The notes under the pieces: generated by a model
Told to the model about the DNA's origin: nothing
Database searches by the model: none
Seen by the model: the letters and a program-made list of their open reading frames with translations, nothing else
Made by a program: the position numbers and the translations under genes
In this document: in pieces, positions 1 through 64,000 of the stretch
How the letters are laid out: each line of letters starts with the position of its first letter
How positions within the stretch are numbered: the stretch's first letter is position 1
NCBI GenBank assembly: GCA_026874595.1
Contig: CM049318.1
Coordinates: 58,500,250 to 58,564,249 of the forward strand
DNA from: Sipunculus nudus
Taxonomy: Eukaryota; Annelida; Sipuncula; Golfingiida; Sipunculidae
Length of the DNA: 64,000 nucleotides
Direction of reading: 5' to 3'

Positions 1-1490
1 AATTTTTTTCTACATACCTGGTATGATATGTATGTAACTAAAGTATATACAGGTAAAAACAGGTAAATCTGTACTAACTGTATTTCCACTCACTGGTATA
101 TCACCAAAATGACCCCTTTCATCCTGTTCAGGAAACCCATTAACCATTTGATAAAAACAGGGAAATGTAATGATTTTTTTTTCACTCTAAGGTAATTATT
201 AATATAAGGTAAGAAAAAGGTAAATGATTTGGTTTAATACTGGAAAGGGAACCACCAACGAACCAGAATGTGCAAGTAAAATTGGATTTTTCTGTGGAAA
301 TCAAACATTTTTCACCTGAAAAGCTTGCTGACCCAAAGAGCACATGCTATGATTATTAACATATAACACATATGTTTACCTGTACAGGTGAGTAATTTTT
401 TTTCTGAATATGTTAGCAAACACCTTGTTCATCATTAAAGTTACTATAAATTAATACCTTCTCTATTTATGGACTGTATAATTCATTTTGATATAAGAAC
501 AGGTGCTTTTTATACAGTAATTAAGTTACTTATGTGAATAGTACCTTTGTTCTTCAACTGATCTAATTACCTGTGGCAGTGACAAAATCATGCTGAAAAG
601 TGGCTGAGAAGAATATGTATAAACAAGTGTCATGGGGGGAAAACCATTATATTTTGATATTTCACACATGTAAAACATAAATTGATAATTTTGGTTACGG
701 TTACACATAAAAACATATTCACCTGTACAGGTGAGTTCAGGTAAATACAGGTAAATTATTTTTTAATGAAGTAAATATTTTATACATGTAATAAGGGAGA
801 AAAAAACATACAACTTAATTTTGAGTGCCATGTGTAAAATGTATGAATTACAGGTACTAACTGCACTATTTATTGAGTTACCTGAAATGATACCTTTGAT
901 CTTAAACAGATTTAATTACCTTTGTAAGTACAGAATATAAAGACAACTTTTCATTTAAAAAGTGGAGAGGAAATTTTTGAAGGAGTCAAAACAATATGCA
1001 GAAGCTATCTTTTAATTAACTGCACAGCCACGAGACTTGTGGATTTCAATTTTGCCAATTTCTACCTGTAAAAGTTTACTCACCTGCACAGGTAAGATCA
1101 GTTAAATAAAGGTAAATTCTCATTTTTTTAATTTAAATCATATATTATACTTGTTATAAGGGACATCGCTATAAAAACTATTTACTTTTGTCCAATGTGC
1201 AAAATATATAATTTATGGGTGTGAAATGCACTAATTATCTAGTTACCTGTAATATACCTTTTTATGTCAAATTAATATATTTTAACATGTGCAGGCAAAA
1301 AAAATCGCCGACTGATTTTAAAATAAAATCTGGAAAATTGTGTCTACCCTGTTTGTTAACATTTCACGCAATAATAAAATTGCTGTTTAGTTGGTCTGTC
1401 GCGTTTCTCTGCACAGGTAAAAATCCAGGTGCGACAGGTAAACAGGTGTGCACTTGGTTCGATCAACGATTAGCCTAAATAAACGATGAT
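1..1490. repeat. Satellite-like tandem array, unit about 330-360 bp, about five units
   Basis: Five diverged units repeat the same landmarks. A CAGGTAAA-rich head occurs near 45, 378, 720, 1081 and 1410, followed by an A+T stretch and blocks such as TACTAACTG and GAGTTACCTG. Spacing between heads is about 330, 343, 361 and 330 bp. Units two and three centre on a near-perfect palindrome, CACCTGTACAGGTG. The left end runs off the window, so the full length of the array is unknown. No open frame survives across units. The array ends abruptly near 1480. Confidence 0.8.
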
Positions 1491-4080
1491 ATATCCAAAT
1501 CTTTCCCATTCGAAACAGTGCAAATGTACTAAAATTTGAAATAAAAAAAATCCAAACAAATATGTCTAACACTTGTGAAAACTCTTATTTTCTTAATTGA
1601 GGGTATCCATGCAATTTCTTTTAAGTAACCGCCCCTCCGCGGCTGACGGTGATTGAGCGATAATGAGTGAATTAAGCAATTTGTAGCACACAAGGTACAT
1701 AAAGGCGGTTTTGCAGACTTTAGTCGCAGAATTATCCTATCTAGTCAATATAACGGAAAAATAAAAATAAATAAAACATTTACTGGGCAATTAAGATGCT
1801 AGACGACACGTCTGTTTGGGTTTTTTTTTTTTTTTTCTGAACGGTCCAATTCTACCGCGTCATCCTTCAGCCAGCGATGACGCACTGACGCTGCAAACTT
1901 TTTTCACCCAATCGTTTCTACTTTTACATCGGCAAGGTTTACGTGACTGGGTCTGGCGTGTTTATTTTGTAAAGTCTTTTAAATGGACAATGTTCATGTG
2001 ACTGAGTCTGGCGTGTTTATTATAAGAAGCATCATGAGATGCAGTGCCGACTCGCGGTCGAATTATTTTTTTTTTGTGGGGGAAGTTACCTGGAAACAAC
2101 CTCTCACATCATGCAATTTGTATGCATTAGAATCGATTCTTTCCCGCAGGGATCAGAAACAACGAGAACACTGGTAGTACCAGTAGAACAATAATTTATT
2201 ACATATATAATAAATGTGCACATTAATGTAAACAAATCGTTATTAACAAGAATATAAAATAACGGAAAATCAATATTTTTTATTGTTGGAAAGGTGTTTT
2301 TAAATTGTGCTATTGGGGATCATGCACATAATACCAAAGTTTATAAACGTAGGAAAACGATACTAAACTGTGAAGTAACACCAAAGAAACATGTTTTCAC
2401 AGTACATTTTAATGTAAGTTATGTTATTCAATTATATAGGCCTACGTAAGTCCAACAATGCTTATAAAAAGTATGCCTACTTACTATGATTTCATAGCAG
2501 AACATTCTGGTATCTTAGAGGAAAATTGCACGTACATATCTTCATGCACTTATTTATCCAGGTCTTCAATTTGCACTTTATTTCAGTGACATTTAAATGA
2601 AGCATAATAACGTCATATGAAATTAATATAAAATTGAAATATAATATATAATTACATTTATTCAATTCAACTTTACTTGAAGAAAAGTAGGAAATTTATT
2701 TAATAATTTTGAGATGCATAATTCCTTGGTTAACTAGATGTATACACGAGACCTAACTTCAAATCATATAGCTTATCTGGTAACCTCCGTATGTAACTTT
2801 GTACATTTAAGCCCTCATATAGTCAGAAATCATGCACTGCTGATAAAACTTCAGCTTCAGCAGGAAAGCATGCGGTCTCCCCAGGCTGCAAGCTAGGTGG
2901 TGATTTCACGGAGAGGCAGAGTTCCAGTTATTATAAAACAATATGCAGCAACGATTCAATAATTCTTAAGAAGCACCTTGAATGTTCCAAAAACTTCTAA
3001 TAAGTTATGATATCTTGGGTGTTTGTTTATTTATTTATTTTGTATTCACCAATCCCGTCAGCTGTTGAGACACGGACCATGACCTACACCTGGCAATTAT
3101 ACGTGTCGTTCGGTTCCCAAACATTGTAAATGATGTCATTATCCTTTGATGATTAATATAATAGATGCCAATTTAAAGCAGTAATTTTCCCTCCGAATCC
3201 CCGTCTGGTGGGCCACATGTTGTGTGCTTTCTTTCCGCTAAAATCTTCTGTGTGATAGGAAAATTTCCTTGTGCTAATAAAACTGTCAATCAAAGGTGAA
3301 AATGACAAGGTTGGTGGGTAAAAATAGAAGCCGACACCCTGTGGTATTTTAGGTCTTCGAAAGGGGCAAGTTTAAGACAAAGCCATCAAACATTTTGCAA
3401 TATAGATATATTTGTATACCTGCGTCTTTTAAATCTTATCTTACAGCAATGGAAAGAAACAATTAGATTTCAGTCTAATTTGTCCACCTGCATGGTTTCT
3501 CGATCGTCATTTTGAATACACCATGCGCATGCATATCGAAAGTCCGCATCTTTGGTCTTTATATTTTACTTTCACTGTGTCACCGTCACTATATATATAC
3601 GCTATAGCTTCTAATTTAAGATTGGCGAATGCATTTTATTCATTTTCTTGCTTGTATCATGACTGAGACTGACTCCGCCGTATGACTTTAAAGGATTATC
3701 ATGACCACGACACATTTTCCATATTTAATCCCTGGGCCCTGCATGCACGCGTTGACTGGGTTTTGAGAGCGATATTGAAGTTTTAAAAGTAATCAAAATG
3801 GCTGGAATTTGAAATACATGTAGTACATTAATATTTCCCCAGGGTCTGCGTGTTGCCGATATGTAGTTTCCTAGTGGAAAGAGTTTAGAAATTATTTGCC
3901 ACAAATAGTGGTTTTCTGTTTGTATAAGGTTTCAGGGTGAAGGGAATTTTCCCTTTCTTCCTTTTAAGATTTTAAGTTTGCGGTTGAAACTTGAAGCTTT
4001 TTTTTAAATAATACTAAATTCAGACGAAGTTAATTCTACCTTGACAAATTCAATGGTGTCATTTCCAAGAAATCCTGTCA
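1490..4080. other. Non-coding, nothing recognised
   Basis: No frame here resembles a known protein and no terminal repeats are evident. The only local structure is a 55-bp direct duplication at about 1942-2020, where GTGACTGGGTCTGGCGTG recurs as GTGACTGAGTCTGGCGTG. The T-runs at 1818 and 2065 are simple homopolymers. Confidence 0.5.
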
Positions 4081-4199
4081 TGTGGCATGGTTGCAACATT
4101 TCGCAAATATCCGGTTAATATACATCATTATAGTGACAATACAGGTCACTTACAACATAAATGATGTCAAAATGCTAGAATATCGAATTTTTACATATT

Positions 4200-5370
4200 T
4201 TATCTTCGAGGGTAAATTAATGGTACCAAAATCAATTTTTAACAGTATAAGATCCCCAATGTTTTGGTATGAGGTATGGTTGTCACATGTCTAACTTACC
4301 GGGTAAATGTAAAAGGGTACAGGCTGAACCGCTTTTTAAAGTCAGGTATTTTTCAAATTTGATGTGCTTTATACTATCATAAAAAAGTTATGTCGCCAAG
4401 CTTGATTTCATAGATGAACATTTTCAAAGTGAATGATCAAAAAGCGGTTTCATAGCTTTAAACATGCATCTTCAACAAAAGCAACACCGTTTACCAAAAT
4501 TGTAGGATCTTATAAGTAAGGTGAAGAGCTGACAATTTTTTTATTAGAATACACCTTAATCAGAACATATACCTGATGCCATTGAACAGTTTCATTAAGC
4601 ATGTGTAGCTAAAAAGTATTTACCAATTTGTTTAAGACTGTATCTCTGCATACCTTATGAGGTCTTAAATTTGAACTTGAATGTCAAAAATATTGAAAAT
4701 AAACTGAGGTTAAATTCTTTGCACAAAAATTCATTTTAACAGTATGTGAACCTCAGAATTTTGGTATGAGGTATACTTTTTCATGTTGCCCTTCCCCGGT
4801 ATATACATGGGTGTGGGCTTAAACGGGTTTTGTCCTTTTCATATTTGAAGTGCTTTAGACTACCACGAAATAGAAATAGGTGACCTGGTTTGGTGTCTCT
4901 AGGTCCACATTTTCTGTGCGAATTGTCCAAAAGGTGGTTATTTACAGTTTTAAATTCTTCAAAGTAAAAAATTTATTCCATTTTTTTCTCTTCTTTTTAA
5001 GCTTTAGGCCTTGAATGTGGAATATAAAAATATACATACATCAAAATATACATAATGGTGGTATCGTAGTCCAGAATTTGTTGCCAAACACTGGTTTTTT
5101 CAACTAATACAAGGCTTAATGTATGCAAAAATCCTTTTCCTCCATTTTGAGGAAGAATGTTAAAAATGTTTTAAATAATCATCCCCAAGGTCTAATTCAT
5201 GGTACAGAATGGGTAGTTATATACTGAATCGGGTTTTAAAAGCTGGCTTTTATTCAAATTCAACGTGCTTTGTGAAGGCATTTAGAAGGCATATGTTTTC
5301 AAGGTTGGAATCGTTTGGGGAATATATCCAAAGTGAACATTCATTTTAACAGTATGAGTACCTCGACAAT
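4200..5370. repeat. Degenerate tandem repeat, unit about 500-600 bp, three copies
   Basis: A block containing TTTTAACAGTAT, a dinucleotide-poor spacer and TTTTGGTATGAGGTAT recurs at about 4230, 4735 and 5343. It is followed each time by a weakly conserved stretch (GGGTTTTAAA, then TTTGANGTGCTTT) at about 4330, 4830 and 5230. Divergence is high. No coding potential is seen. Confidence 0.55.
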
Positions 5371-5635
5371 TTCATATGGCTAATGGGACAGAAATACGAC
5401 TATAAAGCAAACGTGCGTAACGCCCTACGCCTCGCTAGGTCACCAGAGTTAGCTTACCGGCCCTATCCATTAATCAAACTGGTGACAATTCTGAGCTGGC
5501 CTGTGGCAACGTGACTCAGAAAGGGCACCAGGAGGGGTGATTAAAATAAAGTAAACGACATCAGATGTTAAACGCACCAATATACTACATATCCTTTTCG
5601 CTGAAATGCTTCTTGATCTTTGTGTCTTTTTTAAA

Positions 5636-6170
5636 AAAGGAATTTTAATCTGAAGCAAACATCATCGATCTCCTACATATACTTTTATTATGAAACTTTG
5701 CTTAAACTGATATAAATATGAAATATACGCACACGCTAAACGTCGAGATTACCTAAATGTAACTATAATGTAGAAGAGTATAATTTTGAATTTTAATTTT
5801 CTCCTCAAAAGTGCATTTTAATGTGAAGTAAACAGCACCCATATTACGTGTCTACTTTCCATGAAACTCTGATGAAGGCCCCAAATATACGCCACTTTAT
5901 AAACATTGAGTTTACTTAAAGTAAATATAAAACATGTGTTTGGAAACTCGATGTTTAAATTTCTACTTAAAGGGAAATTTTAATACATATTCTGTATTTA
6001 TTTTTGACTTTGAACTTTGCTTAAACTGACAAAACAATTCTTTCATATTCTTGTAATTTTTGATTTTCTGTTAAATATGGAATTTTAATATGAAGTATAT
6101 GGCACCGGTATTCAACAATTTTATATAATTTATAATTTTGAGGAAACTACAATTAAACTGGTCTGAACGT
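5636..6170. repeat. Degenerate tandem repeat, unit about 110-175 bp, four copies
   Basis: The phrase AATTTTAATNTGAAGTA, followed by a CANCACC-like stretch, recurs near 5640, 5815, 5975 and 6082. Phrases such as AAACTTTGCTTAAACTGA lie between the copies. This is an old non-coding repeat with no recognised family. Confidence 0.5.
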
Positions 6171-6499
6171 TTACCTGAAAAGTATATTCAAAGAAAATAT
6201 ATGTATACCTAACATTTAAGCGACTCTAAACGAATGAAAGTTTAAGTCCATGTAAATGTCTGGTATGTTTTATAGACTAATGCTAATAATAATTTGAGTA
6301 CACTTAAGTTAACGTAAAGATGACCTTCAAACGTCGAAGTTATTTGTCTGTGTTAACTTCAAAGTAATCTAAAATTAAAGGTCCATGAACATGATATTTA
6401 ATTTTTTTGCTATGAAATATCACGTTAATCAGACAGAAAACGCAGCGTGTACCTTAAACGTCAAGTTTACAATATTTCATTTTTATATTAAATCCCTAT

Positions 6500-7430
6500 T
6501 TTTATGCAGTGCCTAAAGAAATGGAAACTTGCAGTGGCGTATTTGGTCTGTATGGCAGGGCATGTATCTTGAACAGAATTTTTTAATAATTTACGAATTA
6601 CGATGATGTGGCGTCGGTATTTTCAGTTCATCAATGAATACTGAAGAAGGATAGGACCAAATTTCATTTCTCTTTCACAGAACTTTATTTCTTCAAAACC
6701 TGTGAGAGATGGGTAAAGGATCGTTGGGAAAATATGGGATAGGTTGATTGGGTGGGTTGAATGAGGGAGAGGGGGGTATGTGGAGAACTGTGACTGTCGT
6801 CTGACAGTAACAAGACGTCTAATTATCTCAACCTATTCATAGGTGGAGAAATTAGTTTTTCCCGTTATTTATCTTTATACTCTGCCACTTTCGTTCTCAG
6901 ATTTAATTGGTTTTTATCAAAGTTGTACCTGATTGTGGGCCAATAACTTGGACCAAGATTTAGTGACCCTCGACCTATTTCAAGGTCACAAGTGTAAAAG
7001 GTGTAATTTTTTTTCAAATTGTCAATATCAATTTATCCTAATAGGTAAGAGGTACAGTAGACGAAAGACATAATTTTTACTCAGCTTTTTTTAGTCAGCT
7101 CACGTTCCAGAAAAAAATTGACGCAGAAAGTTTTTAATATGTACCGTTTACAATGTAGCAGTTCAGTTGCAAGTTTCATAGCATATTTTTTAAATATGCA
7201 AAGTATGGCAATTTAATTTTCAACCAATCAGTCAAAACTCTAGAAGGAACAATTAAATTTCATTTCTGTTTGCCAGAACTATAGCTCATGCCAAACAATC
7301 GGAGATGGATACGAGGTTTGATAAGTTGGAATACCCAACAGTGGAGAAGGGGGTGGGGTAGTGGTAAGTGAAGATCCGTGACTGTGGTATGACGGTTATA
7401 AGAAGTCTATTTGAGGTCTTATGATCGTAA
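6500..7430. repeat. Duplicated segment D1, copy 1 (partner 61.55-62.43 kb)
   Basis: This block aligns by eye with 61550-62430 along its length. Shared landmarks in order are GCAGTGGCGTNTTTGGT, TTTCAGTTCATCNATGAA, a G-rich tract, GTGACTGTCNTATGNCAG, CAAGATTTAGTGANCCT and TCAGCTTTTTTTA. It contains an internal duplication: the G-rich tract plus GTGACTG occurs at about 6760 and again at about 7345. No gene is seen in it. Confidence 0.65.
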
Positions 7431-10100
7431 AAAAACCTAGGTTTAATTTAGCTTTAGAATTCATATTAAAATGAACTTTAGCCAATAATATATACATATT
7501 TGGAATTCCTAGAATATCCTCTGTTAGAGGAGATATATATATATACATTGTCTAAGGCGTCAGGTGTGAAGTGACTGATTAGCAACGATTACTCTAATCA
7601 CTCCGAGCAAACAATCGAACTGCCAATGTATCCCCCGCTCACAATCGTACTTGAACACTGTAGGCAAACAATAACTAGCAGCAACACATGCTAGTAAATC
7701 GATATCATCCCAGAATAACAACACCTACAGATTACCGAATATTGATTAGGCATATTTAGCATTAAATCAAATATTTATGTTATAATGTAAAAAATAATTA
7801 TCGAACTGACAGCGTTCCCGAACAAGATCCGAACTGGCTTTTATGTTTTATACAGCACTATAGCCCATCACGTGATATGAATATTAAAACTAGGCTGACT
7901 TCTTCACAAGGTGCCATATTTACCGCGTGAAATGAAAAAAAAAACATTGAATGTCGCTGAAGACACGCTTACAGGTCAGCCAGTAGAGCGTAATAATTAT
8001 AAATTAGAAGCGGCGAGTGCCAAGCAATACAATGATTTATCGGTTTGTAGTATTTGGCTACGTCATGAAACGATATTATTTTAAGAACAACTTTTGAATA
8101 TATTCAAATAACATAGAAATATTCAATTTTAGCGTAAAATAACACAAGATAATAACATTGGTGAAAAAGTTATAAGCTCTAACAAGGTTAAATTTATTTG
8201 AAATAACACGCGGCTATTTCACATTTCATGTAATATTCTTTATACCACGACCTTTACTCGTAAAGGATGGCACTGACGTAATTTGGGGCAGTGACACAGA
8301 TCTAAACAAAATTCTACGAACTGCATAATAGTTTAGGGGTAAAAGAACAGGAGGAAGTGTTTGCAGCAATTAGTGCCAATTAATTATCAAGTGCCTGTAA
8401 TAAAGACAACCATAATCCCGGCCGACTGACCAGCGGCCTCCGCACGCCTGTTAATCAATGATGTGCCGTGCACCTCCAGTAAATAGTTAACCATTAAGCA
8501 ATTAAATACCCTGATGGTTCTCGCCGAGCTGACGGTGGTCTTGTGTTGACCCCACGTGGGGTTGACATCGGAATTAAAATACAATTTGTTTCCATTGAAT
8601 AAAATATAACGCCAGGAAAGTGTTTTTGTGACCAGATAGTTTAGCAAATATCTATAAAGTCACGATGTTTCTCAAAAATGTAAATTTTATGATTATGAAC
8701 ATATGGCCATAAAAACACAGTTAGGTGCAACAGAGTGTCCTGATTATTGTCCATTAATGAGAAAGAATCCTGAGTTGTCCTTATTTGGAAGTGGTACCTG
8801 AAGTTGGTAGTGGCCCTTGAAGTAAGCAGTGGCACTTGTAGTTGGTATTTACACTTAAAGTTGGTGGCGAAACGGCCATCGCGACACCAGAAGTCGGACT
8901 ACCATCAGTCACTACCTTCAAGGCACAAGATTAGTGGCCGTTCACATGGGATGGTTAAGAAACCCATGTAGACAAATATTAAATCGTCTTGCTAGTTATG
9001 TATCAACACAACACTCTAGTTCATCGTAATATACGTCGTTAAAATAATAAATACTCTTAAAATGAGCATAGTGCAAAGTAACGTATCTTAAACGATTATA
9101 ACAACAATAATACAATATAGCCATTTTTATAAGATAACGACATCAATAGTCATCACCATATTTGATTTTCGCTTATGTCCTCTGTACAAAAAATTTTATA
9201 CATAAATGAGTTATTCTACACACATTTTCAATCATTTTGAAGTTATCTATACAATCTGTTTCAATCATTCAGGAATTATCTATACAACATGGTAGATGTA
9301 ATTCGATAATTATAGTAACCATTTTAAAACAAGCACGTACATACCTTCTGAACAGGTTATAACAGTAACTCATGAGAGCCTGCCATGGCACGATGTCAGC
9401 ATGGTGTTCTGTGTAGCCCTGAGTACGATCATAATAACACCCTTATAATTTTAAGCCTGGTTTATTACCTCGCAGCGGAGTCACGTGTTTTTAAGTGCAT
9501 TTTGAATTTTTGCGGTTTCACAGATGTGTCGAAGTACTATAGTCCAATATCGATAATCATTCACTATGGCTTGTGTAATTTACTCGTTCATTCACTAGGA
9601 CTTGGGCCTTTAACCCGTTCATTCATTACATCTCGGGTCTATTACGCGTTAATTCATGACGGTTTATGTTCATAATTTCACATGCGCGCATTTGACATTA
9701 ATTCATGTTTCCTAATTTACAAGTCTTCGCCACTAAAATTACCTTTTACAGTGCTATTATTAAAAAACTAACTTGTACATTTAATGTTTGAAAGGTAAAA
9801 GAAAGGTTTCACTTCGACCTTTGATTTAACAGACAACAGAAACATACATATATGTATGGTACATTCTTATCATCAGGGGCATTGTTCATCAATAAAATAG
9901 AGTGATTCAAAAAGCTTTATGCAAATGACCTCATGGTCTATCAATTTAACCTCCATGATGTATGTCTAAAACGACACCGATAATGCATGTACTAAAGAGA
10001 AGCAAAATATGCTTGTATATACTTAAATATACTTGTTTTGTTGTGAAAAAGAAACAAAGCTGATAAGAACATAAAGCAGACATGTGTTATGTGACAAATA
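7430..10100. other. Non-coding; small local repeats only
   Basis: No recognisable gene. Small structures are a short TA run at 7534-7545, a perfect 14-bp palindrome ACCCCACGTGGGGT at 8549-8562, a roughly 27-bp tandem repeat around GAAGTTGGTAGTGG at 8792-8868, and about four degenerate units of roughly 33 bp built on GTTCATTCACTAGG at 9550-9665. The open frames of up to 96 codons here show no family resemblance and look like chance. Confidence 0.5.
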
Positions 10101-10105
10101 TACAT

Positions 10106-10300
10106 GTAGCCTGTGTCGGTCAACGGGAAGTTGTATATATATAAATCTTAGATTTCAATTATAATTAACTGTGAATATACGAAACTGGAATACCTACCAA
10201 ACGTTGTTGAATAAGGCAGTAAAACGAGAAATAATAACACGAGAAGGGCGTTAAATGTAACCGAAATGTAACATTACAGGAACTACTAACTTTTTTTATT
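10106..10300. repeat. Duplicated segment D2 head, copy 1 (partners about 36.2 and 63.15 kb)
   Basis: CCTGTGTCGGTCAACGG followed by TTTCAATTAT, a block around TGAATATACGAAACTGGAATACCTACCAAAC, and GGCAGTAAAAC align with 36204-36280 and 63160-63260. This head precedes the roughly 150-bp satellite at all three places, so it marks the same position in each copy of a larger duplication. Confidence 0.6.
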
Positions 10301-10839
10301 CAACAGAATTATTCTCTTTTAACCAAATAATAGGCACAAACATTTTGACCGTGAAATAAATAAAGGTCAAGAAAAAGAGAAAGCTGGCAAAAGGTATGAT
10401 TATGATCGGGCTAAAGGTCAGACATAGCACAAAACGTATTGGCTAACCCTATTTTCTCCTATTATTACATTCAAGAAAATCTTTGGCAAATCTTTTTTAA
10501 ACTTGAAATTAGATCATGTATACCTAATTCCGTGCAAGCTAGAAGGCCAAATGCATGAATTTTATAACTCAGGTGGTTAGACGGGGCACACAACTCTTTG
10601 AGTTATGGGGCCTGTTTATCTGGGCTAAAATGAAAATTTGACACAACAGCTCCAAAAGATTTCCAAGATTCTTCCAATGCATATTAATCATGGAGTGTTT
10701 CATCAGTTCCTGACGACTGGTGGAGCCACCTTTATTTTTATCTATTTATCTTTGCTTTCGTTCTTTATTTCTGAGACCTGTAGATGGATAAGTTGGGCCG
10801 TTAATATGGGACAAACCGCACTCTTTAGACCAAGAATCT

Positions 10840-12600
10840 CCTAACTGTATACATCCAGGAATGTCCTAAGCAAATCTCCTCGGAAACCTAAAATTAGGCC
10901 GTGGCGGCCTATATTCTGCAAACTACTGGCCGAAAAAATAATTTATAATATAAAGAGGTTCCAACTGTGACAAATTGTATCCATTTGGCCTAGCATCTTT
11001 TAACATGACATAGTATAAGGTCCTGAGTTAGTCTAAAAATCTGATAATAGGTCATGGTGACCTATATTCGGGATATGTGTCCAAAAATGATGATTTTGAG
11101 CACCCTGACAGTCAGTTCGACAAAAATGGTATGCGTTATGCCTAGAATCTACCAGTCGACTCCATAATACACAAGCCCAAGTAAAAGTCTGAGTCCCAAC
11201 CACTCGAATCCAAGTAGAAGCCCGCATCCTCTAGGGTCCAGTCCAAATCTGATTTCTTAGAGTCCGAGTGTTTAGAAAATCGAATCCATGCCCGAGCCCT
11301 AAAATGTCTTAAATTATATGGACTTAAATGTAGGTTTCAGAGATCATCATGTGAATGGTTATGTCAATTTTTACGACTTTTACTTTTATATTGAATTATA
11401 ATTTACTCCTAATGCAGAGAGTGAGTTTGGTATATTGGTTTTTATTGTTTTCAATTGTTGCCACCTTAATTGATAAATATAATAGTTCTTATTCGTATTA
11501 TATATGTTCATAAGGAATTATGTATATAAAAAAATCCAGTATCCAAATAGCAGAAAATAAAATATATGTAATAGCGAGCACATCACACAGTAGAAAGGGG
11601 GATCGATATCCGTGATGACCATCTTGGAATAAAGGTTGCCTCAAGTGCAGAGAATTTTACAAAATATTTTTTAAAGGTGTTACTTTTACCATTGCGCTTA
11701 AATTTTAATATTTCATTATACATTGATAGGCACGTGGTCCCCATAAGCTGCGTGGACCCCATGTACAAGATTTTGTGGTGACATTCAAGAAAACCTTGGA
11801 AATGTCCATTTGGACTTTTAATTATGTAATGGTTACCTATATTCTGAGAGAATTTAGGTTAAAAACATGACTTTAAGGACCCAGCTCGTCAGACAGGAGG
11901 AAAATCTTTACTTTTGGATTTAGCACCTTGCAACATGACATCCAGTAATCTCCTTGACTTTACTTACCTCAAATTAGGTCACTTTGAACAATATTTTGTG
12001 ACTTGTAGTAGAAAAACAAAATGTTAATGGGAAAGTCAGATGGACCCGGAACTTCTAACTTTACAATCGAGGAGGTCCTGTGTAAATCTGATTCAACACC
12101 TGAGATTAGGTCATGCATAAGGTGATCCGTATTCTGTGAGCTACAAGAGGAAACCTAACATTGAGCACTGAGCAAGTCATAAGGGGCACAAACCTTAACT
12201 GGTGGACCTAGAAACGTATTTTGTAATGTAAAGGGAGGTCATTGAAAGTCTTTTCGGGCATCTGAAATTAGGTCACTGTGACTTATATTCGGCAAGATAT
12301 GTGTAACATGGTTGTAGCGCCTTTAAGGCAAATTTGCATAATCTGTCACAGTTAGGCCGAGTTTTTTTCTAATTTGATTAGGATCCAGGGAGGTTCCTGT
12401 AAGTAATCCATAGAAAACTGAAATAGTGTAACTGTGTCCTATATCTTGCAAGGTATGTGAAAGAAATTACCTTAATAGTCAGATGGGCACAAAGTTTAGC
12501 CTTTGAATGCAGAAAACTTCTACCTTAACACCTAGGGAATATTTCATAACACCATAAGATCATTCATTAATACATGCGTCACCAGTTTGTGAAATTCATC
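10840..12600. repeat. Tandem repeat, unit about 150 bp, seven or more copies
   Basis: The phrase AATTAGGTCATGGTGACC followed by TATATTCTGCAAACT recurs near 10889, 11041, 11820, 11971, 12110, 12265 and 12420, with spacing close to 140-155 bp where units are adjacent. Other conserved pieces of the unit are GATTTTGAGCACC, GTCAGATGGACACAAA and ACATGACATCCAGGGAGGTC. Between units two and three lies a roughly 700-bp insertion holding GAGTCC-rich sequence and a decayed TSP1 exon. Related units occur near 36321, 36449 and 63340. Confidence 0.7.
11460..11790 (+). pseudogene. Decayed thrombospondin type 1 exon with its upstream intron sequence
   Basis: Bases 11460-11790 align with 38680-38940, the intron and first half of an intact TSP1 exon. 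The exon part starts near 11722. In the frame matching the intact exon it reads TWSP, a stop, then AAWTPCTRFCG, keeping the WxxW and CxxxCG spacing of a TSP1 module. It is dead on three counts. The acceptor ATACAG of the intact copy is ATACAT here. There is an in-frame TAA. The second half, with its four later cysteines, is missing and satellite sequence takes over at about 11790. The source gene is not identifiable from one module. Confidence 0.7.
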
Positions 12601-13500
12601 TGAGCGTCATAGGTCATTTTTAAAAGTTGCACTCTGTGTATAAAATTTCTAAGTAAATTGTTTTTATCTACCTTAAATATTGAAAGATTTAAAGGATCCA
12701 CATATAAGCCTGCTTTATAGTGCGACACACAAAAATTGTCCACTTACCTGTCTTACTATCTATCTTATGGGTCCTCAAAATGTGTTGTATTCGTTATATA
12801 CAACTCAACGTAATTATCAAAAGGAATCTCCACAGGAGTTTTACCAAGGTTACTCTAAATGAAACGTTAGAAATTTCACGATGCGATTGTTGTGGTATCT
12901 TTAGGATTTTCAAACAATAGGAGGCCATGGCAGGTAGAAGAAAGGACTACCAGTGTTAAAGCTGAAAGGTCAGTACTCCCAGATGAACCATGAGATCAGT
13001 TTTCCATTTAAAAACATACAAGACCTCTTGCAGAATGGCCCCACGAAAATATCCAGTGCAAATAAGTTCGGCAATGACCTTGATGTACAGTTGTCCTCTA
13101 GGCTATATATTACAAAACACCCTTTTCCTCATACAATTATTCATGTCCTAGTCCCCATGGTATATAATATAGAAAGTATCAGAACTGCACAGACATGTAA
13201 TAAAGCATAAGAGAAGGTCTATAGGAAACAACTATAAATAGTATAAATATCAGTATAAATATAAATAGTATCAATATCAAGGGGTCCTCTGAGACGGGGG
13301 CTTTATTTCTATGGTTGAACTGTTACGGTTCTTCTCAAGTTTCTATAAACAGGATATTTATACATGTGGATATTATGAAGGAAAATTGGATAAAATTGAA
13401 ACAAAAAATACAAAATTATTACAGAAATTAAGTCAAATATATGGTTTATATACCCAGCTAGCCAAAAACTGTTGGCTGAACATTGTATAAACATTGCACA
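12600..13500. other. Non-coding, nothing recognised
   Basis: Two overlapping short frames at 12680-12920 and one of 85 codons at 12953-13210 show no domain, signal peptide or splice support. The stretch ATAAATAGTATNAATAT repeats four times at 13231-13280 as a small A+T repeat. Confidence 0.4.
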
Positions 13501-14345
13501 TTCTTATTGAATTTTTATTTTAATAACGTAAAACCTACGGCAGAGTGGAAAGGTAAATAGACAGTGTAAAAAGGTTTTCACTATAAAAACATTAAAACAA
13601 CGTTTAAACAGCATTTTAGGGTGAAAACAGTGCAATATTGGCAAAATATTCACAGCATGGTTTTTGTTTCGCCAAACGATAAGGTTACAAACTTGAAACG
13701 TTCTAAGTGATAATAACATTTATGCTCTGAAAATAGCATGCAGGTATGTCCCCTTGATGTTGTGATTGGGCATTTTTTAGACTTTTCGAAGACGTTCGAC
13801 AAAGTTCTTACTATAACTTTATTTGGACTGAAAATATTTGTATATTTTTAAACGTGTTCTCAAAGATATAAGAACGTATAAAAAGGAAACGATCCAGTCA
13901 CCTGGAGAAAAGATTTATAGAACGTTTCACATTAGTTTCCCATCTTACGTTTTCACAACGGCAAAGGGGAAAGTTATTTTGACAGTGACGTTTTCCCAAT
14001 TAAGAAAAAAAAAGTTTAAACAACGTTTTCACAAAAATAAAGACGTTTCTAGAACGTTCTCACCATGGTACTTTCGGGAGCGAAATGTTTGTTGGATATT
14101 GCTGAAACATGTAATAAAGGTTGTTAGGACTTTTAAAAAGGGAAACGATACATTTACCTACTGGTTATATTTATGCATCGTTTACATTACTTTCCCACAT
14201 TAAGGAAAATGGTAATTATTTTAGACAGTGTTACAACGTTTTTCCTTTTAAAAAAAGTTTAAACAACGTTTACACAACAGTAAGGGCGTTTCTTGAACTT
14301 TCTCACCTTAGTGCTTTCGGAACGGAAAAAGTTGCTGGATATTCC
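13500..14345. repeat. AACGTT-rich repeat, two direct units of about 245 bp plus an inverted-looking arm
   Basis: GTTTAAACAACGTT occurs at about 14014 and 14257, each followed by ACACAA, a CGTTTCT and TCTCACC phrase and then a GAACG and GTTGNTGGATATT phrase, giving a period near 243 bp. The left part (13505-13720) carries similar words in the opposite orientation, such as AACGTTTAAACAG. Open frames of up to 121 codons at 13838-14203 follow the repeat and are not protein-like. The family is unknown to me. Confidence 0.5.
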
Positions 14346-14369
14346 TGAAATCCCGACATTGCCACTTGA

Positions 14370-14960
14370 CAGTACTGTGAGCATTATAAGTAAAATAACT
14401 TATGGACAGCTTGGGCTGAAATTTTGCATGTCTTGGATACCTCCATCTTGTATTTAAAACTGGTGGCGTCCATCCGTACGCTGGCTTTAGGTAAAAATTG
14501 CTCATATCTCAGGAGTGGTTCAATATATCGGTCTGAAATTCGGCGTGTACATCTATCTTGGAGAGTCTTCTCGTAATGCAGAAAGGTGGAACCACCTACC
14601 TTATTTTTTCATATTATAAGTTAATTCCCCCCTTTCAGGAATGATTTGCCGTATTAGCCAGAAATTGTGTTTGGCCATAGATCTTGGATACCTCCATCTC
14701 ATATTCAAGACTGGTGGCGCCATCTGTAATCGTTTTCTTGTGGCGTCCATCCACACGTTTGCTTCAGGTGAAAATTGCTCATATAACTGAGGAATAGTTC
14801 AATGTTTTGGTCTTCAATTTGGCATGTACATTAATCTTTTGGAGTTTTCTCATCAATCAGCACCTACCTTATCATTAGAATAGTATAAATAAATGCCCTT
14901 TGATTTGATGAATTGGCCCTCATATTTGGTGAAAAATATTGTTCTCAAGTTGATAGATGA
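14370..14960. repeat. Dispersed repeat D6, copy 1 (partners about 30.58 and 58.68 kb)
   Basis: Repeated phrases are GAAATTTTGCATGT, TGGATACCTCCATCT, ACTGGTGGCGCCATCTG, GCGTCCATCC, AAAATTGCTCATAT and TCAGGANTGGTTCAAT. They appear in the same order two or more times within this block and again at 30578-31330 and 58680-59420. The unit is about 170 bp or a double of it. It is non-coding. Confidence 0.65.
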
Positions 14961-15009
14961 AAGAGGCCCCGGTCACTTACCAAGTGTAAGTATATGCTGC
15001 TGCCCTATT

Positions 15010-15060
15010 CTTAAAGTGGGTGGGGGTGGGTAGGGTTGGGGAGGGGGTCTGAATTTATTT
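15010..15060 (+). other. G-rich tract with G-quadruplex potential
   Basis: At 15017-15048 the plus strand carries six runs of three or more G separated by one to three bases (GTGGGTGGGGGTGGGTAGGG, then further G runs). Such spacing can form a four-stranded structure. It stands beside repeat sequence, not a promoter. Confidence 0.5.
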
Positions 15061-15109
15061 TCTGGAGATACTATGGCAACTGTGGTGCAAAGAAATGTAT
15101 AGTTTAAAA

Positions 15110-16640
15110 TACACTTACACGAAACTATAAACAAGACGACCATAGGTCACGCGCTTGCCGGAAACACTCTGACCCAGACTGGAAGACAGATAATGAGAGC
15201 ATGTAATAAAGAAGACAAAGAGGAAACAATGAGCCATTGTTTGTAAAGTTTGGACCAATATTGAAACAGTTACGATGGAAATAATAATCTGACGTGTTTC
15301 CATGACTTTGACCTATTTAAAAATAAATATACAGCTTCAAGAATTCTTTCCAATATACGATAGGTGAAAGTTGCAAAGTGATTCCTGGTAAACTGTGGCC
15401 TATAGAATGCTATTATAACAAAGGCAAGAACCAGCAAGAAGGCAACATTTAGGACAACTTGCAAACAGACAGAAATATTGACAAAGTAACACAAAGTTGA
15501 GATCAGTTGACTAGACTTAGTTATGTAGAAGACGATGGTGAAAAAAAAATGAGCCAAGTTTGTGAAGATAGGACCAGAATGGACAAAGTTATGAGAAAAA
15601 TAACATTTTTAAGTGTTTTGAAGTGACCGACATGCTGACAAAGCGGGACAAAGTAGAGACAAAAAGACTTAACTATGTTATGAAGGAGACAACGGAAAAA
15701 AATAAGCTACAGTTTATGAAATTTAGGTTTAAAGTCTCAGAGATATGGGCAAAAAATGATATGTTCTAGTGTTTCAGGTTCAGTGCCCCCTAGCGGCTAT
15801 TACCGAAACTGAAAAATCATTTTCGAGAGATTAGTGTAGGACTTAAGATGTATCAGTTTCAAAAGGATTCCTGCAAAACTGTGGCCTGTAGAATGCTATA
15901 TGTTGAGACAAGAACAAGCAAGAAGGCGAAATTGATGACACCTGACAGATAGACAGACATACTGTCAAAGTGACACAAAGCTGAGGCCAGATGACTTGAC
16001 CTAGTTATGGAGAAGACTCAGGGGAAGAAATTAAGCTATAGTTTATGTAATTCAGGTGTATAGTATCGGAGATATTGTCAACAAAGTTATACGTTGATGA
16101 AGTTTAAGTGCAGCGCCCCCTAATGGCCATATCCCGAAAATAAAAAATCAATTTTGAGATATTAATGTAAGACATAAGATTCACCAATTTCAAAAGGATT
16201 CTCGCAAAACTATGGCCTGTAGAGTGCTATATGTAAGACAGAAACACCAGCAAGAAGGTGAAATTGAGGTCAACTGACAGACAGACAGACATACTGACAA
16301 AGTGACAAAAATTTGAGCAAAGATGACAAGATGTTATGAAGAAGACACAGAGGAAGAAAATGAACCTAAGTTTGTAAAGATAGGACCAATAGTTACAAAG
16401 TTATGATGAAAATAAAATTTCGACGTTTTTTGATGACCTTGACCTTTAACTTATGCCTACCAAAAACAATAGGCTACCAGGACTTTTGACTTTCAATCAA
16501 CCCTGAAAGTTTCAGATCGATTGCTTAAAAAATTGTGGCCAGGGGAGTACTGACAAACAAACAAACAAACAAACAAGCAAACATCGTGACAAACAGCCAT
16601 ACGCAACTGACCAACATTCTTGCCGAAATCGAAGATTTCC
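15110..16640. repeat. Degenerate tandem repeat, unit about 330 bp (one 480-bp interval), three to four copies
   Basis: AAACTGTGGCCTGTAGAATGC recurs at about 15391, 15877 and 16207. CAGCGCCCCCTAATGGCCAT or its variant recurs at 15781 and 16111. GACAGACAGACATACTGACA and TGACCTTGACCTTTAA are further shared words. The CAAA tetranucleotide run at 16557-16584 lies at the right end. The short frames through this array are artefacts of the repeat. Confidence 0.65.
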
Positions 16641-18560
16641 GGCAAGCAAAAAACATGGAATTTCTGTGATCTCATTATGTTCAATTGAACTTATACGTCT
16701 CTATATAAATTGACCTAACCAATATTTACATAACTATACTTTACCAATGTACTTGGCAAAACAGGTTTAGACATATAATAAATGTAACAATATACTTAAT
16801 ATACACGCCATCTACATAGTATAACAAAATGCAAAGATGAGCACATTTGATATTTATCATTTTTTTATTATTATGAATATTTGATCAATATTTTATACAA
16901 AAGGCTGCATCACCTATGTGTATGTGATCATTGCTACTTTACATTAATTACAGAGATTTTGAAACCTGTAAATCAACTCAGCTATAACCACATTTAGCAA
17001 TAACATGTAAGCTAAGTGTCAAATTGTACATTGATCAATCCATAAGCCAGACTGATTACACCCTTAGCGGCCTCTTCTTAAATATCTGTCCCTCTGCCTC
17101 AGTATAACCACTATCAATAATATTTATATTTCACGTGTTACTGCAACTTTAAGTGCAACAATAACTTTTTATGTTGCATAAAATTGTTTGTCGAGTTAGG
17201 TATTTGGCAAACGGTATGGCCTACCATTTACTTCATCATTTAACGAATCTGTCGTAGAAACATCACTTCATTCTTGGTGCCTTAAACCCATGGTGATATT
17301 TTACTGTCCCAGAAATCTAGCCCATTTTTATGTTAGTATTAAAATTGATTACATATCCACAACAAACAGAGGAAAGCTCAGTTATCTTCTTCTTCATTGT
17401 CAGCTGGTCCCCTTCCAATTGTCAGTGCCCCTCTGTGAAGTGACAGAGCATTACACTGCTGATGATTTTTGCATGCAATGAATACACTCATCTAAACTAC
17501 CTAATGATCAAAGGTATCCATAACAAATGACACATCATCCTACAAAGCATGACCAATGAAAAATGCGGCTTACATTTACAGCTTTAAGTCAACATTTGAA
17601 TGGCTTGTTTTCCTAGTTTAAACTTTGTAAATGACCGAAAAGTATGTGTCTGATTAAAGTATATTTACGTTATGCACATAAATATTTGACTTTCTAACTA
17701 ATAGGAGCTACACCTGTAGCATATTAGATTAACAATTAACCATGCCAAAAAATTAAATAATATTGATAACATACAATTCAACACAAGCAAAAGCATAATC
17801 CCCGCTTGGAAGAAGTAAAAAGGTTTTAGATGGCAATGCACCACTGGTGTGGAACATTGGATATTCATGTAGCTGTCATACAGCAACATGATTTACCATT
17901 TTTACGCTCGCTCATCTAATTAGAATAACTGGGAAATTTATGATTTTGTATGAATATTTCCTCAAATTTCAAAGTATAATTAATTAAAAAGATGAATGAT
18001 GTCATTATAAGTCTTATTCAACTGCTTAAACCGTCCATGATCAGTATGCAAACATAGCTTCGGGAGAACATTCAACCCATATTGTAGAAAATGACATGAA
18101 TCAGACTGCGATAAAATGGCAAAATAAAACAATAAAAAATGCATAAAACAGATGAAATAGCCAGTATGTTCCACCAATAGAACTGTCTATAATCAATATA
18201 CATGCAAAGTTGTAGGGTTATACAGCATTTCACTGCTGATAATCTAGCACAATTGATACATTTTGGTAGATCGGAATATATGAAAATATGTAAAATGATG
18301 AAAATATAGGTGTCACCACCGGTCCCGTTTACCTGATTGCGCTTACATTGCTTATGTAAAACCGGCAGCTAGGTGTAACTGTGTATTCACAGCTTCATGA
18401 AATAAGTAAGGCTTGGAATGTTGCCAGGTGAAAGGGCCCTCCCACTATACGGGATTAAGTATTTGGAAATATTACCTTTTAAATTGTCATTTTGTGTTAT
18501 CCATGCACACATGGAAACCATGGATATACCTTTCTTCTGTATAAGAAAATTTTACAGAAT
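16640..18560. other. Non-coding, nothing recognised
   Basis: A+T-rich sequence without terminal repeats or protein-like frames. Frames at 17290-17481, 17698-17889 and 17980-18177 are 63-65 codons, lack domains and have no matching splice sites. Confidence 0.4.
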
Positions 18561-18589
18561 ATCTAGGAACCCTAACTAACAATTAGGGG

Positions 18590-18790
18590 GATTTTGTTTT
18601 GTGAACGAAATCTGCTGCATTTTTTTATTAATTGCGAATATTGGTTTGAAAGGCAAGACTTAACAAGGGACCCATACGGTGCTCAGCTGCAGTTGCCAAA
18701 GAAGGTAAACATTGAGGACCTTCTATGGAGTAGAAGGTCCTCAGTTTTAACGATGCTAGTTTGAACAAGCTGCATCACCAATAGATTAAT
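18590..18790 (+). pseudogene. LINE-like tail fragment, copy 1, followed by a perfect hairpin
   Basis: A frame here reads FFINCEYWFERQDLTRDP and continues for about 30 residues to a stop near 18765. The spacing of an aromatic pair, N/C, then ER and L is reminiscent of the poorly conserved C-terminal tail of LINE reverse transcriptases, but the match is weak. A near-identical copy lies at 19300-19432. The copies differ at about two of 73 shared bases, so the duplication is young compared with everything around it. Bases 18714-18742 form a hairpin with perfect 12-bp arms (GAGGACCTTCTA and its complement) around TGGAG, within the frame. An exon origin with a donor at AAG-GTAAAC is an alternative. 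Confidence 0.3.
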
Positions 18791-19183
18791 ACGTTATGTC
18801 AGTATGATATAAATGCCCCGCCTGCGTCAGTTGGTTTCAGTCAATAAAACCTCATAAATCATGTCAATATCTATCATATAAAAGTGAATGTAAAATGCAT
18901 TTATTCATGACATTTTAATTTTTTTACATGATTTGTTACAAATCCAGAAGCTGTTATACTCTCATAGATAGACACGCCTGGACAAATCGTGAATTTGATC
19001 TGTAACTGGTCATTATACAAGAACCAAATTAATCTGTGCAGGCAAAACAAAGCAATTCGGTGCAAGTGTTGTGTTTTAGAATGACAGAATGGTGTAAATA
19101 GGTAAAAATATAAGACCTAGCGACTACACAGCGGGGTATAAGAAAATGAAAACAATGCATAATCGCATATAGTCATCCAAATT

Positions 19184-19438
19184 ATGCGATCGTTGGGAAA
19201 TCTAATTGTAAAAAAATTTAAATTTTATGGCAGATGTAACCGGTACATGTGTTACAAGCATACCATCATCATCTCTGGTGACCCGGTTAGTCGGAATTTG
19301 TTTTGTGAACGAAATCTGCTACATGAATGTGAATATTACAAATTTTTCAATTATTGCGAATATTGTTTTGAAAGGCAAGACTTAACAAGGGACCCATACG
19401 GTGCTCAGCTGCAGTTGCCCAAGAAGGTAAACATTTAA
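19184..19438 (+). pseudogene. LINE-like tail fragment, copy 2 (84-codon frame)
   Basis: The last 40 residues repeat the 18590 copy (CEYCFERQDLTRDP onwards) and stop just after the point where copy 1 continues into its hairpin. The first half has extra sequence with several Cys and His residues but no recognisable zinc finger. The frame is short and starts at an arbitrary Met. It could also be an exon ending at AAG-GTAAAC (about 19426). I do not recognise a function. Confidence 0.3.
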
Positions 19439-19439
19439 A

Positions 19440-20110
19440 ATAACAACAAACGTAGGTAACGTCTGAGAGGAAGAGATATTATAGGCCATTGTTGGTCGAC
19501 ATATTTGTTTAGTTATATCCTTATTTTTATCATGCTCTTTGTTTTCAATTTTATAATGTTATAAGGTTGCAATACAACTAACGCCTACACAGCACAGATG
19601 TAACTACTAAACAGCAGGGGGTTTGTTACAACACAATAAACATACAGGTTGTGAAATTTAATTCAAAATTGCTTAGAGGAAACAAGGGAGTTATGGGTCA
19701 CTTCGGTCGGCTGGACTTTAAAAAAGTTAGCAAATGCAACATAAACTTATTATAAATATAGATATATCTATATATATTTAATAAAATAATAATAATATAT
19801 TATTTTGTAGAGAGTAAAATCCACATTCTGTGGTCTAAAAAGTTATTAAATTCAAGCAATTGCAAAAAAAAACTGACTATGAACAAAAATAATATTCACT
19901 AAATAAAGATGCAGAATAACATTTATATATTGCTAAGGCTAGATAAGACATGCACATAATCAAGTATACACGAACTATAATATTTAATAAATAAAAGACA
20001 TTTAACTCATTAAAAGAGTTAAAATTACGTTATAGAAACAAAAATCTGCACATCTGCAAAATCACAGGCTATCAAAATATTGCATAAGTAAGTATGTCTT
20101 GAGCATTTTT
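19440..20110. other. Non-coding, nothing recognised
   Basis: Very A+T-rich sequence with a short TA-rich stretch at 19755-19800. No protein-like frame and no terminal repeats were found. Confidence 0.4.
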
Positions 20111-20470
20111 AATTGGCTGGGTTCTCAACTTTTCTTAATTCTAAATAAAATGCCTCCATTTATGTGATTTCATTGCTGAGCTGCTCAGGTCTGACAATCA
20201 AATACGAAGTAGAATCATCAGCAAACATATAAAATCTACGCTCGTGCAGTAAAGTAACAAGTACTTAAGCCCTTCAATCTGGACTGACTGGCTACGCTTA
20301 CAAAGATATGATACGAACCATTCGAGGGCAGTGCCAGTTACTCCAATAGACCGAGGTGTATTAAGCAAGATCTGTTGACAGACCATAACAGAGGCAGCTG
20401 ACTAGTCAATCATGACTAAAAGTACACAATTATTCTCTCCATGAGCAGTATTTAAAGAGATAAGAGGAAA
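20110..20470 (-). pseudogene. Non-LTR (LINE) reverse transcriptase fragment, internally deleted
   Basis: Reading the minus strand downward from about 20450 gives LLVMID, a stop and SAA, then ILLNT, then GVTGTALEWFVSYLCKRSQ and VQIEG. This is the conserved LINE pattern around the first catalytic Asp (usually LDLSAAFD) followed by the aromatic SYL-R-Q-V-I block. A few codons later, in another frame, FADDSTSYL appears near 20210-20230, which is the catalytic F/YADD motif. The roughly 60 residues that normally separate these blocks, including the PQG loop, are absent. The piece is therefore internally deleted, frameshifted and carries a stop. The clade cannot be assigned. Confidence 0.75.
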
Positions 20471-21310
20471 TGGCCCTATATACCTGGTGATCACATATTA
20501 AATACATATTCGCTGAACGATTAGTGTCCACTTATAGACTATATCAAAGATGCACGAGTCTCTCCTGTTCAATTATATCTTGAGGTATTATTTTTCAGCT
20601 AGGTCAGGGTAATATGTGCAACCATGGGAATGTATGAACACCTGGCAATGACAGAATAAGGAAGAAAGTGGAATTTAGCTGAATTTTATAATACACATTT
20701 AATTTATTAACTGAAATAAAATGCTGTAGTTTTTTATCCTTTTTTCAAATGTGCATTAAATAAAACTATTAAATATATACATTGAGAAAGAGCGAAAAAG
20801 AAATAGAGAGGGGGGGAATTGAACAGTGCTGCTGATAGGAAAAAAGACGATTAATAATTGTTATTTAATTAACCGAGACAGAGCTGACAGAGCTGACCAC
20901 GTTTTGTCCCTTTCTGCTAAGGCAAGAATATGTTTCAATCAGATCCTAAATTTTTATTGCATATTTTTTTCTTATTTACAGGATATAAATACACATGATA
21001 TGAAATTTGAGGCAAAAGTACTTACAAGAGGAAAAGTTTATTCATGATTATTTAATATTTAAACACAGACAGAGCGATGGACAAACATGGCCAATCACTT
21101 TATTTCGTATTCTGCTGAGGAAGGAAAATAATTATTCAAATAATGAATCAGATCCTCATTTAAATCCATTTTATTTCAAGTTTATAAATTTTATACATTT
21201 GCAATGTAACATATGTAAATAAAGATAAAATTTCTAAACTGCATCACCATTTATCCCTAACTTTTTCAGATGACAACACGTTGTCCAGACACGTTTTAAT
21301 ATTTTACCTT
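20470..21310. other. Non-coding, nothing recognised
   Basis: Two overlapping frames at 20826-21047 and 21007-21222 share an ACAGACAGAGC phrase (GAGACAGAGCTGACAGAGC near 20874 and ACACAGACAGAGCG near 21062). They are not protein-like. No element ends were identified. Confidence 0.35.
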
Positions 21311-21313
21311 AAC

Positions 21314-21315
<2 letters not shown>

Positions 21316-21369
<54 letters not shown>
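21316..21369. repeat. (TA)n microsatellite
   Basis: An uninterrupted TA dinucleotide run of about 54 bases. There are several such runs of 45-70 bases in this window. Confidence 0.95.
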
Positions 21370-21371
<2 letters not shown>

Positions 21372-22330
21372 CTCGTTCAATTTTCAAAACAGAAAATATC
21401 TAAAAATATAACTTGATTAAGAATTTACAGTTATAAACTGCACCTTTATTTATCAATAATTTGGCTCATATATTATCAAATTATGCTTCGTGAGGGGTTT
21501 AAATATATTTAAATTTCTTAAAATTATTTAAAAGGAAATAATTTTTTTTTAAATGCAACAGCTTTACAAATAATGAAATATATTTCAAACAGTAATAATT
21601 TTTGCACCACACTTTGGTGTGGGGGGGGGTGATATGAGAATAGCTGGACATCTGTGACCCCTGCTCCACCAGTGATCCTAGCGAAGCTGAGTCAAGGGAG
21701 TTGCCTGGGGTGAAGCCATAGCATAACATAAGTTAGGGTGCATTTATCACTGCAGACCACTGGACTGGGTTCCCTTGGTGTAAACAACAATGGACATGGT
21801 GTGTGAAAACTTGAATAAAGGCGAACCTGTTTTACCAATTCCTTTTTGAATTTCAGATTTTATTAGCTTAATACCTTATTTGTCGAATAATGTGAAAATA
21901 AAAGCGAATATGCATAAAGGGGAAAATATGCCATAGTCAAAGTTGGGCAATTTTTTTAGGAAATAATTTTACATTTATGCTAATGATTATTTGCTTGAAA
22001 TAAGCTCTCTAGCAAAACAAATAATCATGTTATTTCCTGATTTTTTTTACAAAATCCATAAGAGTTGGGCCTATAACATCTAAGATTTTTTCAATGTTGA
22101 CCCCATTTCCTGCATGTACAGGGGAAATATATCGAGGAATGGTTGTATCAAATATAATTTGATTAACAACAGCAGTTTTCATAGTGGGCGGTTTTGCGGT
22201 GAAACAATTATTTATTACTGGATAACGGAGATTTTCCTTAATTTTTCCAGATACGAATTCGCAATGCCCCAAATTCACATTTGGTTGGAAAACTTACGAA
22301 CATCTAACTCTATATTAAATTTTGTATTCG
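21370..22330. other. Non-coding, nothing recognised
   Basis: Contains an A-run near 21540 and a G-run of nine at about 21621. Opposing frames at 22030-22278 and 22114-22440 overlap one another and show no family features. Confidence 0.35.
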
Positions 22331-22334
22331 TAGA

Positions 22335-22430
22335 CTTAAGGGGTTCAAAACGTGCCCTTTTAACGAATGGACGACCGGATGACACGACGGCCGGACGGAG
22401 AAAGGACCATGACTGTAGCTCAGATAACTT
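22335..22430 (+). repeat. Dispersed repeat arm, inverted partner at 26787-26871
   Basis: GGTTCAAAACGTGCCCTTTTAACG, then ACGAC, GGACGG and AAAGGACCATGACT align with the reverse complement of 26787-26871 at roughly 70 percent by eye. The arms are about 4.4 kb apart. They may be two copies of one dispersed element in opposite orientation. Nothing shows they bound a single unit. Confidence 0.5.
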
Positions 22431-22689
22431 ATTCAACTGAGCCAAAAATTGATTTATTATGATCAAATCTTTAAACATAGACAGAGAAACAAACAAGCTG
22501 TTCGCTTAATTTCACATTTTGCACAGGCAAGAAAATAATGAACAAATCTTTCCATTAGATCATCATTTTTTATTATATCAATTTATTTTTTTTTAATTTT
22601 ATGAAATTGCAATATAACATATATGAAAAATGCTTTGTTTGCGGGCCTTTAGAATAGATACAGACAGGCCCCCTCTACCAACTCTTTTC

Positions 22690-23428
22690 CAATGTTGGGT
22701 TAAAGATAACCATTGAAACTAACCTGACCTGCACAGATTTCTTAGACGTAACATTTGACCTCCAAAATGACATCTTCTACCCTTACAGAAAACCGAACAA
22801 TGACCCTCTCTATATCCATGCACAATCCAATCACCCCCCAGCTATCATTAGGCAGATACCTATGATGACCAGCAAACGTGTATCTGACAACTCCTGCAAT
22901 AAAGAGCTATTCATGAAAGCCAAACCCATGTATGACAAAGCTTTAGCGAAAAGCGGGTTCTCAGAAAGCTTAAAATATGTTGAACCCACAGTGAAAAGCA
23001 AAAGAAACAGGAAAAGGAAAATAATATGGTTTAATCCACCCTAAAGCCGTCATGTAAAAACCAACATTGGCAGACAATTCATGAAACTAGTTGAAAAGCA
23101 CTTCCCTCAACATCCGTGTACCACAGGTTATTCAATAGGAACAATTTGAAAATTAGCTATAGCTGTCTACCCACCATGTCTAACCTGATCAACAAACATA
23201 ATATGAAGGTTTCAAATGCTGACAATGCTGTGAATGTACCTCAAAAACAATGTAACTGCCGTAAAAAAGACGAATGTCCTATGAATGGTCAATGTCAGCT
23301 GAAATGCATTGTCTATAAGGCAAAAGTTAGAACAGACAATGACGTGAAACACTACATAGGGTGTACTGAAGGTGATTTCAAGATACAATTACCACAAGCA
23401 ATCCTTTCGGAACAGATCCCACGCTAAA
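22690..23428 (+). pseudogene. Penelope-like element fragment: reverse transcriptase C-terminus, linker and GIY-YIG domain start
   Basis: From about 22697 a frame reads LKITIETNLTCTDFLDVTFD, then KPNNDPLYIHAQSNHPPAII, and ends at a stop at 23042 after IIWFNPP. This resembles the conserved end of the reverse transcriptase in Penelope-like retroelements. After one frameshift near 23105 it continues as FNRNNLKISYSCLPTMSNLI, a Cys-rich linker (QCNCRKKDECPMNGQC) and IVYKAKV with HYIGCTEGDFK at about 23350. These are the two strands of a GIY-YIG nuclease. A second frameshift leads to RYNYHKQSFRN, the Arg and His block of that nuclease. The copy is truncated at both ends: the reverse transcriptase core is missing and a TA run begins at 23437. 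It cannot make an active protein. Confidence 0.75.
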
Positions 23429-23433
23429 AATAC

Positions 23434-23436
<3 letters not shown>

Positions 23437-23497
<61 letters not shown>
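23437..23497. repeat. (TA)n microsatellite ending the Penelope-like fragment
   Basis: A run of about 61 bases that begins about 10 bases after the last recognisable residue of the GIY-YIG domain. Confidence 0.95.
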
Positions 23498-23498
<1 letters not shown>

Positions 23499-23866
23499 CA
23501 GTAGTACGTTGTCACATAAGGGTTGTTGGCCGCACACACGTCTCTCAAATCTCAAACCAGCACAAACACAGAATGTTTTACACGTTTAATACTGGAAACG
23601 AGAAATATACATGTACCCTCAAGTTCAAAAGTTGCCTGCCAAGTCACATATACCAATAAAACGAAATACCAATGACAATGTAAAAACACTCGGCGTACAT
23701 AATGATACATAATTGTGGAATACACAGAATTTACAGAAAATACAGAATTTATAGTTAACTCTGGCCAACATAATGCGCTACATTTACACCTTAAGTACAT
23801 AAAAATACTATTACTGATCGGACGAACACATTAGTCTACCATTCGGATTACATACATCAATAGTCT
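23498..23866. other. Unassigned sequence between microsatellite and inverted-repeat element
   Basis: No protein-like frame. AATTTACAGAAAATACAGAATTTATAG near 23730 is a short internal duplication. It could be the Penelope 3' region, but I cannot show this. Confidence 0.3.
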
Positions 23867-23867
23867 A

Positions 23868-24954
23868 CCGTATTTACTTGATCAGATGCCTGGCCTCAAA
23901 TAGTTGCCTGCCTCATTTAGTTGCCGGGGCAAAACAATGTCTCAGAAAAATAAACATCTGCATTAATTACACGCCCGTCTTGTTTAGAGGTCGGGTGTTA
24001 GAACAGTTCCCATGTTGGCCACCAGATGTCTTTTTCCGTCACTATAATAGGTGCATTTACTGGTCAATTTGACTGGAGATTGCTGTATGTTGAATTTTGG
24101 TTTGTGTTTTGCGTTAATAATATGTTCAATTTCTCTATGAATCTTTCTCACGTGCATGCCTTTTTTCCATAGGGCCCCAAATATTCCCGATTCGTCCATT
24201 TTGATTATACCTGATCATCAATCATAGTAATCGTTACACAAATACGTCAGCAGTGAGAAGGCTAACACTATCTCTGCTGTCAAGCCAGGTAAAAATATTA
24301 CCGCTTGACACAAGCGGTACAACTTGAGACTCCCTCACGGTTGGTTGAACAGACCTGTTCAGATACGTTTGGGCAAATATTTCTTGTGCCGTATGAAGAC
24401 ACCAGATGATGGTGTTTAGCTGTACAATTTGTAGCTACTGTCAAGCCGAATTACGCTCCTTGCTTTAATTTTAAGCGCTTTTAATTGTTAACAAAACCAC
24501 GCTTCTGAGATAATCAGTAAATGTCATATATCAGTAAATGCCGGGTCGAAAACGCTTGAATACGCTGTGTCAAGCTGAATCAGTTTAACGACGGGAGGAA
24601 TGTGTCATAAAAAAGAAATACGCTGTGCCGTTATAAGTAGCAACCACCCCCCAACCACCCGTATGTAGACGGAACCATTGTACCAGTTGTACGTGGTGCA
24701 CAGTTATTGGAAGGGCTACCCCGTGTTCAGAAGGAAACAATGTTAACAATTGCACGTGGTGTAAAATAAATGGAACAGCCACATGAAACACCGGGGTATG
24801 TCCCCCTGGGACAGATTCTGGTTGACAACCGGAATGTCTTGCTGTGATTCCCCGTAAATTATTATTATAATTTAATAAAATTTACGCCGGGTCAAAGCAG
24901 GGTTTGAAAAAAATGAACGCCGGGCGTCTAATAAGGAAATACGGTATTTTAATA
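23868..24954. mobile_element. TA-flanked inverted-repeat element of about 1.09 kb, non-autonomous
   Basis: The left end reads ACCGTATTTACTTGATCAGA and the right end, reverse-complemented, reads ACCGTATTTCCTTATTAGAC. Similarity continues for about 30 bases with GCC-GGC words. Each end is bordered by TA (23866-23867 and 24955-24956), as expected for insertion at TA. Inside are no transposase-like frames, only short G/C-rich subterminal words (GCCGGGGCAAAAC, GCCGGGTCAAAGC). An internal imperfect repeat of TTGNACGTGGTGNA lies at about 24683 and 24748. The superfamily is not determined. A mariner-type element is possible because of the TA target. Confidence 0.6.
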
Positions 24955-24959
24955 TTACA

Positions 24960-25420
24960 GACGACCACATTTGACCAAAGAATAGTCTACCTTTTGGATA
25001 ACATTTAGCATATCAAGTTTGAAGAAGAAATAAACAGTTACTGGGTTACGAAAAAATCTTATGTTAATATATTAAGATATGTAACTGCTATGTTTTTCTT
25101 AGTTTTACTTCAGAAGTATGAACGATTCAATATTATCTCCTTTTTCGCTTCATTCTTAACAAATAAATATATATAGCCTAAATTTGCAAAGACAGAGCCA
25201 TTTATGTTGATAGGTCTGGCGACTTGGCAAACGCAAATGCTTTAACTCCGGCCCTGGCATTTCCAAAACATATGGCGGTCTCATACATTTTTATATTCCC
25301 ATACATTCTCTTCGGCAATCCATGAACACAATATCGACCATCTTAAACGTAATGTGAACTGATAGAACTTCTGCACATGCCCATTGCGCTTAATGAACAT
25401 AAACTGTCTGGTAGGTCAAA
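24960..25420. other. Non-coding; contains a short dispersed repeat
   Basis: Bases 25012-25068 (ATCAAGTTTGAAGAAGAAAT, then AACAGTTACTGGGTTACG and AAAAAATC) recur almost identically at 34917-34973. Nothing else was recognised. Confidence 0.5.
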
Positions 25421-25424
25421 ATTG

Positions 25425-25905
25425 ATATTATTTACCAATAGAAATCATTGTTCTTGGGTTGAAGGGTCTCTCTTTGCGCCCACTGACAAATCAACAAAAC
25501 AATGTATTAACTAAACAAAAACTAGGAATCAATAGTTGATCCGAGCTGTTATTTGCATGGCAATAATTAAAATATCTTATACCCATTACAAGGGCAGGTA
25601 AAATAAGATTGGCATTAATCCAACTTTTTGACATGGATCAACAAGTGAGTCAAAATTTTCATTGTTTGCCAATTGAAATCATTGTTCTTGGGCTGAAGGG
25701 TCTCTCTTTCCGTCAACTGACAAATCAACCAAACAATGTATTAACTAAACAAAAACTAGAAATCAATAGTTGATCCGAGCTGTTATTTGCATCAAAAAAA
25801 TTAATATATCTGATACCCATTTCAAGAGCATGTGAAATTAGATGAGCATTAATCTAACTTTTTGACATAGAACAACAAATGGCCCAAACTTTTGTTGCGT
25901 TTGCT
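25425..25905. repeat. Tandem duplication, two units of 234 bp
   Basis: GAAATCATTGTTCTTGGG starts at 25441 and again at 25675. Both units continue through GAAGGGTCTCTCTTT, CAATGTATTAACTAAACAAA and TCAATAGTTGATCCGAGCTG to CTTTTTGACAT. The two copies are very similar, so the event is relatively young. Confidence 0.85.
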
Positions 25906-25924
25906 AACCTCGTGAGATGATGTA

Positions 25925-26790
25925 TCAACAATGCAAATAAGGTCAGTATTGGAAGACGGGATCAAGAAGGGATCAGATATTCGCCTATGGCATAATCTAA
26001 AACCTAGATCATTACTCTGGATGCTTTAGACTAAAGACCGAAATATTGCCTTATAATAACATAAATTCAGACGATTTTTGATCAGACATGATCAACAAAT
26101 GATATTGGAGCAAAGTTGTGACAAAAACCAGTCAGTGGAGAAACGGGAATTTTAAAATGACCAATATTCCATAACCTAGAACATCGCACTTTCTAAAAAA
26201 GTGTTTCGCTCAGATAAAATTATAAGGTTGTAATGATATAATATCTTCAGTTGTCTAAATGTAATGAAGGACTGCAGTACTACACTGTGTAGTGTAAATA
26301 GGTTGAAGGGTAAAATTAAAAAGCTCTCCCTGCACCCGCGGGCCTACATAAAACTAACATTTTGCGGTTTCTTAAGTATTTGATCACATGTTTAATATTA
26401 ACGAAATAAGAAAAGTTGCAACATGTAAAACACAAGATGGCAGAGGATCAAGCAGCCAAAACGCATTTGTTCCTACAATGACCCAACGTGATAGGTTGTT
26501 GCTTATGACGTTTTAGCAGTCACGTTTAGCTTTGTAAAATCCAAAATGGCGCCAAATATGACAAATTAATTTTAGTCATCACAAGTAAATAATTTTTACA
26601 GACACAACTTTTTGGTGCGATTATTTGACTGAGTGAAACCTAGATTTGTTTGTGTTCCTTAATTTGACTATATCACATTTTGGATATAAAAGGGGTAAGA
26701 AAGAAATGGTGGAAAACTTAAATGATGGAATGTAGGGCGGCATAGAATGACTTTATTTTAAATTGCCATGACAGGGTTTTTTATATAGCG
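25925..26790. repeat. Duplicated segment D4, copy 1 (partner 57.00-57.78 kb)
   Basis: Shared landmarks in order with 57005-57775 are TGCAAATAAGGTCAGTATTG, GATCAAGANGTGATCAGATA, CACTGTGTNNTGNAAATAGG, AAAATGGNGNCCAATATGAC, GAGTCATCACANGTAAAT, TATATCACATTTTGGATATA and GGGCGGCATAG. It is non-coding in both places. The block sits inside what would be an intron if the TSP1 gene model is right. Confidence 0.7.
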
Positions 26791-26871
26791 GTGGTCCTTT
26801 GACCGTCGTCCGTCGGGTTTTCCGTCAGTCCTAAGGGACGTCTGTTAACAGGGCACGTTTTGAAACCGTTC
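26787..26871 (-). repeat. Dispersed repeat arm, inverted partner at 22335-22430
   Basis: This is the reverse complement of the 22.3-kb arm. It follows directly on D4 copy 1, while D4 copy 2 at 57.78 kb lacks it, so it was probably added (or lost) after the duplication. Confidence 0.5.
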
Positions 26872-27194
26872 GACCTACCAATCCGACATTCAACATTCGG
26901 TTAGATGTTATTCCATCAAAATCATATTGTTACACTTCAAGATTGCCTACTATCAAAACCAATGGTGTTATTTTGTTCATATTTATCATAACTATTTATC
27001 TTAAAGTTTTCTATGTACACACAAGAAATTCGGTTTATATTAGGTATATTTTTTTAAGGAGTCCCAACATATTTTATATTGTCAAAAAAAGGGAAAGCTT
27101 TTAACCCACTTTACATGGTAAACGTTGAAGTTAGTGAGCCTTTCTCAAGCATGTAACTGTGTCCAATTAGGATTTAATTATATACCTGAAATTT

Positions 27195-28973
27195 CAGGGC
27201 TCAAAAAAATTCCAAAACCGTACTGACCCTGAAGGACTAGTGAACTGGAAATTTTACTCGCCCTTAACATTTTTTTGCCCTTAAAAAATTAATAAGAAAG
27301 CATAAGGCAACCTCAAAGAGATTTCTGTATTGTTATTATGTTGTTTAACCTGTTAATTAAGTACTGCTGTGAAATTTTACTGTCCCTTTAACGTAAGGCA
27401 TGGCCACTTTAAGTCTGGTGCGAGAATAAAAGTGTGTTTATTTTGAACAATTTTTGTTATCTACGTGCAAGGCTATCAAAACTATAATAAATAAATGTGT
27501 AAATAATAGAAAACTAAATTATGCAAAAAATTCTGTGTTTCCAAAAGAAATAGGGTAGGTAGGTAGATAAAGGTTATGGATTTATACTGTATCTCTTCTT
27601 GGATAAAAGAAAAAAATAACTTAGTGTTTTGATACTACTAGCAACATATTGAGATGTATGCTTGCCATTCAGTTTTAAGTGCTTTGCTAACAATCCCTAC
27701 CCAGTCGAACGCAGTCGGGATAAATGGGCCAAACAGATTGAATGTCCCAGGTGCACAGGGACCACATCGAGATTGGGAGAATTTGACCTTTTCCTACTCA
27801 TGGGTAACTGGTTGGGAGAATGCTGTTAGGTCCGATCTTCTGGCGGGTCTTTCTAAACTGAAGACATAAATCCGTTATTTCTGTCCAAGTTGCAAACAAT
27901 TTTAGCAAAGTTTTGTCATAAAGTTGAGTCATGTTCACTTATTCATCATTTAATTTTGTACATGATTTGAGCGTGCACCCCTCAGAAATCTATATGCATG
28001 TCCAAATTTGTGCTTAAATTACGTTCTGCAGTACGAGAATGGGAGCCCAGGAAAAGTACAGACTTAAAGAGTAAATGACATCTTCTGTTACAGTTGTTAT
28101 CGATTTGTTCAATTTGACACACAAGTCGTCAATTTCTTTACTACATATAGCGACACCATATGTGGCATTTTGGCGGGGGGGTTATTTCTTTTAAACGCCC
28201 ACGTGATATCGTTTCAGCGGACAAAACGGAAATTCTAAAACTTTCAGAATTGACAGTGGGACAAAGATTTAACGACGATAATTCTATATGCCGTAAATTT
28301 AGACTTAGGTAAGATTTTACATGCGAATAAGACGACAAAATATTCATAACCTATGCACGATCTCATCATATTTGCAGGTAAAAACTTGTCTAAAGCTATG
28401 TGTAAGGGGATGTCTGTTCAAATGAAACTCCCCGAAAATTCTCCGACTCTATGCCAATTTTCCGATTGTTAGGAAATCGCTTCATGCTCGAGTAAACAGG
28501 CAAATGAAGGGACAGAAAAAGAGTTTGATTCATTTAAAAAAAGTGATAAATTATATCACATTAGCAGACAGAAGTAAAAGTATTTGTTAATGCTAAATGT
28601 TTCACGAATTCCTTTGTTGTTTTACACACGGGGAACGATCATAAACCGCAAAAATATGAGATTATTGAACGAAATTGACGGTTGCCTGCTTTTGCCAGTT
28701 TTAGTACGTGAATGTTTCAATAAAATTGCTTGCGTCGCAGGGTTTTTCTTTAGGGTCGGTCGCGTAACTAGAAACAAAGACAATTTTTTTCCTTTGCCCT
28801 CCAGCATTTCTCAGACAAAAATTCACTTGGAAAATAACATGAAGAAACCATCCTTCATAATTCTAAGATTTGAAGTGCACTCGCCCGGTAGATCGAGTAG
28901 TCTCCGAAAATCGCCCGAAATTACTGAATTTGCACTCGAGAATGCGAGCGGCGAGTGCAATTTTCAAGCCCTG
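27195..28973. mobile_element. Possible hAT-like non-autonomous element
   Basis: The left boundary reads CAGGGCTCAAAAAAATT. The right boundary, reverse-complemented, reads CAGGGCTTGAAAATT, and ACTCGCC words follow near both ends. CAGGG termini are typical of hAT transposons. Flanking words are CCTGAAAT (27185-27192) and CCTGAAAA (28974-28981), a possible 8-bp target duplication with one mismatch, although two extra T bases separate the left word from CAGGG. No transposase is recognisable inside. The 139-codon frame at 28584-29003 runs through the right end and is not protein-like. The 71-codon frame at 27654 is unrecognised. Confidence 0.4.
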
Positions 28974-28984
28974 CCTGAAAAAAG

Positions 28985-29660
28985 CTTAATATTTTTACAT
29001 TAGTTTTTTTTTATAAAAATGTTAAATCATTACTTTAAACTATGCTAAAATTTTACGAAATTAAGCTGAATGCGGTGACTCATGGGTCCCTCTTCCTTGT
29101 AAAGCATATCAGACTGTTGAGAGAAAGTAATGTACTTAATGCAGTCGCAAAAATTCACCTCTAACGAGGGACAATTTCACATCGCGCGGTTTGTAGTAAG
29201 CACAAGGAATTGCTTTAATATATGTCTAAAATATATATTTTCACAACATAACCACCCCCATCCCGACACCCCTCCCCCACCCTTCGTTGTATGTTTCCCA
29301 CTACAATCACGAACACCAGTTTTATTACTATTTTTCTTAAAATGCAATGTTTCCACAGTCACGCGTGTAAATGACTTGGTTTTATTTACATATTTTTTCT
29401 ACTTTTACTATGACATTGTCCCACCAATAGATAAAAAGTATTATATTTATATTTACTCTTTGTGTAACATACAAAATTCCTTTTATTTTTCCTGGCAATA
29501 ATCTGAGGGCAATTTTATGAACTATTTCTAGAATAGCTCAATTTTTACACTGAATACACTTATGAAAAATAGTTTTAAATACCTAATTTAAACACTAAGG
29601 AATCTGGAATGGACATCTAATATAATCCCTGCTTATATTTTATAAGAAAGTGATTAAGTT
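28985..29660. other. Non-coding, nothing recognised
   Basis: A C-rich stretch at 29250-29282 and A+T-rich sequence. The 123-codon frame at 29130-29501 is low-complexity and has no domain. Confidence 0.35.
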
Positions 29661-30430
29661 TGAACTAACACTTGGTCATGTATCCCCTGCCTGGCCTCGC
29701 AATTCATTCCCCGTCTAGTCTTACATCTATTAGAGGTAATTTATTCTTCCTCCGGCCGCTCCTCTATCTTAGTCCATTTATTTCCTCTCTGTGTACGCTT
29801 CTGTTTTAGGCCACGTATCCCCTGTCTGGCCTCGTATCTTATATAGCCCATTTATTCCCGGTCTAGCTTCGGATCTATTATAGGTCTTTTATTCCCGTTC
29901 TGGTGTTCCCTCTCTGGTCTTGCATCTATTACATTCTAATCATTCCCTGTCTGGTCTCGCATTAATCATAGTCTATTTATTCCCTCTGTGGCATCGCATC
30001 TGTCATAGGCCAATTATTCAGTCTTACCTCGAATCAATTATGGTCTATTTATTCCCTCTCTGTCCTCGCATCTGATATAGCCATCTCTTAAGGACACTTA
30101 ATCTTTGTCGTGCCAAGCCTCTATTTATTCAATTTATTCCCGATCTGGCCTCCCATTTGATATAGACCATTTATTTCCTGTCGGGCCTCGCAATTATTAT
30201 AGACTAATTATTCCCTGTCTGGCCTCGCATCTGTTATAGGTCATCTATTCCTAGTCTGGTCTCTAATCTATAATAGGCCATTTATGAAATATCTGGCCTC
30301 GTATCTATTATAGGCCTTACATGTATTATTGGTAATATATTCGTCGTCTCTCCACGTAATTAAAAGGCCATTTCATCAATATCTGCCCTCGCATCTATTA
30401 TAGGTCTCGCATCTATTGTCTCTTATTTTT
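29660..30430. repeat. Minisatellite, unit about 40 bp, roughly 18-19 degenerate units
   Basis: The unit is close to CATTTATTCCCTGTCTGGCC followed by TCGCATCTATTATAGG. It repeats continuously with substitutions and small indels, ending in a T-run at 30428. Adjacent units differ from each other, so the array is not freshly expanded. Stop codons and length changes rule out a coding repeat. Confidence 0.85.
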
Positions 30431-30577
30431 TTTTTTTTTCTCATAACTGTCTGAATCCTGGCATAATTAAGGGAAAGCAGGTGCACTTGTGCCTCATAAT
30501 GATTGTTGGCGCAAACTACACACTTTCTTCGTATTTACCATCTTTGCGACTTTTCTTTGCGTCACAGGTCTGAAGGG

Positions 30578-31330
30578 CGATTTAATTTGGTATTGGACTG
30601 AAATTGTGCATTCCCTAGATCTTGGATTTCTGATACTTACGACTGATAGCGCCATCTGCAATCTTTTTCTCATGGCGTACATCGGTGCTATTGCTGGTGG
30701 TAAAAATCATTAATATCTCAGGAGTAGTTAAATGCATCGTCATCAAATCTGATATCAAAATCCATCCATGTTTGATAGTTTTCTTACACATATGGCAAGT
30801 GGCGTAACCTAAAATAACGTATTAATAGAATACATCCAAGATATATTTCCGGAACGTTTTGACGAAACCGCCAGATAGTCTGCATATGAAGAAATACCTT
30901 AATTTCGTAAACAAACATTGATCACATTTTCTCATACAATAGACTGGTGGCTCCATCTACAATCACGTACTTGTACTTTTTTCCGTCTTTTTCGGGATTT
31001 TGCATCTTGACAGATTTTGTATAGCTTTATCTTGTATACAAGACTGCGGGTTCCACCTACAAACGTTTGGCGTTCCATCTATGCATTATGGTCATGGTGA
31101 AATTACTTATCTCACGGTGGTGTTGAATATTGTGCATGCCCATCCATCTTAGATAGCTTTCTCACATACAGGATAGGTGGCACCACCTACATATTGTAAT
31201 ATAATAAAATACATTGTATCGTAGGTATATCGGATAGAAATTTCGCATGTCATTTGATCTAGCACAGCATAATATTCAAACCTATGACCGTTGCCACCTA
31301 CCTTTTTTTAGTTTCGTTCATCCATGGGTT
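30578..31330. repeat. Dispersed repeat D6, copy 2
   Basis: Phrases ACTGAAATTGTGCATT, GATAGCGCCATCTGCAATC, GGCGTACATCGG, AATATCTCAGGAGTAGTT, and GGTGGCACCACCTAC follow the order seen at 14.4 and 58.7 kb. The copy contains at least two internal units. It is non-coding. Confidence 0.65.
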
Positions 31331-31472
31331 ATACTAAACTTCGGCTTCTCGGACAATACAAATTTGGAGTGCTGTAATACCTAAGACCTGTAATATCTTG
31401 GCGTTCCTCTTGATAAAAATATATTAAATAAGTAGTATATCCTGGTATGTAAAAGGGTAACAAGAAAAGTGG

Positions 31473-31558
31473 CATAATCTTTCATTTAGAATATGCCGAT
31501 TATTCTTTAGCAGGAAAGACATAATCTTTCATTTAGAATATGCTATTCTTTAGCAGGC
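31473..31558. repeat. 47-bp direct tandem duplication
   Basis: CATAATCTTTCATTTAGAAT and the following ATTCTTTAGCAGG occur at 31473 and 31520. The second unit lacks six bases (CCGATT). The near-identity points to a recent slippage event. Confidence 0.85.
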
Positions 31559-31559
31559 G

Positions 31560-32550
31560 AGGACAACTCAAATTTCTCCTGTGACATCATGGTTGGTCTG
31601 TTGAAGGTAAAATTGATGAATCGAAGATTTTAACAGGCTATGACGCCATTGCCCATTTTTCCAGATGTTAACAGTGCAGTAAATAAGGAACGACGAATAA
31701 AGTCCAATAATCTTGGGGGAAACGCCCTTTCCCTCTGACGTAATGACCAACCAGCAGGTCATAAAAGCTTTACTTTTGATTCTCACATTTACAACTCATG
31801 GTGAGGGTTTTTGTCTAAGCTGAAGTATATGCAACGCTGCACCGGCTCATTAAGTATCCTTCAAATATAATGTTCTTATCCGAGATTCGTTCTATGTATG
31901 CTTAGATGACAGCTCCTCAGACTAAATGCAATGTTATCTTATTTTCTGCCAAATAAAGACAGATTATAGAACTCGTCATATTCATGACGGTTTGGTCCAA
32001 AAGAAGTGAGGGTGATTCAGTACCTGAGCGTTGTTTGTCAAAGATGGTTGCTTTGGTTAAAGACTTCAGTCATGGCCAGGACTAGGCGACGGCGGATCGT
32101 TATCAAATACCCAGGTGCAGATCAGTTTCTAGAAAGGCCATAGACTTGTTAATTATTGCTGCTACAGACCATTGCAGTATCTGACTTTGGTGCTGAAATC
32201 AGGTTTCAGGAAAAATGTGTATCTTCATATATAAAGGTACGGGACTTCTGACCCCAATCGGTTTGGGAATGTTTCGGCTAATGGACTCCATAAATCCAAT
32301 ATTTATAAATGCACGCACCCTATCTTTGGATATGTTTAAAATAGACTAAAATGCGCTGCCCAGGTTTATCAATCGTTCCCGAGAAAAAAAAGAGCCTAAC
32401 CCTCAATATGCTCAAAATGGGTCATACCCAATATATTTTTTTGGCCAGCTTTTGTTTCATAGGATGTTTTACCAGGATATCTGGAAAGTAAGACATTTCT
32501 GAATGCAATTACTTTATACGATATAAATAAAACACCAGCGTTATAGCCCA
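31560..32550. other. Non-coding, nothing recognised
   Basis: No protein-like frame, tRNA, or terminal repeats. The 72-codon frame at 31568-31786 has no family features. Confidence 0.35.
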
Positions 32551-32554
32551 AATG

Positions 32555-33199
32555 TCAGCTATCCAAAATATTAAACGTCATACCATGGGATCCATTTCCC
32601 ATTTTAAAGCAGACCAGATCTTTTGAAGGTGACCTACATAAATATCTCAGGGCATAAAATGACCTGTATAAACAATCGTCGTCTAAGCTAAACCTAAATG
32701 CACACTTTACTTTCACATTATGGTCTCCGCCAGGAGTGTATGCATAAATTCCCGCTCGTGTTTGTGTGTTTGTTTGTTTTGGTGTGGTACTGATCACAAA
32801 ATGGAATACCATTGAAGGCAAAATCAGCCTCATTTCATGAGCTTGAAGCTTGTTATTTTGGTTGTTCGAGATTGAGGGAGATGGAGTTATTATGCTTATG
32901 AGAATAAACCAGTTCTTTGCCTCATCTGCAAATTCGCCTGCAACCTGACTTGAATGGTCACTTTTACATGACCCTCTAATGCAAGCAGTTTTGGACGTAC
33001 AGTTACAACAAAGAAAAATACGCCGGATGTGGGACAATTTATGGTAACTTGTCCTGTACACTAGCATTAGAATAGCGCTGCCTATAAGATAAGTATACAC
33101 ATAGCTTGGCCTCATTTGATTATTCAAGTTTAAGCGACACGCCGTCAATACTAAACGTTTGTGGTTGTATATCACCAGGCACTTTGAAGGTACACCCAA
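32555..33199 (-). CDS. Unrecognised 214-codon open frame
   Basis: This is the second-longest open frame of the window and does not overlap any repeat that I can identify. The predicted protein is basic. It has one hydrophobic stretch near residues 34-48 (YVYTYLIGSAILMLVYR) that could span a membrane, a run of Cys at about 62-80 (RIFLCCNCTSKTACIRG), and no domain that I recognise. It begins at an arbitrary Met. No splice borders, TATA box or polyadenylation signal were found at convincing positions. The amino-acid mix (many Ser, Tyr, Cys and Ile) resembles non-coding translation. It may be chance, an old transposon piece, or a single exon of a fast-evolving gene. Confidence 0.2.
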   Translation of the reverse strand: MGVPSKCLVIYNHKRLVLTACRLNLNNQMRPSYVYTYLIGSAILMLVYRTSYHKLSHIRRIFLCCNCTSKTACIRGSCKSDHSSQVAGEFADEAKNWFILISIITPSPSISNNQNNKLQAHEMRLILPSMVFHFVISTTPKQTNTQTRAGIYAYTPGGDHNVKVKCAFRFSLDDDCLYRSFYALRYLCRSPSKDLVCFKMGNGSHGMTFNILDS

Positions 33200-33349
33200 T
33201 GGTCGGTCGCTCAGATTGAGATATCATTGTTCTCCAATTATGTCAGTTCTAAAGCCGTACACATGAACAGGATGTGATTAATCAGGGCACCAGATCTTAA
33301 TATAAAACAACAAAATGCAGAATTTTTTTTCCTGCTGTATATTAAAAAT

Positions 33350-33750
33350 TGCCATATTCGGCTCTGTTGTTGATTCACTGAAACAAATAACTCACTGCTT
33401 CACCATCATGCCTTACAAAATGGACATAGCTAAACGACATGACAACTTACTCATGTTCCCTAAAGCATGCGATCATATGTGAACATGTAGTTATTCTTTT
33501 TCTTGAAAGACCGGCGGCAATTCCACGTGAAGCAATATCAGCTAACTCTCATTCAAGGGTTCCATTTATTAAACATATCTCCACAGAAACTTAATTCTAC
33601 ATGAATAAACTTTGTCCAAAAAAACGCCTGATATAATGGTATCAATTATATGTATACATTATATGTATAATTTTATATGATCTTTTATTTTAGCTTTCAG
33701 CGCAGCGAGTCGTCAATTATAACAGTTTGTGGTGGTAGAATAAATCATAC
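33350..33750. repeat. Duplicated segment D5, copy 1 (partner 56.61-56.94 kb)
   Basis: GGCTCTGTTGTTGATTCA, CACCATCATGCCTTACA, CAACTTACTCATG, GCGATCATATG, ACATGAATAAACTTTG and TTTTAGCTTTC with GAGTCGTCAATTA recur in the same order at 56615-56940. It is non-coding. Confidence 0.7.
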
Positions 33751-36010
33751 GGATATACGCCTAATGGTCGTTAGTCTGCAAGTAAAACTAAATATGCTGT
33801 AAATATGAATCAGATTGGCTATATTGATGACATGCTGGTATACATTTTAGATTGTTTTTAACCTCTAAATCTTACGAAAAAGAAATCCTAAAACATGAAA
33901 TGACAACATTAAAACACCTTACAAACGTTTACTATTTCTTCCAATTATATGTTAACGTTTACGTATTCTTTTTCTTACAAGGCCTTTACAAAGTGCATGT
34001 AAAACGCTATCAATGGACTCACATTTAAGGATTCCTTTGATTTAACATATTATAAAAACAAATGAATCCCTGTCAGGAAGCTATGTCAAAAGAACAAGAG
34101 ATAATGGAATCAGTTATATGTATATGTTATAATTATAGATATAATTGCAATAATATATGATATTTTCATATATAAATAATTAAATATATATCAGGTTTGA
34201 CTGCCCAAAGCAAAAGAAACACAAATGAATATGACGAAAGCCACGGTTTGAGATTACCCCGATTAGCAAAGTATCCAATTGTCTGATGCTGACAGATATA
34301 AAAATGTTTTACATAATTTACCTAATAAACATTGGTTTTTGATAGTCTGATAGTCTCACAAAGTAATTTGGAAACAAGAGGCTGATTCATTTTGGCGAAA
34401 TATTGAGGAATGGAACGCATAATTTCATTTATTACAAATCAGAATCAGCGCTCATGCTGAATTCCTTCGTTTTGGCTCATTAACTCTCCTAAGCAAGAGG
34501 TGAATCAAAACTACTACGATGTTAGGATCCCCTTGAGGACCTCGTGGTCCAGAATGCATTAGAATGGCGATTGCGCTGACTCTGATATTTATATTTGTAT
34601 TGACCTCAACATATTACCAGCCGAAAGGTATTGGCATGAAGACTCATGATTTCTCACACTGCTCACGTTAAGTTCATCACCTTTGCGTAAATCGTTATAC
34701 AAAGAATTAGTTTACACATATTAGATGAATTTGTAGTAAAATTATATTATAAATTATTAGTAAGTTGTTGTATTTTTGCATCAGATAATTCGAAGTATTT
34801 TACGATAATTATTACTAAAATAGGCCCCCTTCTTCCGATGTATATGGTCACATTACAAGGCCACGACCAACAGGGTCATGGTCAAAATCTAACAACGTGA
34901 ATGAACCGATTCGTGTATCAAGTTTGAAGAAGAAATAAACAGTAACTGGGTTACGAAAAAATCCTATACATTCGCAATGTGACATTGAAGAATAATGTCA
35001 ACTTGACCAGTTTTAAAAAAAGGTCCGTTTTTAAAAGTTAAGAGTTTCACAAAAATCTTATATATTAGTAGATTTGATCATCAACACCAATCCCATGCTC
35101 ATCAGTCTTCAAACATGTCTGAGACCTTCGTGGAAAAATTTGTGTATCAGATTTGATGAAATTATATGGCGTACCAAAAGAAATGAACAATTGCCGTTCT
35201 TATAGCAATGATGCCATTGTCATGAGGCATTACGGCCTTTATTCAAATTCGAGGGAATCGTCAGGTCCTCGGAGTGCCCTTTGACGCCCTTATATGCAAA
35301 TATCAAGGATTCACCATATGGTCATTACAGGGCTTTAGTGATAAGAGCTGGCACTGAGTTACGTCTTTTGGTACATGGAATCACGTTATATTTTAGACAT
35401 TTTAGTTGCAAACATAAATACTGGCTACCTCATCTGCTTCTTGTTTACGCGCTATGACCCCAAATCCGCTAACTCTGACATGTGGTGGCGAGCCTACCGT
35501 TCTCTATTCTGTAACTAACTTCGAATTCACGATTGCCATTCCTGCACGGCCTGCTCTCTTGCCTGAGCAACCTTGCTCTGAGCACACCTCTGAAGATCCT
35601 CCCCGTATAACTCATTGCCCGAACTGTGAAAGTCTATGGCCTATTCAACAGGTCATAGTTATAGGAGACCGCCTCACGCGGACGCACAAACCTACGCTAG
35701 AACTACAGGGCCAACGACCCGACTAAACTCTATGCTACCATTACACCTACTGTGACACCACACGGAGTAACTGACGTTAACGAACTCTGACCTAAAATGG
35801 TAAACGGACCCTCAAAAACAAGGACCCCCATAGGTACACAGCACACAATGACCCTGTCCGGCGAACCGACTCTCGTTTAAATAAATACAAAGATATAGCT
35901 GAACCAAAAAATAAAATGACCCATAATTAAACAAAATGGACGAAATCCACTTCATGACACTCTGAGAAATTACAACATACGATCTACATGATATACAGAC
36001 ATAAAAATAC
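33751..36010. other. Non-coding; short dispersed repeat at 34917, otherwise unrecognised
   Basis: 34917-34973 repeats 25012-25068. ATGGNATCANTTATATGTATA occurs at 33637 and 34107, hinting at an internal duplication of about 470 bp. The G+C-richer stretch 35440-35830 (90-codon frame at 35454-35726) stands out in composition but matches no domain that I know. It could be an old element. Confidence 0.4.
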
Positions 36011-36730
36011 GATCGATCATGCACAAACAGCAATTAGCTCTGTATAATGGGAGGTGACTGTATAATTGGTCAGATGATGAGGGCGATCCTCGGTTAATAC
36101 CCACAGTAACCTGGTCCTCCCATTGCCCTCTTGTAAAGTAAACAACCGAGTCACGATATTGACACTGCCGTTGCATATAAGATTCAACTGAATGTCTCTT
36201 TGGCCTGTGTCGGTCAACGGATTTAAATTAGATTTTCAATTATTTTATTTATGAAAATATGACACTGGAAACTTTTAACTATACATCTTTGAAGGTCTAA
36301 TGTAAATCTCCTTGGATACGTAAGAATTAGGCCATGGCGACATATATTCTGCAACTACTGGCCACAAACATGTATTTTAGCACCATGAGAATCAGACTGG
36401 GTCATAATGTTCTAACATGACATCCAAGGAGGACATGGGAAACATGTAATTAGGTCATGGTTACCGATATTCTGCAAACTGTGGGCAAAAACATGATTTT
36501 GAGCACCATGAGTGTCAGATGGACACAAATTGCATCCAATAGGAATAGAATCTACCAGTGATAAAGTCGATTCCACAATATGCGAATCAGAGTAGAGCCT
36601 GAGTCCCAACCACTCGAGTCCAAGTCCGCATCCATTAAGTTAAAGTACAGATCCGCCATCTTAGATTCCGAGTTTTTTTTTGGAAATTCGAGTCCAAGTC
36701 CAAGTCCGATCCCATAACATCTTATTTTAA
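36010..36730. repeat. Duplicated segment D1 edge plus D2, copy 2
   Basis: CAATTAGCTCTGTATAATGG (36027) matches the left part of the 61.5-kb block. GAGTCACGATATTGACACTG and CCGTTGCATATAAG (36151) match 62505-62540. CCTGTGTCGGTCAACGG (36204) matches 10112. Two satellite units lie at 36321 and 36449, and GAGTCCNAGTCC-rich sequence at 36600-36710 matches 11170-11290. The roughly 0.9-kb body of D1 present in the other two registers is missing here. Confidence 0.65.
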
Positions 36731-37034
36731 AGCACTTTGAAGTTAGAATCAGGGATCATCATGTTCGTTTAGGTCAATTTAAAAAAATTAAAATTGAATT
36801 ACATTTTACCCCACTTACCCCAAATGCAGACTTTTTGTATTCTACTTTTATAAATAATTTTTAAGTCTAACCCCAATCCTGCCCCCCATTTATAGGTAAC
36901 AAATTCCGCTAAATAGATATAAATAAAAAACTACTTATTTATGACTCTTAAACATGTCTTGCCTAACATATACATATTATGCCATCTTCCTGAATAAATC
37001 ACCCTATCCAGCATACTCGAAGTGTTCCGAAAGT

Positions 37035-37135
37035 ATACCCGCATACATAAATACACACATACATATACATATATATTTATATACATATATATATATATTT
37101 ATATATATAAATTAATAAATAGATAAATACATTTA
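37035..37135. repeat. A+T simple repeat (TA/TACA)
   Basis: Mixed TACATA, ATATAT and ATAAAT words of about 100 bases. It lies downstream of the stop end of the minus-strand LINE fragment. Confidence 0.8.
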
Positions 37136-37291
37136 TACATGAACATATACCTACGCGCGTTTCCTGGCTATGGTTAATATTCTATTTGTCTTGAACATAA
37201 GGATGCCATTTTCTCCAAAAAGTATATACTTTATATTTTTTGTGCATTAATATATTCAACTTTTACACACCTCCGAACAAAATTGTAACTT

Positions 37292-37610
37292 CTATAAAGA
37301 TGGATATTCTTGGTTATGTCTGCAGTGATTGATAAATTGTTTAGCAAGCAAAATAATTATATTACTAGTCACTGAAGCATTAAAATATCCAAACAAGATT
37401 ACTGATAAACACTTATCCAATATTATCTCCTGTTTCCTACTCCATAATTCTAAACCTGACCAGAGATCAGTCACTCTATCACAATTCCAGGTTAAATGTA
37501 TTAAAGACTCCGGTTCCTCATATCGATCAGAAACAGGAAGAGAATTGATTCTTTCTAAAGTATTGTAAAAGTCTGGACAATATATACGCACTTTCGGAAC
37601 AAAGATTTAA
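37292..37610 (-). pseudogene. LINE reverse transcriptase C-terminal zinc-knuckle (zf-RVT) fragment
   Basis: The 99-codon frame contains EEPESLIHLTWNCDRVTDLW, the characteristic tail of many LINE reverse transcriptases: Cys-x2-Cys, then ES-xx-HL-xxx-C and an aromatic W. Just before it the sequence is S-D-R-Y where the first Cys pair should be. Both are one base away from Cys codons (TCT and TAT from TGT), so the zinc site has been lost. The frame closes at 37292 with no further motif. Related but frameshifted LINE-like residues (HYIVPFKQWTNRDI) extend to about 37790, where a small LTR element has been inserted. The clade is unassigned. Confidence 0.7.
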
Positions 37611-37783
37611 TGAGGTAACCTGACTGCATACACTTTCTTTCTTAATCCCTGTTATCATCGCTTACCACACCGGAAAATCTGCCCCAGGTATATCTCTATT
37701 TGTCCATTGTTTAAAAGGTACAATATAATGGTTTAGAAACAAATCTGACCCAGTAGTTATCCCTGCATCTATACAACTTTACC

Positions 37784-37788
37784 AATAG
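37784..37788. other. Left target-site duplication AATAG
   Basis: AATAG here and at 38325-38329 exactly flanks the small LTR element. Five bases is the usual size for LTR retrotransposon integration. Confidence 0.6.
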
Positions 37789-37850
37789 TGTGACGAGGTG
37801 TCATAAAAGTTGACCGAACCGTCTCGCTAGCAAAGCTTGCCACCAACATG

Positions 37851-37861
37851 GGTTCGAATCC
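37851..37861 (+). promoter_or_regulatory. Pol III B-box-like site in unit 1
   Basis: GGTTCGAATCC, the canonical tRNA T-arm/B-box word. The A-box part of this unit is deleted (about 39 bp shorter than unit 2), so it is probably inactive. Confidence 0.6.
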
Positions 37862-38079
37862 GGGATCGGCCTAGTATTCTCCCTGAACAATTTGTCTTCG
37901 TAACAAAAGGGGGGCCGTCCAACGTGACGTACGGTAAAATTTGTGGCCTAGGGAATAAGCTCACCAAATGTGACTTCTGGGATAATTAGTCTTGTTCTGA
38001 TAGCAGAACGCTCTTAAGAGGGGGTGTGTTACGGGGTGACATAAAAGCGAACCGAACTGCCTCGCTAGTGAAGCTGGCT

Positions 38080-38145
38080 TTGCTAGCGAAGCGGTAAGTA
38101 CACCGGACTTGTGCGCCACCCACATGGGTTCGAATCCGGGATCGG
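38080..38145 (+). ncRNA. tRNA-like segment in unit 2
   Basis: TTTGCTAGCGAAGCGGTAAG supplies a D-arm/A-box-like word. CACCGGACTTGTGCGCC resembles an anticodon arm with TTGTG in the loop position. GGTTCGAATCC at 38127-38137 is the T-arm. The acceptor stem does not pair convincingly, so this is tRNA-derived, not a tRNA gene. Confidence 0.5.
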
Positions 38146-38223
38146 CCCAATGTTTTCCCCTGAACGATTTGTCTTCGTAACAACATAAAAGCGGACCGAA
38201 CTGTCTCGCTAGTGAAGCTTGCT

Positions 38224-38290
38224 TTGCTAGCGAAGCGATTGGTACACCGGACTTGTGCGCCACCCACATGGGTTCGAATCCGGGATCGGC
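38224..38290 (+). ncRNA. tRNA-like segment in unit 3
   Basis: It shows the same layout as unit 2, with TTTGCTAGCGAAGCGATTGG and GGTTCGAATCC at 38271-38281. The two units are nearly identical here, more so than in the flanking parts. Confidence 0.5.
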
Positions 38291-38324
38291 CGAATATTTT
38301 CCCTGAGCAATTTGTCTTCGTACT

Positions 38325-38329
38325 AATAG
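38325..38329. other. Right target-site duplication AATAG
   Basis: Matches 37784-37788 and follows CTTCGTACT, a slightly altered form of the CTTCGTAACA terminus. Confidence 0.55.
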
Positions 38330-38876
38330 TCCGGTTCTGCAGTTAATATTTACATTTTATTATTCCGTATTATATGTTGTCTCAGGAACTACTTCAAAAT
38401 ACTTTGTGCAGAAGATTATTTCTTGATAAAAAAATAGGCGTTTTTAAATTATTTATTTTATTTGGATACAAATTATTATTTCATTAAAATTTTGTGTTTG
38501 GACAAATTTTTTCCATATGATAATCAAAAAGAGCTTTCCAGTTTTATTTACTGATTTAAGGTATATTCAATCCATGAATTCTTACTTTTCGTCTATCCCA
38601 AATGAAGACAGTATGCAGTTTGAAATTAAGTCTTAACATGTTTTTGTAATATTTTGTCAATAGGTTGCACTGTAAGTCTTTATTGTGGATAATCATAACA
38701 GTACGAATGACAGAAAATAAAATAAATATAAAATACTATTGCGAGCATCGATTTCAGTGATGACCAGCTTGTTAGAAATTTTGTCTCGAGTGCAAATAAC
38801 AAAAAAAAACTAATTCCTTGTTTCAATGTATTATTTTTTTCAATTTCGTTTGAATGGTGAAGTTTCCATTATACAG

Positions 38877-39032
38877 TGAAACGCTGGTGGGCACCATGGT
38901 CTGCGTGGAGTCGATGTACAAGAACTTGTGGACGTGGCGAGATATCTAGGAATAGAGCGTGGTGCACTGTGGCAGACTGCAGAGGTGTATTTGAAACTCA
39001 ATATAAGGCATGCTTCACAAGAACATGTCCGG
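38877..39032 (+). CDS. Thrombospondin type 1 (TSP1) exon 1 of a host gene
   Basis: Read with one base from an upstream exon, the 156-bp exon encodes WAPWSAWSRCTRTCGRGEIS followed by a Cys pattern ending CFTRTCPG. It has the stacked WxxW aromatic ladder, the CxxxCGxG start and six Cys in all, as in a TSP1 module of about 52 residues. TSP1 modules are extracellular and bind glycosaminoglycans or partner proteins. The acceptor is ATACAG at 38871-38876 and the donor is G-GTAAAGT at 39033. Both borders are phase 1, so the exon can be duplicated or skipped without a frame change. There is no stop inside. The next exon is 347 bp away. A decayed relative sits at 11.7 kb. The gene identity cannot be told from the modules alone. 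Confidence 0.85.
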
Positions 39033-39379
39033 GTAAAGTCTGATTTTACATTTGTTTCTCTGACATATCACTTAATCTTATTAATGTGAAATTAATGTAT
39101 AATTCATGATTTTTTTAATGGAGCTCATGAACAGAAATATTTATAAGTGTACACCCATAATTGATAAACATAAGAGAATAAATGTTTAATATAATTGTAT
39201 ATAAGGAATTGTGTATTTAAGGAACCCCAGTATCTCAATTAAACAAAAAAATTAATATTGCTGCAAGCACATTACTGAGCCAAATCCACCTCTGTTAGTT
39301 ATTATATTTGAGTCGTTAACTTGGTGTTATGTGCTATTAACTAACATGGAATTGACTTTTTATGTTTTTATGACAACAG
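39033..39379 (+). other. Intron between the two TSP1 exons
   Basis: This 347-bp intron has GTAAAG at its 5' end and TATGACAACAG at its 3' end, with T-rich sequence in the last 40 bases. It is A+T-rich and has no repeats. It is far shorter than the flanking non-coding sequence. Confidence 0.75.
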
Positions 39380-39538
39380 GTGCTATGTGGATTGGTTGGT
39401 CATATTGGACGCCTTGCTCAAAGCCATGTGGTGCCGGATACCACTTAAGACATCGTAGCTGCACTATCCCTAATAGTTGTTATGGAGTCGATACACAGGA
39501 TAAAACATGCCTGAGGGGAACGTGTACAGCTACAGGAG
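39380..39538 (+). CDS. Thrombospondin type 1 (TSP1) exon 2 of the same gene
   Basis: The 159-bp exon encodes AMWIGWSYWTPCSKPCGAGY, then an RHRSC block and a tail CYGVDTQDKTCLRGTC. It has the WxxWxxW-like ladder, the CxxxCGxG and R-R layers, and six Cys, a complete TSP1 module. Its tail (VDTQDKTC) parallels that of exon 1 (FETQYKAC), so the two probably arose by duplication. The acceptor is ACAACAG at 39373-39379 and the donor is GAG-GTAGGT at 39539, again phase 1 on both sides. No further TSP1 exon was found from here to the window end. The product would be a secreted or membrane-anchored multi-TSP1 protein. Confidence 0.88.
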
Positions 39539-39539
39539 G

Positions 39540-41045
39540 TAGGTCATCATATGTGAAACCCATTCTTCACCAGAGGTACTCAACATCAGAGCCCGGTCTC
39601 CCAACACATAACAATAATAATATTATTGTGCTAATATTTTACCTTATAGACCACCTCTGTCAGACGCCTGAAATACATTTGAATTATATTGGTATTGAAA
39701 TAATTCAACTGATTTCATTAAACAAAATAAGCATTTCCCTGCCCGTTTCTTAACTCAGAATTGGTATATACAGCTAGTCGGTATCTGGTATGTAGGAAAA
39801 GACACAAGTCTGGAATATCCGTTTGCAACGTACTGCCCTCCGTGCGTTCAAAAAGAACCGACCACTATATAATGTTTTATAACCTCATGAATAGACTCCC
39901 CTAATTGCTGAGGGTACTAGCAGTCTTTGTATCTCTGTCTTACAGTCACAATGGGTGACAACTTCATGTATTGGATTAGAGCTCAGCAAACATTAGGACG
40001 TTGTTTATGAACTTAATTTAAACTGTATATACCAATATTACGCTAAACCACCCGTGGTTAACGACCAAGGAATATTTATTTTTTTGACTGGTCATGGTCC
40101 TGTGTCATCATGGTCAACCCTTAATAATTGTTATTATTAGGCACCTGGTATGCCAATACATTGATTATTTGTCAATTAATGGTGTTATTGGTTTTCCTAC
40201 GCCCTAGCTGTCCATTCTATTTAAGCTGTCGCGTAACGTAATGCTATACGATTAAAGCTGAATCTCCATCGATTCCCCGTAATTCTTTTCTATATCTTTC
40301 GCATATGTTTCATTTCTATCCATTGTATTTTTACATTGTTTGAGAAAATAAAATCATTAACAATACAATTCGGGGAAGAGGAAGATAATGTATCCATGTC
40401 ACCCCCCCCCCCCCCACCCCCACCCTCCCCAACCTCATCCTTGATAGATACGACCCTGTCCTTAATTTGAAAGTAAAACCTGATGGTAAACTTCATTCGT
40501 TACACGGATGTTCCGTTAAGCAGGTAGTATATTGGCTTGGTATGTATAAATCGGGACATGACGTTGAACAGTAGGACGATTTCTCATTTGCCCTATCTCC
40601 ATGGGAATTACTTCTATTTTTATACATTGATTATCCCATCGACTGGACTCGACATGGACTGGGTCTGACCTCCGAGTCCGAGTTCATGATTGAGTCCGGG
40701 ACACTTGAGTTAAAGCCCGAGTACCTTACAAAGTGAATTCAGTAATATGAATGCACATCAATACTTTGTATTTTTTGCTTTTTGCAGTGTATATTTTTCG
40801 ATTGCTTATATTCCTTTTATATACCTTTTCAATACAATGGCTTTGGTTATTGTTTATAACGACTACTCATATAGATATGCCATTTCGTCATCAAAGTAAG
40901 AAAATTTAACCCTTTGTTTAAGAATATCTAGCATGGCAATTTCAGCTGTAAGCTAAAATAGTACATCCAGTGAACCCACATATTTCAAACTGGTAATTGC
41001 CTCTTTTCATTATAATTAAAACCAATTGGCACTTCCTAAATAAAT
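39540..41045. other. Presumed intron sequence with a C-run and GAGTCC-rich stretch
   Basis: After the exon 2 donor no further exon was recognised. C-rich sequence at 40400-40431 (14 C, then CCACCCCCACCCTCCCC) could form a quadruplex on the minus strand. A GAGTCC-type degenerate hexamer stretch at 40638-40725 resembles those at 11.2 and 36.65 kb. Confidence 0.45.
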
Positions 41046-41818
41046 TGTTACAGGTGCTCTGTTTATTATGTGACAGGGGCGTAATTCCTGTTGTAACTCC
41101 TCTCGCTTACATGTGAGCCTTGGCTTTCACGCCTGGTCGTAGGTCACGTGATGAGCCTGGTGTGTGGAGATACACGGCGCTGTTTTTCTAGAGAATTTCT
41201 GAAGCGCGTGTCTACTGTGATTGTGCAAGATATTATAGACTGTTCGAGAAGTGGAAAATTCCCGGCTTGGGGTGGGAAGGTATATAAGGGGGATGTTTTT
41301 TAGAACCAGAGGACAGACAGCAGAGCGAATTCCAGCGGACGCAGAAGCGTGTGTCAGATTCTAAGACCTTATCCGACGAATGCGGCAATTTTCATTTTCA
41401 AAGACTTTCTCCTGGATTTTATACATTTGAATTTCAGTTTACTTTCTGGGTTGTTGCAAGTACTTTCCAATGGACTGTCATTCTCCGAGAGTTTACATTT
41501 AAGGGACTTATCGTGGTGACGGTATTGGTATCCAGGTACTGTACCATTATCTTTCTGTGTGATTGTATTGACTTGTTGCTATAACGCTGTTCAACTGTAT
41601 AATTTTATTGATTTAGTGTATTGTATTGTTAGGATTGTTTTAAGAATAAATTATAGTTATTTGTTATCAAAAAACCACTGACTTCTTTATTCATTCCTCT
41701 AGACATTTCATGCTGCCTAGTGTTACAGAATCTGATTTTTTTTTATCACCGTTACAGAATTTGTGTTCATCACGCATACGTGATCTGTTTATATCAAGTT
41801 CCGTAACAAAATGCATCA
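41046..41818 (+). mobile_element. Solo LTR of a retrotransposon (773 bp)
   Basis: The element starts TGTTACAGG and ends CCGTAACA, giving an inverted TGTTAC/GTAACA pair. It is flanked by AAAT on both sides (41042-41045 and 41819-41822), a 4-bp target duplication. It contains a TATA box and an AATAAA at 41645, as an LTR should. Its last 350 bases align well with 63421-63788, which is followed by a primer-binding site and a gag-like start, so the family is an LTR retrotransposon. No internal region follows here, so it is a solo LTR left by LTR-LTR recombination. The 77-codon frame inside (41351) is not a gene. Confidence 0.75.
41281..41288 (+). promoter_or_regulatory. LTR TATA box
   Basis: TATATAAG lies about 235 bases into the LTR and is followed by GGGGGATG. 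Transcription would start about 30 bases downstream, at the U3/R border near 41310. Confidence 0.6.
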
Positions 41819-42035
41819 TAGTTTCCTTTTCATTTTTGCTGGAAGTGCATTCATCAGATTCAGAGATGTTTATTATATATATAAAAATTTTTTTTTGAAA
41901 AGCCCCTGTACACACTGACATCTCCCGGTAGTTCCAAGTCAGCCTCCCATGTAGGGATAATATTTGTTGGTGTTCCAACTTTCTGTTTTAGCGGTTTTCG
42001 TTATACCTATTGTCAACATTAAGAACAAGAAACCA

Positions 42036-42180
42036 GATTCAGGGGTAGAACACATAACTCAAAGCCTGGAGATCGTGAGTTCGGATCTGAGCCGGGGCGG
42101 TTGGATGTTTACGTTTGGCCTAAACCCAGAGCGCTTTGCAGGCTAAATAGGAAGGCCGTAACCAGCGGCCGCGTTTCACT
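42036..42180 (+). mobile_element. tRNA-derived SINE
   Basis: CAGGGGTAGAACACATAACTC supplies a tRNA D-arm/A-box. GAGATCGTGAGTTCGGATCT gives a T-arm/B-box with the usual spacing of about 35 bases. The following roughly 85 bases, ending near GCGGCCGCGTTTCAC, would be the tRNA-unrelated body. No A-rich tail or clear target duplication was seen. Confidence 0.6.
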
Positions 42181-42189
42181 AAAACCATT

Positions 42190-44037
42190 CTGGGATTTCT
42201 TGGTGGTAACACACTGAAGGAGTCACAGGGCCCGATTAATACAAGGATACAAAATGAGAGGAAACTTGTTGTACTGCCCTGTCACGTAGTCCGAAACCAT
42301 ATACACTTGTTTGCCTTCATTTTACTGAAAAAAATGCAACGAACCAAGGCTAAATCTATTTCTTTTTTTACCTGCAACGAATGACATATAACCTGTGTTT
42401 ATTTGGGTGCATTATCAGTTTCCAATCACCCTAATGACAAACAACAAAGCTCAGGACAAGCATTTAATACAGTAAGAGTCTATTTGCCTGAGCCTGTCTT
42501 TCCACATTGGCAACTATAGTTGTATTTTCGCAGGCAAGAACCTTCAATGACATATATGTGTTTATTATCACACCCAAGGCTTCCATCATTGCCAACAAAA
42601 AATATCGTTTTGTTGTGATACCCTTTGAGCTTCAATTTATACAAATTATCTTGCATAAACATTCACTTTTCTATATACACTTATATACTATCCTCAATTT
42701 TTTTAAAGACACATTTTAAAGATAATCATAAAACATTTAACAAATGTAAAGTTTATGACAATCAGCCAAGAACTGGTTTGCTTGTTCCCGGGATTTTTGT
42801 TGGTTTTGTTGTTTTTTTTCCATGTATTTTGGCACTTGGTAAGAGAAATTGCTCTAAAACAAACAGCTTGACGAATTTCAGCACGTTTTCTTCAGCTCTA
42901 TGTACTTCGAATTGGTCTATTTTATTGGAAGCTTTTGGTTGTGCCAAATAAAATCTTCACTCATCCTGAAAATATTACAATATTTATTTAGATTGAGTGG
43001 TATCAAATTGTGCCATATTTATTTATTTATATAAACCGAGTTACCTACGAGTCAGTGTTTATTTATATGTATTATAACAAAGAAACACGTGAACCAGAAG
43101 TCATGACGGTCCACATGGTATTGCAGTTAATCATTCACCCAAATGTTTGTCACATTTTGGAGAACTGTATTGTAAATTCTAGGAGATGAATATTTGTCTG
43201 CCTTGATTCAATTTTATACTTTTATAAATCATGAAAGTTAACCAATACTCCAATGTCTGATTTTTGTCAGTCTAAAATAACCATTTACCTACCCAAATTT
43301 TAAAAAAAAAATGTTCACAAGTTTCATTCAAACTCTGCAGGGCGACAATAAAAGAAAGCACATGACTTCACATGACTTCAAATATTGAATGATGAGCAAA
43401 TGCAGTCTGAAAATGTAAAGAAAATTAAAGTTTCGGATGTCACCACTTTTGTCAAACAATGAAAAAATCTAAGATCAACATGGATTGCAGACCCAAACAG
43501 ATTTTTTTTATATGAATTGGAACTTATTTTACATGTAGTCTGAATTGGTCTGAAGTGATCAACAAAAGGCGCTCTTCATGGAATTGCACTTAAAAAATAA
43601 CATAAACCACGCATAACCATGTAAGAACCTTACGTAGGGTATGTTTCTCCATCAAGATCGATATGCAATATCAGTATAACTAAGCCTTCGTATTTAGATT
43701 ATATCTCCTGGCGCCATGATCTACAAAACATGTAATATGTGATTAGTAACACAACAAACAAAGTTTATACAAAAAATAGTGTATCACGTGAACAACCCTT
43801 GTAAAGTATCATGCAACCTCTAACACTGATCAATGTATGTATTTCCCTCGTCTGTTCGCCTAATTACGGATATTTTGTTTTCTAAATCTATCATAGTTTG
43901 GTTAATATCAAACATATTTTGCCAATATGAAAGAGCGGTTGATTCTTGATATTTTTGTTTTATTAATGTGTTATAAAGGACTTTACATTTACTCTTTAAA
44001 ACATTAGAATCAGTTATGACCAGTTATACGTAATTAA
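42190..44037. other. Non-coding, nothing recognised
   Basis: Frames at 42480-42951 overlap on both strands and lack domains. The phrase CACATGACTTCA is duplicated in tandem at 43361-43380. No element ends were identified. Confidence 0.35.
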
Positions 44038-44039
44038 TA

Positions 44040-44535
44040 CAGGAAAGCCTCAACTCATCAAGCGCGGTGACTGTGTCGCTCGACTCGAGGTTATGTCGCT
44101 TAAATGTTTAGATAACAGTTGTGCACGGTCCATCAATCATACCTACGACCATAATGACCAGTTACATAAACAATAATGGCAAGGATCTTACTCATCAAGC
44201 GCTATGATTTACATACCTTATCTGTTGTTTACCTGTTGGGCCAATAAGTCACTCAAAGTCATTACTTTCCTTCCTTGCCGACATTTCCCTTATCATATTT
44301 TTGGAGGCACTTATGTGCCTTTTCATTATTAATAAACAAATATATTATAAATTGTTTGTTGTTCTTTCACTCAAACATTTTGTGGAAACTATATAATATA
44401 GGCCCTATACATGTGCAGTAATAATCGATAATAATCAAGGCTGAAGAAGTTTGAATATATAATATGTCTCGAACTCCGGTTGTGTCGAAGTAAATTCGCA
44501 AGTCCCTTCGACTTCGACCAAACGAGGTTTTACTG
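44040..44535. mobile_element. TA-flanked miniature inverted-repeat element, pogo/Tigger-like ends
   Basis: The left end is CAGGAAAGCCTCAACTCATC. The right end, reverse-complemented, is CAGTAAAACCTCGTTTGGTC. CAGTAAAACCTCG-type ends are known from pogo/Tigger-type DNA transposons. TA borders both sides (44038-44039 and 44536-44537). It is 496 bp long and has no transposase. CTCATCAAGCGC recurs inside at 44051 and 44191. The frames at 44367-44737 run across its right end and are not genes. Confidence 0.55.
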
Positions 44536-44849
44536 TATTGAAAAAAATACTCAGACCCAAAATAACTTGGTAACATGGAACCCCAAGCAAAACTGGTACC
44601 GCGCTATTTTTGCTTTGCAGCGCTGATGAAATTATAGAGCACCATGATTTGCAGAGCTGCAGCGCTATAACAGAGCAGAGTATCATGCTAAACCCCAACC
44701 CCATTCTTACTTTGTAAGGGAATACGTTATGGGCCAATATGGTCGTTACACAGCCCTATATTCAATTTCAACGTAAATAACAAAAATATTGCCTTTAGAT
44801 TTAGGTCTTTCCGTTGGAAAGGTGAACGTTTCACAGTGTGTCAAACCAT

Positions 44850-44866
44850 GTATATATATATATATC

Positions 44867-44920
<54 letters not shown>
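44850..44920. repeat. (TA)n microsatellite
   Basis: Two TA runs separated by CATG, about 70 bases in all. Confidence 0.95.
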
Positions 44921-45317
44921 TATCCTGATTGTGAAAAAAACGGGGTTTTAAAGTGCACAACTAATGAAAGGAGCTGCTATATATATATACAGACAGACAC
45001 TTATGGAGCAAAGTAAAAAAAGATGAAGTTAGGTGGCGCCTCACAGATCATAATTACCAATTAACTTAAGTTACTAGTACAGATATTGCGAATCACTTTG
45101 GGGAAAAAATACAGACGATTATATCATAGCTTCCTAGATAATGCGGATGAACTTGATATTATTGTTGATAAGGCAATCAAAACCCTTTTACCAAAAGAAA
45201 AACTTAACATTAGTGTATCCGACTTTAGAATGGCTGTATACAATCTATAAATGGGAAATTTGATGGAATATCTATTCTACAGTCTGACCATATCCTTGGA
45301 GGAACGCACCGTTTGAA

Positions 45318-45319
<2 letters not shown>

Positions 45320-45374
<55 letters not shown>
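45320..45374. repeat. (TA)n microsatellite
   Basis: An uninterrupted TA run of about 55 bases, 15 bases before the GGGGTCCAGTTGGACCC palindrome. Confidence 0.95.
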
Positions 45375-45376
<2 letters not shown>

Positions 45377-45815
45377 TTCATCAGTACACTGGGGTCCAGT
45401 TGGACCCAAAGGGTATATTACTTGCGATATTTTTTATTGATCAGTTGTTGTCTTTTCTCTTTTTAGATAGATGTCAGGTATATTGATGTACTTATTACGG
45501 TAAAAGATAGTGTGGTTCCATTAAACCATACGATCTGTATTTAAAATATTCTCTTGGGGTCCAAGTGGGAAACAATGCACGACAGAAAATTAATGTGTAA
45601 TTGTTATCTCTTGTTATTTTTATTTTACAAATACTATATTTCTGACACTGTTATCGGGATATAATAGTTTGCATTTATTTCATATTTCTATTCAAACACA
45701 GTTACAAATCAGTCAATCTACATTATATTCAAGGCGATTAGTATAATTCATGGGCGCTTCTTTGACCCTTCAAATGGTGAATTATTTGATATTTGCGAAA
45801 ATTATGGTGATGATC
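45375..45815. mobile_element. Possible piggyBac-like terminal sequence
   Basis: GGGGTCCAGTTGGACCC (45391-45407) is a near-palindrome, and GGGGTCCAAGTGGGA follows at 45556. Related words GGGGTCCAATCTGACCCC (49448) and GGGGTTCAGATGG (49799) lie beyond the DIRS-like block, next to a piggyBac-like coding remnant. The spacing suggests one older element interrupted by the DIRS-like sequence, but no TTAA-flanked ends were confirmed. Confidence 0.3.
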
Positions 45816-45817
45816 AT

Positions 45818-47015
45818 TCGCTAGGCTGCATTTCCAGGGACATGACAGGGCTTTATTTGAAATTCAAATTTAGCTGACAGCCAGAAGAGCTGCCTTAGAT
45901 AATGCATTACCTGCGTATTTCTGGTAGAGCCTTTGTTAAGCATGCCTAGGGCACACATGCTGTCCGTGTGCACAACCACTGTGTGGCCCTTCCACCAATG
46001 TCCCCACGTCCTGGCTGCAGCTATCACTGAGAGCACTTCTTTATAGTTAATATACAGGCCAGCGACTTTAGGCAAATCTGCTTCCCATAATATATATTGC
46101 CAGTCGTTATTAAAATATATTCCAAACGCTTTCTTGGATGCATCCAGATAGACATGTACATACGATGGGTTCGGCTTGAAATATCTTTTCCCATTAAAAC
46201 GCTCAAGATAAGCTAGCCACCAGCGAATATCTTTAAAGAATTCTCTGCTGAGAATGCGTGTGTGATTTGGTATCTTTAACAGGGCCTTTTTATATAGTAT
46301 GCGGCGCAAAAATACTTTTCCACCAGACACCACCAAGGACGCCCAGGATAGCCTGCCTGCGAGGCTTTGCAGCTGGCGTAGCGAAGCGCGTTTGCGCGAA
46401 CTGAATGTGCGCAGCATATATTTAAAATCATTTAGCTTGTTTTGTGGGAGTGCTACCCGGTTAATGGAGCTGTCAATTTCAACCTCGAGAAATAATAGCC
46501 AAGTAGATGGTCCGCATACCTTACCCCAGCCGATCCCAAAACCCAGGTCCCTATGTAATTCAATAAGTTTGTTTTGAGCCAGTTTACACTCCGCCTGAGA
46601 TGGTGCTACTATAAGGAAATGATCCAGGTAGACCACTATTGAGTTAAAACCCATGTTAACCATCACCCTTTTTACCGATTGTGTTAACCTTTGAAAAATT
46701 CCTGGGGCCTTCCGGCGTCCGAAAGGTAAACGTGTGTCATATAAAAAGGTATGGGTGTTGCTGTTGTGATACTTCCATTTAATCCCCATGGCTTGGTAAT
46801 TACATGGATGGATAGGAACAGAGCGGTAAGCGATTTTTAGTCAACTTTAGCCTTCAAGTTACCATTTTTAACCAAACGTAAGGCGTCAGCTACCGTTTCA
46901 AATGAGAAAGGCTCTATCACGGAGCAATAGTCGTTTACTGACAGGCCATGAGGAAGACTACAGTCATGAATTATTCTAACATCATCGCTGTCCGGCTTTG
47001 GCTAGATTTTGGATC
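45818..47015 (-). pseudogene. DIRS-like reverse transcriptase and RNase H, inactivated
   Basis: The intact 322-codon part (46789-45821) covers the reverse transcriptase palm from LPFGRRKAPGIF, and RNase H. Upstream, in broken frames, are RIIHDCSLPHGLSVNDY and LRLVKNGNLKAKVD (46840-47010), the start of the domain, separated by an in-frame TAA and a frameshift near 46835. The catalytic YLDD is YLDH (residues 54-57 of the long frame, 46619-46630), which removes the second metal-binding Asp. RNase H keeps Asp216 (YLDAS), Glu251 (YKEVL) and Asp276 (HTDSM). It stops at CHVPGNAA, before the final Asp motif. The gene order and LPFG/DHF style point to tyrosine-recombinase retroelements of the DIRS group. 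No recombinase or methyltransferase follows, so the 3' half of the element is missing. Confidence 0.8.
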
Positions 47016-47299
47016 ACACACACAGTAGTTGCCCTCAGCTATGTCTTTAAGGGGCTGTTTTTCGACTGCATTTCGGGTTGACGGGTTGTTGGCAGACTTG
47101 TGATTTTTAGTTTTGAGATGCCTCATTTGGAGACGATCGATCACGTTAAACCCGTATTAATACCATCTATTAGATAGTCTCTGTCAGGATCGTTGTGAAG
47201 TTTAGACTCCAAAATATTAAGACGGGACGCCATGGAACTTGACAAATGGGGCTTAGTGGCATGGAAGTATTCCTAGGGGTTATTATGACAGTCTGAAAA

Positions 47300-48560
47300 T
47301 TAACAGTTGGAGGGGAACCTTAAGTGTTTAGGGGGTGCTCCGTGGCCGGGTGGGCTTGGGAACAGGGCAAACGTGGCGGTACCGACAGGAATGACCATAC
47401 ATAGAGTTGCCCCGATTAAAGGCTAGACAAATTTCAAGACAGGTGGTGGGATCTATAGGTCCTTTCGGCCCATTAATAGTAGGGGCGGGATAGCCACTTG
47501 GAGGTTTAGAGGGTCTGTGTTGTTTACTAAAATTGAGGACGGTTGACCTTTGATGTAGATGTATTTTTGGCTGGAGCCACACCCGATTTAGGGTTGGGAT
47601 TTCGAGGCCCCATTGGCACCTTAATTTTGCCTGTTTTCTCCTATAGCTGATGTCAAACAAGAGGACATCTACCCATATGTATTGCTGGGCTATGTCAGTG
47701 ACCTGTACTAGGTACGCTAGGTAGTCCGAATTTTGGCTACTTAGGAGGTACCTTGTGGTGAGCAGTTTATCAAGGATTCTTAGCGAGGCCGCTAACCATT
47801 GTTCTTTGGTAACATTTTCTAGCTTAGGCTTTTTTGTTTTTGCATCGGGTCTGAATTTCAGAGATCCCCCCGAACGCTAATGAGTGTTTCGTCTTCCTCC
47901 GCATTGTTTCCGAGCACAAGGGAGATGAAGTCGATAATTTTTAGATAAGCTACATCTGCCAAGGGGCGTAGGAAAAGATTTGTCGGGGCCATCGGGTTAA
48001 GGGGGATGGTGGGTGGTAGGTGGTTCGCTGCTAACTGGTAGGGGTGCGTGCATGCATTATTACAATTGACATAATCAGTAAGAGGCCTACCATATTGCTG
48101 ATCGTGTGCTGCATCCTGCTGTAAGTCCATTGATTTAAAATTCCCGAGCAACGAGTCTACAGATTGAAGGGCCCTACAGTCCAAGTTTAGTCTTGTCCCT
48201 TGGTGGCCGTTTTCACCTGGTGTCTTTTGTTGGACCTCCATGCTGTTCATTTTCCCGGAAGTCCTCGTCTTCGTCTGTTTGTCCCGGAGCACCTAAAGTC
48301 CCCTTTTTACAGCCAGGAACTGTGCCAGTGGGGTTAACTCCGGTTTCAGTTAGGACCTCCGGTGTGATCAGGTTAAGCATCAGATATCCTTGAAGCCGTG
48401 ATCACCTAACTTGCGGAGCGTTTCTTTTGACACGTAATTTTTTTTGGCCCACTTTTCAATTAGTTTTTTTGGAGTCCGTTTCTGTTTTGCTCCCTTTCTT
48501 TCATTCTTGCTGGTCCTGGGTTGGTGCGAACTGCACCTATGAGTCACCCTCATCGACATC
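47300..48560 (-). pseudogene. DIRS-like gag region, frameshifted
   Basis: Going down the minus strand, a basic stretch (KRTPKKLIEKWAKKNYVSKE) and an ETLRKLGDHGFKDI segment resembling gag N-termini occur at 48540-48390. The 144-codon frame 48292-47858 continues to a G-run at about 47868, where a frameshift is needed. Then KPKLENVTKEQWLAASLRIL, SDYLAYLVQVTDIAQQYIW and the 110-codon frame 47660-47328 follow. Near its end, CLAFNRGNSMYGHSCRYRHVC has the layout of a CCCH-type zinc finger common in DIRS gags, with Ser where the second Cys should be. It lies directly upstream of the reverse transcriptase on the same strand, in the order expected of one element. The boundaries are uncertain. Confidence 0.65.
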
Positions 48561-48754
48561 GTGTTCAGATGCTCGCTTTGACATTATCAGATAATTCAGT
48601 TGACCGTGAGCCTTATAAGCTAGATAGCTTGATGTCCAAGATGCCCCTTATTTTGTTGTCAACCTTTTTTTTTTTGGTGAGTACCTGCATTGCAAGATGC
48701 CGTTGACGCGTTTTATATCAAGGTATAAGGCGATTGTTTTGCTGAAGCTGCTGT

Positions 48755-48767
48755 TTCGCTAGGCTGC
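48755..48767. repeat. 13-bp direct repeat bracketing the DIRS-like fragment
   Basis: TTCGCTAGGCTGC occurs here and at 45817-45829, the exact point where the RNase H frame breaks off. This may mark the junction of an insertion or a deletion by short homology. Confidence 0.45.
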
Positions 48768-48899
48768 GCTCTGCCGACTGACTGCACGAGGCGGGCCCTA
48801 GCGACCGGTTCAAATTTGGCGGGCTTATGCATATTTATTTAGTAAGCAAGGGGGGAGTGTCGCGGCCTATCACCGTTTAGCGTTAAATCACATTCGAGG

Positions 48900-49245
48900 A
48901 ATGAATGTTTACATCATATTGATTGTCCTTCTAAAGATACTTTTGATGGTCCTGATGTCAAATCTTAAGATATTGCTGATTGTCCTGTAGTCCTTGTGTG
49001 AGACCTTTATGATGGCCTTCTACATCAATGTTGCAAAATCTCTGGGCAATTCAGAAATCCGTGAAATGAGCATTAATAGACCTTAGCTTGCTTGATGTTC
49101 ACCAACACGCTGTCTATGGAACTTCAGCAACCAAAAAGCGATGCTACCTCTGTCCAAGACCAGACAGACAGACAGAAAAATTGCCAATGCTGCACCATCT
49201 GTGACAATCATGCCTGAGCAGATCACTCTATCCTCAGCATATAAT
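48900..49245 (+). pseudogene. piggyBac-like transposase C-terminal fragment
   Basis: Around 49135-49230 the plus strand encodes KKRCYLCPRPDRQTEK, then, after a one-base shift, NCQCCTICDNHA, and after a further shift CLSRSLYPQ. This is the Cys-rich C-terminal finger of piggyBac transposases (R-C-xx-C, then C-xx-C and C), which assists binding to the transposon ends. Upstream residues are too decayed to show the catalytic DDD domain. The copy carries at least two frameshifts and stops. The GGGGTCC-type palindrome at 49448, about 200 bases downstream, would suit a subterminal repeat of the same element. Confidence 0.5.
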
Positions 49246-50168
49246 GTGGTGAGTGTCGTTGAGGCTACAGATATATAAGACTGGAAGACTGGTTTCATTT
49301 TTCATTTCCTTTGAGACTTTTGATGAGTTTCTTAATACCAAATATAAATAAGACTTGATGCAGTTCATTCATATTTTAATTTCAGTTTGTCAATTGAATT
49401 ATGCCTTTGCTTGTCTTGAATTCAATTTCTTTGAAATTGCAGTGTTTGGGGTCCAATCTGACCCCGATACTAATTTTTATAATTCCAAGTCAAAATCTCT
49501 GGACTTTGTTTTTTTTTATCTGGATAAATTGTGTTTTGTCTTATATGGCACCACTCAAAATTTCAATAATAAGTAGTACTGGTATGGCAGCCGGAACAAA
49601 CTGAGAGAAAACACCGCCAAAGAAGAAAAATGTATGTAATTCCTGGAAAATAAGTTACGGATACCTTTATTTAAAGTATTTTCTTTCATATGTTGTATTT
49701 TCTATTCTACATTTGTCCAAAGAGCCAAAATAACCATGGAATAATCAAATAACTATGATATTTATATAGTATACATTGAATATGCATCAATTGCTACTGG
49801 GGTTCAGATGGAAGCTGTAGAGCAAGCCGGGAGAGAAAAAAAACACGTGGGCAGTCCCGGGTTGGCGCTGGTAACATCGAGTCGCCAAGAACTATTCAGC
49901 TAAAGAGACAACAGTTCAAGTAACGAAACGGATACTCTTTTTGTTATGTATTTTTCCACATAACTTGTTGACAATTACTACTTTGTACGGACACCGAGAA
50001 TAAAGCATAAATAACGTACCACAAGATGATTCCTTGTCGATACAAAACTGACAGTAAAGCTGCCGCTCACTCCTTTTCCAGGACTGACCTAGACCAAAAA
50101 CCGGTCTTGGTAAATATGCTGCTAAATTAACATCAACAGTAAGGACTAAGGAGTGACAATATATATAC

Positions 50169-50230
<62 letters not shown>

Positions 50231-52460
50231 CGTCGGACAACGCTATAGTGAATGTTGTCAGCACGGATGGTTTTCGCGAGGTATTCGCTGCGCCAGGCAC
50301 TCCTCACCCCTTAGCTAATAAACGTCTTAAGATATCACGGTAATCCAGATCATTTTGTGTCTTCGTACGTCAACAAGGGCGATGTTTGCGTTAACATATC
50401 ATGCATAATAAACTCCTGGCCTTTGAAAGACTGCGTTTTACACCTCTGTGACGTTTCGCCGAGATGACATGAAAGCACGAGCTCTAAACGCTGCTTACTA
50501 CTGGAAATCCCCTTTAAGGATCCACGAAAAGCTGGAGGTTTTGTGAGCACTGGATTAGATACCCTGTGGAAAACCTTAATCGCGGCGAAACTATAGAAAG
50601 TTGACAATGGAATGACTATGCCCGCTCCCCGAACAGACGATCATGGAAGTTTGAGTCATTAATTAGATATCCGGAAAATAAGGCGCAATAGTCGGGGAAA
50701 GAATTATCTTGTTAAATAGTTCGACTATGCATAACGATGTAACTGTGCCACATATTTCCAGACATTTGACCTCATGACCCAGACGCTACGTCCGTTTCTG
50801 TTGGCAAGTCGGATTGTTGTCAGTTATTGCGGCATGCGGCACACAACCTATAGGAAATAAATTGTCAGGTGCGCATAAACGTTATTTGATATGCCGTTGT
50901 GCAATAAAAAGGATTCATAGACTTTCTGTGATTTTTTATTGACGATTTTTTAATATCATTTGAGACATAACGCTTCTTCTATGACTCAAAAGGACATCGG
51001 TGTTGAAGCCCGCATAATGTCATATCCCGGTTATTATCATAATGTGTGCATGCACCGCCGAAATGACAATAAACGTGCTTGACTGTATATTGTCCATAGT
51101 TAAATAAATTTGCATGCGAGAGGTTACATCAGCAAACGTCTTGAAACTTCAAAGGTGTGGCCAACTTTCGGGTTGATATTACATCTAATTAAATATACAA
51201 TTCAATGGTCATTAGTACTTTAAGCTCAATGTCAAATTCACCAGTTATAAGTACCCCATATCACTATAAAATTTACTGATTTTCAATACTTTAAGCTTTG
51301 TGGAAAATTCATCATTATTAGTTCCTCAAGCTCAACATCAATTTCACCGACCGTTAGTATCCATGAATTAACTCAATATAAAATTGACTTATTATTAATT
51401 CTCTGAACCCTATACAAGAGATTACAGATTTGAGAAATAAATCTACGTTCGCCGTGAAATTATTGCGTTTTTCAAATTTGTATCTTATATACCTTTATCT
51501 AGGGATTGATGGCACAAAGCAGGGGATTCTCATTTCGTACATTGATAAAACAGACGTATTAAACATTATATTTATATGGTAAACATAGTGTAAAACCCGC
51601 AAAATAATGGATTTCCAGGTTCTTTTACGGGAAATTGAGATGACTGATGCTCACGAGACACACAAGAAATGAGCAAGGCATATGTGACGTGAACAAATAT
51701 ATAAATATAATAAAATAAAATAACTTAAAATTCTGTAGAGACGATGTTCCACATTGACATGATAGACATGGGTTCTATTTATGCACGCAACATAGAGTCC
51801 TCTTTAATTTTAATCTAGAAAATTATTATTTCGGCACAACACATAGCTTGTTCTCTGAATACTGAACCTGTTCCGCTGGTCACATGACCGTCACACATGT
51901 GACTGCCTAGGAAATTTGTCCTGTGTCCCGGAACTCAGCAAAAATAAACACTGGCGTTTCTCTCCGCCGAAAATATCACTGGTTCACTACAGTCTGTCTC
52001 CTAGGAAATCACATCACCAGAACACAGACTTATAGGCTAACAGTATCCACTTTCGTTTTACGATCACAATGTCCTTAGGACATGCAGCCGCCTCTGGCAA
52101 ACACCCTAGATAATTTCAGTATCCGTACAAAAACATGACACAAGTTGAATCAATGATCGGTACCAAGAAAAGATTAGCGATAGGGTATCGTCCTCTGGTC
52201 TTTTTTTCCCGGGTTTTACCATGACTGATGATTGTCAGCTATTTGCAAGTCCTTCTGTAAACATAACTAACAGGTCCATTTGTGAGTTACACTGGCCACC
52301 CTCAGACTATGACTCTAGTTACACCGGTAAACCGCCCTCTTCTGATCAACTCTCTGACAGCGCCCGACAATCCACCGGACCGTCAAACTGCTAGATGCCC
52401 TTATGTAGATTGCTCATCAGTTAGATTGTGTCTTTTCTCAGGTGACCTGAGTATATATAT
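49245..52460. other. Non-coding; piggyBac-like 3' words, a TA run, otherwise unrecognised
   Basis: GGGGTCCAATCTGACCCC at 49448 and GGGGTTCAGATGG at 49799 are discussed with the piggyBac-like fragment. From 50230 to 52460 no protein-like frame, tRNA or terminal repeat was found. The frames at 49916, 50350 and 52282 (84-85 codons) have no domains. Confidence 0.4.
50159..50229. repeat. (TA)n microsatellite
   Basis: A TA run of about 70 bases with two C interruptions near its left end. Confidence 0.95.
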
Positions 52461-52463
52461 CCA

Positions 52464-52904
52464 TGCCTACTTCATAAATCCTGACGTCTCTAGTCTATCG
52501 CTTACAATATTATGGAGATCTGCCGCTCAAGAATATTAAATGGGCAAGCCTCCTCAGACAGAGGTATAAGAATATCATGCTTGCACGTGCGTTGTATCTG
52601 AAATCTATATCAAACAATATTGTTACATGAAGCCGTCTTGACTAGAATAAGTCTGAAAAGAAACAATACTAGCTTTGATGAGTCTGACTAGAAACAATTA
52701 TCCGACAAGAGTCACGACTGAACTGAAACTGACATCAAATAAAACACCTTGGTTCCCTAAACCTATGTTCCCACGTTAACATCGATACATGATAAGACTT
52801 ATTAATATACACCAATTTAGAGAAACAATTATGTGGTTATATAAAATACTTACTTAAAAGTGCAACACCACAATAAAAAATAAAAACACAGCTCTCTGGT
52901 GGCA
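52464..52904 (-). repeat. 3' LTR of the gypsy element
   Basis: In element orientation it starts TGCCACCAGAG and ends GTAGGCA. It aligns with the 5' LTR through CAATATTATGGAGATCTGCC, GGTTCCNTAAACCTANGTTC, ATATGGTTATA and CAACACCACAATAAA-type words. TG and CA ends are present. Confidence 0.7.
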
Positions 52905-52993
52905 TCACTCATCCTTAAAAATACACAGTATTTTTCCCGATTCACAGTAAAGATCCACTACATGCTATTATAAAGCATTATACAATTTATCAA

Positions 52994-52996
<3 letters not shown>

Positions 52997-53043
<47 letters not shown>
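52997..53043. repeat. (TA)n microsatellite
   Basis: A TA run of about 47 bases, about 90 bases inside the 3' LTR of the gypsy element. Confidence 0.95.
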
Positions 53044-53046
<3 letters not shown>

Positions 53047-53439
53047 TCAGTGTATTAGCAAATATCAACAATACAAAATACTGTTCAACACCCAGGTAAT
53101 TTACTCAAGAAATCTGGGTCATGATTGAGCTTGCCAGTGATCTGTCTGTATAATAAACGGTCTGCGTGACAAGTACATCACAAATTTCTAAACAAACCAA
53201 ACAATTACCAAACACTCTCTCTCTCTCTCGATGGTAAAGTAGTTCTCTCTGTAGCCAGTAACTTTCTGCTAGCATAATCTATCGGCTGAATCATGCAATA
53301 GTGCCCCTGCATAAGGATACTCCCGATTTCGACATCCGACTGGAACATCAACACCGCATTCAAAGTAGAACCCCATACTGGAATCGGGCATTATCAGTAT
53401 GTCGGATCAGCTAGCTTAGCTTTAAATGTACAGTAGGCG

Positions 53440-54095
53440 TTCTCATGGATCTTTCACCAATCTAACTTGTTTAGCTGCCCTTTTCTCGTAAGGTCAATTA
53501 ATGAAACTGCTATTTCAGCGTAGTTCGCCACGAACTTCCCGTAATAACCGGTTAGGTCCAGAAAGGCTCGGAAGGCTTTCTCGGTTTTCGGCCTTTCTAC
53601 TCTATAGATTTTTCCATGGAGTGAAGGGTTGGTTGCCAAATATCCGGTGCCTGCAAGATGGCCCAAATAATCTAGGCTGCCGTATCCAACAAACCTCTTT
53701 GCTGGTTTAGCCACAAGGTTGGCTCGCTCGAGCTCACAGATCGTCCTTTCATGTTCGTCCTATGTTTCCGCGTGTACGTTGTCTAAATAACATACCACGT
53801 TTGACACATCGCTGAACTGGTAATGTCCGTAAGTTTTGTCCTGATATTCCTCTGACATCAGAAACTGCCAGTAGCCGTTCGTCAGATCTATCTAGGTAAA
53901 GAATCTGGTTTTGGCTACCTCTAGGGACAGTTTTTCCGTTCCGTATCAAACACTACTGAATGGTTCGAACTACGTAAATCGATCAAGAATCTTGTCTTTT
54001 CGCTCTCACAGCATAATGCATTGAGACACAAAACTTTACTTCGTTTGCTCGATTATGCCTAACTCTAGCATCTCGCCGATCTCTGATGGCATAAT
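53440..54095 (-). pseudogene. Ty3/gypsy reverse transcriptase fragment
   Basis: Minus-strand residues in order are EIGEMLELGIIEQTK (about 54085), FFT-stop-IDLTNGYWQF, YLDNVHAET, VGYGSLDYLGHLAGTGYLAT and FRAFLDLTGYYGKFVANYAE, ending at LTRKGQLNKLDW (53454). These are the standard gypsy blocks from the entry helix to the connection with RNase H. There are at least two in-frame stops, two frameshifts, and a deletion that removes the LPFGL/NAPxxF block between YQF and YLDN. The catalytic YxDD is YLDN (53778-53789), so the second Asp is lost. The 86-codon frame 53714-53454 is the only uninterrupted part. Confidence 0.8.
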
Positions 54096-54099
54096 TTCT

Positions 54100-55313
54100 C
54101 CCAAAAACAAACGCAACACGATACAGTTTCGACTTCAACCATGTATCGGAAGTAAGTCGAACGTTACACTCGATGACATTGGTGCATTTCGGGACATCTC
54201 ATAAGCAATTCCCAATTTCGGTTTAGCAAATCAGGTGTCTCGCGCTGTTGTCGCTTGCCTAGCTCGGCATTGATTTACCCGATGGGTTCAGTTTGGCTAC
54301 GCACTGCAGACGGTAACGACACGGGACAGTTTTCTACTACTCCCTCGAGGATTAGATTAGCGAAAAAAGGCGAATTTGGATTAACAATCATGATTATCCA
54401 GTTCTTGTACGCTAACGCTTCGGTCTAGTCCAAGGAGGGTCCACGACTTATGTTAGGCTTAGTCCTGCGCTGTTCAAGCGCTGAGTTTAACACCTGTGGG
54501 TTAGACCTTGACACAGACCTTGGACTGGTCTGTTTACATTCAAGAGCCTTATGCCTATAACCTTTAGATATAAAGCGCAATATACCTTCCGATAGCTGAA
54601 TAAACTGAACACGTGATCCGCGAATTATATCACGTTTCTCTCAGCTGGCTTACCTACTGCTCTAAGCGGGGAGTACTATTCCTCGAGCTCACCTAAAACT
54701 GTGTAGGCTGTTGGTCTCCGTTCAACGAACAATGCTCGGCCATCTCTGCCATCCATCTATAACAATACATTGTCTGTGTTTCGAAAACACAGAGAGATCC
54801 TCGCTGCAACAGTTCAAAAACTGTTCGCGTGTCAGCAAGTCAACTAACAGAGTGGAATCATCTCCATTGATCAAAGTACCCGCTAAGTGGTATCGAGAAT
54901 TAACTCCTAGCCTCGCCACGTTCTTGCCTACAAATTCGAAACTTGTTACGATATCCTTCCTCAGTCATCTGCATTAAAAGCTCCGAATTAAACTTGTCTA
55001 TGTTCATGGCACGCTAATGGCATAGGTAGCAAGTGCCTTACCACATAACAATCGGTTACGTGTAAAACTCAACTGTCCCTGTAATGGTTCTGACACAACG
55101 TTAAGCGTTTAAATCGGGCATGAAACGCGTCTGGCCTATCGCGCTGCTCGTCAAACGGAGTTTCGGAACAGATTCTATAATAATGGTCGGTTTACTATCA
55201 CCCTCATCGCCCGTACTACTCGTCTCTTTGTGTGGGGCTGTGTTCAATTTACGTAATGCTGTCCTTCTATCTTGTGAGCTCTTTGCGCTTCACGTTCTCT
55301 CTCTCTCTCTCTC

Positions 55314-55370
<57 letters not shown>

Positions 55371-55580
55371 TTACGTTCTATCGCTCCGTGGCTAACTCTC
55401 TCGTCTCGCTCTCCGTCTTCCCGGTGCTTTGCTTCTAAAACCTCAAGACGCTTGTCAAAAATCTTCTGCAGTGCTACGTCGATATATACCCTATCGTTTG
55501 TCCACTCTCAACTTTGGACTTCAATGACTCCATACCTAAGGCTAAACTGATCGAGTTTACAAGTACAACACCTAATAAAA
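54100..55580 (-). pseudogene. Degraded gag/protease region of the gypsy element
   Basis: By position this should encode gag and protease. The only open piece is 65 codons at 54919-54722 (VNSRYHLAGTLINGDDSTLL), which recalls a retropepsin start (ligand-binding turn before LVD), but no DTG/DSG triad is visible. The CT run at 55296 interrupts the N-terminal part. Identification rests mostly on context. Confidence 0.4.
55296..55368. repeat. (CT)n microsatellite
   Basis: A CT run of about 72 bases with a single CTA interruption near 55315. A shorter CT run lies at 53214-53230. Confidence 0.95.
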
Positions 55581-55597
55581 TTTACAAAAAGATCCCA
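55580..55597 (-). promoter_or_regulatory. Primer-binding-site-like sequence
   Basis: On the minus strand TGGGATCTTTTTGTAAAT follows the LTR end without a gap. TGG fits the CCA end of a tRNA. I cannot match the rest to a particular tRNA. Confidence 0.4.
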
Positions 55598-56011
55598 TGC
55601 CTACGTCATACATCCTGACAACCCCTCTGGCCTATCACCATACAATATTATGGAGATCTGCCAATCACTGCATGCATATTAAATAGGCACGCTTCCTCAG
55701 ACATCAGTATGAGAAAAGCATCCTTGCATGTACGGTGTTTCTGAAATCCACATCAAACAATGCTATTGCAGGAAAATGTCTTTGATTTTTTTTTTTTTTT
55801 AAAAGAAGCAAGGCTAACTTTGACGAGTCGGACAATAAACAATTCTTAGAGAGTCACGAATGATAAAACACCTAGGTTCCTTAAACCTACGTTCCCGTGG
55901 CATATTAATACACCACGATTTATAGGAAAACAATCATATGGTTATAGTATACTAACTTAAAAGTCGAAACACCACAATAAATAATAAAAAGGTCAGAGCT
56001 CTATGGTGACA
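55598..56011 (-). repeat. 5' LTR of the gypsy element
   Basis: In element orientation it starts TGTCACCATAGAG and ends GTAGGCA, directly followed by TGGGATC. A T-run of 16 near 55785 is specific to this copy. Alignment with the 3' LTR is given there. Confidence 0.7.
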
Positions 56012-56610
56012 CATGGTAACATTTTTATTATACTGCTGTTTAATCGTGCTCACGCCACACTGACACTTAATTTCTTTTTTAATGTTTACATGTTTCAACA
56101 TTTTTTTTATACTTCTGCGTGTGTAAAATTTGATTTCGATATACGTACAATATGAATAGCAGTAAAATTACTAAACATTGTAGTAATAAAAATAATTCTA
56201 CCGTAATTCACCGCTTTCAAAACGCGTTCCACCAAGAATTCCTTTGCATCGACTGGTCCAAGTATACACTGTCAGGTGAAAGATTTGTGCCTTGGTTCAC
56301 ACAATTTCATTTAGGTAGCATTTGCTAAGTTGAAGCAGAAAAAAAACACATAAGCTGAATCAGTGTTAATTCGTCATGAGTAAATGCATACTCATCATTT
56401 TAGTAAGGCATTATTTCTTTATCTTTTTTAGAGATTAACAACCTTCGCGTTTACAGTTTTGAAGATATGTTTTGTTCCATATTGGGTGTTCTTTTTTGTT
56501 ACTGGCCAAGTTATAAGAAATCATGCAAGAATCAAGTCTTTTATGTATAGCAAAACAATGGAGAGTTTTTTTTATTATTATTTCCTTCTGCGTGATGTAT
56601 AAACATTTGA
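56012..56610. other. Non-coding, nothing recognised
   Basis: A+T-rich sequence right of the gypsy element with no frames or repeats that I could place. Confidence 0.35.
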
Positions 56611-56940
56611 ATGCTTTGGCTCTGTTGTCGACTCAGTGAATTACAGGATTCACCATCATGCCGTACGAACATAGACATACCTTAACAAAACGGCAACTTA
56701 CTCATGCTCCCTTATTCTTGCGATCATATGTAAACTTTTTTTTCCGGCAAGAACGCCAAAATCGCATGTAAAGCAATAACTTTCCAAAACATGATTCCAC
56801 ATGAATAAACTTTGACAAAAATTTATGACATAAATGTATCAAATACATATATACAGGTGGTCTTATCTGATATTTATTCTAGCTTTCGGGGACAATGAGT
56901 CGTCAATTAAAAAAAATGGTTGTTGTACAGTAAAAGAATG
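56611..56940. repeat. Duplicated segment D5, copy 2
   Basis: Partner of 33350-33750. It keeps GGCTCTGTTGTCGACTCA, CACCATCATGCCGTACGAA, GCGATCATATG, ACATGAATAAACTTTG and GAGTCGTCAATTA. It lies directly before D4 copy 2, whereas the first copies of D5 and D4 are about 6.5 kb apart in the opposite order. Confidence 0.7.
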
Positions 56941-57002
56941 AATAGACTTGGTAAATGTGTTAAGTTGGACATATTGTGGCTTGAATAATAGGAACCTGTT
57001 CA

Positions 57003-57780
57003 GGTAATATATCAAATATGCAAATAAGGTCAGTATTGAAAGACGTGATCAAGAGGTGATCAGATATTTGCCTGGACCAGGATCTAAAAACTTCCTAAGG
57101 ACAATGATCATTACTATGTATGCTGGAGACTAAATGATCAAATAATGGTCATTTAAAAATTTATTTATACGGTTTTAGTGCAGTTATGAACGACAAGTTT
57201 TTGTAAGGATAAAATTAAAAAGGTGTTTAAGGAGATGATTAAGTGTTTAAAGCCCATCAAATATTCGACCGGTCCAAAGACTAAAGTTACTTCACTGTGT
57301 GCTGAAAATAGGTTGTAGAATGAACATTAAAAGGTTCCCTGCAACCCAGGCTTCATAGGAACCAACCGTTAGGGTTTCTGAGTGTTTTATCACATTCTAC
57401 GTGAACAAAATAAAAAAAAATCAGTAACATCAAATTTAATCAAAATTTTAAATAACATTTGAGCAGTCAGGTGGAAGTTTGTAAAATAAAAAATGGTGGC
57501 CAATATGACAGCCACGTCGGAGAAAATGTTTGAATCTGTCAATAAATTTGAGTCATCACATGTAAATTTTTACAGATCAATGCCTCATTTCGAAGCCATT
57601 GTTTCTCTCCTGTGACTGAGCGAACTTAGCTGTTTCGATTCCTTTAACTGTTTATATCACATTTTGGATATAACGAATTATGAAGATATGGTACACCTTG
57701 TAAATATCAATGATGACGGCTAGAAGGGCGGCATAGGAGGACTTTAACTTAAAAGGCAATAACAGAGTTTTTCTTGGATA
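57003..57780. repeat. Duplicated segment D4, copy 2
   Basis: Partner of 25925-26790 (landmarks given there). It is slightly shorter and lacks the 26787-26871 dispersed repeat at its right end. Confidence 0.7.
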
Positions 57781-58680
57781 GACTGTTGGTTTTATTTTCT
57801 CTGATTTTCAAAGTTTCCTTTCAGCCGATCAAAGAGACACTATGCATGTGAAATTGTGAAAGAAACTCTCGAAGTATATTTATATATTTAATGTCACCAA
57901 GATAAAAAAAAAGGGTCAGGGATTTGCAGTCTTTTTGATTATGTGTCCGTTATAAAAGAGCTCATCACACTGGTTTACAAGGCATTTGGAGAGTTAATAT
58001 ACATGTCGGCGTTTCGACTGAAGGTAACAATCTAATTATTAAACAAACGAAGATAACGAATGAGATAGTAGGCGGGAAGCATAAAATACTGTCTATACCT
58101 CCAAGCAGGAGTTCAAGGCGTATGTGTCACTGAAACGCTAATGAGTAGGCTCTAAGTCTCCCATGCACACGATCTCATTAACGGCAGAACTTACAAAGAT
58201 TAGGTTATACCGTTTGGTCTGCAAACAGCAATGGACCTTCTAGCACTTGTGCGACGCAGGTGCACATATTAGGAAATCCATTTAAATGTGGCATCATCCA
58301 TTCACGTTGTTTCGCTTTACAGATGTTTCCCTTCATCTTGTAGCTTGGTAGTTTTGCTAGAATTGGTCTATGCTTACACTGACCATTGTCTTGGGATACT
58401 CTTAGTTAACAATCAACTCAATCTTTAGTAGATATTTTGCATTTTTGCAACTATCGCCTCCGTATTTTCCCCTTTTATCTCCGGCCAAGGGTTTATTATT
58501 CACATGAAGTTCTTCCTTTTTTATTGTTGAAACTCTTGTTCGTCGCTGAGTACATGATAACAGTGCGTAAAGAACTGACCTAACCCTCTAAATATATGAT
58601 TTTGGTTTCTTGTGTCACTTTTTCTTGCAACCCGTTCTCTGTGACGATTTACAATTATAAAAAATTACAATTATTTTCCT
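57781..58680. other. Non-coding, nothing recognised
   Basis: No frame of note, tRNA, or terminal repeat was found. Confidence 0.35.
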
Positions 58681-59420
58681 TCCACTGAACTGTTGCTTAA
58701 TAGAGGCTCATAGCGCCACTTGCAATCTTGTTCGTGCAGTTTGTATCTGGGTGTCTTAGTGGAAACAGACCATAGCTCAGGAATGGTTCAATGTATTGAT
58801 AATAGATCTTGAATACCTCCATCTCATACTCGAGACCCAGTGGCGCCACCTCCAAGCATTTTGCCTGGGGTCCATGTATGCCTGCTTGTCATCTGTTCGT
58901 CTTAGTGATTTGTTCAATGTATTGGCCTGACATTATGCATGACTATTGATTTTGGATACTCAGATCTCGTAGTCAAGGCTGTATGCACCATCTGAAACCG
59001 TTTTGACGTGGGGTCCATCCGTGAGTTTGCTTTGGGTGAAAATTGCTCATATTTCAAGAATGATTCAATGTATTGGGCTGAAATTTGGCATGTTCATCCA
59101 CCTTGGAGAGGTTACCTATAGACCAGACAGGTGGCGCCACTTACCTTCCCGTTTATGTGGAATACATTGATGCCCTTTTCTCTAGAGTGGTTTACCGTAT
59201 GGGTCTGAACTTGTGCACGTTCCCGAATCTTAGATACCTCCATCTCGTACTCTAGACTGGTGGCGCCATCTGCAATTGTGTTTGCTTGGTGTTCATCCAT
59301 CTCTTTGCTTTGGATAAAATTTTGCATGTTTATCCATCTTGGAAAACTTTGTTGTAGACCAGACAGATGGAGCATTTCCGTCTGTGTAGAATACATTGAT
59401 GCACCTTTCTATGTCAATTG
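58680..59420. repeat. Dispersed repeat D6, copy 3
   Basis: Four partial units built on GGCGCCACCTGCAATC, GGGTCCATCCGT, AAAATTGCTCATATTTCA, GATTCAATGTATTGG and CCATCTTGGAGAGG. GGTGGCGCCACTTACC at 59130 is the most complete of the GGCGCC palindromes. Two units end with GAATACATTGATGC, about 240 bp apart. The 94-codon minus frame at 59112-59396 is produced by the repeat. Confidence 0.7.
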
Positions 59421-59572
59421 ATCAATTAAGTATATCATATAACAAGGCTCTGCGTCACCTATAGCACTTACCATATAACTCGCACAAGAATATTGTACAT
59501 GGATTGGCGGACTTTCCGGCTCTGATAGATATAATCAGCTGACGCTTTATATATTAATTTCTGAACATGCAG

Positions 59573-59872
59573 GATGTTGCAAATGACTTTGTAAATTTTC
59601 TGACAAAAAGATCTCATTATACCTTCATTGGTGTACTTGGAGGCAACTTACGATATCTGGAAAGTCAGATGCACAACCATGGGATACAACGCGACATTAA
59701 TATAACGATACTTAAGAGACAGTTGATGATGGTTACAACATCCTTTGATTTAGATTTACTGTCAGAATTGATAGAATGCAAAGATGGTATATGTACCTCT
59801 CATTTGACTTCCTATAAGGTTAAAATGCTAATTGATTTATTATCAACCGAAATTTTAATAAGTATGGACTGA
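59573..59872 (+). CDS. Unrecognised open frame, possible terminal exon or LINE 3' end
   Basis: A 100-codon frame follows an acceptor-like CTGAACATGCAG and reads DVANDFVNFLTKRSHYTFIG, ends with LLSTEILISMD and a TGA. AATAAA lies 87 bases after the stop (59959-59964) and a TA run starts at 59966. Charged and hydrophobic residues alternate as in a helical protein, more protein-like than most frames here. No domain was recognised. The arrangement of stop, short 3' sequence, AATAAA and simple repeat also fits the 3' end of a truncated LINE. Confidence 0.3.
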   Translation, partial: DVANDFVNFLTKRSHYTFIGVLGGNLRYLESQMHNHGIQRDINITILKRQLMMVTTSFDLDLLSELIECKDGICTSHLTSYKVKMLIDLLSTEILISMD

Positions 59873-59958
59873 ACTTTCATTTTAATTTTCTTCTTTCTGT
59901 ATCTCTTTCATTTATTACATTTTTTCATTGCATATAATTTACTGTACCTCCTTGTACA

Positions 59959-59963
59959 AATAA

Positions 59964-59964
<1 letters not shown>
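59959..59964 (+). terminator. Polyadenylation signal AATAAA
   Basis: AATAAA lies 87 bases downstream of the stop of the 59573 frame, in T-rich sequence. It would serve either a host terminal exon or a LINE. Confidence 0.35.
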
Positions 59965-59965
<1 letters not shown>

Positions 59966-60008
<43 letters not shown>

Positions 60009-60030
60009 AATATATATATATATATATATA
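59966..60030. repeat. (TA)n microsatellite
   Basis: TA runs separated by GTAA, about 65 bases. Confidence 0.95.
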
Positions 60031-61540
60031 GTAGTGGTTTGGTGTCTCAGCTTGAGACACGTTTGCATTTTTCATGACGCAAATATGAGATCTTTCATAT
60101 GCCAGGACACGTTCCATCCCTCACTTTATCCATGGCTGGGTAAATACATGGTGTGGCCTGTCGTCTGCCTTTATTTTGTTTCGTCCATCAATCTGTCTTC
60201 AGATACTTTGACATCTCTGATGTCACATTTAGATTCATGTCATGTCTAGAACATTCAATTCCTTACTTTACCCATGCCTCTGTTATTAGGCGGATACCTA
60301 TAGTCGCTTGTCGACTGCCATATTCTAGTTTGGTCTCTTTTCGTTTCAATTCATGCACTCTTTGGATAACGTTTTACAAACTATGTTGCTCGGGATAAAG
60401 GTTATAATGATGACAGCAATGTATCAATCATCAATCAGTTCACATAATCGTGTTTTCCTGATACGAGCCTAAACGACCCTTACTATTCCTGTTGTATTTA
60501 TTACATGGATCTCTCAGGATTTTTATTCCAAATATTTTTTTGTACTCTGTAAATTTACCTTAAATAAGCAGAGCCAACCTTATGTGTAATTTAACTTGTG
60601 CAGCCCATTCTATCGACATCAGTCATTATTGTATCCTCCAAAACAGAGGAGAAGTTAACAGTTAATCCTTTTCAATCGATTTCAGTCATAATCGATTGGA
60701 TAACTTTCGCTGCAACAGGCACTTGCCCTCTCGATTTAGATAATGCTTCGGTCATGGTGTTATTAAGTATCACAGCTTTGATTCTGTATCTGACCTTGTT
60801 GCTGGAATCAATTCTGAAGTGAATTTTCAATAGTCATATATAAAGAGGACTGTTTTGACCAAAGGGGCTCAAATCAGTTCTGGAATGTCCCAGCTAAAGT
60901 ACCCATAATAAATCCAAACTTCCTTCCTTTCAATCTGTTTGAAAGTGCTTTTGAAAAGGATTGCATGGGTTTACCAATCGTCTGTGGATATCACAACTAA
61001 CGATTCTTTTTTCCATAATATCGCTACTCTTGTAGCTAATCCCCAGACGTTTGCTGGTGGAAAGAAGCCTTGACTGATGTTGAATATTTACCAAAAGCGC
61101 CCTACCGAGGGTCATATATTTCCCCCTGAAGTGGCAATATCCAGAATGAATTTGGAATTTTAGCGCCATTCTATCTTAATGTGAAAACAGAAGAAACCTC
61201 ACAATAATCTCGAATATATTATTTATTTAGACATAAATTAGATATGGTAGGCTAATACGCGTTAATTTTCAGTTTTAATACAGGTATATCCCTAAATAAT
61301 ACAGAAACAGAACCTAAAACCAAGTTGCTACAAATACGTTCTCACTGCTGATGTCACGGCGGCTGTGAGCAGAATGACCCGTGTCATACAATAAAGAAAC
61401 AATAACTGAGATAAAAAGTACTCAGTGTTTCCACTATTTTGGACCTTGGTTCTAATTATAATATACCCCAAAAGTTTTATTGTCATTATGTCACTAACAA
61501 AGGTAGAAAATCTCCCTATCCCAGAAAATATGGTGGTAGC
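60031..61540. other. Non-coding, nothing recognised
   Basis: A weak duplication: GGCCTGTCGTCTGCC (60154) and GTCGCTTGTCGACTGCC (60303), each preceded by CACTTTATCCATG or TACTTTACCCATG. Frames of 69-81 codons here show no domain. Confidence 0.35.
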
Positions 61541-61544
61541 GTGT

Positions 61545-62430
61545 ACAAACACCAATTAGCTCCATATATGGGGAGGAGACATGCAATTTACAATGGAGAA
61601 GTGCAGTGGCGTGTTTGGTATCTATTGCATGTATCTTTAATAGTATTGTACTAATTTGCAAATTACAAAAATGTGACATCAGCATTTCCAGTTCATCCAT
61701 GAACACTCAAGAAAGAACGATAAGATTTCATTTTGCTTTTATCGAACTTTGTTTCTCCCCAAACTATTATAGATGAACAAAGGTTCAGTGCGAAAATCGT
61801 GGGGTGGGGTGGGGTGGGGGTGGCGGTGTGGGTGGTTGGGAGGGATCAGTGACTGTCATATAGGTCACATAGTAATTCTGATTTTATTGGTTCTTATCAG
61901 AGATGTACCTTATCGTAGGTCCATTTACTTTGAACAAGATTTAGTGATCCTTGGCCTATTGTTCATGGTTATGGTTAAAGGCTCAACACTGTTTTTTTTT
62001 TCAAATTTTCAATGCCGATGTACTGCTTGTAGAAAAGAGGTATGGAAAAACATGGCTTATTACATCAGCTTTTTTTAACATTTTTTTTGTGGTCAATTTT
62101 TTTTTCAATGGACTCGCGGAAAGATATGAGATTCATGACTCGCATAGAAACTTTAAAATTTAAAAAGCATGTATCATTTTCCATGTAGGAGTGCCGTGGA
62201 AGTTTTGTAGCGATATCTGTAAAAACTTTATAATAAGTTGCAAATTGCGAAAATGTGACGTCCGCATTTTCAGATCATTAAGGCAAACTCAAAAAGAAAT
62301 GGTCAAATTTCATTTCAGTTTTACAGACCCAAAGTGTTAGAGATGGAATAAATATCAGTGGGTCATTTTGAGGATAAATGGAGATCCTTGACTGTCGTAT
62401 GACAGTTACAAGAAGTCTAGTTAAGTTTTG
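61545..62430. repeat. Duplicated segment D1, copy 3
   Basis: Partner of 6500-7430 (landmarks given there). The left edge CACCAATTAGCTCCATATAT also matches 36020-36050. It contains the same internal duplication (TTTCATTTTGCTTTTATCGA and TTTCATTTCAGTTTTACAGA). Confidence 0.65.
61800..61841 (+). other. G-rich tract with G-quadruplex potential
   Basis: GGGGTGGGGTGGGGTGGGGG at 61801-61820, then further G runs. Single-base loops make this the strongest quadruplex candidate of the window. The equivalent places in D1 copy 1 (6760 and 7345) are also G-rich. Confidence 0.6.
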
Positions 62431-63417
62431 GTTTCATCTTCACTCTTATTGTCTGTTCCACTTCAGCACACGCCGTCAGCTTTGACAACTGTGAATTAAG
62501 ACCGGGTCACGAAACTGACACTGCAGTTGCATATACTATCAAACCGAATTATGTCCCTTGGGTCTCTCGGATTCAGCAATCATCTTCATTCTCCTTATTG
62601 CGAACGATCCAGTGTGCACCAAATTTTATTTTTTATCTTGCACATTTCAAGATTTAGTTGTTCCATCATGTTCTTATCAGCAACAACCTCAGAACTAGCA
62701 CGCTTACAATAATCAACAAATTCCGCGAAAACTGAGTACTACTACGCTTATGTTGATATATAATATATTTAAATAACACCTACCGGATAACGTGCTAATT
62801 CGAAAAAATTTAAAGTTTTGAGCAAATCATGTTCTCGGTTATTCAGGTTCTAGGCTTTCGGCAACGGGATGCGCGTTATGATAGTATATATATGTTGCAA
62901 AAAGTCCATGTCTACTTTTGTGGACATTGTGCATGCTTCCTAATTTTGAAGCCTTCAATGGGAATACATGTTATGACTGAATCGCTGCATATACAGATAT
63001 TGTAACGCGTTTTTAGCTCAGCTGACTGAAATTCATCTGAGCTATAGTATTCACCCTTTGTCCGGCTTCCGTCCTTCTGTCTGTCTGTCCGTCTGTCCGT
63101 CTGTCGGTCGTACATTAATATACATAATTCCGCTCAACGCAAAGACACTTCATGTATATCTTATATTTTCAGTTATTATAAACTGTGAAAATACGATACT
63201 GGTATATCTACCAAACATAGTGGAATAGGCAGTAAAAGCAAAATAACTCCGAGAAAGGTGTTATGTACCCCACAACATAACATGAAAGGATTTCTTAGTT
63301 AAGAGGATTATTGTTTTATTCAGACAAAAGGCACTACATTCTGCAACTGTTGGCCAAAATCATGATTTTGAGCACCCTAAAAGTCAGATGGACCTTTCGC
63401 CTAGAATCTACCAGTAA
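62431..63417. repeat. Duplicated segment D2, copy 3, with one inserted short repeat
   Basis: GGGTCACGAAACTGACACTG and CAGTTGCATATAC (62505) match 36151. AAACTGTGAAAATACGATACTG, CTACCAAACATAGTGG and GGCAGTAAAAGC (63180) match 10165. A satellite unit at 63335-63417 (ACATTCTGCAACTGTTGGCC, GATTTTGAGCACCC, CTAGAATCTACCAGT) matches 11060-11155. Bases 63015-63110 hold AGCTCAGCTGACTGAAATTC and a CTGT/CCGT tetranucleotide run, a dispersed repeat similar in style to the 22.3-kb arm. Confidence 0.65.
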
Positions 63418-63788
63418 TTACATTGGACTGTTATTCTCCGAGAAGATTTGTGTGAACTGTTTATCCGGCTTATACATTTTTAAGGACTAATTGCTGTGGC
63501 AGTGGTAGTATCGAGGTACTGTTCACTTTGTTTATTTTACTATGTGATTGTATTGATTTGCTGTTATACTGCTGTTATACTGTGTAATTGTATTGATTTA
63601 GTGTATTGTATTGTTAGGGGTTTTTAAGGATAAATTATGATTACTTGATAAAAAAAACACCGACTTCTTAATTCATTCCCCTAGACATTTCACGCTGCCT
63701 TATATTACAGCATCTGATTTTTTTTTCTCCATTACAAAATTTATGTTCATCTCGCATACGTGATATGTTGATTATAGGTTCCGTAACA
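63418..63788 (+). repeat. 5'-truncated LTR of an LTR retrotransposon
   Basis: Aligns with bases 41466-41818 of the solo LTR from CATTGGACTG to CCGTAACA. The first 420 bases, including the TATA box, are absent, and satellite sequence abuts directly. An insertion of about 20 bases (TTTGTGTGAACTGTTTATCC) relative to the solo copy lies near 63447. Confidence 0.7.
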
Positions 63789-63794
63789 TAAAAT

Positions 63795-63812
63795 TGTGGG
63801 CTCGTCCGGGAT
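63795..63812 (+). promoter_or_regulatory. tRNA-Pro-type primer-binding site
   Basis: TGTGGGCTCGTCCGGGAT differs at one of 18 positions from TGGGGGCTCGTCCGGGAT, the complement of the tRNA-Pro 3' end used by many LTR elements. It starts six bases after the LTR end. Confidence 0.75.
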
Positions 63813-63953
63813 GGCTTAATAGTTTTGAAAATTTATTAGGCCTTGACCTGGACACATTGTTTTATCATACATTGTTTACAAGATTACATATTGTTTACAA
63901 TACATTGTTTAAAGGATTTATCTCAGTTTTTTTTATTGTTTTAACATCTTAAC

Positions 63954-64000
63954 ATGGCAGATTTCAAACCTAAAACATTTGGTGACGATCCCAACACTGA
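63954..64000 (+). CDS. Start of an LTR-retrotransposon gag-like frame (runs off the window)
   Basis: An ATG in a reasonable context (AACATGG) opens MADFKPKTFGDDPNT and stays open to the window end. Its position, 142 bases after the primer-binding site, and the acidic-basic start suit gag. Identity rests on context because only 15 residues are visible. Confidence 0.5.
   Translation, partial: MADFKPKTFGDDPNT

What the first reader, a model, noticed from the sequence alone, without database searches (positions are those of the whole stretch)
37784..38329. Miniature LTR element whose LTRs look like tRNA-derived Pol III units
Seen: TGTTACG/CGTAACA ends, a 121-bp internal part ending in a polypurine tract, a weak tRNA-Pro-like primer site, AATAG on both sides, and A-box plus B-box words inside the LTR-like units. 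Known: terminal-repeat retrotransposons in miniature (TRIMs) usually have no coding capacity, and the plant Cassandra TRIM carries 5S rRNA promoter sequence in its LTR. Inference: this may be an animal counterpart in which a tRNA-like promoter has been captured into, or evolved as, the LTR. The third unit suggests recent LTR-LTR recombination.
Basis: partly seen in the sequence, partly recalled or inferred. Interest (0 to 1): 0.75.

Follow-up and report, generated by a model that had tools for sequence, protein, structure and literature searches.

The report
tRNA-headed miniature LTR retrotransposon (Helenus-type)
A decayed, non-coding mini-retrotransposon whose end repeats carry a tRNA-like promoter; elements of this kind were described in bivalves and other animals in 2024, so this is another example and not a new kind.

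Summary
Window 37789-38325 holds a 117-bp LTR (with a 38-base gap), a 121-bp internal part, a complete 156-bp LTR (TGTTACG...CGTAACA) and a 143-bp third LTR copy lacking its first 12 bases; the LTRs are 86-92% identical. A B-box word is exact in 3 of 3; an A-box word 43 bases upstream is exact in LTR2, has one mismatch in LTR3 and is lost from LTR1. A purine tract precedes LTR2; the primer site is weak. Two details need correcting: the duplication is better read as 4 bp (ATAG) than 5, because then LTR3 keeps a 7-base end; and the third unit is not recent (12 of 143 positions differ from LTR2). The proposed novelty, an animal counterpart of Cassandra with a tRNA-like promoter in its LTR, is already in print: Helenus (Kojima 2024, PMC10886601), with 51 bivalve families, 4-bp duplications in animals and tRNA-Pro among bivalve primers. 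Copies elsewhere in the genome could not be checked: that search did not complete 8 of 8 times, and no Helenus consensus could be compared. Verdict: member of a known kind by anatomy. Pol III use is unproven here and, per that paper, for Helenus generally.

The parts
37785..37788 (.). 5' copy of the probable 4-bp target-site duplication ATAG (AATAG from 37784 if read as 5 bp)
   Evidence: chance identity of 4 bp at fixed positions 0.005
37789..37905 (+). LTR1 (5' LTR), 117 bp, TGTGACG...CGTAACA, with a 38-base gap that removes the A-box word at tRNA spacing; B box kept
37906..38026 (+). internal part, 121 bp; the two frames of 70 aa or more that run into it lie mostly in the LTRs and have no Pfam match
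37908..37920 (+). possible primer-binding site, 10 of 13 bases to tRNA-Pro, starting 2 bases after LTR1
38016..38024 (+). polypurine tract AAGAGGGGG, followed by TG and then LTR2
38027..38182 (+). LTR2, 156 bp, the only complete LTR, TGTTACG...CGTAACA
38041..38046 (+). TATA-like ATAAAA in LTR2; also in LTR1 at 37803 and LTR3 at 38185
38084..38094 (+). A-box word in LTR2 (TAGCGAAGCGG); the LTR3 counterpart at 38228-38238 has one mismatch
38127..38137 (+). B-box word in LTR2 (GGTTCGAATCC); also at 37851-37861 and 38271-38281
38153..38156 (+). TTTT, possible Pol III stop, 15 bases beyond the B box; also 38297-38300 in LTR3; no T run of 4 in LTR1
38183..38325 (+). LTR3, 143 bp, lacks the first 12 LTR bases, joined directly to the end of LTR2
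38326..38329 (.). 3' copy of the probable 4-bp target-site duplication ATAG

Best explanation
This is a dead, rearranged copy of a Helenus-type TRIM: a non-autonomous LTR retrotransposon whose LTRs contain a tRNA-derived internal promoter. Shown by the sequence: LTRs, internal part, purine tract, B box in 3 of 3 units and A box at tRNA spacing in 2 of 3 (one exact), a short flanking duplication, and no Pfam domain in the two frames of 70 aa or more that cross it. Inferred, and how it most likely worked: the A and B boxes of the 5' LTR recruited RNA polymerase III; the RNA read through into the 3' LTR; a host tRNA (perhaps Pro) primed minus-strand synthesis and the purine tract primed plus-strand synthesis; reverse transcriptase and integrase came from an autonomous Gypsy-type element. 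Integrase would have trimmed 2 bases from each cDNA end (AA after LTR1, TG before LTR2) and made a 4-bp duplication. The copy then lost the main 5' A box, acquired or kept a third LTR through a tandem rearrangement, and decayed. It should now start few or no Pol III transcripts from its 5' LTR.
For: LTR repeats and ends. B box in 3 of 3 units, A box at tRNA spacing in 2 of 3; 0 exact A+B pairs in 60 Markov-1 controls. A purine run of 9 or more ends 2 bases before LTR2; 0.7% of window positions have such a run ending 0-2 bases upstream. ATAG flanks. Same anatomy as in the Helenus paper: tRNA-like LTR, TRGCY/YGG and GGTTC boxes, PBS and PPT, 4-bp duplications in animals, tRNA-Pro among bivalve primers, length 311-1263 bp, tandem arrays of LTR-11_DR. 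The part lengths here add up to 156+121+156 = 433 bp.
Against: The primer site is weak and depends on the length tested; at 11 bases tRNA-Ile ties with tRNA-Pro. A second purine run of similar length lies at the start of the internal part (37905-37914), and the + strand of the window has 102 such runs. LTR3 has lost its terminal CA (TA), so the duplication length rests on one decayed copy. ARAGORN finds no tRNA in the window and Rfam none at gathering threshold or at E up to 5 in the region, so the tRNA likeness is partial. tRNA-His, the best match, does not itself contain the A-box word used. A TTTT lies inside 2 of 3 LTRs, where a Pol III transcript from the 5' LTR might stop early. No second copy was seen: none in the window outside the element, 0 in viral contigs with 4 patterns, 0 in prokaryote genomes with 2 patterns, own genome unanswered. 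No Helenus consensus could be compared.
Confidence: 0.86

Rival explanations
1. A tandem array of an ordinary tRNA-headed SINE, with the 121-bp part being unrelated sequence between units.
For: Units carry A- and B-box words, and two of them are head to tail with period 144.
Against: LTR2 has 7-base inverted ends TG...CA, LTR1 the same with one mismatch; no A-rich or simple-repeat tail follows a unit (by eye); 57 bases precede the A-box word in LTR2, whereas a SINE starts about at its tRNA head (general knowledge); a purine tract sits before LTR2; the flanking repeat surrounds the whole set.
Confidence: 0.07
2. The same kind of TRIM, but driven by an ordinary Pol II promoter (TATA-like ATAAAA in 3 of 3 LTRs), the tRNA-like stretch being a passive relic of a SINE insertion. 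This overlaps with the best explanation on what the element is and differs on transcription, so the odds are not exclusive.
For: ATAAAA starts at base 15 of LTR1 and LTR2 and at the matching place in LTR3; a TTTT within 2 of 3 LTRs could hinder Pol III.
Against: The B box is exact in all three units although the units differ at 8-15% of positions, and the A-to-B distance is kept in two. With three related units this is only suggestive.
Confidence: 0.2
3. A copy of biv-TRIM, the bivalve TRIM described in 2019.
For: Same structural class; that paper reports tandem forms.
Against: biv-TRIM has 202-218-bp repeats and a 77-80-bp internal part, against 156 and 121 here. Its conserved internal segment matches this internal part at 8 of 14 bases, the chance level (null mean 7.8, maximum 11, for 500 pieces of 121 bases). 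The reverse strand of the whole element reaches 10, not compared with a null of its own length.
Confidence: 0.02

Closest known systems
Helenus (tRNA-derived TRIM, 'TRIMp3'; Kojima 2024, PMC10886601: abstract, methods, results, discussion, legends and tables read)
   Same: TRIM with a tRNA-like A/B-box sequence in its LTRs, PPT, short internal part, 4-bp duplication in animals, tRNA-Pro primer in some bivalve families, size range
   Different: No difference shown; consensus sequences could not be compared. The directly joined LTR2-LTR3 is a feature of this copy.
Cassandra (plant 5S-derived TRIM; from PMC10886601, two passages of PMC10853983, and recall)
   Same: Small-RNA-gene promoter inside a TRIM LTR
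   Different: 5S rRNA not tRNA; plants; methionine PBS
Ajax (5S-derived TRIM of nemerteans; PMC10886601)
   Same: Animal TRIM with a Pol III type promoter in the LTR
   Different: 5S rRNA not tRNA; 5-bp duplications
biv-TRIM (PMC6934838: abstract, first part of results and discussion read)
   Same: Bivalve TRIM, tandem forms and solo repeats
   Different: Repeat and internal lengths; its conserved internal segment was not found here above chance

Membership tests
Helenus | two LTRs around a short non-coding internal part, element under 1.3 kb | tested here: met
   0 of 2 crossing frames of 70 aa or more have a Pfam match
Helenus | tRNA-derived sequence with A and B boxes in the LTRs | tested here: met
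   A box at tRNA spacing in 2 of 3 units (one exact), B box in 3 of 3; no tRNA by ARAGORN or Rfam
Helenus | polypurine tract before the 3' LTR | tested here: met
   2 bases (TG) lie between tract and LTR
Helenus | primer-binding site complementary to a tRNA | tested here: inconclusive
   tRNA-Pro 10 of 13, chance 0.008-0.02; 0.06-0.29 at 11 and 16 bases
Helenus | 4-bp target-site duplication (animal families) | tested here: inconclusive
   ATAG on both sides of one decayed copy; the 5-bp reading fits the LTR end less well
Helenus | sequence relation to a published Helenus consensus | not testable with these tools
Helenus | multiple copies in the host genome | not testable with these tools
   The genome search unanswered
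tRNA-derived SINE | tRNA-headed unit with A-rich or simple-repeat tail | tested here: not met
   by eye: units end at CGTAACA or its decayed form with no such tail
biv-TRIM | 202-218-bp repeats, 77-80-bp internal part, conserved internal segment | tested here: not met

The most novel reading that the evidence does not exclude
The LTR may be laid out as a complete Pol III unit: a TATA-like ATAAAA 43 bases before the A box (where a Pol III TATA would sit if the start is 12-20 bases before that box), then A box, B box and a TTTT stop, so that U3, R and U5 would be set by Pol III signals. The stop would have to be read through in the 5' LTR and used in the 3' LTR, as a retroviral poly(A) signal is. 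A word search of the Helenus paper's main text found no TATA, TTTT or termination, and terminator once, about Cassandra.
Probability: 0.15. Interest if true: 0.45.

Novelty: new member of a known kind. Interest (0 to 1): 0.27.

Why it matters
It adds an example of a TRIM with a tRNA-type promoter and corrects the duplication reading to one that fits animal Helenus. Whether any Helenus is really transcribed by Pol III is still open according to the 2024 paper, and the TATA-like word, boxes and TTTT here make a concrete test possible. Otherwise it is ordinary.

Tried and rejected
Tandem SINE: rejected on ends, tail and internal part. biv-TRIM: rejected on lengths and on its conserved segment. 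tRNA gene or other RNA family: none by ARAGORN, none by Rfam at gathering threshold; three weak Rfam hits at E 0.69-3.4, none a tRNA and all below their gathering scores, taken as chance. Copies elsewhere: 0 in viral contigs with 4 exact patterns and 0 in prokaryote genomes with 2; these collections are not of animal genomes and may leave out records near the window, so this says little. LTR2 as RNA folds somewhat better than shuffles (z -2.45, 3 of 200 shuffles as good), partly through a hairpin around the A box; not interpreted further. Translation of the joined flanks showed no long frame running across the site, by eye. 'Recent' third unit: rejected on divergence. Whether LTR3 arose by loss of an internal part from an LTR-internal-LTR-internal-LTR array or from a 2-LTR junction could not be decided. 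An earlier count gave the LTR1 gap as 37 bases; the alignment shows 38.

Full report
What is there. Reading 37300-38900 and comparing the units gives LTR1 37789-37905, internal part 37906-38026, LTR2 38027-38182 and LTR3 38183-38325. LTR2 is the only complete one (156 bp, TGTTACG...CGTAACA). LTR1 has a 38-base gap in its middle. LTR3 starts 12 bases into the LTR and is joined directly to the end of LTR2. Aligned positions that differ: LTR1-LTR2 17 of 117, LTR1-LTR3 13 of 105, LTR2-LTR3 12 of 143 (K2P 0.165, 0.137, 0.090). No other copy lies in the 64-kb window: apart from one 22-base match of the internal part (E 0.85), all matches listed lie within the element.

Promoter-like words (consensus forms recalled). 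The B-box word is exact in 3 of 3 units and absent elsewhere in the window on both strands. Sixty first-order Markov sequences gave 0.03 such words per 64 kb and no A+B pair at tRNA spacing. The A-box word is exact in LTR2, has one mismatch in LTR3 and is missing from LTR1; one-mismatch matches are common in the window. A looser A-like word 18 bases further upstream is exact in LTR2 and has one mismatch in LTR1 and LTR3; it lies 61 bases before the B box in LTR2 and LTR3. All three LTRs align better with tRNA-His than any of 200 letter shuffles each aligned with any of the 12 tRNAs; the margin is small for LTR1 (32 against 30) and LTR3 (34 against 31) and larger for LTR2 (38 against 30). The internal part shows nothing. 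ARAGORN and Rfam see no tRNA, so this is a tRNA-derived promoter at most and not a tRNA gene.

Retrotransposon marks. A purine run AAGAGGGGG ends 2 bases before LTR2; 0.7% of window positions have a run of 9 or more purines ending 0-2 bases upstream. Another such run lies at 37905-37914. The best primer match is tRNA-Pro, starting 2 bases after LTR1, 10 of 13 bases; the chance is 0.008 (window pieces) to 0.02 (shuffles) at this length, but 0.07-0.16 at 11 bases, where tRNA-Ile ties, and 0.06-0.29 at 16. This is weak evidence. The 2-base spacers on both sides (AA and TG) are what integrase trimming of two bases per cDNA end would leave; that is an inference from general knowledge of LTR elements.

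Duplication length. Both sides show AATAG. If the duplication were 5 bp, LTR3 would end CGTACT. With 4 bp (ATAG) it ends CGTACTA, the 7-base end CGTAACA with two substitutions, and the extra A is the last LTR base. The 4-bp reading therefore keeps the element end and agrees with the 4-bp duplications reported for animal Helenus. It rests on one decayed copy.

Comparison with print. A search of the paper library led to Kojima 2024, PMC10886601. It describes Helenus, TRIMs with tRNA-derived sequence in the LTR, in fungi, plants and six animal phyla, with 51 families in five orders of pteriomorph bivalves. Boxes conserved in most are TRGCY/YGG and GGTTC; bivalve primers include tRNA-Pro; animal families make 4-bp duplications and seem to depend on Gypsy elements; tandem arrays are seen for LTR-11_DR of zebrafish. 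The author compares it with Cassandra, groups them as TRIMp3, and says Pol III function of Helenus is not experimentally shown. A search for papers with both 'Helenus' and 'retrotransposon' gave 3: this one, a meeting report that cites it (passages read), and a 2019 butterfly genome paper (listing only; it predates the name). A search for TRIMp3 gave no other relevant paper among 4. Only open papers of that library were searched. The host was not identified here; a pteriomorph bivalve is a guess from the distribution of Helenus.

Setting. The element lies on the + strand about 550 bases before a short frame that reads like a thrombospondin type 1 repeat (38861-39040; Pfam TSP_1 E 0.004, 17.8 bits, below its cut-off of 21.6), with a clearer such domain in 39256-39753 (TSP_1 E 3e-8, above cut-off). 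It may sit in an intron or upstream of such a gene; this was not resolved. The joined flanks show no long frame across the site.

Limits. The own-genome search did not complete 8 of 8 times, so copy number, family consensus and duplication statistics are missing; no Helenus consensus could be aligned. The kind is well supported by anatomy; the exact family is not known.

Noticed in passing
38861-39040 and 39256-39753: Two thrombospondin type 1 repeat coding stretches on the + strand just downstream of the element; the first below Pfam's cut-off, the second above it.
   Followed up: partly
45821-46840 (- strand): Remains of a retroelement with reverse transcriptase and RNase H matches just below Pfam cut-offs; looks DIRS-like by recall.
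   Followed up: partly
37292-37606 (- strand): A 104-aa frame next to the element that resembles the tail of a LINE protein by eye; no Pfam match.
   Followed up: partly
15675-16373: Two copies of a 331-bp tandem unit containing GCAGCGCCCCCTA.
   Followed up: no
29816-30313: Diverged 37-bp tandem repeats in three blocks.
   Followed up: no
38056-38095: Strong predicted hairpin around the A box of LTR2, containing two related A-box-like words 18 bases apart; it could be an internal duplication.
   Followed up: no
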